From Alphaproteobacteria bacterium (GTDB lineage: Bacteria > Pseudomonadota > Alphaproteobacteria > Elsterales > Elsteraceae), in NCBI GenBank assembly GCA_013298565.1, contig JAAFIC010000023.1:1-40405 (forward strand): a DNA stretch of 40,405 nt, given 5' to 3'. Under the pieces are notes generated by a model, which made no database searches, was not told the DNA's origin, and saw only the letters and a program-made list of their open reading frames with translations. Every line of letters starts with the position of its first letter. Position 1 is the stretch's first letter. This document shows positions 1 to 40,405 of this stretch, in pieces. Position numbers and translations under genes: made by a program.

Positions 1-753
1 GCTATCGAGCATCTCGACGATATTATCACTCTGTCGGACGCGCTGATGGTGGCGCGCGGCGATTTGGGCGTGGAACTGCCGCCGGAAGATGTTCCGGCCC
101 TGCAACGGCGTATCATCCGCGCAGCACGACGCGCGGGCAAGCCGGTTGTCGTGGCCACTCAGATGCTCGAATCGATGATTACCGCACCAACGCCAACGCG
201 CGCCGAAGCCTCGGACGTGGCGACCGCCGTGTATGATGGGGCCGACGCCGTGATGCTGTCGGCGGAAACGGCAGCGGGGCAATATCCCGTTGAAGCCGTT
301 AGCATTATGGAACGCATCATTCGCCGCACCGAGCGCGATAGCCTTTATCGCACACTCATGATGGCCGAAGTGCCAACCCACGACGAAACCGCCTCCGATG
401 CAATGGCGGCAGCGGCGGCGCAGGTGGCAGAGACCATTAAGGCCGCCGCGATTGTCACCTTTACCTCCTCCGGTCTCACGGCGCTGCGGGTGGCGCGGGA
501 ACGCCCCAGCACGCGCATTCTGGCGCTGACCTCGCGGGCTGAAACGGCACAACGCCTTTCCCTCGTCTGGGGTCTGCATCCGGTGGTGTGCGACGATTGC
601 CGCGAGTTCGATGATATGGTCGCCATCGCCTGCCGCGTGGCGCGCGACGTGGGCATTGCGTTGCCGCTGCAAAAGCTGGTCGTGACGGCAGGGGTTCCCT
701 TCGGCACGCCGGGGGCTACGAATATTTTGCGTATTGTGCGGGTTGAGGCGTAA
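1..753 (+). CDS. pyk: Pyruvate kinase, C-terminal part (5' end outside window)
   Basis: This enzyme transfers phosphate from phosphoenolpyruvate to ADP in the last step of glycolysis, in the cytoplasm. The reading frame is open from base 1, so the N-terminal half lies upstream of the window. Visible family motifs are [12 protein letters not shown], the ATQMLESM segment, [19 protein letters not shown] and [16 protein letters not shown], which belong to the end of the catalytic barrel. The C-terminal alpha/beta domain follows and closes with [20 protein letters not shown], typical of pyruvate kinases. A small gene follows after 35 bp on the same strand and may be cotranscribed. The family assignment is essentially certain; only the 5' extent is unknown. 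Confidence 0.97.
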
Positions 754-788
754 GATAGAATCCTTGAATTCGACCGAGGTTTTATTGA

Positions 789-995
789 ATGTCCTACCCG
801 CCGATGCCGAACCCGCCCGCAGTCTCTGATAGAGATGCGTTCGCTGATGAGCTTGAGATGAAGCTGAACGGTGTCGATGGCAGTGTGCGGGGGGGCTTGG
901 TCAAACAGATCAATAAAATGCTCGAAAAAAACCCTGAAGCCTTCGTGAAGGGTATGCGGAGTTGGCTTCATGAAGGGCGGGTAAGCGATGATTAG
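789..995 (+). CDS. Small conserved-looking protein (68 aa), FliF-tail-like
   Basis: This is a short acidic, soluble protein of unknown function directly downstream of pyruvate kinase. A purine-rich GAGG lies about 10 bases before the ATG. There is no signal peptide or membrane segment. The second half (LVKQINKMLEKNPEAFVKGMRSWL) has the pattern of two short amphipathic helices with a central NPE and a final RxWL. That resembles the extreme C-terminus of the flagellar MS-ring protein FliF, which docks onto FliG. The similarity is from memory and unconfirmed, and no other flagellar gene is nearby. The stop codon TAG (993-995) is also the outermost triplet of the repeat element that follows. Confidence 0.7.
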   Translation: MSYPPMPNPPAVSDRDAFADELEMKLNGVDGSVRGGLVKQINKMLEKNPEAFVKGMRSWLHEGRVSDD

Positions 996-1153
996 AGCTT
1001 TCTCCGTTCGCCTAGGCTCACGTCAAACGCTCTAACTCTTTGTGTTTTAAGCAAAGTCTAGTCGCGGGTGCCAGCGCGTTTGACGCGCAAATCGCGGGTG
1101 CCAGCGCGTTTGACGCGCAAAGCGCATCGGGCACCCGCTCGGGATTTGCTATA
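993..1153 (-). repeat. Family A hairpin repeat, copy A1, carrying a tip cassette
   Basis: Read on the minus strand, this copy starts TATAGCAAATCCCGAGCGGG and ends in GAAAGCTCTA. It matches the copy at 7296-7398, including the stretch AGAGTTAGAGCGTTTGACGT. It fills the gap between the convergent 68-aa gene and argE almost completely, so it probably acts as a two-way terminator. The head hairpin, closed by GAAT in other copies, here has a 9-bp stem (1094-1102 with 1130-1138) enclosing a 27-nt cassette (1103-1129). A 30-bp exact tandem duplication (1062-1091 and 1092-1121) repeats the left arm and part of the cassette. Confidence 0.85.
1062..1121. repeat. Exact 30-bp tandem duplication inside repeat A1
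   Basis: Two adjacent identical 30-bp units, each beginning TCGCGGGTGCC and ending GACGCGCAAA, lie at 1062-1091 and 1092-1121. The unit contains the left arm of the cassette-bearing stem plus the first two thirds of the cassette. Identity of the two units suggests a recent duplication by slippage or incomplete copying. Confidence 0.9.
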
Positions 1154-1160
1154 GAGCGGG

Positions 1161-2354
1161 TTAATCCGAAAGCGCGCCGCCTCTTAGCTTCTCAAACAAG
1201 CGCCCGAGGAAATCCGCGCAGGCATCCAGTTGCGCCGGGTCGATAAACTCGTCCGGCTGATGGGCTTGGTCGATGGAGCCGGGGCCGCAGATGATCGTAT
1301 CCATCCCCTCTTGCTGAAACAGCCCGGCTTCGGTCGCGTAGGAAACCGCAATCGCGCGGTTGTTGCCCGTGAGGGTGAGGGCTAGGCGTTCCAGGGCGGA
1401 GGTTTGATCGGGCCGTAGGGGTGGCACGGTGGCAATCGCGCGAATCTCGATGTCGGCATCCGGGTGCTGGGCTTTCAAGGCAGGGCGGATCTCCGTTTCC
1501 ACTGCATCATAGATGCGCCCCAGAATAGCGTCGGCGCTATCCCAGGGGGCGAGGCGCAAATCCCAGGCTAGGCGGCAGCGGCCTGGGATAATATTGGTGG
1601 CGGTGCCGCCGTCGATCATCGCAACGGTTAGGCTGGAGCGGGGCGGCTCGAAATCGGCGCTTGGCACCTGCCGGGTCATGGCGGCTTGATCTTCCCGCTC
1701 GATCACCGCGATCAGCTTGGCGGCGGCGCTGATGGCCGAGGCCCCCCGATGGGGTTGGCTGGAATGGGCGGGAACCCCCGTAATCAGGGCTTCCAGCACG
1801 TAGCAACCCTTATGGCTGTTGACGACCTGCATCAAGGTCGGCTCGCCAATAAGGGCCGCGCGCGGGGCAATACCGTCGGCCAGAAGATCAATCAGCAAGG
1901 ACGGCACGCCCTGGCAGCCAGTTTCTTCATCGCAAGAGAGGGCGAAATGTAGCGGCACGGGCAGCGGATTGGCAACAAGGGCAGGCACTTGCGCTAAGGC
2001 GACCGCGCAAAACCCCTTCATGTCCGAAGTGCCGCGCCCGTAGAGCTTGCCGCCCCGTTCGGTCACGGTAAACGGATCGCTGGTCCAGGGTTGCGCCGCC
2101 ACGGGAACCACATCGGTATGCCCGGAGAGCACAAGCCCGCCGCGCCGGGTTTCGCCGGAAGTTGCGGGAATGGTGGCGAACAGATTGGCCTTATGGCCGT
2201 CTACGGAGCGGCTCAACCGCCACGGCACGCCCCACCCCTCCAAATAAGCCCCGACGAACTGAATGAGATCAAGATTGCTCTCGGAGGAGACGGAGGGGAA
2301 GGCGACCAACCTGTCTAGCAGGGTGCGCGCGCTTAAACTTTCTCCGATCGGCAC
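1161..2354 (-). CDS. argE: Acetylornithine deacetylase (M20 peptidase family)
   Basis: ArgE hydrolyses N-acetylornithine to ornithine and acetate in arginine biosynthesis. The protein has 397 residues, normal for ArgE. Metal-site motifs of the M20 family are present: GHTDVVP (H79, D81), GRGTSDMKG (D111), CDEETGCQG (acidic pair near 143-144) and a late histidine in the segment DQAHQPDEF. The dimerisation domain is the middle part, with PAHSSQPHRGASAI. The start is a GTG at 2354, supported by AGGA eight bases upstream. Other M20 peptidases, for example succinyl-diaminopimelate desuccinylase, are the main alternative, but the motif spacing and closing segment fit ArgE best. It converges on the 68-aa gene, with repeat A1 between them. 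Confidence 0.9.
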   Translation of the reverse strand: MPIGESLSARTLLDRLVAFPSVSSESNLDLIQFVGAYLEGWGVPWRLSRSVDGHKANLFATIPATSGETRRGGLVLSGHTDVVPVAAQPWTSDPFTVTERGGKLYGRGTSDMKGFCAVALAQVPALVANPLPVPLHFALSCDEETGCQGVPSLLIDLLADGIAPRAALIGEPTLMQVVNSHKGCYVLEALITGVPAHSSQPHRGASAISAAAKLIAVIEREDQAAMTRQVPSADFEPPRSSLTVAMIDGGTATNIIPGRCRLAWDLRLAPWDSADAILGRIYDAVETEIRPALKAQHPDADIEIRAIATVPPLRPDQTSALERLALTLTGNNRAIAVSYATEAGLFQQEGMDTIICGPGSIDQAHQPDEFIDPAQLDACADFLGRLFEKLRGGALSD

Positions 2355-2409
2355 GGGGTGTTTCCTTTCCGCAAACCGGGCAGGGGGGAAGGCCCCCGCC
2401 CGATCGTAT

Positions 2410-3063
2410 TTAGACTGCGGAAGAGCCTAACCCCGGTTGCGCGATGAGAGCGAGAAATTCGCGCCGGGTTTCGATATTGCTGCGGAACGCCCCCAGCATA
2501 CGGCTTGTTACCATCGCCACGCCCGGCTTGTGTACGCCGCGCGTTGTCATGCACTGGTGTTGGGCTTCAATAACCACGGCTACGCCTAAGGGTTGCAGCA
2601 CCTCATCCAGCACATTGGCAACCTGCGACGTCATTTTTTCCTGAATTTGCAGGCGCTTGGCAAAAACCTCCACCACGCGCGCCAGCTTGGAAATGCCGAC
2701 CACGCGGTTTTTTGGTAGATAGGCGATATGGGCCTTGCCGATAATCGGGGCCATATGGTGTTCGCAGTAGGATTCAAAGCGAATATCGCGCAGCAGCACC
2801 ATTTCGTCGTAGCCGTCGGTTTCCTCGAAGGTGCGCTGAAGCATCTCGCGCGGGTCGATCTCGTAGCCAGCGAACCATTCCTCGAACGCGCGCGTTACCC
2901 GCGCGGGGGTATCTATCAGCCCTTCGCGGGTGGGATCGTCCCCGGCCCAACGCAGCAGCGTGCGAACGGCGGCTTCGGCTTCGGCGCGGCTTGGTTTCGG
3001 CGCTGTCGCCGCCGCCGTGGTTTGCGGTGTGTGAGTAACGGTCTGCGGGGTCGTTAATGCGTT
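2410..3063 (-). CDS. folE: GTP cyclohydrolase I
   Basis: FolE converts GTP to 7,8-dihydroneopterin triphosphate, the first step of folate (and queuosine precursor) synthesis. From the chosen GTG at 3063 the protein has 217 residues, the normal family length. AAAGGA lies six bases upstream of that GTG, whereas a longer in-frame GTG at 3117 has no comparable ribosome site. Zinc and catalytic residues are visible in [17 protein letters not shown] and in [32 protein letters not shown] and QEKMTSQVA are also characteristic. The first ~25 residues are low-complexity Thr/Ala-rich. It lies 55 bp upstream of argE on the same strand. Confidence 0.95.
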
Positions 3064-3208
3064 CACAGTGTATCCTTTCGTCGGGCCTCTGAGCGCTGTT
3101 AAGCGGCTCGGCAGCACCGGAGAATCAGCGGCGTTTCCGCTGGAGGCTTCTCTGAAATGGCGTATCGAGGCGCGATGTCAAGCGCGGGGGAGGCGCGAAT
3201 TAACAGGG

Positions 3209-3601
3209 CTAATTAAGCCGAACGGCTTGATGGGGCGAGTCGAGCGAAAAGGCTGGAACGTCGATTAAGAAGCGCTCGCCATCTTCGGCCTCCATCTGAT
3301 ACGTGCCAACCATGATGCCCGATGGCGTTTGCAAGGGCGTGCCGCTGGTGTACTCGAAACTCTGCCCCGGCTTCAGCACGGGCTGTTCGCCGACCACGCC
3401 CGCGCCCTGCACCTCTTGCCGCCGCCCAAAGCCATCGGTGATGTGCCAAGTGCGGCTGAGCAGTTGAACCGTGCGATTGCTGCCATTGTTGATGTGGATA
3501 TGATAGGCCCAGACAAACCGGCTATCGAGCGGCTCGGACTGATCCTCAAGATATGTCGGCTGCGCCGTAACGGTAATGGCGTGAGTAGTGGCACTGTACA
3601 T
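3209..3601 (-). CDS. apaG: ApaG domain protein
   Basis: ApaG is a small single-domain beta-sandwich protein (fibronectin-III-like fold) found across proteobacteria. It is linked genetically to cobalt/magnesium phenotypes, but its biochemistry is poorly defined. The 130-residue protein matches the usual length. Family signatures include [29 protein letters not shown], seen here as a run of alternating hydrophobic strands, then [23 protein letters not shown] and [15 protein letters not shown]. The open frame runs from the ATG at 3601. It stands alone; the upstream gap contains a double repeat A copy, so its promoter must lie within or next to that repeat. Confidence 0.93.
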
Positions 3602-3666
3602 TGGTCTTCAATCCCCATACCCCAAACGCGCTAACCGCCTGGGGGCGTTCTTACCTAGGGGGAGCT

Positions 3667-3796
3667 TAGAGCAAATCCCGAACGGGTGGTATCATCCATG
3701 ATGACATATTTTTGTAAAAAATGAGGCTGAGGCGTTAGAGCATTTGTTAAGCTAAGGCTAGCCGTGGGTGATGCTATCCGCTCGGGATTTGCCCTA
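3667..3796. repeat. Family A repeats A2/A3: inverted pair
   Basis: A plus-strand head begins at 3667 (TAGAGCAAATCCCGAACGGG) and a minus-strand head begins at 3796 (TAGGGCAAATCCCGAGCGG). The two 37-bp heads face each other across about 60 bp of A-type interior sequence (GCGTTAGAGCATTTG), so the whole 130 bp can fold as one long hairpin. The TAG at 3796-3794 on the minus strand is also the stop codon of the metallophosphoesterase gene. The unit fills the gap between that gene and apaG. Confidence 0.85.
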
Positions 3797-4606
3797 ATCA
3801 AGCAGAACCCCAGAAGGATCGAAGAAAGGGAACGGCCCCGGATACTGGCCGATAGCGGCGCGATGGGACAGGAACCCCTGCCCAGTCCAGCGGTGCAGGT
3901 CAAAGCCGGGCGGCTCCATTGTAAAGCCGCTTTCGGCATCAGCGCGCAGGTCGAGCGTGACCTGATGCGCCGGGCTGGAGCAAGTGGAAACAATAGCGCG
4001 CCCCATTAGCGTGGTGATCGGGCGGTGCAGGTGCCCACAGATCACTCGGCATACCTGCGGGAATCGGTCGAGCAGCGCCGCGAATTCACCGGCCCCCGTC
4101 AGCCCAATGCGATCCATATGACCGATCCCGGTTTGGAAGGGCGGGTGGTGCATTGCAATCAGCGTTGGCCGGTCGCTCGCGCTCAGGACTTCTTCCAGCC
4201 ACGCCAGCCGCTCGTAACAAAGCTCGCCCCGGCTTTCCCCCGGCACCAGCGTATCCAGCCCGATCAGGCGCACTGGATACGCCTCGATAACCCAGTGCAA
4301 AAACCCAGTTTTGGGCATATAGGAATGGTCGGGGAAAGCCGCGCGCAGCGTGTCGCGGCCATCGTGGTTACCGGGTATAAGATACAGCGGCATCGGCAAC
4401 CGGTCCAGAAATGCGCGTAGGTGCCGATATTCCTCCGGCTCGCCGAAATCGACCAGATCACCCGTCACCATAACCAAATCCGGTACGGTTTTCAGCGCCA
4501 GGAGGCTGTCGATGCAGTCGGCCATAAAGCGGGCCGTATCGACCTTGCCATACGCGAGCTTGCCGGGGGTTTTAACGTGAAGGTCGGTGATTTGCGCGAT
4601 AAGCAT
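3794..4606 (-). CDS. Calcineurin-like metallophosphoesterase (class III PDE / GpdQ type)
   Basis: This is a cytoplasmic two-metal phosphodiesterase of the family that includes CpdA, GpdQ and Rv0805. The 270 residues show the complete metal-site set: D8 and H10 in ITDLH, D50 in VTGDLVD, N80 and H81 in PGNHD, MHHPPF in the middle, and the terminal GHLHRP. No signal peptide is present. Its start overlaps the stop of the upstream ABC ATPase by one base (TGATG), so it is translationally coupled to a transporter operon headed by a GlpR-type repressor. The context favours hydrolysis of an imported phosphodiester over cAMP turnover, but substrate cannot be read from sequence. Its stop codon coincides with the end of repeat A3. 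Confidence 0.88.
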   Translation of the reverse strand: MLIAQITDLHVKTPGKLAYGKVDTARFMADCIDSLLALKTVPDLVMVTGDLVDFGEPEEYRHLRAFLDRLPMPLYLIPGNHDGRDTLRAAFPDHSYMPKTGFLHWVIEAYPVRLIGLDTLVPGESRGELCYERLAWLEEVLSASDRPTLIAMHHPPFQTGIGHMDRIGLTGAGEFAALLDRFPQVCRVICGHLHRPITTLMGRAIVSTCSSPAHQVTLDLRADAESGFTMEPPGFDLHRWTGQGFLSHRAAIGQYPGPFPFFDPSGVLLD

Positions 4607-5661
4607 CAGGCAGATTCCGGCAGAGCGAAGAGGTGGTCCTGGGCGACGGTAAAGCGCAACTGGTCGCCCGGTGCGCTCATGTCTTGGGCAGGGGCATCGA
4701 GCGCTAGCGGGCGTTGGCCCGGCACGTCGAGCATTAGGCGCACTCGGTCGCCGACAAAAAAGCGGGTGGCAACCGTGGCGGTTAAGGGGCCTACGGGATC
4801 GAGCGTTACCGCTTCGGGCCGAAACAGCGCTTCGCCGTGCAGGGGGGCGTCGGGCCAGGGCAGCGCGCCGAGCGGCGTTTCCCAGAGCGCGCCGGCTTTG
4901 CGTCCGGGAAGGATATTCAGCGTGCCGATAAAATCCGCAACGAAGCGCGAGGCCGGTGCCGCGTAAATCTCGCGCGGGGTGCCGATTTGGGCAATCTTGC
5001 CCGCCGACATGACAACAATGCGGTCGCCGAGCGCCATGGCTTCAGCTTGATCGTGGGTAACGAAGACCGATGTAACGCGCACCTGCCGCAGCAGTGCCGC
5101 GATTTCGGTCCGCAGAGCATCGCGCAGTTTGGCGTCCAGCGCGGTCAAAGGCTCGTCGAGTAACAGCACGGCGGGATCGACGGCAAGCGCACGGGCGAGG
5201 GCGACGCGCTGGCGCTGCCCGCCGGAGAGTTGATCAATGCGCCGATCGGCTAGTGGGGTGAGGCGCATCATCGCCAGCATTTCATCCACTTTGGCGCGGC
5301 GTTGGGCGGGAGCATCGCCGCGCACGCGCAAGCCGTATTCGATATTGCCGCGTACGCTCATGTTCGGGAACAGGGCGTAGGACTGAAACACCATCCCCAC
5401 TTGGCGCTTTTCGATGGGCAGGGCGGTCACATCGCGCGCACCGAATAGAATTCGCCCGCCGGTATCAGGGGTCTCCAGCCCGGCAATCAGGCGCAACAGT
5501 GTCGTCTTACCGCAGCCGGAAGGGCCGAGCAGCACGAGCGTTTCGCCGGGGTGAATATCGAGATCGAGCGAGGCTAACGCCCGCGTGCCATCGGGGAAAT
5601 GTTTCCCGCAGCGCTCCAGGCGAATACCGAGGGGGGTGCCAAGGGAGGTAGTCGTCATCAT
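4606..5661 (-). CDS. ABC transporter ATP-binding protein (PotA/FbpC type)
   Basis: This is the ATPase of an import system, binding the two permeases encoded just upstream. The protein has 351 residues from the ATG at 5661, which overlaps the upstream permease stop as ATGA; a GGAG lies about 10 bases before it. Visible elements are Walker A (LGPSGCGKTTLLRL), the signature LSGGQRQRVALARAL, Walker B and D-loop (LLLDEPLTALDAKLR) and the switch histidine in VTHDQAEA. The C-terminal ~110 residues form a TOBE-type regulatory domain (LFRPEAVTL). This architecture is shared by iron, spermidine, thiamine and 2-aminoethylphosphonate importers. Substrate specificity therefore has to come from the binding protein and context. 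Confidence 0.93.
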   Translation of the reverse strand: MMTTTSLGTPLGIRLERCGKHFPDGTRALASLDLDIHPGETLVLLGPSGCGKTTLLRLIAGLETPDTGGRILFGARDVTALPIEKRQVGMVFQSYALFPNMSVRGNIEYGLRVRGDAPAQRRAKVDEMLAMMRLTPLADRRIDQLSGGQRQRVALARALAVDPAVLLLDEPLTALDAKLRDALRTEIAALLRQVRVTSVFVTHDQAEAMALGDRIVVMSAGKIAQIGTPREIYAAPASRFVADFIGTLNILPGRKAGALWETPLGALPWPDAPLHGEALFRPEAVTLDPVGPLTATVATRFFVGDRVRLMLDVPGQRPLALDAPAQDMSAPGDQLRFTVAQDHLFALPESA

Positions 5662-6446
5662 GGGCGGGACTCCAGGCGCTTGGCGGCCCACTGCAAGCCC
5701 AGCAGGAGCGGCAGAATGAGCAGAAGAAACAGCAGCGTGTAGGCACTCGCGACTTCAAGCCGTAAGGAGGCATAGGCATCGGCCAATCCCACCGGCAGGG
5801 TTTTGGTGAAGGGCGTGTGCAGCAGCCACGTCATATTGAACTCGCCCACCGATAGGGTAACGACCATTAAAGACCCCGCCAGAATCCCGCCGCGCGCGTT
5901 GGGCAGGGCGATGCTGGTAAAGCGCCGCCACGGTCCGGCACCAAGGCTGGCCGCGCCTTCCTCCAAGGTTTTTAGATCAATAGCGGTTAAGACCGCCAGT
6001 ACTGAGCGTACCATGAACGGCAAGGTGAACAGCACATGGCCGATCAGAATAAACAGGCTGGACGTGCGTAGGCCGCTCCAGGTGCCATAGGCGGAAATCA
6101 GCGCGAGCGCGGTGGCAAGGCCGGGAATGGCGACGGGCAGCATCAGCAGTTCTTCCACCCAGCGTGTCCAGCGTTGGCCGCTGCGTGCCAAAGCATAGGC
6201 GAGAGGGACACCGATCACCAACGTCACGCTAAGGCAGGCGATGGCCAGCCCGATGGAGCGCAGAATCGTGTCGCCATACTCCAGCGCCACTTTCTCGACC
6301 CAGCGCAGCGTAAGGCCGCTAGCAAGGCCCAGGCGATAATCTTCCGTCACGCCTGCCGTAAGCGAGAGCAGAATTGGGACAGTCACAAAAGCGCAAGTGA
6401 GGAGCGTTACGGCCAGTTGTAGCCAGAAGAGTGAAGCGCGTTTCAT
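5658..6446 (-). CDS. ABC transporter permease (second of pair)
   Basis: This is an inner-membrane permease of the binding-protein-dependent type, 262 residues, with about six hydrophobic segments. The cytoplasmic coupling loop EEGAASLGAGPWRRFTSIALP is the conserved EAA motif that contacts the ATPase. It follows the other permease gene by four bases, and its stop overlaps the start of the ATPase gene. The pair of separate permeases, rather than one fused protein, resembles spermidine/putrescine and phosphonate-type importers more than the fused iron importer FbpB. The start ATG at 6446 lies just after the upstream stop. Confidence 0.92.
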   Translation of the reverse strand: MKRASLFWLQLAVTLLTCAFVTVPILLSLTAGVTEDYRLGLASGLTLRWVEKVALEYGDTILRSIGLAIACLSVTLVIGVPLAYALARSGQRWTRWVEELLMLPVAIPGLATALALISAYGTWSGLRTSSLFILIGHVLFTLPFMVRSVLAVLTAIDLKTLEEGAASLGAGPWRRFTSIALPNARGGILAGSLMVVTLSVGEFNMTWLLHTPFTKTLPVGLADAYASLRLEVASAYTLLFLLLILPLLLGLQWAAKRLESRP

Positions 6447-6450
6447 CGGC

Positions 6451-7284
6451 TCATGCTCCTGCCGCTACACTGGCCCCGGCGACGGTCCGCGCCAGCGCGA
6501 GCACGCCCCAGGTAACGAGTCCGAGGACGAGGCTGAGTGCAGCGGCGAGCGCCATATTCGCTTGCAAGGTAAATTCGGTATAAATCACCATTGGCAAGAC
6601 ATTGATCCGAGTAGCAAGAGTGAAGGCGGTGCCGAACGCGCCCATCGCGGTGGCAAAACACAGCGCGCCGGAGGAGATTAGGGCAGGCTTTAATCCCGGA
6701 ATCACGACATCCCAGGTGACGCGCGCGGTGCTTGCCCCTAAAGAGCGCGCGGCTTCTTCCAATTTCGGATCGAGCTTTTCGGCGGCGGCGATAACGGTGA
6801 GCAGTGTGCGGGGAATGGAGAAATAGACATAGCCCATCAGCAGCCCGGCCATTGAATAGGCGAAGACCAGCTTTTCGTCGGTCAGCCATAGGCTTACTTG
6901 GCCGATAAGCCCTTGCCGTCCCGCCAGCATAATCACCATAAAGCCGACGACGACGCCGGGAAAAGCCAGCGGGAATGTGAGCAAAGCCAGCAGTAACCCT
7001 CGCCCCGGAAACCGGTTGCGCTGAAGAAACAGCCCAACGATCCCGGCGATCAGCAGCGTTATCGCAGTGGTCGCGGCGGACACTAGCAGAGTTTGCCCAA
7101 GGCTCCACAGATAGGCCTGGTTGGTCAAAATCGCGCCGTAGGTGGCGATACCTTGCGGCCCACTCGCGCCAACCAATAACAGATGACCAAGCGGGAGCAG
7201 AAAAAACGCGCCGAGCAAAATCAGCGCCGGGGCGATAAAGCCCACCAGCACCAGCCGATTTTGCAGCGAAAAGGGAAGGGCCAT
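6451..7284 (-). CDS. ABC transporter permease (first of pair)
   Basis: This 277-residue integral membrane protein has about six hydrophobic segments. It carries an EAA coupling loop (LEEAARSLGASTARVTWDVVIPG). It should form a heterodimer with the next permease. The ATG at 7284 is preceded by TAGGAG seven bases away. That ribosome site sits directly against the end of repeat A4, so the repeat insertion reached exactly to the translation signal without destroying it. A 339-bp repeat-filled gap separates this gene from the binding-protein gene upstream, unlike the tight spacing in the rest of the operon. Confidence 0.92.
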   Translation of the reverse strand: MALPFSLQNRLVLVGFIAPALILLGAFFLLPLGHLLLVGASGPQGIATYGAILTNQAYLWSLGQTLLVSAATTAITLLIAGIVGLFLQRNRFPGRGLLLALLTFPLAFPGVVVGFMVIMLAGRQGLIGQVSLWLTDEKLVFAYSMAGLLMGYVYFSIPRTLLTVIAAAEKLDPKLEEAARSLGASTARVTWDVVIPGLKPALISSGALCFATAMGAFGTAFTLATRINVLPMVIYTEFTLQANMALAAALSLVLGLVTWGVLALARTVAGASVAAGA

Positions 7285-7295
7285 TGCGCGGCTCC

Positions 7296-7398
7296 TAGAG
7301 CAAATCCCGAGCGGGTGGAATCACCCACGACGAGTCGTTACTTAAAAAACAAAGAGTTAGAGCGTTTGACGTGAGCCTCAGCGACCGGAAAACGCTCT
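7296..7398 (+). repeat. Family A hairpin repeat, copy A4 (most intact)
   Basis: The copy begins TAGAGCAAATCCCGAGCGGG. It has a head hairpin GGGTG-gaat-CACCC, an A-rich middle (CTTAAAAAACAAAGAG) and a terminal hairpin with a perfect 9-bp stem, AGAGCGTTT near 7354 pairing with AAACGCTCT ending at 7398. Copy A1 shares both ends and the interior in the opposite orientation. It sits between the binding-protein gene and the first permease, next to a family B copy. Confidence 0.85.
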
Positions 7399-7399
7399 C

Positions 7400-7577
7400 T
7401 AGAGCGTCTTGCGTAAAGGTTGACGCAAGACGCTCTAGTTTTATCTTAGCCCTCGCCGCCCGGTGCGTTTGACGCGCCAAGCGCATCGCCGGGCGCGTCC
7501 GCGCCCTTGGCCGCCGCCTCACCCGACACGCTTGATGCGGCTTATAGAGCCGCGCAGAGTTAAGGCGCGCGGCTCTA
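7400..7577 (+). repeat. Family B multi-hairpin repeat, copy B1
   Basis: Two terminal hairpins bracket a GC-rich core. The first is a perfect 15-bp stem (7400-7414 with 7423-7437). The last is an 11-bp stem (7545-7555 with 7567-7577). Between them lie TTAGCCCTCGCCG, a stem 7458-7463 with 7489-7494 holding the 27-nt cassette (7462-7488), and the core CCTTGGCCGCCGCCTCA. A second copy lies inverted at 34445-34612. Stem bases that differ between copies change in pairs. Confidence 0.85.
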
Positions 7578-7589
7578 AAACAGCAAAGC

Positions 7590-7616
7590 GCGGCGGGCGT
7601 TTATCGCACCCGCCGC
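7590..7616 (-). terminator. Hairpin just after the binding-protein gene
   Basis: An 8-bp perfect GC stem (GCGGCGGG with CCCGCCGC) with an 11-base loop lies 8 bases beyond the stop of the binding-protein gene. On the minus strand it is followed by a moderately T-rich stretch ending TGTTTT. It may be a leaky terminator or protect the 3' end of the binding-protein message, which would give more binding protein than permease. Confidence 0.6.
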
Positions 7617-7623
7617 TTCAGGA

Positions 7624-8637
7624 TTAGTTCACATCACTCTTGTAGCGCTCGACAATGCTTTTTTGAGCAAGGCCGAGTTTGCCGAGATCCACCGGCTTGG
7701 CGCGGGCGTAATCGGTTGCAGGCAGGAATTTAGCCGCTGCTTCTGGTGAGAGTTTTTCTGCGAAAACTGGGCGCAGAAAGGCGTTGCCCCATTGGGCTTG
7801 GCTTTCATCCGACAGCACGAAATCGAGGATCTTGCGGCCATTGGCGGCGTTCGGCCCGTTCTTGGCGAGGCCCATAATATAGGGGAAGGTTACGGTGCCT
7901 TCGGCTGGAATAACGAAGGCTACCGGGGCCTTGTCCGAATATTTGCCGCGATAGGCATTGAAATCATAATCTATGAGAATGGGAATTTCGCCGGAAATAA
8001 CGCGGGCGTAGGAGGTTTGCTTCGGCACGATCGGGTCGTTCTTCTGCAAGTCTTTGAAGAAAGCGATGCCCATATCTATTTTGTCGTAGCTGCCGCCGAG
8101 CGCGAGGTTCACCGCCATCACGCTGAGTTGGCCCACGGCGGCGCTGGTCGGGTCGAGATAGCCGACCATGCCTTTGTAGATCGGGTTTTTAAGGTCTGCC
8201 CAGCTTTGCGGCACTGGTTTGCCGCCGAGGGCAGCAGTATTCACGAACAGGCCAAGCGTGCCCGAGTGAATAGTGAACCAGCGGCCTTCGGGGTCTTTTA
8301 AGTCGGCGGGGATCTTGTCCCAATTGGTAGGCTTGTAGGCCGTGATGATATCGGCTGCAATCGCTTGGCTCGCCGCGATCCCGCCAAGATAGACGACATC
8401 GGTAACAGGCTTAGCCTTTTCGGCGATCATGGCCGCGATTGCTTGGCCGGAATTCTTATTATCCGGCGGCACGGTAATGCCGAGACGCGCTTGGATCATT
8501 TTCAGTTGTGTGCCCCAATCGGCCCACTCCGGCGGGCAATTGTAGCAAACAGCTTGCTCGGCGGCCTGAACCGGGGTTGCAAAGAGGGGCAGCAGCAGCA
8601 GCGCGCCAAGAGTGCGGCGGGAGAATAAGGCGGGCAT
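7624..8637 (-). CDS. Periplasmic solute-binding protein of ABC importer
   Basis: This is the secreted substrate receptor for the permease and ATPase genes downstream. The start is the ATG at 8637, with GGAG six bases upstream, giving 337 residues; longer frames upstream run into the regulator gene. A Sec signal peptide (MPALFSRRTLGALLLLPLFA, cleavage near TPVQA-AEQ) is followed by a type-2 binding fold. Segments such as VVYLGGIAAS, SWADLKNPIYKGMVGYLDPTSAA and VAFVIPAEGTVTFPYIMGLAKNGPN are typical of the Fe3+/phosphonate/polyamine binding-protein group. The unusual CYNC near the mature N-terminus could form a disulfide or hold a metal. Ligand is not determinable here; operon context suggests a phosphorylated compound. 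Confidence 0.9.
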   Translation of the reverse strand: MPALFSRRTLGALLLLPLFATPVQAAEQAVCYNCPPEWADWGTQLKMIQARLGITVPPDNKNSGQAIAAMIAEKAKPVTDVVYLGGIAASQAIAADIITAYKPTNWDKIPADLKDPEGRWFTIHSGTLGLFVNTAALGGKPVPQSWADLKNPIYKGMVGYLDPTSAAVGQLSVMAVNLALGGSYDKIDMGIAFFKDLQKNDPIVPKQTSYARVISGEIPILIDYDFNAYRGKYSDKAPVAFVIPAEGTVTFPYIMGLAKNGPNAANGRKILDFVLSDESQAQWGNAFLRPVFAEKLSPEAAAKFLPATDYARAKPVDLGKLGLAQKSIVERYKSDVN

Positions 8638-8651
8638 GGCGATCTCCAAGA

Positions 8652-9419
8652 TCAAGGGGCGAGCGTGAGAGTGACATCGTTGGCTACAAGCAGCTTGGCG
8701 ATGCCGGGAGGGGGGGGAGAGTCGGTAAAAACGGCGGAAACATCCGCGATGTGACCGCCGCGTACAGTGGCGTTGCGGCCAAACTTGCTGTGGTCGAGCA
8801 CTAGGAAACTGCGGCGGCAATTGGCACGCATCCGCAACCGGGTTTGCACTTCGTCGGCAGAAAAATCGAGCAAACTGCCGTCGGTATCGACACCACCGAC
8901 ACCGAAAATGGCAATATCGACCTTAAATCTATCGAAGAACTGCGCGGCTTCCGGCCCGACAATATCTAAATCGTGCGGGCGGATGGTGCCGCTTGCAATC
9001 GAAACGCTAACCGAGGCGCTCCGGGCCAGGACCAGCGCGACATTCAGATTATTCGTCATCACCGTCAACCCAGTGCGCCCGATGAGCGCGTGGGCGACCT
9101 GTTCGGGAGTAGTGCCGATACCGAGAAACAGCGACGCCCCGTTGGGGATAGCGCTCGCCACCTGCACCGCGATCCGGCGTTTGGCCTCAAGGTTCAGAAT
9201 CTGCCGATCTTCATACAAAAGGTTCGGATTGGCGCGCGGCGGCACATCCACCCCGCCGTGGCGCCGCAACAGCAAGCCTTCCTCGCAGAGCGCATTCACG
9301 TCGCGGCGGATGGTCTGGCTGGTGACGCCGAATAGCGTGGCCAAGTTTTCAATCGGCTGAAACCCTTCCGTGTGGACCTTATCGAGAATGGCTTGGCTGC
9401 GCGGTTCGAGACTGAACAT
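8652..9419 (-). CDS. DeoR/GlpR-family transcriptional regulator
   Basis: This regulator has 255 residues from the ATG at 9419, which has AAAGGA at good spacing; an upstream in-frame start lacks a ribosome site. The N-terminal DeoR winged helix is seen as SQAILDKVHTEGFQPIENLATLFGVTSQTIRRDVNALCEEGLLLRRHGG. This is written here as its key stretch, with recognition helix TSQTIRRDV. The C-terminal DeoRC sensor domain has LFLGIGTTPEQVAHAL and VMTNNLNVALVLA, which in this family bind phosphorylated sugars or glycerol 3-phosphate. It is the first gene of the importer operon, 14 bp before the binding-protein gene, so it probably represses its own operon. Inverted-repeat sites lie upstream (9429-9440 and 9505-9515). 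Confidence 0.92.
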   Translation of the reverse strand: MFSLEPRSQAILDKVHTEGFQPIENLATLFGVTSQTIRRDVNALCEEGLLLRRHGGVDVPPRANPNLLYEDRQILNLEAKRRIAVQVASAIPNGASLFLGIGTTPEQVAHALIGRTGLTVMTNNLNVALVLARSASVSVSIASGTIRPHDLDIVGPEAAQFFDRFKVDIAIFGVGGVDTDGSLLDFSADEVQTRLRMRANCRRSFLVLDHSKFGRNATVRGGHIADVSAVFTDSPPPPGIAKLLVANDVTLTLAP

Positions 9420-9428
9420 CGAGGTTCC

Positions 9429-9515
9429 TTTCAAATGAAAAGATATATCGCGCATGTTTCAGGTTTATTACGATCAAGTGAACAGTTTTAGTGTCGTAAA
9501 TTTGTTCATTTGAAA
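9429..9515. promoter_or_regulatory. Candidate operator pair for the DeoR/GlpR-type regulator
   Basis: TTTCAAATGAA at 9429-9439 and its exact reverse complement TTCATTTGAAA at 9505-9515 are 76 bp apart, and each is itself a short TTCA/TGAA dyad. The near site sits 10 bases before the regulator start and touches its ribosome site. DeoR-family repressors commonly use paired, spaced sites and looping. The region between is AT-rich and is the obvious promoter zone for the minus-strand operon. Confidence 0.5.
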
Positions 9516-9578
9516 ATACCCGCATTAAATGCTGATTTCCTGTTTCGCGCGGGCCTAACCCGCGCCGCGCGTTTGTAG

Positions 9579-9803
9579 ATTTTTGCGACAGCGGCGGCGT
9601 TGGTGCCGGAAGGGAAACGGCTCTTCCCGCGTCTTGCCGAACGTATGCATCAGCAGGCGGAAACCCTCTCTGGCGGCGAGCAACAGATTCTCGACATTGC
9701 CGACCGCGCCTACGTACTGCAAACTGGCCGCGTTGCGCTTTCAGGAACCTCGGCTGAGATTGCCGCCGACGATGGTGTGCGTCGCGCTTATCTCGGTATC
9801 TAA
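9579..9803 (+). pseudogene. Remnant of a LivF-type ABC ATPase with internal deletions
   Basis: The frame reads VPEGKRLFPRL, then QQAETLSGGEQQ, then ILDIADRAYVLQTGRVALSG and finally GVRRAYLGI before the stop. These are recognisable consecutive landmarks of LivF, but the intervening parts are missing. The stretch between the FPRL and LSGGEQQ motifs is too short, and Walker B, D-loop and switch histidine are gone between SGGEQQ and ADRAYV. Walker A and the N-terminus are absent; an in-frame TAG lies at 9576. About 75 codons remain of roughly 235. It cannot be a working ATPase. It ends 15 bp before the 5-oxoprolinase start, suggesting that gene once belonged to a liv-type transport operon. Confidence 0.85.
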
Positions 9804-9818
9804 AGAAGGATGTGTATT

Positions 9819-12800
9819 ATGCCAGACGGTATCTCCAACGGGCAGTGGCAATTTTGGATCGACCGGGGCGGCACTTTTACCGATGTCGTCGCCCGGCGGC
9901 CCGATGGTCGCCTGCTGACCAAGAAGCTCCTGTCGGAAAACCCGGAACGCTACCGCGATGCCGCGCTTCAGGCGATCCGGGAGTTTCTGGACGTGCCGGG
10001 CAGCGCGCCTATTCCCGCCGAGAAAATCGCGGCGGTTAAAATGGGTACGACGGTCGCCACCAACGCGCTGTTGGAGCGCAAGGGCGACCGCACGGTGCTG
10101 CTGATTACGCAAGGCTTCCGCGATGCGCTGCGGATTGCCTATCAGGATCGGCCCGATATTTTTGCGCTCGATATTCAGTTGCCCGAACTGCTGTACGAGC
10201 GGGTGATTGAAGCGCACGAGCGGGTGCGTGCCGATGGCACGGTGGAACAAGCGCTCGATTTGACCGCCGCGAAGGCGGACCTGGAAGCCGCCTATGCCGA
10301 GGGGATTCGGTCCTGCGCGATCGTTTTCATGCACGGCTACCGTTATACGGCGCACGAAAAGGCGGCGGCAGAGTTAGCGCGCGCGTTAGGATTCACGCAG
10401 GTTTCCGTCAGCCACGAGGTTAGCCCGCTGATGAAGCTGGTCGGGCGCGGCGATACCACGGTTGTCGATGCGTATTTGTCGCCGATTCTGCGCCGCTATG
10501 TCGATCAAGTGGCCGGCGAGTTGGGGGGTACGCGGCTGCTGTTTATGCAGTCCAACGGCGGGTTGACCGACGCGAAACTGTTCCAGGGGAAGGATTCGAT
10601 TCTGTCTGGTCCGGCAGGCGGCATCGTTGGCGCGGTGCAATCGACACTCTCGGCAGGCTTCCAAAAGATGATCGGCTTCGACATGGGCGGCACGTCCACG
10701 GACGTGTCGCATTATGCCGGGGAATATGAGCGGGCGTTCGATACGCAGGTTGCAGGCGTGCGGATGCGCGCGCCGATGATGCAGATTCACACCGTGGCCG
10801 CAGGCGGCGGCTCGATTCTGGGGTTCGATGGCACGCGCTTTCGCGTTGGCCCGCATTCCGCCGGGGCCAATCCGGGGCCGACCGCCTATGGCCGCAACGG
10901 CCCGCTGACCGTAACCGATGCGAACGTGATGGTGGGCAAACTCGATCCCGCCTTCTTCCCGAAAGTCTTCGGCCTCAACGGCGATCAGCCTTTGGACCGC
11001 GCGGCGGTTGTGGCGAAATTTTCGGATATGGCGGCGGAAATCTCCCGCCTCCTTGGCACCCCGCGCACGCCGGAAGAGGTGGCAGACGGGTTCTTGAAAA
11101 TTGCCGTCGAGAATATGGCCAATGCCATTAAGGAAATTTCCATCCAGCGCGGCTACGACGTGACCGATTATATCCTGTGCAGCTTCGGCGGCGCGGGCGG
11201 GCAGCACGCCTGTTTGGTGGCGGATTCGTTGGGCATGACGAAGGTCTTCCTGCACCCCCTGGCAGGGGTTTTATCGGCCTACGGCATGGGGCTGGCCGAT
11301 TTCCGCGTGATGCGGGAAGCGGCGGTAGAGGCGCCGCTGGAAGCTGCCCTGCTGCCGAAACTGGCCGGGATCGTTGCCGATCTCACCGTCGCAGCCAAAG
11401 CCGAACTGGTGAGCCAGGATATTCCTGATGCACAAATGCGTGCGATCCCAACCTTGCGGCTGCGGTATGAAGGCACTGATGCGTTCCTCGTCGTCGAACT
11501 GCCGGACGGGCCGGACGCGCTGGCGGAACTGCTCCGCCGGTTCGAGGATGCCCACCGCCGCCGCTACGGTTTTATTGTGGCGGGCAAGGCGCAGATCGTT
11601 GAAGCGGTGGCGGTTGAAGTCGTTGGCGCGATGGAGCGGCATCAAGATGTGCCGGTGCCGTTACGGACTGAAGGCAAGCCGGAAGCGATTGCCGAGGTTT
11701 CGATCTTTACCGCAGGCAAGGCGCAGGGAGCGGGGGTTTATGACCGTCTGGCGCTGCTGGCAGGCGACCGCGTGCGAGGCCCGGCGATGATTATCGAGCC
11801 GACGGGGACCAATGTGATCGAACCCGGCTGGGAGGCCGAGCTTACCGAACGCGGCCATCTGGTCCTGACCCGCGTCGTGCCCCTGGAAAAGAGCTTTGCC
11901 GTCGGCACCAATGTTGATCCCGTGATGCTGGAAGTGTTCAACAACCTCTTCATGTCGATTGCCGAACAGATGGGTTCGACCTTAGAGAACACGTCGCACT
12001 CGGTGAACATCAAGGAGCGGCTGGATTTCTCCTGCGCCCTTTTCGATGGGGACGGCAATCTGATCGCCAATGCGCCGCATATGCCAGTGCATCTAGGCTC
12101 GATGGGCGATTCGGTGCAGGCGGTGATCCGGCAGCACGGCAACGCGATGTCTTCTGGTGACGTGTTTGTGCTGAACGCGCCTTATAACGGCGGCACGCAC
12201 TTGCCCGATATTACCGTGATTACGCCGATCTTCCTCACGGGTGAAACCCAGCCGAGTTTCTATACCGCCAGCCGGGGCCATCACGCCGATATTGGCGGTA
12301 TCACGCCGGGTTCCATGCCGCCGACCTCCAAAACCGTCGATCAAGAAGGCGTGTTGATCGACAATCTGGTGCTGGTGGAACGCGGGCGCTTCCGCGAAGC
12401 CGAAATGCGGGCGCTGCTCGCCTCCGGCCCGTACCCCGCCCGCAATATCGACCAGAACATCGCCGATCTCGGCGCGCAGATCGCCGCCAACGAACGCGGG
12501 GCGACGGAATTGCGCCGCATGGTCGATCAATTCGGTCTCGCTGTGGTTCGTGCCTATATGGGCCACGTACAGAATAATGCCGAAGAACAGGTGCGCCGCG
12601 TCATTGATGCACTGAAAGACGGCAGTTTTGCTTACGCTATGGATGATGGCGCAACCATTGCTCTCACCGTTACCATCGACCGAGCCAAGCGGTCGGCCAA
12701 GATAGATTTTACCGGCACCAGCCCGCAGCAGCCGACTAATTTCAACGCCCCCTCCAGCATTTGCCGGGCTGCGGTGCTTTATGTCTTCCGAACGCTGGTG

Positions 12801-13442
12801 CCGGACGATATTCCGATGAACGCAGGTTGCCTGCGGCCCTTGGAAATAATTATTCCCGAAGGCTGTATGCTAAACCCACGCTACCCTGCCGCCGTGGTGG
12901 CCGGGAATGTGGAAACCAGCCAAGTGATTACCGATGCGCTCTATGGCGCGCTCGGCATCATGGCAGGCGCGCAGGGGACGATGAATAACTTCACGTTCGG
13001 CAACGACACTTACCAGTATTACGAAACGATCTGCGGTGGTGCCGGGGCTGGCCCCAGCTTCCACGGCATGTCCAGCGTCCACACGCATATGACGAACTCG
13101 CGCCTCACCGACCCAGAAATTCTGGAATGGCGTTTTCCGGTTTTGCTGGAGAGTTTCGGAGTCCGAAAAAACTCAGGCGGCACAGGTAAGTTTCACGGCG
13201 GCGACGGGGTGATTCGGCGGGTTCGGTTCTTAGAGCCAATGACGGCGGCCATTCTCGCCAACCGCCGCAAAATTCCCCCCTTCGGTCTTGCGGGCGGTAG
13301 CCCCGGCGCGGTTGGGCGGAACTATGTGGACCGGAAAAACGGCTCTCGGGAGGAATTCGGCGCAACCCACGAGGTTTTGATGGCGGCAGACGACTGCTTC
13401 GTTATCGAAACCCCCGGCGGTGGCGGCTACGGCAACCCTTGA
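9819..13442 (+). CDS. 5-oxoprolinase / N-methylhydantoinase-type fused A-B protein
   Basis: This large cytoplasmic enzyme (1207 residues) has the hydantoinase A half followed by the hydantoinase B half in one chain, as in ATP-dependent 5-oxoprolinases that open pyroglutamate to glutamate. The A half starts FWIDRGGTFTDVVARRPDG. It contains KMGTTVATNALLER and the actin-like phosphate motif IGFDMGGTSTDVSHY. The B half begins near residue 705 with DPVMLEVFNNLFMSIAEQMG. It includes NAPYNGGTHLPDITV and ends ETPGGGGYGNP. The start at 9819 has AAGGA eight bases upstream; an ATG nine bases earlier is too close to it. N-methylhydantoinase or related amide hydrolases are possible alternatives. It stands between two gene remnants. 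Confidence 0.9.
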   Translation: MPDGISNGQWQFWIDRGGTFTDVVARRPDGRLLTKKLLSENPERYRDAALQAIREFLDVPGSAPIPAEKIAAVKMGTTVATNALLERKGDRTVLLITQGFRDALRIAYQDRPDIFALDIQLPELLYERVIEAHERVRADGTVEQALDLTAAKADLEAAYAEGIRSCAIVFMHGYRYTAHEKAAAELARALGFTQVSVSHEVSPLMKLVGRGDTTVVDAYLSPILRRYVDQVAGELGGTRLLFMQSNGGLTDAKLFQGKDSILSGPAGGIVGAVQSTLSAGFQKMIGFDMGGTSTDVSHYAGEYERAFDTQVAGVRMRAPMMQIHTVAAGGGSILGFDGTRFRVGPHSAGANPGPTAYGRNGPLTVTDANVMVGKLDPAFFPKVFGLNGDQPLDRAAVVAKFSDMAAEISRLLGTPRTPEEVADGFLKIAVENMANAIKEISIQRGYDVTDYILCSFGGAGGQHACLVADSLGMTKVFLHPLAGVLSAYGMGLADFRVMREAAVEAPLEAALLPKLAGIVADLTVAAKAELVSQDIPDAQMRAIPTLRLRYEGTDAFLVVELPDGPDALAELLRRFEDAHRRRYGFIVAGKAQIVEAVAVEVVGAMERHQDVPVPLRTEGKPEAIAEVSIFTAGKAQGAGVYDRLALLAGDRVRGPAMIIEPTGTNVIEPGWEAELTERGHLVLTRVVPLEKSFAVGTNVDPVMLEVFNNLFMSIAEQMGSTLENTSHSVNIKERLDFSCALFDGDGNLIANAPHMPVHLGSMGDSVQAVIRQHGNAMSSGDVFVLNAPYNGGTHLPDITVITPIFLTGETQPSFYTASRGHHADIGGITPGSMPPTSKTVDQEGVLIDNLVLVERGRFREAEMRALLASGPYPARNIDQNIADLGAQIAANERGATELRRMVDQFGLAVVRAYMGHVQNNAEEQVRRVIDALKDGSFAYAMDDGATIALTVTIDRAKRSAKIDFTGTSPQQPTNFNAPSSICRAAVLYVFRTLVPDDIPMNAGCLRPLEIIIPEGCMLNPRYPAAVVAGNVETSQVITDALYGALGIMAGAQGTMNNFTFGNDTYQYYETICGGAGAGPSFHGMSSVHTHMTNSRLTDPEILEWRFPVLLESFGVRKNSGGTGKFHGGDGVIRRVRFLEPMTAAILANRRKIPPFGLAGGSPGAVGRNYVDRKNGSREEFGATHEVLMAADDCFVIETPGGGGYGNP

Positions 13443-13470
13443 GGCGGAGGAACACTCGCAAGAGGGCCGT

Positions 13471-13632
13471 TGTGCCGCCTCGACGCGCTCGCTGGAGCGT
13501 ATCTGCCAGGGGATCGACGTGACGTTCAGCAGCGCCGGGGAGGCGCTGAGTTCCGCCCAAAACCTTAGCCGGGCAACAGGCGTGTTGCTGACAGAGCTAT
13601 CGAGCTTCCTATCCGGCGTGCGGGCGGCTTAA
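13471..13632 (+). pseudogene. Remnant of a methyl-accepting chemotaxis protein C-terminus
   Basis: About 50 codons end with LSSAQNLSRATGVLLTELSSFLSGVRAA and a stop. This matches the extreme C-terminal pattern of alphaproteobacterial chemoreceptors (AxxLSxQaexLRxEVdrFLxgVRAA), where the helical bundle ends. The preceding residues SLERICQGIDVTFSSAGEA are weakly bundle-like. No signalling hairpin tip, HAMP or membrane part precedes it; instead the sequence runs back into the 3' end of the 5-oxoprolinase gene. It is most likely debris of a deleted receptor gene rather than a small functional protein. Confidence 0.6.
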
Positions 13633-13666
13633 CCGTTAAGAATTGCATAAGTGGTTTTTAGAAAAG

Positions 13667-13702
13667 AAGGGCGTATCTGGCTGTGAAGCTGGATGCGCCC
13701 TT
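13667..13702 (+). terminator. Hairpin ending the 5-oxoprolinase unit
   Basis: AAGGGCGTATC at 13667-13677 pairs with GATGCGCCCTT at 13692-13702 with one mismatch and a 14-base loop. Only a short TTTG tract follows, so termination may be incomplete. It separates the 5-oxoprolinase and chemoreceptor remnant from the kdp genes. Confidence 0.5.
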
Positions 13703-13730
13703 TGACCGTGTGACCGCCGCCTCCACCGTC

Positions 13731-13747
13731 TTTATGGAATCTTTATA
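13731..13747 (+). promoter_or_regulatory. Candidate KdpE box upstream of kdp operon
   Basis: TTTATG and TTTATA are spaced 11 bp apart start to start (13731-13736 and 13742-13747), followed by CCGCTCG. Two T-rich half sites one helical turn apart resemble the KdpE site of E. coli kdp. It lies about 85 bp upstream of the first small gene of the operon. The assignment is by resemblance only. Confidence 0.4.
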
Positions 13748-13832
13748 CCGCTCGCCTCGGTTTCGTCTCGAACCTTCACGCCTTTCGAGAGTTTGATCTT
13801 CACAACGGGACATGCCCGTAGAAGGAAAAATC

Positions 13833-13925
13833 ATGCTGGATGCTATATTTCTGCTGGCCCTGGTCGCCGGATTTTCGGTGTTGGTCGGCTATGCGCTGGT
13901 CTGCGCTAAGGAGATCGAGCGATGA
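13833..13925 (+). CDS. 30-aa membrane peptide preceding kdpF
   Basis: The peptide starts MLDAIFLLALVAGFSVLVGY and ends CAKEIER. It is one predicted transmembrane helix with a short charged C-terminal tail. AAGGA lies 8 bases before its ATG, and its TGA overlaps the kdpF ATG (ATGA), so translation is coupled. Similar tiny single-helix proteins precede kdpF or kdpA in other bacteria to my recollection, usually unannotated. It may be an additional small subunit or stabiliser of the KdpFABC complex; that role is inferred only from position. Confidence 0.75.
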   Translation: MLDAIFLLALVAGFSVLVGYALVCAKEIER

Positions 13926-14020
13926 GCGCCGCTACTCTCGATCTCATTTTGGGCGGTGCCGTTACGGTTGGCGTGCTCGCCTATCTATTGGTGGCGCTGC
14001 TGCGCCCTGAACGTTTCTAA
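13922..14020 (+). CDS. kdpF: KdpF, small subunit of potassium-transporting ATPase
   Basis: This 32-residue single-span peptide ends with [12 protein letters not shown], which is the diagnostic KdpF motif (LLxALLRPExF). KdpF sits in the membrane beside KdpA and stabilises the complex. Its start overlaps the stop of the upstream 30-aa peptide, and kdpA begins 13 bp after its stop. Confidence 0.92.
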
Positions 14021-14033
14021 GCCGAGGCACCCG

Positions 14034-15737
14034 ATGACTCTCAACGGTTGGGCGCAAATCGCGCTATTCTGTTTTATTCTTCTTATGTTGACGCGGCCCA
14101 TCGGCGGCTATCTTACGCGGGTGTTTACCGGCGGGAAGCTGCTGCTGTCCCCCGTCATCGGCCCTTTGGAGCGCGGCTTTTACGCTGCTGCCGGGGTTAA
14201 CCCGCAACAGGGCCAAGGCTGGGTGGTCTATACTGCCTCGATGCTCGTGCTAAACGGCGCGGGCGCAGTGCTGCTCTACGGTATTTTACGCCTGCAAGAC
14301 GTGCTGCCGTTGAACCCGCAGGGCTTTGGTCCTGTTGGGGCTGATCTGGCCTTCAACACGGCGGTTAGCTTCGTCACCAATACCAACTGGCAGTCCTATG
14401 GTGGTGAGAGTACTATGAGTCATTTCAGCCAGATGGCCGGGCTGACGGTACAGAACTTCCTGTCGGCAGCGACGGGGATGTGCTTGGCGATTGCGCTTGT
14501 GCGCGGGTTTGCTGCCAAATCGACGCGCGACTTGGGTAACTTCTGGGTCGATCTCACCCGGTGCACACTCTACATTTTGTTGCCGATCTCGATAGTCGCG
14601 GCGCTGTTTTTCGTCTGGCAGGGCGTACCGCAGACGTTTGCCGCGAGCGTGGACGCGACCACTTTGGAAGGCGCGAAACAGGCACTCAGCCTCGGCCCGG
14701 TCGCCTCGCAGCTTGCCATTAAAATGCTCGGCACGAACGGCGGCGGCTTTTTCAACGCCAACTCCGCGCACCCGTTCGAGAACCCGACGGCACTCGCCAA
14801 CCTCATTCAGATGCTGCTGATCTTCCTGCTCGGCGCGGGCCTGACCAATACCTTCGGGCGCATGGTTGGCAATGAAAAGCAAGGTTGGGCGATTTTGGCG
14901 GCGATGGGTGTGCTGTTTATTGCGGGCGTGGTTGTAGTTTACGCCGTCGAAGCCGCAGGCAACCCCTTCTTCCATCAACTCGGCCTGATCGGCGGGAATA
15001 TGGAAGGCAAGGAGGTGCGCTTCGGCATTGTCGCCTCCGCACTATTTGCCGTGATCACCACTGCCGCCTCCTGCGGCGCGGTGATTGCTATGCACGATAG
15101 CTTTATGCCGCTCGCCGGCATGATCCCGATGATCAACATGCAGCTTGGCGAAATCATCATCGGTGGTGTCGGCGCAGGTCTCTATGGGATGCTCGTGTTT
15201 GCGCTGCTAACGGTGTTCATTGCCGGTCTGATGGTCGGGCGGACGCCGGAGTATCTCGGTAAGAAAATCGAAGCGCCGGAAGTGACCATGGCGATGCTGT
15301 CGCTGCTGGTGCTGCCGCTAGCGATTCTCGGCTTCACGGCCTTGGTCGGCTTCCTTCCTTCCGCGTTGGCGAGTTTACAAGACAGCGGCCCTCATGGGTT
15401 TTCGGAAGCGCTATACGCTTACACCTCGGCAACCGCGAACAATGGTTCGGCCTTTGGCGGCTTCAATGCCAATACACCGTTTCATAATGTGATGATGGGG
15501 ATTGCCATGCTGCTCGGGCGCTTCGCCATGATCGTTCCGGTCATGGCGGTGGCAGGGTCTCTAGCGCGCAAAACACCGCAACCTGCCTCGTCCGGCTCAT
15601 TTCCGACCGATACGGCCCTCTTCGTCGGCCTGCTGGTTGGGGTAATCCTGATCGTTGGCGGCCTGACCTATTTCCCTGCGCTGGCCCTAGGCCCGATTGC
15701 CGAGCATTTGGCAATGGCCGCTGGCACGCTGTTTTAA
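14034..15737 (+). CDS. kdpA: KdpA, potassium-binding channel-like subunit
   Basis: KdpA forms the selectivity filters and the intramembrane tunnel of the high-affinity K+ pump. The protein has 567 residues from the ATG at 14034, just after kdpF, and about ten hydrophobic spans. Filter-loop segments are visible: [62 protein letters not shown] and [23 protein letters not shown]. The segment following the third filter, [16 protein letters not shown], is also typical. The gene is complete and in the canonical kdpFABC order. Confidence 0.97.
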
Positions 15738-15749
15738 GGCAAGAGTCCC

Positions 15750-17783
15750 ATGAGCAAACGTCCTCTTGTGTCGTTGACCGATCCGGCGATTCTTTTCCCG
15801 GCAGCCGGTCAAGCGTTCACGAAACTTCATCCGCGCGCGTTAAGCCGTAATCCTATACTCTTTGTTGTCGCTCTGGTGGCGTTGCTGACCTCCGTTCTGC
15901 TGATGCGGGATTTAGTGACCGGCGCGGGCGGCATCGGCTTTACGGCGCAAATCGCTGCCTGGCTGTGGTTCACCGTGTTGTTCGGCACCTTTGCCGAAGC
16001 TGTGGCGGAAGGCCGGGGCCGTGCCCAAGCTGAAAGTCTGCGGAAAACCCGCACCGAAACCACGGCTCAGCGCAAACTCGCGGGTGGCGGCACCGAAACC
16101 GTCTCGGCGTTGGATTTGAAGCCCGGCGATACTGTAATTGTTCAGGCGCTGGAAATCATTCCGTCCGATGGCGAGGTGATCGAAGGGGTAGCCTCCGTCG
16201 ATGAAAGCGCCATTACAGGGGAAAGCGCCCCGGTGATCCGCGAGAGCGGCGGCGACCGTTCGGCAGTAACGGGCGGCACGCGGGTGCTGTCGGATGTCCT
16301 TACCATCCGCATTACCTCGGCGCGCGGAAACACCTTCCTCGACCGCATGATTGCGCTGGTGGAAGGCGCACAGCGGCAGAAGACGCCCAACGAGATCGCG
16401 CTGTCCATTCTGCTCGCCGGTCTGTCGATCATCTTCCTGCTGGCTGTTGCCACCATTCCGGGGTTCCTTGCCTACAGTGCCGGAAGCATCTCCGTCGTGG
16501 TGCTGATCGCCCTGTTCGTAACCCTGATCCCGACGACGATTGGCGCGCTTCTCCCTGCCATCGGTATTGCGGGGATGGACCGGTTGGTGCGCTTCAACGT
16601 GCTTGCAACTTCAGGCCGCGCGGTGGAAGCCGCAGGGGATGTGGATACGTTGCTGCTGGATAAAACCGGCACGATCACGCTCGGCAATCGCGTTGCGTCC
16701 GAATTTCTGCCGTTGCCGGGTGTCGATGCCAAGGTTCTGGCGGAAGCCGCTATGTTGGCGTCTTTGTCCGACGAAACGCCGGAGGGTCGCTCGATTGTCG
16801 TGTTGGCAAAAGAAGCTCACGGCTTGCGCGCGCTCGATATGGCCGAACGGGGGGCAAATTTCATCCCCTTCTCCGCCACCACACGAATGAGCGGGATAGA
16901 TCTTGGGGCGCGCCAGATTCGCAAAGGCGCGACCGATGCGGTCCTGGCGTGGGCAGGCGGCGGTACGGGGTCGGAACGGCTCACGGCCATTGTCGAAAGT
17001 GTGGCAAAATCCGGTGGCACGCCGCTGGTGGTGGCCGAAAGCGGCAAGCTGTTGGGCGTGGTTCACCTGAAAGACGTGGTGAAGGGCGGCATTCGCGAGC
17101 GTTTCGCGGAACTGCGGCGCATGGGCATTCGCACCGTCATGATCACGGGGGATAATCCGCTCACCGCCGCTGCGATTGCGGCTGAAGCGGGGGTGGATGA
17201 CTTCCTGGCGCAAGCGACGCCAGAAGCCAAGTTGAAGCTGATCCGCGATGAACAGGCGAAGGGCAAGCTGGTCGCTATGTGCGGCGACGGCACCAACGAT
17301 GCGCCCGCGCTCGCTCAAGCCGATGTCGGCGTTGCCATGAACACTGGCACGGTGGCAGCGCGTGAGGCGGGCAATATGATTGATCTTGATAGCGACCCAA
17401 CCAAGCTCATCGAAATCGTCGGTATTGGTAAACAGTTGCTGATGACGCGCGGCGCGCTCACTACCTTTTCGATTGCCAATGATGTAGCGAAATATTTCGC
17501 CATCATCCCGGCCATGTTCGTGGGGATTTACCCGCAGCTTCAAGCATTGAACGTAATGGGGCTTTCTACCCCGAGCAGCGCCATTCTGTCGGCGGTGATC
17601 TTTAATGCGCTCATCATCGTTGGATTGATCCCGCTGGCCCTGCGCGGTGTACGGTATCGGGCACAGGGAGCGGCGGCACTGCTGCGGCGTAATCTGTTCA
17701 TCTACGGGTTTGGCGGGCTGATTGTGCCGTTCATTGGCATCAAGATCATCGACCTCACTGTTACTGCCCTCGGTTTGGCTTAG
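15750..17783 (+). CDS. kdpB: KdpB, P-type ATPase subunit
   Basis: KdpB hydrolyses ATP to drive K+ uptake through KdpA. The 677 residues carry all P-type landmarks: the actuator loop [18 protein letters not shown], the phosphorylation motif DKTGTIT with D304, the nucleotide-binding segment [27 protein letters not shown] and the hinge [17 protein letters not shown]. The serine of TGES, which is phosphorylated to inhibit KdpB in E. coli, is present in GESAPV. It follows kdpA by 12 bp and is complete. Confidence 0.97.
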
Positions 17784-17792
17784 GATATCATC

Positions 17793-18395
17793 ATGATCCA
17801 ACTCTTTCGCCCGGCCTTTGTGTTGCTTTTGGGGATGACATTGCTGCTCGGCATAGCCTATCCCGCCGCGATCACGGGGATTGCCCAACTGGTGTTTCCC
17901 GCCGAAGCTAACGGCTCCCTCATCAAGCGTAATGGCGCGGTGATCGGTTCTAGCCTGATCGGGCAAAATTTCACCGATCCGCGCTACTTCCACCCACGCC
18001 CCTCGGCCACCTCCGGGACCGATGCCGATGGGAATAGCGTCTCGCAGCCTTATAACGCCTCCTCCTCCTCGGGTTCCAACCTGGGACCGACCTCCAAAGC
18101 GCTGATCGACCGGGTTGCGGGGGATATCGCTGCACTGGAAATGAAACCGCCGATGCCGGTTGATCTCGTGACCACCTCGGCCAGTGGGCTTGATCCGCAC
18201 GTAACGCCAGAGGCGGCGCAGTTCCAGGTAGAGCGGGTCGCCAAAGCCCGCGATTTGCCGGTTATCGTCGTGCGCGAGTTGGTGGAGCGGTCGGTCGAGG
18301 GCCGTCTCATCGGCCTGATCGGCGAGCCGCGCGTGAATGTTCTGGCGCTTAACCTGGCGCTGGATGACTTGGCGACCAAGCGTAAACTGCCGTAA
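17793..18395 (+). CDS. kdpC: KdpC subunit of potassium-transporting ATPase
   Basis: KdpC is a single-span membrane protein with a large periplasmic domain that assists KdpA and KdpB. The 200 residues begin with one N-terminal hydrophobic span ([22 protein letters not shown]). Family segments follow, including [39 protein letters not shown] and [27 protein letters not shown]. The last segment ends with LNLALDDL. The stop is 10 bases before the kdpD start. Confidence 0.96.
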
Positions 18396-18405
18396 TCTAA
18401 GCTTT

Positions 18406-21099
18406 ATGAACGGCTCCGATCTTTCACCATCAGAGCAACGCCCGGATCCCGAGGCGCTGCTCACTCTCGCCCAAAAAGAAGGGCGGGGGCGTTTGCGTAT
18501 TTTCTTAGGGGCGGCTCCTGGCGTTGGCAAAACCTACGAGATGCTCCGCATCGCACGCCAACGGCGACGGGAGGGGGTGGATGTCGTCATCGGCGTCGTC
18601 GAAACCCATGGGCGGGCGGAAACTCAGCGCATGGTGGCAGGGCTGGAAACCCTGCCCAAGCGCGAGGGTGATTATAAGGGCCACACGCTGCCGGAAATGG
18701 ATATCGACGCCATTCTGGCGCGCAAACCCGCGCTGGTGCTGGTCGATGAACTCGCTCACACGAACGCCCCCGGCAGCCGCCACCCGAAGCGCTATTTGGA
18801 TGTGGAAGAAATCCTCGCCGCCGGGATTGATGTCTTCACCACGCTGAACGTGCAGCACGTCGAAAGCTTGAATGATGTGGTGGCACGCATTACCCGCATC
18901 CGCGTGCGCGAAACCGTGCCGGACTCGATAATCGACCGGGCTGACGAAATCGAACTGGTCGATGTAACGCCAGAAACGCTGCGCCAGCGCTTGTCCGAGG
19001 GCAAGGTCTATGGTCATGAGCAGGCCCAACGCGCGCTCAAGCATTATTTTTCGGCGGGGAACCTTACGGCTCTAAGGGAACTTGCCCTGCGCCGCACCGC
19101 CGACCGAGTGGACGCGCAGATGCGCGACTTCATGCAGACCCACGCTATTTCCGGCCCGTGGGAAACCGGCGAACGGCTGCTGGTGTGTATTGATCCGCGC
19201 CCGGCGGCGGATTTGCTCATTCGCCAAGCCCGGCGTATGGCAGACCGCCTGCGCTGCGCCTGGATCGTTCTGCATATCGAAACCCCCAGCCCCTTTGGCC
19301 TGTCCGATGCTGCCCGTACCCAGATCGCCGAAGCCATGCGCCTTGCCGAACGGTTAGGGGCGGAAACGGTAACGCTACCGGGGCGGCGCGTGGTTGATGA
19401 CGTTCTGGCCTATGCTCGCAGTCATAATGTGACACAAATCATCATCGGTCACTACAGTTTGCCCCGCTGGAGGCGCTGGCTGTCGGGATCGGTCACACAA
19501 GATCTGGTACGGAAGGCCAACGACATTAGCTTGAGGATCGTGCCGCTGGGGGAAGGCGGGGCGGCGGTTGCGCTCTCCCTGCCAACACGGCCACCGCTCT
19601 CGGCGTTTGTCGAGGCGACACTGACGGTAGCGGCGGCAACGGTGATCGCGGCGGGGCTTGACCGGCTGATTGCGGTCACAAACCTGTCGCTGGTATTTCT
19701 CACGGGGGTGCTGGTTGTGTCGGTGCGGCGCGGGTTGGGGCCGTCGCTCTATGCCGCCATGCTCTCGGTGCTGCTCTATAATTTTCTGTTTTTGCCGCCG
19801 CTCTATACCTTCACGATTTCCGATCCCGCCAATATAGTCTCGCTGGTCGCGTTCTTCATCACCGCCCTGGTGACGAGCAATCTTGCGGCGCGCACCCATG
19901 CTCAAGGCACGGCAGCAGCGCAGCGGGCGAAAGTGACGGCGGATCTCTATAGCTTCAGCCGGAAACTGGCCGCTATCGGCGCGATGGATGATTTGCTGTG
20001 GGCCATTTCCCACCAGATTGCTGCGATGTTGAAGGTCAATACGGTGGTCCTACTCCCCGAGGGCGCGCGCCTTGACGTGCGGGCGGGCTATCCGCCGGAA
20101 GATCAACTGGAAGAAGCCGATTTGGCGGCAGCCCAGTGGGCGTTCAGCAAGGGCCAGGAGACGGGCCGCGATTCCGATACCCTTCCCGGCGCGCGTTGGC
20201 TGTTTTTGCCGCTCCGCACTGATCGGGAAACGGTCGGCGTGCTGGGTCTTGACCGGGCCGAGCGGGGTAGGCCGATCCTGTCGCAAGATGAGCGCCGCTT
20301 GCTCAACGCTTTGGCCGATCAGGCGGCGATTGCCATCGAGCGCATTATCCTGGCCGGAGCCGTCGATGAAGCCCGGCTGCTAGCTGAAACGGAGAAACTA
20401 CGCGGGGCCTTGCTGACGTCGATTTCCCACGACCTCCGCACACCGCTCGCCACCATTCTCGGCTCGGTCACGGCGTTGCGGGCGTTCGGCGAGCGCTATG
20501 ATACGGCGGCGCGCGATGAAGTTTTAGGCACGGTGCAGATCGAAGCCGAGCGCCTGAACCGCTTCGTCGGTAATCTTCTCGATATGATGCGGCTCGAAGC
20601 GGGATCGCTGATGCCAAAGCAAGATTTGCTCGATCTTGCCGAAGCGGTCGGCACGGCCCTGCGGCGCACGGCGACCTTGCTGGGACAGCACCGGGTCGAA
20701 ACCCATCTTCCCGACGATCTACCGATGGTGCGGCTTGATCATGTGCTGTTCGAGCAAGTGTTGGTGAACTTGCTGGATAATGCCGCTAAATATGCGCCGC
20801 AAGGCTCAGCTATTCGCATTGACGCCCAAGTTACGCCAGACGGCGGCGTCTGCCTGAGCGTGGCCGATCAAGGCCCCGGCATTCCCCCCGCCCGGCGCGT
20901 GAGCGTGTTCGACCGTTTTTACCGGCTGGACGTGAGCGACAGTTCCCCTACCGGAACCGGCCTTGGGCTTGCCATCTGCCGGGGGTTTGTCGAGGCGATG
21001 GGTGGGCGTATTTTGGTTGACGAAGCCCCCGGCGGGGGGGCTGCTTTCTTAATTATTTTACCCGAGACCTTGATGAATGTCGAACCCCTCCGGGACTAA
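18406..21099 (+). CDS. kdpD: KdpD sensor histidine kinase
   Basis: KdpD senses potassium limitation and phosphorylates KdpE. The protein has 897 residues from the ATG at 18406. The N-terminal KdpD domain has Walker A GAAPGVGKTYEML (from about residue 35) and LVDELAHTNAPGSRHPKRY. A universal-stress-like domain follows (LLVCIDPRP to IIIGHY), then four closely spaced membrane spans near residues 395-490, and a GAF-like region. The kinase core has H675 in SISHDLRTPLATILGS. Its ATP site shows DNAAKYAP, VADQGPGIP and GTGLGLAICRGFVEAMGG. The gene overlaps kdpE by 23 bp, ensuring coupled translation. Confidence 0.96.
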   Translation: MNGSDLSPSEQRPDPEALLTLAQKEGRGRLRIFLGAAPGVGKTYEMLRIARQRRREGVDVVIGVVETHGRAETQRMVAGLETLPKREGDYKGHTLPEMDIDAILARKPALVLVDELAHTNAPGSRHPKRYLDVEEILAAGIDVFTTLNVQHVESLNDVVARITRIRVRETVPDSIIDRADEIELVDVTPETLRQRLSEGKVYGHEQAQRALKHYFSAGNLTALRELALRRTADRVDAQMRDFMQTHAISGPWETGERLLVCIDPRPAADLLIRQARRMADRLRCAWIVLHIETPSPFGLSDAARTQIAEAMRLAERLGAETVTLPGRRVVDDVLAYARSHNVTQIIIGHYSLPRWRRWLSGSVTQDLVRKANDISLRIVPLGEGGAAVALSLPTRPPLSAFVEATLTVAAATVIAAGLDRLIAVTNLSLVFLTGVLVVSVRRGLGPSLYAAMLSVLLYNFLFLPPLYTFTISDPANIVSLVAFFITALVTSNLAARTHAQGTAAAQRAKVTADLYSFSRKLAAIGAMDDLLWAISHQIAAMLKVNTVVLLPEGARLDVRAGYPPEDQLEEADLAAAQWAFSKGQETGRDSDTLPGARWLFLPLRTDRETVGVLGLDRAERGRPILSQDERRLLNALADQAAIAIERIILAGAVDEARLLAETEKLRGALLTSISHDLRTPLATILGSVTALRAFGERYDTAARDEVLGTVQIEAERLNRFVGNLLDMMRLEAGSLMPKQDLLDLAEAVGTALRRTATLLGQHRVETHLPDDLPMVRLDHVLFEQVLVNLLDNAAKYAPQGSAIRIDAQVTPDGGVCLSVADQGPGIPPARRVSVFDRFYRLDVSDSSPTGTGLGLAICRGFVEAMGGRILVDEAPGGGAAFLIILPETLMNVEPLRD

Positions 21100-21784
21100 C
21101 CTGCGCGCCACGTTGTTGATCGTCGATGATGAACCGGCGATCCGGCGGTTTTTGCGGACCAGTCTTGCCGCGCAAGACTATGCCGTAATCGAGGCTGAAA
21201 CGGGGGTGCAGGGACTCGCCGCCGCCCGTCGCCCCGGCGTCGATCTGATGATTCTCGATCTGGGTCTCCCGGACCGCGATGGACTCGACGTGATTGCCGA
21301 CCTACGGATGAACAGCGCCCTGCCCATCATCGTACTCTCCAGCCGGGGAGAGGAGGGGAGCAAGGTGGAGGCATTGGATTTGGGGGCCGATGATTACATC
21401 GTCAAACCGTTCAGCATCGAAGAACTGCTGGCGCGCATTCGCGTGGCGCTACGGCACCGGCTGCAAACTCAAGGTGCGTCGGAAGTGTTCACCCTTGGGC
21501 CGCTGACCATTGATCTGTTTCACCGGCGCGTGCTGCTGGAAGGGGTGGAAGTGAAGCTGTCGCCCAAAGAATGGGGTATTCTTGCGGAGCTTGCTAAACA
21601 TCCGGGCCGCGTGCTGACCCATAAGCACCTGCTGAAAGCGGTGTGGGGGCACGAGGATGGGGCGGACGTGCAGTATTTGCGCGTCTATGTGCGCCAGTTG
21701 CGGCAAAAATTGCACGATCCCGCCGATCAGCCCCGGTTTTTGCTCACGGAAGCTGGGGTAGGTTATCGGCTCGCAGTCCCGTGA
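21077..21784 (+). CDS. kdpE: KdpE response regulator (OmpR/PhoB class)
   Basis: KdpE activates kdp transcription when phosphorylated by KdpD. The 235 residues have a receiver domain with acidic pocket VDDEP, phospho-acceptor D61 in LMILDLGLPDRDG, and KPF at the end of the domain. A C-terminal winged helix follows (VKLSPKEWGILAELAKHPGRVLTHKHLLKAVWG, with VQYLRVYVRQLRQKL as recognition region). The ATG lies inside the 3' end of kdpD. It is the last gene of the operon. Confidence 0.96.
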   Translation: MSNPSGTNLRATLLIVDDEPAIRRFLRTSLAAQDYAVIEAETGVQGLAAARRPGVDLMILDLGLPDRDGLDVIADLRMNSALPIIVLSSRGEEGSKVEALDLGADDYIVKPFSIEELLARIRVALRHRLQTQGASEVFTLGPLTIDLFHRRVLLEGVEVKLSPKEWGILAELAKHPGRVLTHKHLLKAVWGHEDGADVQYLRVYVRQLRQKLHDPADQPRFLLTEAGVGYRLAVP

Positions 21785-22095
21785 TTAGATCGTTTATGAA
21801 TACTTGTAAAAATTATTCGCCTTGATATTGATAGTTTTTCGCAGTTTTGGCAGAAAATACACCACATTTCTGAGGGCGAGGGCAGGTTTGCCAATCTTAT
21901 CACTCTTGGGTATTCCCAACGAAGAATTGGTGTCGTGCCTCTTGCAAGTAGCGGCCCCGTTGACCGTCTGATACCGAGCTATCGACTGTGTGCGGGTCTG
22001 CTGCGCTGCACGCGCTCCAGTCTCGACAAAATGGGCAGGAGGGTCTAAGGCCTCTCGTAAAGCATGATCTAAAATATCGGTGTAGGAGCTTTGCC
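21785..22095. other. Intergenic gap of 311 bp, no gene seen
   Basis: The first third is AT-rich (TTGTAAAAATTATTCG, then TTTTTCGCAGTTTTGG) and the rest is of average composition. I see no strong terminator hairpin after kdpE, no repeat A or B copy and no convincing small gene. It presumably carries the promoter of the downstream binding-protein operon. Confidence 0.5.
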
Positions 22096-23274
22096 ATGCC
22101 CATTCTTTTATCCCGTCGCGCCCTCGTGATAACATCCGCCCTCGTCGGATTTTCGGCCACGGTTGGCGCGGCAGACCCCCTGAAGATTGGCGTAATCGCT
22201 AGCTATTCTGGCGCATACGCCGATTACGGGAAGCAGATGGATGGTGGTATGGCCGTGTATCTGGCCGAAACGGGCGGCACACTTGCAGGGCGGCCCGTAA
22301 CCTTCATTCGGAAAGATACGGCGGGTCCGGCCCCGGATTTGGCGAACCGCTTCGCGAAGGAACTCATCATCCGCGATAAGGTTGATCTGATCGTTGGTCT
22401 CGATTTCAGCCCGAATGCCATTGCGATTGCCCCAGTGCTGACCGAGGCTAAGGTAGTGGCCGTGGTGATGAATGCAGCGTCGGCGGTTATCCCCAGCCGC
22501 TCGCCGTATATCGTCCGAACCTCCTTCAGTGTGTCGCAGGTCTCCGCCCCAATGGCGCAGTGGGCGCTAACCCAGGGGATTAAGCAGGTCAGCACGATTG
22601 TGTCGGATTATGGCCCCGGCCAGGATGCGGAAAAAGCCTTTCATGCCGCGTTTAAGGCAGGGGGCGGCACGATTACCAACGCCATGCGCGTGCCGTTGAG
22701 CAACCCAGATTTTTCGGCCTATGTGCAGCGCCTGAAGGATGAAAAGCCGGATGCGGCTTTCATCTTCTTCCCCTCGGGCGATCAGCCGACGGCCTTCATG
22801 CGGAATTTCCGAGAGCGTGGGCTGGAAGCTACTGGGGTTAAGCTGCTGGCGACGGGGGAGGCGACCGACGATGCGTTTCTCGCAAACCAAGGGGAAGACC
22901 CGGCGGGCCTAATCACGTCGCACCATTATTCCTTCGCTCACCCCTCGCCGCGCAATGTTGCCTACACGGCGGCGTTTCGCAAGATCGTTGGGGAGATGCG
23001 CCCATCTTATATGTCGGTGGCAGCCTATGATGGTTTAGCGCTCATTGATGCCGCGCTTAAGAAGACCGGCGGTAAAACCGACGCGCCAACCCTTATAGAG
23101 GCGATGAAAGGCCAAACGCTCGATAGCCCGCGCGGACCCATCACCATTGATTCCGTTACGCGCGATATCGTGCAAACCGTTTATATCCGCAAAGCCCAGC
23201 GGGTGAATGGCCAAATGGTCAATGTGGAGTTCGATGCAATTCAGGCCGTGCAAAGCCCCGGCGTGACCCCCTAA
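22096..23274 (+). CDS. Branched-chain-amino-acid-type periplasmic binding protein
   Basis: This 392-residue secreted receptor belongs to the Leu/Ile/Val-binding type I family (Peripla_BP_6). The ATG at 22096 has AGGAG eight bases upstream. The signal peptide runs from MPILLSRRALVITSALVGFS to about residue 25 (VGAADPLKIGVIA). The mature N-terminus IGVIASYSGAYADYGKQMDGG, VDLIVGLDFSPNAIAI and the late YDGLALIDAALKKTGG follow the family layout. It is the first gene of a three-gene set with LivH and LivM permeases. The ligand could be an amino acid, aromatic acid or amide. No ATPase genes follow, so the transporter must borrow LivG/LivF proteins from elsewhere or be incomplete. Confidence 0.9.
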   Translation: MPILLSRRALVITSALVGFSATVGAADPLKIGVIASYSGAYADYGKQMDGGMAVYLAETGGTLAGRPVTFIRKDTAGPAPDLANRFAKELIIRDKVDLIVGLDFSPNAIAIAPVLTEAKVVAVVMNAASAVIPSRSPYIVRTSFSVSQVSAPMAQWALTQGIKQVSTIVSDYGPGQDAEKAFHAAFKAGGGTITNAMRVPLSNPDFSAYVQRLKDEKPDAAFIFFPSGDQPTAFMRNFRERGLEATGVKLLATGEATDDAFLANQGEDPAGLITSHHYSFAHPSPRNVAYTAAFRKIVGEMRPSYMSVAAYDGLALIDAALKKTGGKTDAPTLIEAMKGQTLDSPRGPITIDSVTRDIVQTVYIRKAQRVNGQMVNVEFDAIQAVQSPGVTP

Positions 23275-23290
23275 CTTAGGGCCACTTGCA

Positions 23291-24160
23291 ATGCTAGCGG
23301 TTTGGCTCGGGCTGCTCTTTGATGGGTTAGCCTATGGTATGCTCCTCTATCTCATGAGCCTGGGGCTGGCGGTGACGCTAGGGTTGATGGGTTTTGTCCA
23401 TCTGGCTCACGGGGCCTATGCGGCCCTCGGCGGGTATCTGGCAGTGGCGTTGATGCGCGAGGGCGGTTGGTCTTTCTGGGCCATTCTACCGACTGGGTTT
23501 CTAGCAATGGCGGTGTTGGGGGCAGTGCTGGAACGCGCGGTGCTGTGGCGGCTTTACGCCCGCCCGCCGCTCGATCAGATGCTGTTTTGCATTGGCTTTC
23601 TCTTCCTCGTGATCGCGGGCATTACGGCTGTGTGGGGCGGCGGGCAGCACAGCCTGCCCGTGCCAGCAAGTTTGAGCGGGCAAATCCGTTTGGCCGGGGT
23701 TGAGATCGGTCGCTATCGGCTGTTTCTGTTGCTGCTCGGGGGCAGTATCATTCTGCTCTTGAATCTGGGCCTAACCCGAACCCACTGGGGCGCGCGGCTG
23801 CGGGCGGCAGTGGATTTACCGGAGGTGGCGCGCGGCCTGGGTGTGCCGGTGAACCGGCTGTTCGCGGCAACCTTCGCCCTCGGGTGTGGGCTTGCGGGGC
23901 TAGGCGGCGTGTTGAGTGTGCCGCTGGTTGGGCTTGATCCGGCCTTTCCGCTAAAATACTTGGTTCTCTACCTTATCATCGTTTCGGTAGGCGGGTTGGG
24001 GTCGCTCGGCGGGCCGCTCGTGGTAGCGCTCGGGTTGGGCGTGCTCGATATTTTCGGGAAATATTATCTGCCCGAAGCGGGCGGGTTTTTGATTTATGCC
24101 GTGATGGTCGCCCTCTTGCTGCGCTGGCCGAATGGGCTGTTCGCGGGGCAACGCCGATGA
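23291..24160 (+). CDS. livH: LivH-type ABC permease
   Basis: This inner-membrane permease has 289 residues and about eight hydrophobic spans. The N-terminal GLAYGMLLYLMSLGLAVTLG and MGFVHLAHGAYAALGGYLA are characteristic of LivH (usually NLAHGxxxxLGAY). RLRAAVDLPEVARGLGVPVNRLFAATFALG is the coupling-helix region. The closing GGLGSLGGPLVVALGLGVLDIFG is also typical. It overlaps livM by four bases (ATGA). Confidence 0.92.
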   Translation: MLAVWLGLLFDGLAYGMLLYLMSLGLAVTLGLMGFVHLAHGAYAALGGYLAVALMREGGWSFWAILPTGFLAMAVLGAVLERAVLWRLYARPPLDQMLFCIGFLFLVIAGITAVWGGGQHSLPVPASLSGQIRLAGVEIGRYRLFLLLLGGSIILLLNLGLTRTHWGARLRAAVDLPEVARGLGVPVNRLFAATFALGCGLAGLGGVLSVPLVGLDPAFPLKYLVLYLIIVSVGGLGSLGGPLVVALGLGVLDIFGKYYLPEAGGFLIYAVMVALLLRWPNGLFAGQRR

Positions 24161-25131
24161 TCCGCCGCTTTCTCGAACCCCTTGCCTGGGCAGGGGTTGC
24201 CGTTGCCGTCTTTTGGGGCCTGCCGGATCGTTTGGCGCTGGTAACGCACCTGACCACTTTGGCGCTGTTTGCCTTGTCCTTACATGTTGTGGTGGGGTTG
24301 GGCGGGATTCTGTCGCTGGGCCATGCGGCTTTTTTTGGTTTGGGGGCCTACACGGTTGGGCTGCTGGCCTTGCAGGGATGGACCGAGCCGCTGACCGCGC
24401 TGCTGGCGGCGGGCATCATCGGCGCGGTTGCCGGGCTTGCCGCAGGGTCCGTGCTGGCGCGGCTGCGCGGATTACCGGCGCTGATGGTCACACTCGGGCT
24501 AGGGCTGCTGCTGCACGAGGCGGCTTTGCGCTTGCCGGGCTTGACCGGCGGGGAAGACGGTCTCTCCGGTCTCGAGACCGCGCCGATCTTTGGCAGCTTC
24601 GCGTTCGATTTGTGGGGCAAGACCGCCTATTGGTACGCGCTGTCCGTGCTGGCGGCGGCGTTCTGGTGTGTTAGCCGTTTGGAAGTTGCGCCCTTCGGGG
24701 TGAGCCTGCGCGCGCTGCACGATAATCCAACCCGGCTGCACGCTTTAGGCATCGGCCAAACCGCGCGCGTGCAAACCGCTTACGGCATCTCTGGCGCGCT
24801 GGCAGGTTTGGCAGGCGGGCTATTGACCCAGACGACGCAGTTCGTATCGGTCGAAGTCTTCAGTTTTCACCGTTCGGCTGATGTGCTGGTCATGCTCATT
24901 CTGGGTGGGGTAGGGCGACGTTACGGCGCGCTGCTGGGGCCTGTGCTTTACGGCGTGCTGCGGGATGTTCTGGCGGATTGGCACCCGGCCTATTGGGGCG
25001 CGGGGTTGGGGTTGGCGCTGATGGCCGTAGTTCTTCTTGCTCCCCAGGGCTTGTTGGGATTGCGCTGGCCTTGGGCGAGAGCAAATCCCGAGCGAGTGGA
25101 ATTACCCGCGACGACGCATTTGCATAAATAA
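24157..25131 (+). CDS. livM: LivM-type ABC permease with repeat-encoded C-terminus
   Basis: LivM partners LivH in branched-chain-amino-acid-type importers. The 324 residues have about eight spans. Family segments include LSLGHAAFFGLGAYTVGLL (the LivM LSxGHAAFFGLGAY motif) and LRALHDNPTRLHALGIG in the coupling loop. Also present are MLILGGVGRRYGALLGPVLYGVL and the usual end LAPQGLLGL. The last 17 codons, from residue 308 (ANPERVELPATT and the rest), are family A repeat sequence. The natural stop was apparently displaced and the protein ends at a TAA inside the repeat. The tail is hydrophilic and would face the cytoplasm, so function may be retained. No livG or livF follows. Confidence 0.9.
   Translation: MIRRFLEPLAWAGVAVAVFWGLPDRLALVTHLTTLALFALSLHVVVGLGGILSLGHAAFFGLGAYTVGLLALQGWTEPLTALLAAGIIGAVAGLAAGSVLARLRGLPALMVTLGLGLLLHEAALRLPGLTGGEDGLSGLETAPIFGSFAFDLWGKTAYWYALSVLAAAFWCVSRLEVAPFGVSLRALHDNPTRLHALGIGQTARVQTAYGISGALAGLAGGLLTQTTQFVSVEVFSFHRSADVLVMLILGGVGRRYGALLGPVLYGVLRDVLADWHPAYWGAGLGLALMAVVLLAPQGLLGLRWPWARANPERVELPATTHLHK
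25077..25131 (+). repeat. Family A repeat, partial copy A5 inside livM 3' end
   Basis: GAGAGCAAATCCCGAGCGAG, the head dyad with GAATTA loop and ACGACGCATTTGC match the family A head; the terminal hairpin half is missing. It is read in frame as the last 17 residues of LivM. Confidence 0.8.
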
Positions 25132-25132
25132 A

Positions 25133-25165
25133 AACCGCCCCGGTCTTGGTAAGGCCGGGGCGGTT
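25133..25165. terminator. Bidirectional terminator between livM and the TRAP operon
   Basis: AACCGCCCCGG (25133-25143) pairs perfectly with CCGGGGCGGTT (25155-25165). A-rich sequence precedes it (TAAATAAAA) and GCGTTTTAGG follows, so it can serve both the plus-strand livM and the minus-strand dctM, whose stop is at 25194. Confidence 0.85.
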
Positions 25166-25193
25166 CAGGCGTTTTAGGCAGGCATAACGTGTG

Positions 25194-26648
25194 TTACTTG
25201 AACTCAATCGGCTCTGGTTCGCTCTGATCAATGGGCGGAAGCTCGATCTGGATCGTACTGGGGTCGAACTTTGCGGCCCCGTGTACGGAATCCAGCACTA
25301 ACCCAGGCCAGAAGATCAAAATTCCGACCATGATGAGCTGGATCATCACGTAAGGCACTGCGCCCCAGTAAATTTGCTGGGTCGTGATCGGGGCCATGGT
25401 TTTGCCCGTTACCTTATCTTTATAGGCTTTGTCCGGCGCGACTGAGCGTAGGAAGAACAGGGCAAAACCGAACGGCGGATGCATGAACGAGGTTTGCATG
25501 TTCACGCCCAGCAGCACGCCGAACCAGATAAGATCAATCCCAAGCTTTTCTGCAACCGGGCCAACCAGCGGCACGAGAATGAAGGCAAGCTCGAAGAAAT
25601 CGAGGAAGAAGGCCAGAACGAAAAACAGAATGTTCACGGCAATCAGGAAGCCAGTTTGGCCGCCGGGAAGGCTAGTGAGCAAATGTTCTACCCACAAGTC
25701 GCCATTCACGCCCCGGAAAACGAGGCCGAAGACTGTAGAGCCGATGAGGATAAACATAACGAAGGATGAAAGTTTGGTCGTCGAGTCCATCGCCTGTTTT
25801 ACGAGGCTCCAGCTTAACTTCCGTTTCATCAGCGCAAGGATCATCGCCCCCGCAGCGCCCATGCCCCCGCCTTCGGTCGGCGTGGCAATGCCGAGGAAGA
25901 TGGTTCCTAAGACGAGGAAAATCAGCACTAACGGCGGTACTAGCGAAATCATCGCCCGGCTGAACAGTTGCATCCCGCGCAACGTGCGGGCTTCTCTCGG
26001 TAAAGCGGGAACGAAATCAGGCTTAATGATCGAAATTAGGAAGATAAAGCCCGCGTACATTGCTGCCAGCATTAGGCCGGGCAAAAACGCGCCTTCGTAC
26101 ATATCACCAACGGACTTACCCAACTGATCGGCCATGATAATCAACACGAGCGACGGCGGGATAATTTGCGCCAGCGTGCCCGAGGCCGCGATAACGCCCG
26201 AAGCAACCCGGCGGTCGTACCCATAACGCAGCATGATCGGCAGTGAAATCAAGCCCATCGAAATCACCGAGGCCGCCACCACGCCCGTCGTCGCCGCCAG
26301 CAGCGCGCCGACAAAGATAACGGCATAGGCAAGACCGCCGCGAATCGGCCCAAACAACTGCCCGATGGTATCGAGCAAATCCTCGGCCATGCCGGATCGC
26401 TCCAGCACCAACCCCATGAAGGTAAAGAAGGGAATGGCCAACAGGGTATCGTTGGTCATGATCCCGTAAACACGTTCCGGTAGGGCTTGCAGGAGTTGGA
26501 AGTTGATCAACCCCAGTTCAATCGCCAGCAAACCGAATAGTAGCCCATTGGCGCCCAGAGCAAATGCAACGGGGTAGCCGAGAAGCAGAAACAGAATGAG
26601 GCCGCCGAACATGAGCGGCGCCATGTTTTCAATCAGAAAATGTGTCAT
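25194..26648 (-). CDS. TRAP transporter large permease (DctM family)
   Basis: DctM proteins are the ion-coupled translocating subunit of TRAP importers. The 484-residue protein has about a dozen hydrophobic spans. Landmarks include FALGANGLLFGL, LAIPFFTFMGLVLERSGMAEDLLDT, GVVAASVISMGLISLPIMLRYGYDR, GVIAASGTLAQIIPPSLVLIIMAD and FGVLLGVNMQTSFMHPPFGFALFFLRSVAP. It is longer than the ~425-residue classical DctM, with extra sequence in the central loop and at the C-terminus, as in the large permeases that partner TakP-type binding proteins. It is the last gene of the P-Q-M operon, 24 bp after dctQ. Confidence 0.94.
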   Translation of the reverse strand: MTHFLIENMAPLMFGGLILFLLLGYPVAFALGANGLLFGLLAIELGLINFQLLQALPERVYGIMTNDTLLAIPFFTFMGLVLERSGMAEDLLDTIGQLFGPIRGGLAYAVIFVGALLAATTGVVAASVISMGLISLPIMLRYGYDRRVASGVIAASGTLAQIIPPSLVLIIMADQLGKSVGDMYEGAFLPGLMLAAMYAGFIFLISIIKPDFVPALPREARTLRGMQLFSRAMISLVPPLVLIFLVLGTIFLGIATPTEGGGMGAAGAMILALMKRKLSWSLVKQAMDSTTKLSSFVMFILIGSTVFGLVFRGVNGDLWVEHLLTSLPGGQTGFLIAVNILFFVLAFFLDFFELAFILVPLVGPVAEKLGIDLIWFGVLLGVNMQTSFMHPPFGFALFFLRSVAPDKAYKDKVTGKTMAPITTQQIYWGAVPYVMIQLIMVGILIFWPGLVLDSVHGAAKFDPSTIQIELPPIDQSEPEPIEFK

Positions 26649-26672
26649 TGGATGTTACTCGCTCGCCGCTGC

Positions 26673-27209
26673 TCAGTGGTGGCCACGTTTTTCGCCGGGA
26701 TCGGGGATCAAGCCTTGCAGGAAGGCAAATCGTTTGATCATTTCCGAAAGCCCCTGCAACGACAGGAGTGTGAACCCAATCGGGATCATCACTTTTGCCG
26801 GCCACCGGATCAAACCGCCAGCATTGCTCGACATTTCGCTATTGATGAAGGAACCCCATACCATTGGAAATGACATGTATAAAATCAGCACTGTTACCGG
26901 CAGTAAAAACACGAGCGTGCCGAAAATTTCAACCTTCGCACGCCCTTGCGGGGTTAAGCGCCCAGTAATCACGTCGATCCGAACATGTTCGTTCCGCAAT
27001 AGTGTGTAGCCAGCACCAGGCAGAAAAACAGCCGCAAACAAATACCATTGCAGCTCAAGCCACGCATTAGAGCTATCGTCGAACAAATAACGAATGAGTG
27101 CGTTCACCGTACACACGATGACCGCAACCAGCAGAAGCCATTTAACGGCCCCGCCAACGAATTCATTCAGCCGATCAATCAACCGACTGAGGTATAGTAA
27201 AGCTGCCAT
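26673..27209 (-). CDS. TRAP transporter small permease (DctQ family)
   Basis: This 178-residue membrane protein has four hydrophobic spans. The conserved beginning is FVGGAVKWLLLVAVIVCTVNALIRY, with SSNAWLELQWYLFAAVFLPGAGYTLLRNEHVRIDV as the family's central region. The ATG at 27209 has a GAGGGGGG ribosome site directly upstream; a GTG four codons earlier lies inside that purine run and is less likely. DctQ docks against DctM as a helper subunit. Confidence 0.92.
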   Translation of the reverse strand: MAALLYLSRLIDRLNEFVGGAVKWLLLVAVIVCTVNALIRYLFDDSSNAWLELQWYLFAAVFLPGAGYTLLRNEHVRIDVITGRLTPQGRAKVEIFGTLVFLLPVTVLILYMSFPMVWGSFINSEMSSNAGGLIRWPAKVMIPIGFTLLSLQGLSEMIKRFAFLQGLIPDPGEKRGHH

Positions 27210-27230
27210 AGCCCCCCTCACTTTTGTTTT

Positions 27231-27260
27231 GGGAGAGTAAGGTTTTAGCCTTGCTCCCCC
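27231..27260. terminator. Stem-loop between takP-like and dctQ genes
   Basis: GGGAGAGTAAGG pairs with CCTTGCTCCC across a TTTTAG loop, with one mismatch and one wobble. On the minus strand it is followed by A-rich rather than T-rich sequence, so it is better read as an mRNA-stabilising or attenuating stem that keeps the binding protein more abundant than the permeases. Confidence 0.5.
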
Positions 27261-27274
27261 GCGTTTTGTCTGCC

Positions 27275-28369
27275 CTACGGGGTACGCTGTGCGCCCGCCG
27301 CGAAGGTGAAGTTATCAAAGGTCGTTTCTGCGACGCGGAACCAAAAATACTGATCGTCGCGGAAAGCCCGCCAAGGTCCGTAAATCTTTTGCCACTTCGG
27401 ATTAGTTTTCGCCAGTTCGTCGTAAAGTTCGTAGGCGGCTTTGTGAGCGACCTGAAGAATCTCCCGCGAGAAGGGGCGAAGAACCGCGCCGGAGCCAACC
27501 AGACGTCTCAGTGCGACTGGGTTTTGGGCGTCGTATTTTGCCAACATGGCCACACTGGCTTCAAAACACGCCGCTTCCAGAATTGCCCGATAGTCCTTCG
27601 GGAGCGTTTCAAGTTGCTCGCGGTTCACGATAGCCGACAGATTCAACCCCCCTTCCCACCAACCGGGATAATAATAGTATTTTGCGACCTTGTAGAACCC
27701 TAGTTTCTCATCATCATAAGGACCGACCCACTCGGCGGCGTCAATTGTGCCTTTTTCCAGGGCCGGATAAATATCCCCACCGGGGATCTGTTGCGGCACC
27801 CCACCCAGTTTGGCGATCACCTGACCGGCCAACCCGCCGATCCGCATTTTCAAGCCAACGAGATCGGCAGGTGTTTTGATTTCTTTGCGATACCAGCCGC
27901 CCATTTGCGCCCCGGTTTGGCCTGCCGGGAAGCTGACGATATTGTAATCTTTCAGAAAATCACCCACCAACTGCATCCCGCCGCCCTGATACATCCAGGC
28001 AAGATGCTGGCGTGTGTTAAGGCCAAACGGAATAGTGGATTCAAAAGCGAAAGTCGGGTCTTTGCCAACGTAATAATACATAGCGGTATGGCCCATTTCG
28101 ACCGTACCCGCCTGAACTGCGTCCAAAACTTGCAAACCGGGCACAATTTCACCCGCAGCGAACACGCGAATTTGGAATTTGCCGTTGGTGGCGGCAGCAA
28201 CGCGCTTGGCGATGCTATCGGCCCCGCCGTAAATCGTATCGAGGCTCTTTGGAAAGCTCGACGCTAAACGCCATTTAATTTCCGGTTGGGATTGAGCGAT
28301 TGCGGGTGCGGCAATCGCAGTCGCAGCAGCGCCGATCCCGGCAGTTTTAAGAAACGCACGACGTTCCAT
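27275..28369 (-). CDS. takP: TRAP periplasmic binding protein, TakP-like (2-oxo acid)
   Basis: This is the secreted receptor of the TRAP importer. The ATG at 28369 has AGGGG six bases upstream and gives 364 residues. A Tat-type signal peptide starts MERRAFLKTAGIG and is cleaved near APAIAQ. The mature protein begins EIKWRLASSFPKSLDTIYGGA. It contains GAQMGGWYRKEIKTPADLVGLKMRIGG, VPQQIPGGDIYPALEKGTIDAAEWVGPYDDEKLGF and YYYYPGWWEGG. These strings recall Rhodobacter TakP, which binds pyruvate and other 2-oxo acids with a bound cation; I compared from memory. The arginine of KMRIGG is the usual carboxylate anchor of the family. Lactate or related monocarboxylates are alternatives. Its upstream region is shared with a divergent sensor kinase gene. 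Confidence 0.9.
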   Translation of the reverse strand: MERRAFLKTAGIGAAATAIAAPAIAQSQPEIKWRLASSFPKSLDTIYGGADSIAKRVAAATNGKFQIRVFAAGEIVPGLQVLDAVQAGTVEMGHTAMYYYVGKDPTFAFESTIPFGLNTRQHLAWMYQGGGMQLVGDFLKDYNIVSFPAGQTGAQMGGWYRKEIKTPADLVGLKMRIGGLAGQVIAKLGGVPQQIPGGDIYPALEKGTIDAAEWVGPYDDEKLGFYKVAKYYYYPGWWEGGLNLSAIVNREQLETLPKDYRAILEAACFEASVAMLAKYDAQNPVALRRLVGSGAVLRPFSREILQVAHKAAYELYDELAKTNPKWQKIYGPWRAFRDDQYFWFRVAETTFDNFTFAAGAQRTP

Positions 28370-28385
28370 AATCATCCCCTCAGCC

Positions 28386-28447
28386 TAGAGTAAATCCCGA
28401 GCGGGCAGAATCACCCGCAACAACGCATGTGCTAAAAAAACGGGAGT
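28386..28447 (+). repeat. Family A repeat, partial copy A6 upstream of takP
   Basis: TAGAGTAAATCCCGAGCGGG, the dyad GCGGG-cagaatca-CCCGC, then GCATGTGCTAAAAAAACGGG match family A up to the GAGTT before the terminal hairpin, which is absent. The TAG end lies 17 bases from the takP start, so the repeat occupies the 5' leader or core promoter of the TRAP operon. Confidence 0.75.
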
Positions 28448-28549
28448 TTGGGCAGGACGGGCAGGCGCGTTCGGTCTCGAACCGAGCTGCTAAGGCCCCC
28501 CCCTAATCGTCCGACAGTTTTTTTATAACGCTCTATCGGTTTGTTATGG

Positions 28550-28591
28550 CGAAGATAGGCTTCTCGCTTAAAAGCGGGAGAGCTACCTTCG
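28550..28591. promoter_or_regulatory. 42-bp near-palindrome before the sensor kinase gene
   Basis: Two 20-base arms (28550-28569, beginning CGAAGATAGG, and 28572-28591, ending CTACCTTCG) pair at 17 of 20 positions, counting two G-T pairs, around a 2-base centre. It ends 41 bases before the kinase GTG. It could be an operator dyad for a dimeric regulator of the divergent takP/kinase region or a leader hairpin. It is not followed by a T-run, so it is not a standard terminator. Confidence 0.55.
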
Positions 28592-28632
28592 TAGGGGGCA
28601 GACTCGTCGCTACATTTTAGGAGAAGCGTTGC

Positions 28633-31600
28633 GTGCAAGGCTGGGTGGTCATTGCGGTTTCGGCGGCCTATGTCGCCGCCCTGTTCGGCGTTGCTTGGTA
28701 TGGCGACCGGCAAGCGGCGCAGGGCCGCCCGCCCTTGCCGTTTTTGTGGCGCAGCGGCGTTTTTTTTGCGCTGACCTTAACGGTCTATAACACCACCTGG
28801 AGCTATTACGGCTCGGTGGGTCGGGCTTCGACGGGCGGGTTCGATTTTCTACCCATCTACATCGGCCCCACGGTGGCGCTGTTGCTGGGGCACCGGATGT
28901 TGCGAAAGGCGATTACGGTCGTCAAAGCGCAGAACATTACCTCTATCGCCGATTTTCTGGCGGGCCGTTACGGCAAAAGTCAGGGCTTGGCCGCCCTGGT
29001 TACGCTCACGGCTCTTATTAGCCTGCTGCCGTATATCGCCCTGCAACTGAAGGCGCTGGGCAGTAGTTTCGATGGGTTAACGGGGCAGGCAGGCTCAAGG
29101 TCCGATCCGATTTGGTCGGATACCGCTTTCGCCGTGACCGTGGCGATGGCGGCATTTTCCATTTTGTTCGGCGTGCGCCATATTCACGCCAAAGAGCATC
29201 ATCGCGGCCTGATGCTGGCGATTGTATTCGAGGGGATTGTGAAGCTCGCAGCGTTTATTGCCGTTGGCGTTTTTATTATGTTGGGGTTGCCGGAAGGCCC
29301 CGTGGAACTCTTCCAGATTGCCGCCCGTCAGCCTGAGCTTGCCCGGCTGCTCGATCCTGATTTTCTGGCCCCCACTTGGTTTAGCAATAGTCTGATTGCT
29401 TTTTTCGCGTTCTTTTGTATGCCGCATAAGTTCCATGTACTCATGGTGGAGAACGAAGATAGCCGCCACTTGCGCCCCGCCGCGCTCATTTTCCCAGCGT
29501 ATCTGCTCATCTTCTCGCTCTTTATTGTGCCCATTGCCCTATCGGGGCTGATGCTGGTGGGGCAGGGTACGCTGAACCCCGATACGTTCGTGCTGGCGCT
29601 GCCGCTGCGTTTAGGCTCGCCGGAAATAGCCCTGCTTGCTTTTATCGGGGGGCTGTCGGCAGGGACGGGGATGGTGATTATGAGCGTCGTCGCCCTCAGC
29701 ACGATGGTCTGCAACGATGTGGTGATGCCGCTATTGCTGCGGCGGGCGTCGTTCCGGCAGGGGCGAGATTTAACCCGCGTGCTGCTGCTCATCCGCCGCG
29801 CGGCTATTGTTGCGATTTTGCTGCTGGCTTTTCTCACGTATCGGCTGATCGGCGAGAATTACGCGCTGACCACGATTGGCTTGATGTCCTTCGTTGCCGT
29901 CGCTCAGTTCGGCCCGGCGTTTTTAGGTGCGCTCTATTGGCGACGGGCGACGCGGGCGGGTGCCGTGGCCGGGATCGTCGGGGGTTTGCTGGTGTGGGCC
30001 TATACGCTGCTGCTGCCCGCGATTGTGCTGCTGCGTTACGCCGATTTGAGTTTTCTGCAAACGGGGCCGTGGGGAATAGAGTTTCTGTCGGCCCACGCCC
30101 TGTTCGGCCTTGGGGAGTTGGACGCGATTTCCCACGCGACCTTTTGGAGCCTAACGATCAATTGTGTGCTTTACAGTCTCGTGTCGCGGCTCACCCGCCC
30201 GTCCGTGGTGGAGCAGGCTCAGGCGAAAGCCTATGTGGAGGCAGCGCCGCACTCAGAACCGCTGCGGCCCCGCATCTGGTCCATCCTCACACGGCTTGCC
30301 GATTTACGAGCGATTGCGACGCGCTATTTGGGCGAGGAGGCAGGGGGCGAGGCGTTTGATCGTTTCATCGCCGCGCGCTACCCGCAAGCCGAACCCTTCT
30401 ACCGCGAGGGTGTGGCCGATCTCGAAGCCGTGCGCTTTACCGAACATTTGTTAGCGGGCGCTATCGGTTCGGCCTCGGCGCGCGTGGTGATGGCGGCGTC
30501 GGTGAAGCGGCGCAGCCTGTCGCGCGGCGATGCGCGCTTAATGCTCGATCAAGCCTCGGCAGTCATCGGCAGTCAGGCCGACCTGTTGCGCGGCACGATT
30601 GATAGCGTGCGCCAGGGCATTTGTGTGCTCGATGCCGATTTGACCTTACTGGTCTGGAACAAGCGTTTCATCGACCTGCTGGATTTTCCGCCAACCCTCG
30701 TGCGCGTCGGCGTGCCGATGGCGGAACTGGTGCGCTTCAATACGGCGCGGCGGGATTATGCGGCGGGGGATATCGATGCGCTGCTGGTCAATCGGTTCGA
30801 TGATATTACCGACTGGCCCTATCGGCACGAACGCCGCCGCCCCGATGGCACCGTGATCGAACTGCTGACCGATCTCATGCCCGGCGGCGGTTATGTAACG
30901 ACCTATACCGACATTACCGAGCGGCACTTGGCGGCAGCGCGGTTGCAAGAAACCAATGAAAGCCTGGAAGCGCGCGTGCGCGACCGTACCGAAGCGCTGC
31001 AAGCCGCCAAGGCCGAAGCCGAGCGGGCGAATTCCAGCAAAACCAGCTTTCTGGCTGCCGCCAGCCACGATCTAATGCAGCCGCTGAATGCGGCGCGGCT
31101 GTTCACTACGGCCTTGGGCGAGCGTTTGGCCGAGGGGAATGCGGCATCGGCTCAGGATATGGTTCAGCATATCGGCGCGTCACTTCAGTCGGTCGAACAT
31201 TTGCTGTCGGCATTGCTCGATATTTCGGCATTGGAAGCAGGCGCGATGCGGGCGCAGAAGCGCGATTTTGCCCTAGGGCCAGTGCTGGCAAGGCTGGCGC
31301 TGGAGGTTGAGACGCTGGCGGCTGACCGTCCCGCCCATCGCTCGCTCCGGGTGCGCGCGGTGCCAACCTTAGCACGGGTGCAGACCGACCCGGATTTGCT
31401 GCGCCGGATCGTGCAAAACTTCCTCACCAATGCCGTGCGCTACACACCGCGCGGCACAGTGCTGCTGGGGTGCCGCAATCAGGGCGATGCCGTTCGCATA
31501 GAGGTGTGGGATACGGGCATCGGCATTCCCGAAGAGCGCCAGCAGGAGATTTTTCAAGAGTTCCGCCGCCTCGCCCCGAATGCCGATGAGGGGCCGGCAG

Positions 31601-32154
31601 GGCTTGGTCTTGGCCTCGCCATCGTCGAGCGCATCGCGCGCGGGCTGGATCATGTGATTGACGTGCGCTCTGTGCCGGGGCGCGGCTCCTGCTTTGCCGT
31701 TACCGTGCCGCGCGCCGTTATGCTATCGCCGCCGCCTGTGCTTCCGGCAACCCCGCTGCCGCCTACCCGGCCTAGTTTATCGGTTTTGTGTATCGATAAT
31801 GATACTACCATTCTTGCCGGAATGCGGGCGTTACTCGAAGGATGGGGGTGCGTGGTTCGCACGGCAGCAACGCCATCGGAGGCGCGCGCGCTGTTGGCGG
31901 AGCATCGGCCTGCGTTAGTGATCGCCGATTATCACCTAGAGGCGGAGGTGGACGGGTTGACCTTGCTCGAAACTCTTTCGCCCGGCACCGCCCCCCCGAT
32001 CGCGCGGATGTTGCTAACGGCAGATCGGTCGCCTGCGGTGCGGTCGCGGGCGGTCGCCGCCAATATCCAGCTTTTGTATAAACCCTTGCGCCCGGCGGCG
32101 TTGCGAAGTTATCTCAATGTCCTGGCTACTCAAGCGGAGGTTGATACCCGGTGA
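28633..32154 (+). CDS. Hybrid sensor kinase with Na+/solute-symporter domain (CrbS/MxtR-like)
   Basis: This 1173-residue membrane sensor begins with an SLC5/SSS symporter-like module of about 13 spans (VYNTTWSYYGSVGRAS, ITSIADFLAGRYGKSQGLAA, LSAGTGMVIMSVVALSTMVCNDVVMPLLLR). A linker of the STAC type follows. A PAS domain (DSVRQGICVLDADLTLLVWNKRF) leads to a histidine kinase with H812 in AASHDLMQPLNAARLF and ATP motifs NAVRYTP, DTGIGIPEE and GLGLGLAIV. The receiver domain has CIDND, D1099 in VIADYHLE and KPLRP. The start is GTG at 28633 with AGGAG about nine bases before it. CrbS/MxtR kinases of this build control acetate use via acs. It overlaps its regulator gene and is divergent from takP. 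Confidence 0.92.
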   Translation: MQGWVVIAVSAAYVAALFGVAWYGDRQAAQGRPPLPFLWRSGVFFALTLTVYNTTWSYYGSVGRASTGGFDFLPIYIGPTVALLLGHRMLRKAITVVKAQNITSIADFLAGRYGKSQGLAALVTLTALISLLPYIALQLKALGSSFDGLTGQAGSRSDPIWSDTAFAVTVAMAAFSILFGVRHIHAKEHHRGLMLAIVFEGIVKLAAFIAVGVFIMLGLPEGPVELFQIAARQPELARLLDPDFLAPTWFSNSLIAFFAFFCMPHKFHVLMVENEDSRHLRPAALIFPAYLLIFSLFIVPIALSGLMLVGQGTLNPDTFVLALPLRLGSPEIALLAFIGGLSAGTGMVIMSVVALSTMVCNDVVMPLLLRRASFRQGRDLTRVLLLIRRAAIVAILLLAFLTYRLIGENYALTTIGLMSFVAVAQFGPAFLGALYWRRATRAGAVAGIVGGLLVWAYTLLLPAIVLLRYADLSFLQTGPWGIEFLSAHALFGLGELDAISHATFWSLTINCVLYSLVSRLTRPSVVEQAQAKAYVEAAPHSEPLRPRIWSILTRLADLRAIATRYLGEEAGGEAFDRFIAARYPQAEPFYREGVADLEAVRFTEHLLAGAIGSASARVVMAASVKRRSLSRGDARLMLDQASAVIGSQADLLRGTIDSVRQGICVLDADLTLLVWNKRFIDLLDFPPTLVRVGVPMAELVRFNTARRDYAAGDIDALLVNRFDDITDWPYRHERRRPDGTVIELLTDLMPGGGYVTTYTDITERHLAAARLQETNESLEARVRDRTEALQAAKAEAERANSSKTSFLAAASHDLMQPLNAARLFTTALGERLAEGNAASAQDMVQHIGASLQSVEHLLSALLDISALEAGAMRAQKRDFALGPVLARLALEVETLAADRPAHRSLRVRAVPTLARVQTDPDLLRRIVQNFLTNAVRYTPRGTVLLGCRNQGDAVRIEVWDTGIGIPEERQQEIFQEFRRLAPNADEGPAGLGLGLAIVERIARGLDHVIDVRSVPGRGSCFAVTVPRAVMLSPPPVLPATPLPPTRPSLSVLCIDNDTTILAGMRALLEGWGCVVRTAATPSEARALLAEHRPALVIADYHLEAEVDGLTLLETLSPGTAPPIARMLLTADRSPAVRSRAVAANIQLLYKPLRPAALRSYLNVLATQAEVDTR

Positions 32155-32795
32155 CACCCCGTTTCCTGATTGCCGACGATCACCCGCTGGTGCGCGCCGC
32201 CCTCAGCGAAACCTTGCGCCGTCGCTGGCCCGACGCCGAGTTGCTGGAAGCAGCGGATTTCGACAGCGTTATGGCGCGTCTCGCCCCTGCCGACCCGTTG
32301 CAGGCCGATGCGGAGGTGGATTTGGTGCTGCTCGATCTTACCATGCCGGGCAGTCATGGGTTAATGGGGTTGATGCTGCTGCGCGCCCACGCGCCGACCG
32401 TGCCGGTGGCGGTAGTCTCGGCGCAGGAAGATGCCGATACAGTGCGCCGGGCGATGGCGTTTGGGGCCGCTGCGTTCATCCCCAAATCGGCCTCGGTTGA
32501 GGCGTTGCAAGAAACGATTGCGGCGTTGTTGCGTGGCGACCTTCCCCCCGCTGGCCCTGTTGCACCGAACGCAGAAACCGATGACCGCGACCTGTATCAG
32601 CGCCTCGCCAGTCTCTCGCCCCAGCAGTTGCGCGTGTTGGCGATGATTGGGGAGGGTAAGCTCAACAAGCAAATTTGTTTTGAGCTTGGGATTGCCGAAC
32701 AGACGGTAAAGGCCCACGCCAGTCAGATTTTCCGCAAGCTCGGCGTGGTCAGCCGAACCCAGGCGGCACTGATTATGAACCGCCTCGGAGCCTAA
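32151..32795 (+). CDS. LuxR/NarL-type response regulator (CrbR/ErdR-like)
   Basis: This 214-residue DNA-binding regulator is the presumptive target of the upstream kinase; its GTG overlaps the kinase stop (GTGA). The receiver shows IADDHPLVRAAL, D62 in LVLLDLTMPG, and the K of FIPKSAS. The C-terminal LuxR helix-turn-helix is clear (LSPQQLRVLAMIGEGKLNKQICFELGIAEQTVKAHASQIFRKLGV). Regulators paired with SSS-type kinases activate acetyl-CoA synthetase and related carbon-use genes in gammaproteobacteria. Here the neighbouring TakP-type importer is an attractive additional target. Confidence 0.92.
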   Translation: MTPRFLIADDHPLVRAALSETLRRRWPDAELLEAADFDSVMARLAPADPLQADAEVDLVLLDLTMPGSHGLMGLMLLRAHAPTVPVAVVSAQEDADTVRRAMAFGAAAFIPKSASVEALQETIAALLRGDLPPAGPVAPNAETDDRDLYQRLASLSPQQLRVLAMIGEGKLNKQICFELGIAEQTVKAHASQIFRKLGVVSRTQAALIMNRLGA

Positions 32796-33397
32796 CTTCT
32801 GGGCGGCAGCGTCCGCAAGCGCGCGGCAATATCTTGGCTCACGGCGGAAATGGCGCGGTTCATGCTGGAGACGGCGGCGGGAAAGCCAGCGCCAGTGCCT
32901 TTTTCCTGCCGGGCGAGGCGGGCGGACGCGACTTCGGCGCGGCTATTGGCGTCGATAATAATCCAGCGCCCGCCCAGCGCCGCCCCGCCATCGGGGGCGA
33001 TTTCGAAGCGCGTGATGTCGAGATAAATCTCATAATCGAGATGCCCAACCGCGCGGCCCGACTGCATCAGTTGCGCCTCAACCCCCAATAGCCGCGACAG
33101 GTTTTCGGTGAGCACGCGGGACAGGGTGACGGGCAGCCGTTCCGCCCAACGGTCGCTTTCAACAGCGCTCACCTCATTGGGTCCAGCGCGCACAACGAGT
33201 TCCGGGCGGTCGAGATATTCCGGCACTTGTGTGGCTCCGATACCGAGCGCGAGGCGCTGGTCGAGGCGCGGTGCGGGAGTATTGGGGCCGTCGAGGGGGT
33301 CCAGAACATACAGGCGCGCGGCAGGCGTTGGCGTAAGGCAGCCCGTAAGGGCAGGGGCCAGCAGTGCGAGCGACAGCAAGAAAGGCAGGCGCGGCAT
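32792..33397 (-). CDS. ABC-type transport auxiliary lipoprotein (PqiC/YmbA-like)
   Basis: This 201-residue lipoprotein has the lipobox LTGC after a short signal peptide (MPRLPFLLSLALLAPALTGC). The mature part starts ARLYVLDPL, contains LALGIGATQVPEYLDRPELVVR and WAERLPVTLSRVLTENLSRLLG, and belongs to the DUF330/ABC-auxiliary family that accompanies MCE proteins. It starts 2 bases after the mlaD-like stop, so it is cotranscribed. It probably sits on the inner face of the outer membrane and helps phospholipid transfer across the periplasm. Its last codons overlap the convergent response-regulator gene by four bases. Confidence 0.9.
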   Translation of the reverse strand: MPRLPFLLSLALLAPALTGCLTPTPAARLYVLDPLDGPNTPAPRLDQRLALGIGATQVPEYLDRPELVVRAGPNEVSAVESDRWAERLPVTLSRVLTENLSRLLGVEAQLMQSGRAVGHLDYEIYLDITRFEIAPDGGAALGGRWIIIDANSRAEVASARLARQEKGTGAGFPAAVSSMNRAISAVSQDIAARLRTLPPRS

Positions 33398-33399
33398 GT

Positions 33400-34416
33400 C
33401 TATCTCTTTCCAACAATCAGGGCATTGGGGTTGCGCTCAAGCTGTTCGGCGAACCCCCGCAAGGAGCGGGTGACGTAATTGAGATTGCGCAGGACTTGCT
33501 CCAAATCGGCGCGTTGGGCCGAGGCGGGGCCGATCAGCCCGTTCGCTGATTGCAGAACCTGTTCGGTGGCTTTCAGCGTCGCACTGGCCTGAGCGGCAAG
33601 GGCTAGTAACTGCTTATCCGCGTCTTGCGTTAGCTTGCGCCCGTCGCCCACAAGGCCAGAAACTTCGGTTTGGGTCGCTTTGGTTGCCTGTTGGATCGCT
33701 TGCAGCGTAACCCGCGTTTCGGCCAGAGTCATTTCCAGGGACTTGCTCAAAGGCCCAATGGCGCCTTGCGCGGTTGCCGCCGCTTGTTCCAAGGCTTCTG
33801 CCCCGCGTGCGCCGCTGGTTAGCAAGGTTTTGATTTCGGGCGCGGTGAGTAAGTCGTTGAGAGTGGTTAGAACGGTTAGGGCCGTCACCGCTAAATCCTG
33901 CAACGGCAGCGCACCAACGGTTTCCAGCAGCGAATCGAACCCCGACCGCAAGGTTGGAATTTCCATCGTCTGCTCGTCAGTGCGCGAGGGGGGTGGTGCC
34001 GATGGAAAGAAATCGAGATTGACCGACACAAGCCCGGTCACAAAGCTCTGAACCTGCAACTGCGCGCGCAGCCCCTTATCGACAGCATCGTGCAGGCTTT
34101 CGGCCAAGGGGCGCGCGGGACCGACGAAAAACACTTTCTCGCGATCAATTTCCAGTTCCACAGGAATGCGCGCTTGATAGGTGCCGGGCGTGAGCAGCAG
34201 TTGGATGCTTTTAACCTGACCAATCCGCACGCCGCGAAACGTAACCGGTGCCCCCACGGCCAGCCCGCTGACCGACCCATCAAAGCGGGCGATAGCAATA
34301 TCTTTGGTATTGTCGCTGAACCAGCCGGACCCGAAGGCCGTCAAGCCGCCTATACCCAGGACCAAGGCCCCGAGCACAAAGCCACCGATGACGACAGGAT
34401 TGGCGCGTTTACTCAT
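33400..34416 (-). CDS. mlaD: MCE/MlaD-family lipid-binding protein
   Basis: This 338-residue protein is anchored by one N-terminal span (VVIGGFVLGALVLGIGGLTAF), followed by the MCE domain. The domain is recognised by SGLAVGAPVTFRGVRIGQVKSIQLL, then by a long helical C-terminal region with AQLQVQSFVTGLVSVNLDF. MCE proteins form rings that carry lipids between membranes on behalf of an MlaE/MlaF ABC module. The C-terminal 180 residues are heptad-like helices, longer than in E. coli MlaD and closer to PqiB/YebT-like or alphaproteobacterial versions. It should follow mlaF directly but is separated from it by a chemoreceptor gene and a repeat. AGGAC provides the ribosome site. Confidence 0.88.
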   Translation of the reverse strand: MSKRANPVVIGGFVLGALVLGIGGLTAFGSGWFSDNTKDIAIARFDGSVSGLAVGAPVTFRGVRIGQVKSIQLLLTPGTYQARIPVELEIDREKVFFVGPARPLAESLHDAVDKGLRAQLQVQSFVTGLVSVNLDFFPSAPPPSRTDEQTMEIPTLRSGFDSLLETVGALPLQDLAVTALTVLTTLNDLLTAPEIKTLLTSGARGAEALEQAAATAQGAIGPLSKSLEMTLAETRVTLQAIQQATKATQTEVSGLVGDGRKLTQDADKQLLALAAQASATLKATEQVLQSANGLIGPASAQRADLEQVLRNLNYVTRSLRGFAEQLERNPNALIVGKR

Positions 34417-34444
34417 GCTGTCCTGCTTTCCCGTTTCGTAACCC

Positions 34445-34612
34445 TAGAACCGCGCGCCTTAAATCTGGCGCGGTTCTAGAAGCCGCCTCAGGCGTATTTG
34501 ACACGCCAAGCGTATCGTGTGAGGCGGCGGCCAAGGGCGCGGATGCGCCCGCCCGGCGAGGGCTAAAATAAAGCTAGAGGATCGTGCGTCATAGTTGACG
34601 CACGATCCTCTA
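34445..34612 (-). repeat. Family B multi-hairpin repeat, copy B2 (inverted relative to B1)
   Basis: On the minus strand it starts with a perfect 17-bp hairpin (34612-34596 with 34591-34575), continues through TTTTAGCCCTCGCCG and CCTTGGCCGCCGCCTCA, and ends with a 12-bp hairpin (34479-34468 with 34455-34444). The 27-nt cassette occupies 34491-34517 at the tip of the stem 34482-34490/34520-34528, a place where copy B1 has no cassette. The first three bases supply the stop codon TAG of the chemoreceptor gene. It fills nearly all of the gap to mlaD. Confidence 0.85.
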
Positions 34613-36292
34613 AGCCCGGCGCAGACTGCTGAAAAACCCATCAACTTGGGCGCGCAAGGTTTCGGCCTGTTGGTAAAGCTCGTGGGCCGCTGTCCGCACG
34701 TCGGCGGCGTCTTTGCCCGTAGAGGCGGCGGATTGGTTGATCCGATCAACCGTCTCCAGCACTTTTTGCGTGCCTTGCGCGGCGTGCTCCGAATTGCGGA
34801 CGATGTGTTGCGTCGCGTTGCTTTGCTCGTTGATCGCACTGGCAATCGCGGTGGCGCTGTCGTTGACCGAGGTGATGGTTCCCGCGATTTCCTGAATGCC
34901 GGTCAGGGTTTCTTGCGTGGCGGCTTGAATGGCAGCGATTTGCTGGCTGATTTCTTCGGTTGATTTCGCCGTTTGGCTCGCGAGGTTTTTCACTTCCGTT
35001 GCAACCACGGCAAAGCCCTTCCCGGCCTCCCCGGCGCGGGCGGCTTCGATGGTGGCATTGAGGGCCAAGAGATTGGTTTGGCTAGCAATATCGGTAATCA
35101 GCTTGACGACATCACCGATCTGCTGCGTACGGTCGGCGAGGCCCTGCATCGTGCCTTTAGTCCGGCTGGCTTGGGCCATCGCATCGCTGGCAACCTTCGT
35201 TGAATGGAGCACCTGTTGGCGGATTTCATCGACGAGCTTCAGCAGGTCGCGCGCCGCTTCGGCCACCGTCTGCACATTCTGCGTGGCTTCGCTCGATGCA
35301 ACGGCAACGGTGCCTGACTGCCGCGTCGTTTCATCGGCAGAGGTCGCAAGGCTCTGGGCGGTTTTTTCGAGCCGGGACGAGGCTTGGCTGATTAAACCCA
35401 AGGCAGTGCTGGTTTGAGCATCGAAGGCCACTACATTTTCTTCTAACTTGGCGCGCTTGGTGAGTTGGCGTTCGGCCTCTTCCCGCGCTTGCCGATCAAA
35501 CAGGCGGGCTTGTTTGGCGGTTTCTGTATAGGCGATGAAGGCTTTCGCCAGCACGCCGACTTCATCGCAGCGCTGGGCGGTTGCAGGATCGACGATAACG
35601 TCCACGGCAGTATAATCGGTTCCGGCAGCGGTTCCGGCCATGCCGCGCGCAATCAAGGTCAGCGGCCTTGCAATCAGCCGATGCGCGACCAGAATGGCGA
35701 GACCGAAGGAAGCGGCAAGACCAAAAATCGCCAATGCGAACAAATCCCGCTTAGTATCACTATAAAGCTGGCTTCCTCGCACGATATTATCACCGAATTT
35801 TTTGAAATTCGGCTCTTGAATAAGGTTGATCTGCGGGGGCAGACTTTGCACGAGCTTGCGAACATTGGCCAAGCGGGCGGCATCATGGGCGGTTGTTAGC
35901 GCTTGGGCTTCGCTTTTGAACTGCGCGAAGGTCGCCTCGATCGCTTTCAACGGGGCTGATGCTGCTGGCGTGACAATTGCTGCTTTAAGGGCTTGCAGCG
36001 ATTGGCCCGCTTTCTCCAAATCTATCGCTATCTGCGCTGCGATGGCTGGGCGCTCGGCGGCACTCATGGCGGAGAGATGCTCTAAATGCTGCGCCGTTGT
36101 GAGCACATCCACCATCACCACATCGGCAGTATGAACCTCGGTTGTCGCGACCAGCAAATCATCGACAACACTTGGAATGGCCCCGACGCGAATAACCCCG
36201 AGGGCGGCTACCGCAATTGTTGCGAGACCGATCAGAATAAAGGTAACGCACAGCTTCCAAATTAGGGGAAGATTTTCGATTAGCCTTATCAT
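34610..36292 (-). CDS. Methyl-accepting chemotaxis protein
   Basis: This membrane chemoreceptor has 560 residues. Span 1 is near residues 10-32 ([21 protein letters not shown]) and a ~150-residue, mostly helical periplasmic sensor follows. Span 2 is near 183-205 ([20 protein letters not shown]), then comes a HAMP domain. The signalling hairpin tip is recognisable in [37 protein letters not shown]. The C-terminus [19 protein letters not shown] resembles the usual receptor tail but lacks a CheR-tethering pentapeptide. It sits inside the lipid-transport operon between mlaF and mlaD, on the same strand. An 85-bp leader precedes it, and a family B repeat follows immediately and contains its stop codon. 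Confidence 0.95.
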
Positions 36293-36377
36293 TTGCGGTA
36301 CTCTCGCTGTCAGCGTGGACGTTTAGTGTTTCTAGCACAAAGGAAGGCTTTTTTCAGAAGCGTTAATCGGCACTCGG

Positions 36378-37142
36378 TTAGGCGCCAATATCGCCGCGCC
36401 TAAGAAAGGCTTGTACCTGCGGGGAGGGGCAGGTTTCCAGCAGCGTTTTCGGCGCGCCGTGGGCAATGGGCGTGCGGGTTTCGGCATCGAGAAAAATGGC
36501 ATTATCTGCAATAGCGAAGATGCTGGCGAGTTCGTGGGTAACGATGACCACGGTTGCCCCCAGCGAATCGCGGAGTTCGAGAATAAGATCGTCCAGCCGT
36601 TTGGAGCTTATGGGGTCCAACCCTGCCGAAGGCTCGTCGAAAAACAGAATATCTGGGTCCAGCGCAATCGCCCGTGCGAGGCCCGCCCGCTTCCGCATCC
36701 CGCCCGAAATTTCCGACGGCATATAATCTTCAAACCCGCGCAAACCGACCAGCGCGAGCTTGAGCGCGACCAACTCCTCAATCTCGGGTTCGGTAAGACT
36801 GGTATAAGTGCGGATGGGCAGGGCCACATTTTCGGACAAAGTCATCGAACTCCACAGCGCGCCGCTTTGAAACAGCACGCCGAACCGCCGAGTGAGCGCG
36901 TTGCGCGCGTTGCCCACCGCCGCACACAGGTTTTCGCCATCGTAGCGAATAGCGCCTTTCTGAGAGGTGAGTAGGCCGATCATATGGCGCAGCAGCGTGC
37001 TTTTACCGCAGCCGCTGCCGCCCATGATGACAAAAATCTCGCCCTGCTGGACGGTCATGCTGATGTCGCGCTGCACGACATAACTGTCGAAGACCATATC
37101 GAGCGCCTCGACTTCAATCCGGGGCTGAGAAACAGTAGTCAT
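36378..37142 (-). CDS. mlaF: MlaF-type ABC ATPase for lipid transport
   Basis: The 254-residue ATPase energises the MlaE permease. It shows Walker A (GGSGCGKSTLLRHMIG), the Mla-type signature ISGGMRKRAGLARAIALDPD, Walker B LFFDEPSAGLDP and switch THE (VIVTHELASIFAIAD). SGGM and the closing APKTLLETCPSPQVQAFLRRG segment distinguish MlaF-type ATPases from importer ATPases. It starts 3 bases after the mlaE stop, so the two are coupled. The next gene on the strand is the chemoreceptor, not mlaD as expected. Confidence 0.94.
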   Translation of the reverse strand: MTTVSQPRIEVEALDMVFDSYVVQRDISMTVQQGEIFVIMGGSGCGKSTLLRHMIGLLTSQKGAIRYDGENLCAAVGNARNALTRRFGVLFQSGALWSSMTLSENVALPIRTYTSLTEPEIEELVALKLALVGLRGFEDYMPSEISGGMRKRAGLARAIALDPDILFFDEPSAGLDPISSKRLDDLILELRDSLGATVVIVTHELASIFAIADNAIFLDAETRTPIAHGAPKTLLETCPSPQVQAFLRRGDIGA

Positions 37143-37145
37143 GGC

Positions 37146-38300
37146 TCAGAGCTTCAACAGATTGAGCAGCACAGCGAAAATCCCATCGGCGATGATGATA
37201 AGCAGAATGCAGCTAACAACAGCGTTCGTGGTCGCCTCCCCCACCGCCGCCGCACTGCGCCCCGCGCGCAACCCCTGCAAGCAACCAGAGCTGGCGATGA
37301 TAATGCCGAAGATGAAAGCCTTCACCAATCCGACCCCAAAATCACCCAACTTCACGGCCAGCATCGTTTGATTGATATAAGCTGTCCCCGTTATATCGAG
37401 AATGCCAACGCTCACAACATAACCGCCGATCAGGCCCATCAGGTTGGCGTAGAGGCACAGCAGCGGCGTCATTAACACAAGGGCCAGCAAGCGCGGCAGC
37501 ACGAGGAAATCAATGGGGGAAATGCCCAAGGTGGTGAGCGCATCCACCTCCTCATTGCCTTGCATCGCGCCGATTTGCGCGGCAAAGGCCGCCCCTGTGC
37601 GCCCGGCCAGCACAATCGCCGTCATCAGGGCTGCCATTTCCCGCGCCATCGCCACGGCAACGAGGTTTGCCACATACAATTCGGCCCCGAACACTTTCAA
37701 CTGCATCGCGCCGATGAACGCCAGGATCAGGCCGACCAGCAGCGACACAATGGTAATGATGGGCAAGGCTTGCGCGCCGCACTCTTCCACGAACAGCAGA
37801 AAATCCCGCTGCTGAAACTGGGCCTTGCCCCGCATCAGCCGTAGGACCGAAACCGTGACGCTCCCCAGAAAATTTAACCCGTCACGGCCTTGCTTTGCGA
37901 AACGCAGCGTGGTTTTCCCCAGCACCGTCAGCGGGGCGAACCCCAAACCGCTACGCGCCGCGCCCTCCCGTTCCGGCACCGCAGTTGCCAGGGCATAGAG
38001 GCGTTTTGCCCCCTCCGGCAGCCCTTCCAGGCGCAAGGGAATATCCCCCAGCGTGCAAATTTCATGAAGTTTTAGCAAAAACGCGATGAGGGCGCTATCG
38101 TACCCCTCTACCTGTGCGTCAACCGTAATCCCTGCAACATAGTTGCCGTGGGCGAACTCCTGCGTGATTGGCACCAGCGAGGCAACGCCATCGGCCACGT
38201 GCCACGCTCCCGTAAGGACGATACGAAGGCAATGATCATCACTGCGCGTAATGCTCACGCGCGGGTCGGGACCACGGGGACGGGACCATAGCAACGCCAC
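37146..38300 (-). CDS. mlaE: MlaE-type permease with N-terminal STAS-like domain
   Basis: This permease of the Mla/YrbE family has 384 residues. The first ~115 residues form a soluble STAS-like domain (ITRSDDHCLRIVLTGAWHVADG, then QVEGYDSALIAFLLKLHEIC). In E. coli the equivalent domain is the separate protein MlaB, so here an MlaB-like part is fused to MlaE. The permease part has five or six spans. Family motifs include FVEECGAQALPIITIVSLLVGLILAF, AREMAALMTAIVLAGRTGAAFAAQIGAMQGNEEVDAL and GRSAAAVGEATTNAVV. It is the first gene of the operon; the ATG at 38300 lies about 90 bp from the first ahpC control site. Confidence 0.93.
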   Translation of the reverse strand: MALLWSRPRGPDPRVSITRSDDHCLRIVLTGAWHVADGVASLVPITQEFAHGNYVAGITVDAQVEGYDSALIAFLLKLHEICTLGDIPLRLEGLPEGAKRLYALATAVPEREGAARSGLGFAPLTVLGKTTLRFAKQGRDGLNFLGSVTVSVLRLMRGKAQFQQRDFLLFVEECGAQALPIITIVSLLVGLILAFIGAMQLKVFGAELYVANLVAVAMAREMAALMTAIVLAGRTGAAFAAQIGAMQGNEEVDALTTLGISPIDFLVLPRLLALVLMTPLLCLYANLMGLIGGYVVSVGILDITGTAYINQTMLAVKLGDFGVGLVKAFIFGIIIASSGCLQGLRAGRSAAAVGEATTNAVVSCILLIIIADGIFAVLLNLLKL

Positions 38301-38394
38301 AATGGGACTCCTCTTCGCCCCCGGTATGGGGCTAGCGTGGGGGGCGGGGCAACCTTATCTTGATCTCTATGCTAAATCCGCCTCTTTCAGCTAT

Positions 38395-38474
38395 TTTAGA
38401 AGCATTATAAAATTGGCTTGACGGCGGCGGGGGTGGCTGGCATATCTAGTTTCGTTCTTTGGAATTATTCCAAA
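38395..38474 (+). promoter_or_regulatory. ahpC promoter with two Irr/PerR-like dyads
   Basis: Site 1, TTTAGAAGCATTATAAA (38395-38411), and site 2, TTTGGAATTATTCCAAA (38458-38474, perfect 8-bp arms about a single base), flank a possible -35 TTGACG (38418-38423) and a -10 near CATATC (38441-38446). The form TTTxGAA-N3-TTCxAAA resembles the iron control element bound by Irr, a Fur-family regulator of alphaproteobacteria. Location around the promoter suggests repression of ahpC-ahpD relieved by peroxide or iron status. Confidence 0.5.
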
Positions 38475-38532
38475 TCAGGGGATGCCCTGGTTTCAACCGC
38501 CTTACCGTTACCCTCTCTTGGAGAAATTGACC

Positions 38533-39063
38533 ATGTTGACCGTTGGCGATAGCTTTCCGCACTTCAATCTCACCGCCGTGACCGGCCCTAATCATCAGAC
38601 AGACTTCTCACAGGTTTCCAACGAAACCTATAAGGGCAAGTGGCTGGTGGTGTTTTTCTGGCCGAAGGATTTCACCTTCATTTGCCCGACCGAAATTGTC
38701 GGTTACGGCCTGCTGGAAAAAGAATTCGCCGACCGCGATACCGTGCTGATTGGTGCCTCGACCGATAGCGATTTCGTTCACGCCGCTTGGCGCACCCATC
38801 ACGCCGACCTGAAGCCGCTCACCTTCCCGTGGTTGGCCGATGTTAAGCGCGAACTTTCGACCGAACTCGGCATTCTCGAAAAGAACGCCGGCGTTGCCCT
38901 GCGCGCCACCTTCGTGGTGGACCCGGAAGGCATTATCCGTCACGTCACCGTCAACGATCTGTCGGTAGGCCGCAACCCGCAAGAAACCTTGCGTATTCTG
39001 GACGCCCTGCAAACCGACGAGCTTTGCCCCTGCAACTGGAAGCAGGGTGAAGAAACTCTGTAA
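38533..39063 (+). CDS. ahpC: Peroxiredoxin, AhpC type
   Basis: AhpC reduces hydrogen peroxide and organic hydroperoxides through a reactive cysteine. The ATG at 38533 has TTGGAG upstream and gives 176 residues; a longer frame begins without a ribosome site. The peroxidatic cysteine is C51 in KDFTFICPTEIVGYG. The C-terminal end ELCPCNWKQGEETL carries C165 and C167, one of which is the resolving cysteine. The short C-terminus and the neighbouring ahpD gene match the mycobacterial-type AhpC-AhpD pair rather than the AhpC-AhpF pair. Confidence 0.95.
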   Translation: MLTVGDSFPHFNLTAVTGPNHQTDFSQVSNETYKGKWLVVFFWPKDFTFICPTEIVGYGLLEKEFADRDTVLIGASTDSDFVHAAWRTHHADLKPLTFPWLADVKRELSTELGILEKNAGVALRATFVVDPEGIIRHVTVNDLSVGRNPQETLRILDALQTDELCPCNWKQGEETL

Positions 39064-39077
39064 TCCAGCCTAAGTTT

Positions 39078-39154
39078 GCCCCCGTCGCGTGAGGCGGCGG
39101 GGGCGTGCCGGGGTCGTCCGGTGACAGAGACCACTGTCTCCCGACGACCCCGGC
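39078..39154 (+). terminator. Two GC-rich hairpins between ahpC and ahpD
   Basis: Hairpin one pairs 39078-39088 (GCCCCCGTCGC) with 39094-39104 around a 5-base loop. Hairpin two pairs 39107-39117 (GCCGGGGTCGT) perfectly with 39144-39154 and contains an inner ACAG/CTGT dyad. Neither is followed by a strong T-run. They probably attenuate or process the transcript so that ahpC exceeds ahpD. Confidence 0.6.
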
Positions 39155-39204
39155 CTTCAATAAATCTCGTGAAAAGCCCGCGCACCACGCGGCAAGGAGA
39201 CACC

Positions 39205-39738
39205 ATGTCCATCGAAACCCTAAAGTCTGCACTGCCCGATTACGCCAAAGACCTGCGCCTCAACCTCTCTTCAGTGCTGACGCAGCCCATGCTATCGGCA
39301 ACGCAGATTTGGGGCACGGCCCTTGCCACCGCCATCGCCGCGCGCAACCCCGCCGTGATCGCCGCGATTGCCGCCGACGCCGCCGATAAGATCGACGCAA
39401 CCAATATCACCGCCGCCAAAACCGCAGCGGCCCTGATGGGCATGAATAATATCTACTACCGCTACGTCCACCTGTCCCCCACCGCCGACTTCAAGACGAT
39501 GCGCGCGGGCTTGCGGATGAACGGTATGGTTGGCCACGGGGCCGATGGGCTGGATTTCGAGCTATGGTCGCTCGCCGTCTCGGCTGTTAATGGCTGCGGT
39601 ATGTGCATCGAAAGCCACGAACACGAAGTCTTCAAAAAAGGCGCAACCAAAGAACAGGTTCAAGCCGTGGTGAAAATCGCCGCCGTGATTACGGCTGTGT
39701 CGGCAACGCTGGAAGGGGCTGCGGCGCTGGGCGAGTAG
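39205..39738 (+). CDS. ahpD: AhpD, alkylhydroperoxidase / AhpC-reducing protein
   Basis: AhpD is an all-helical protein with a CxxC centre that relays electrons (from a lipoamide-type donor in mycobacteria) to AhpC. The ATG at 39205 has AAGGAG seven bases upstream and gives 177 residues, the family length. The active centre is VNGCGMCIESHEHEVF, with C131, C134 and H138, nearly the same numbering as the mycobacterial protein. Upstream segments KDLRLNLSSVL and MNNIYYRYVHL also match. It is 141 bp downstream of ahpC. Confidence 0.95.
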   Translation: MSIETLKSALPDYAKDLRLNLSSVLTQPMLSATQIWGTALATAIAARNPAVIAAIAADAADKIDATNITAAKTAAALMGMNNIYYRYVHLSPTADFKTMRAGLRMNGMVGHGADGLDFELWSLAVSAVNGCGMCIESHEHEVFKKGATKEQVQAVVKIAAVITAVSATLEGAAALGE

Positions 39739-39762
39739 GGGATGTTGGTTAGCCGGTCAAGG

Positions 39763-40035
39763 TTAAGGACTAAACCCACCTTGATCGGCAATCGCGCCAA
39801 GATCGCGTGCCCCATGCAGCACCCGAATGATCGTGACGCTCTGCGTGTCGGATGAATAGTAGATGGCATAGGGTTTTTGAAAGGCCACCCGCAAACCGGG
39901 GGCCAATTGCGGGCGCTCGGCGTTTGCAAAAGGAAACGCTAGGAGTCGTTCGCACAGCGCGTATAACTTCGCCACGAAATGACTGGCGGCGGCTTCCGAA
40001 GCTTCCTCAGAGATATAGACCCAAATGGTCACCAA
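39763..40035 (-). CDS. parE: ParE/RelE-family toxin (start uncertain)
   Basis: The protein contains TIWVYISEEASEAAASHFVAKL and the closing pair RVAFQKPYAIYYSSD and VTIIRVLHGARD, the normal ParE core and end. The listed start is a TTG at 40035, but ParE homologues usually begin about 12-14 residues earlier with a first strand and RAExDLxxIW. That sequence, LQLTDRAEQDL, is present in frame upstream, yet no ATG, GTG or TTG occurs before the in-frame stop at 40122-40120. An ATT at 40077 or 40080, just after GGGGGAGG, is the likeliest true start, which would overlap the antitoxin gene by about 20 bases. ParE toxins poison DNA gyrase; RelE-like activity is the alternative. Confidence 0.88.
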   Translation of the reverse strand: MVTIWVYISEEASEAAASHFVAKLYALCERLLAFPFANAERPQLAPGLRVAFQKPYAIYYSSDTQSVTIIRVLHGARDLGAIADQGGFSP

Positions 40036-40055
40036 ATCCTGTTCGGCGCGGTCGG

Positions 40056-40340
40056 TTAGCTGGAGCGTGCGGCCAATAATGCCCTCCCCCGCGCAATGAT
40101 ACGATCTGCATCGAAGGCCTTAACCCGCCCTGCCGCGAGATCGGCCAAACCCTCATCGATATCCGCCTTGAGGGCCGATAAGTCATCAAGCGCTATTTGA
40201 CGGCGTAGTTTCCAGTCCTGCACGGCTTCCCGGACGACTTCGCTGGTCGAGGCATAATCGCCGTCCTCCACGGCACGCTTGATAACTGCGGCCATTTCCG
40301 CAGGCATGGTGACGGTCAGAGATTCCAGAGGCGTAGACAT
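40056..40340 (-). CDS. parD: ParD-type antitoxin (ribbon-helix-helix)
   Basis: This 94-residue antitoxin has an N-terminal ribbon-helix-helix DNA-binding domain (LTVTMPAEMAAVIKRAVEDGDYASTSEVVREAV). The C-terminal half is acidic and helical (LSALKADIDEGLADLAAGRV), which wraps the toxin. The ATG at 40340 has GGGGAG seven bases upstream; an upstream frame extension is less likely. It precedes and probably overlaps the toxin gene, the usual antitoxin-first order. It should repress its own promoter. Confidence 0.92.
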   Translation of the reverse strand: MSTPLESLTVTMPAEMAAVIKRAVEDGDYASTSEVVREAVQDWKLRRQIALDDLSALKADIDEGLADLAAGRVKAFDADRIIARGRALLAARSS

Positions 40341-40367
40341 GGGCTGCTCCCCAACTAAATCAAAGAA

Positions 40368-40387
40368 ATCATACTTTATCATACTGC
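40368..40387. promoter_or_regulatory. Direct repeat, candidate ParD operator
   Basis: ATCATACT occurs twice at a 10-bp period (40368-40375 and 40378-40385), about 30 bp upstream of the antitoxin start and overlapping TATGATA-like -10 sequence on the minus strand. Ribbon-helix-helix antitoxins commonly bind short repeats of this kind. It runs near the window end, so more repeats may exist beyond. Confidence 0.45.
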
Positions 40388-40405
40388 TGGGGTCAAATTG
40401 GCCGG

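Follow-up and report, generated by a model that had tools for sequence, protein, structure and literature searches.

The window, a stretch of 40,405 nucleotides, comes from a genome of the genus Elstera (G000) and contains a takP-dctQ-dctM operon for a TRAP importer on the minus strand, back to back with genes for a hybrid sensor kinase and a LuxR-type response regulator on the plus strand (Table 1). On sequence grounds the two-component pair is of the RpuS/RpuR type, associated with pyruvate, and not of the CrbS/CrbR type, associated with acetate. We consider it probable that this pair acts on takPQM, and perhaps on rpuSR too, through a candidate box in the gap between the operons (28583-28599), and that it does so on pyruvate. 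RpuS, with its putative SLC5-like sensor domain, would most likely report on pyruvate, or else on a related 2-oxo acid, and would phosphorylate RpuR. RpuR would bind the 17-bp candidate box and activate takP-dctQ-dctM, and the TakP receptor would capture 2-oxo acids. Its own operon, which starts 33 bp from the box, may be a further target of RpuR. If this reading is right, a two-component system known from rhizobia extends to Elstera and the Azospirillum family, and the inducer expected at this locus shifts from acetate to pyruvate.

Table 1. Features of the takPQM-rpuSR locus and of the gap between its operons, in window coordinates.
Feature	Position	Strand	Remark
dctM, large TRAP permease	25194-26648	-	Pfam DctM, E 1.8e-100
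dctQ, small TRAP permease	26673-27221	-	Pfam DctQ, E 2.3e-19
takP, 2-oxo-acid-type TRAP solute receptor	27275-28375	-	PDB 2hzk, E 1e-140
Copy of dispersed repeat 'A6', insertion in takP leader	28384-28450 (ends approximate)		missing from G001 and E. litoralis (alignment)
42-bp imperfect dyad	28550-28591		not conserved as a dyad
Invariant 12-mer GAAGATAGGCTT of the three Elstera species	28551-28562		alignment
29-bp run shared unchanged by the three Elstera species	28571-28599		longest invariant run of the alignment
Proposed RpuR box CTACCTTCGTAGGGGGC, 17 bp	28583-28599		core palindrome 28583-28594
rpuS-type hybrid sensor kinase	28633-32154	+	putative SLC5-like membrane domain, PAS, HisKA, ATPase, receiver
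rpuR-type NarL/LuxR-family response regulator	32151-32795	+	4-bp overlap with the kinase gene
Copies of the repeat core AGAGYAAATCCCGAGCG	1136, 3668, 3779, 7297, 25078, 28387

The gene coordinates bear out the divergent layout described in the earlier note, with a shared region of exactly 257 bp (28376-28632). The locus was compared with those of two relatives, G001 and Elstera litoralis (G002, contig NZ_LAJY01000363.1). G001 has the same gene order, and the short contig of E. litoralis, which holds the end of dctQ, takP and most of the kinase gene, agrees with it. The kinase and regulator genes overlap on the same strand and are predicted to form an operon, as expected of an RpuS/RpuR pair. 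Translation of takP may start at the ATG at 28375 or at an alternative ATG at 28369 (ATGGAACG), the latter being common to the relatives. A scan of the gap for sigma-70-type promoters and terminators recognised none. Elsewhere in the window a 45-nt inverted repeat, 93% complementary, has its arms at 7490-7534 and 34507-34551, 27 kb apart.

The importer is of the TakP type, as had been proposed. The closest match of the receptor among solved structures is TakP of Rhodobacter sphaeroides (Table 1), and the receptor gene is accompanied by those for DctQ and DctM permeases. Residues of TakP named as contacts of pyruvate and the cation include Tyr99, Tyr100, Gln156, Arg177, Glu214, Trp215 and Glu240 (PMC1839085). 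The takP product of Elstera keeps all seven of these named residues, as counted by hand in the alignment. The likeness to the R. sphaeroides protein lies in the nearest solved structure and in the ligand contacts; control of TakP by an RpuS/R pair is not met with in the passages of PMC1839085 consulted.

The pair is assigned to the RpuS/RpuR type because the kinase groups with RpuS of S. fredii NGR234 at a support of 100/100. In a tree of 43 rows, whose root is for drawing only, the clade concerned comprises 14 rows, namely three from Elstera, one from Indioceanicola, NGR234 RpuS and nine of Azospirillum type. The description of the pair as CrbS/CrbR-like in the earlier note therefore named the wrong sub-family. 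Outside this clade are some kinases whose genes adjoin acs, citrate synthase or an acetate symporter; rows of this kind include G020 (beside acs), Acinetobacter (beside an annotated acetate symporter) and G059 (beside a symporter read as ActP). A second Azospirillum-type group also falls outside, and in two of its annotated members the regulator gene is convergent. In the regulator tree the ten RpuR-side rows are grouped at 95/94, with long branches flagged among the others. The recognition helix of all ten RpuR-side regulators contains EQT, which is found in none of the 13 others. The sensor domain of the window kinase aligns with positions 13-406 of the 406 in the SSF profile (PF00474) at an E of 0.0018, a weak match that falls under the curated cut-off; in the same search NGR234 RpuS and the Acinetobacter kinase had no SSF match.

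RpuS/RpuR of S. fredii NGR234 serves as the reference for this type. Among the plasmid matches listed (the best 40 of 67 and 30 of 141 records) the pNGR234b kinase is 51% identical over 99% of the length, and the NGR234 regulator is 52% identical to that of Elstera. Upstream of the pNGR234b pair are a DUF3311 gene and a gene for an SSF-family symporter, matching the description of rpuSR-mctP in PMC9100948. According to that account RpuS is required for optimal growth on pyruvate, the rpuS mutant still used acetate and the deletion of rpuS clearly affected one operon (PMC9100948). The mctP promoter is described there as containing a direct repeat at positions -80 to -43 relative to a start site that precedes the first codon by about 100 bp; when an AGTAG in the second of its copies was altered, about 40% of the activity was left (PMC9100948). 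In our NGR234 locus (L167) the mctP promoter contains GAGCGAAAGTAGGGGGGC at 3918 and GAGCGAAAGTAGGGAGGC at 3940, 22 bp apart. These copies stand 141-180 bp before the GTG at 4098, and the figures given in PMC9100948 place the published repeat at about 143-180 bp. By their position and the AGTAG word we take the two copies as the RpuR-dependent repeat published for mctP.

The proposed box is found at the end of the longest run that is invariant in the three Elstera species (Table 1). The first and last four bases of its core, CTACCTTCGTAG, are inverted repeats, and all three Elstera genomes have a single exact copy of this core, located in this gap in every case. The word GTAGGG is common to the Elstera box and both copies in the NGR234 mctP promoter, the Elstera copy (GTAGGGGGC) lacking one G of the first NGR234 copy. 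The takP promoter of Indioceanicola carries GCCCCCTACCAACGTAT, and the region upstream of the A. thermophilum kinase carries GCCCCCTACCTTGGTTC. The Elstera and NGR234 systems are alike in having kinase and regulator on one strand and a GTAGGG element in the known or proposed target promoter (for NGR234, PMC9100948). They are also alike in their apparently narrow reach, to judge from the one operon affected in NGR234, according to the same source, and the one exact core site per genome in Elstera. The element itself differs, in that NGR234 has two direct copies whereas Elstera has a single conserved copy in the opposite orientation relative to the importer. The box lies 213, 151 and 156 bp from the start of takP in the three Elstera species and 33-34 bp from the start of the kinase gene (33 bp in the window). 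The spacing to takP is near that in Indioceanicola (127 bp) and in NGR234, which favours takP as the main target of RpuR. A degenerate site facing takP, CTATCTTCG, is present on the minus strand at 28550-28558.

The pattern CCCCCTACNWWSGYW was written from the same four loci that it then finds (Elstera, Indioceanicola takP, the A. thermophilum kinase and NGR234); the first NGR234 copy fits it and the second is one mismatch off. In 14 genomes or records it has nine matches, of which seven lie before rpuS, takP or mctP (G058 included) and two lie inside long ORFs, compared with six matches for the reversed pattern in the same set. Six of the 14 contain no match. The fresh tests of the pattern are G058 and the loci of a scan of 30 kinase upstream regions only, and these loci are interrelated and do not represent independent events. 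In that scan G058 was positive, and the exact pattern was present at 14 of the 21 RpuS-like loci from the Azospirillum family (54-57% identity), or at 13 of 18 without the three (A. thermophilum, A. ramasamyi and Indioceanicola) that had been encountered before as plasmids. It was present at none of the eight loci with 47-50% identity; the clade of most scanned loci was taken from identity, six of the 21 and six of the eight being themselves in the kinase tree (L204 is L168 there). The seven RpuS-like loci without the box before the kinase include A. ramasamyi, Indioceanicola (L204), where the box is at takP instead, and L198, which has a near copy. A. ramasamyi and Pararhizobium sp. A13 have pairs of this type, and no box within one mismatch was found in the 15-19 kb around them.

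Among 37 kinase loci the exact sequence GCCCCCTAC is found at five of the eight in the RpuS clade and at none of the 29 others. The exact box was also found before none of the takP genes at 35 loci away from such a pair. Fifteen Azospirillum-type genomes were scanned with mismatches allowed. Eleven of these have one site of 0-1 mismatch, at the kinase, three have no site and one has a two-mismatch match alone; two-mismatch matches number eight in these genomes, against 41 for the reversed pattern. A second TakP-like gene, 73% identical (C52:21366-22448, L089, in the window genome), is present in all three Elstera genomes, and exact GCCCCCTAC was not found in the 400 bp upstream of this gene.

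The association of importer and pair is found in two genera with differing layouts. Among the plasmid matches listed is an Indioceanicola locus in which takPQM adjoins an RpuS/RpuR-type pair convergently, with the box before takP. The earlier suggestion that the pair regulates the adjacent importer is thus probably correct, given the order kept in the Elstera relatives, the RpuR-like element between the two operons and this second linkage. We found no earlier report of a TRAP importer tied to an RpuS/RpuR-type pair in a search of open-licence literature.

The linkage is rare across the class. In a survey of 385 alphaproteobacterial genomes (threshold E 1e-140, with up to two candidates for the kinase and five for takP scored per genome) the kinase was found in 57, takP in 39 and both in 21 genomes. 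The two are adjacent in two of these 21, G000 and G001, where adjacency was read from coordinates and several of the assemblies are fragmented. This rarity is one of the points that speak for a different reading, in which the box serves the regulator's own operon only and the TRAP genes, although adjacent, are not tied to the pair by regulation. Such pure autoregulation is also suggested by the frequency of the box before the kinase in RpuS-like loci of the Azospirillum family. No TRAP operon was seen beside three annotated Azospirillum pairs, and two of these have the box before the kinase (the third has no box), an arrangement that fits autoregulation. Expression of rpuR in S. fredii was down 3.34-fold in the rpuS deletion, which would fit autoregulation but may be an effect of the deletion itself (PMC9100948). 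However, it is the importer operon that the box precedes in NGR234 and Indioceanicola, where the 400 bp upstream of the kinase gene yielded no copy. The 33-34 bp between box and kinase start in Elstera, set against 151-213 bp to takP, and the linkage of importer and pair in two genera also argue against a role in the regulator's own operon only. We regard this alternative as unlikely, and prefer the reading in which RpuR acts on takPQM.

If RpuR does act on takPQM, the importer under its control differs between lineages. NGR234 has the SLC5 symporter MctP, together with a DUF3311 protein, in this place, and Elstera would have a TRAP system. MctP was matched in none of the 12 Elstera, Indioceanicola and Azospirillum-type genomes searched, the window genome included (E 1e-5), and its own record was matched as a control. 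The mctP linkage of rhizobial RpuS/RpuR is thus not seen in Elstera, which has the TRAP operon instead; this is a matter of linkage and not a property of the pair itself. Our best reading is that the SLC5 importer of rhizobia has been replaced in Elstera by a TRAP importer. We lean slightly towards a more general view, that regulator and box form a portable module for pyruvate uptake in which the importer is exchanged (MctP in rhizobia, TakPQM in Elstera and Indioceanicola) and the same operator stands before either. A single regulatory module would then serve two unrelated transporter families, RpuR would have a compact candidate binding box in several genera, and a regulator could be proposed for the TakP-type 2-oxo-acid TRAP importer.

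The gap also contains the 42-bp near-palindrome to which the earlier note had drawn attention. Its existence was confirmed: 15 of 21 positions pair, which is equalled by one in 1000 dinucleotide shuffles of the gap, and six further 42-mers within the window score as high. It is not a conserved unit, since the corresponding sequence of the two other Elstera species has 11 and 13 paired positions out of 21. It was conceivable that the dyad is a site for another regulator or forms an RNA hairpin in the kinase leader, and the rarity of such pairing in shuffles, the RNA fold z of the region in the window (-2.57, also -2.90) and the largely conserved outer arms are in keeping with this. In the relatives, however, z is only -0.52 and -1.05, and the three-species alignment reveals an invariant right arm with an inner left arm (28563-28570) that is changed in both. 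A function of the dyad as such is very improbable, and the dyad was rejected as an operator on its lack of conserved pairing and folding in the two relatives. The stretch put forward earlier for a gel shift (28550-28591) takes in no more than 9 bp of the conserved box, which is 17 bp long.

The other element noted in the gap, a copy of the A6 repeat near takP, is indeed present but without a counterpart in either relative. Of the three species compared, the window species alone has this insertion, which measures about 65 bp. The core of this dispersed repeat occurs six times within 40 kb, with copies on both strands, against 0.23 expected.

The CrbS/CrbR (MxtR/ErdR) acetate system is alike in consisting of a hybrid kinase and a LuxR-type regulator of one family, and its motif core, TAC-N4-GTA/GTC, resembles the Elstera core (PMC5715377). 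It differs in occupying a separate part of the kinase tree, in the EQT helix that is missing in the 13 other regulators compared, and in its targets, which are acs and actP (PMC5715377). The idea that this acetate switch has been extended to an oxo-acid importer, as the earlier note proposed, has the shared family and domain plan of RpuS and CrbS and the similarity of the core TACNNNNGTA to ACTU motif instances (PMC5715377) in its favour, but is very improbable, because kinase and regulator group with RpuS/RpuR, because acs, acetate symporter or citrate synthase neighbours some kinases outside that clade, and because no convincing ACTU-like site was found upstream of acs in the three Elstera species. 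The acetate switch was therefore rejected on the two trees and the acs upstream scores. These scores, out of 13, come from a scheme of our own built from a list of published motif instances. The best were 11 in the window genome and 12 in both G001 and E. litoralis; the two matches of 12 are alike, lie more than 420 bp from acs, and the same score was reached by 240 of 1000 shuffles.

ACTU-like sites were observed at other loci. They occur upstream of nine of the 36 kinase loci scored, three of them from Elstera, compared with 3.4% of mononucleotide shuffles. Upstream sites of this kind belong to six kinases outside the RpuS clade (L007, L092, L101, L104, L107 and L108). The ACTU motif has been described for Gammaproteobacteria; in G020, an alphaproteobacterium in which the pair adjoins acs, the region upstream of acs (L058) contains the ACTU-like site TAGACCTTCGTCGA.
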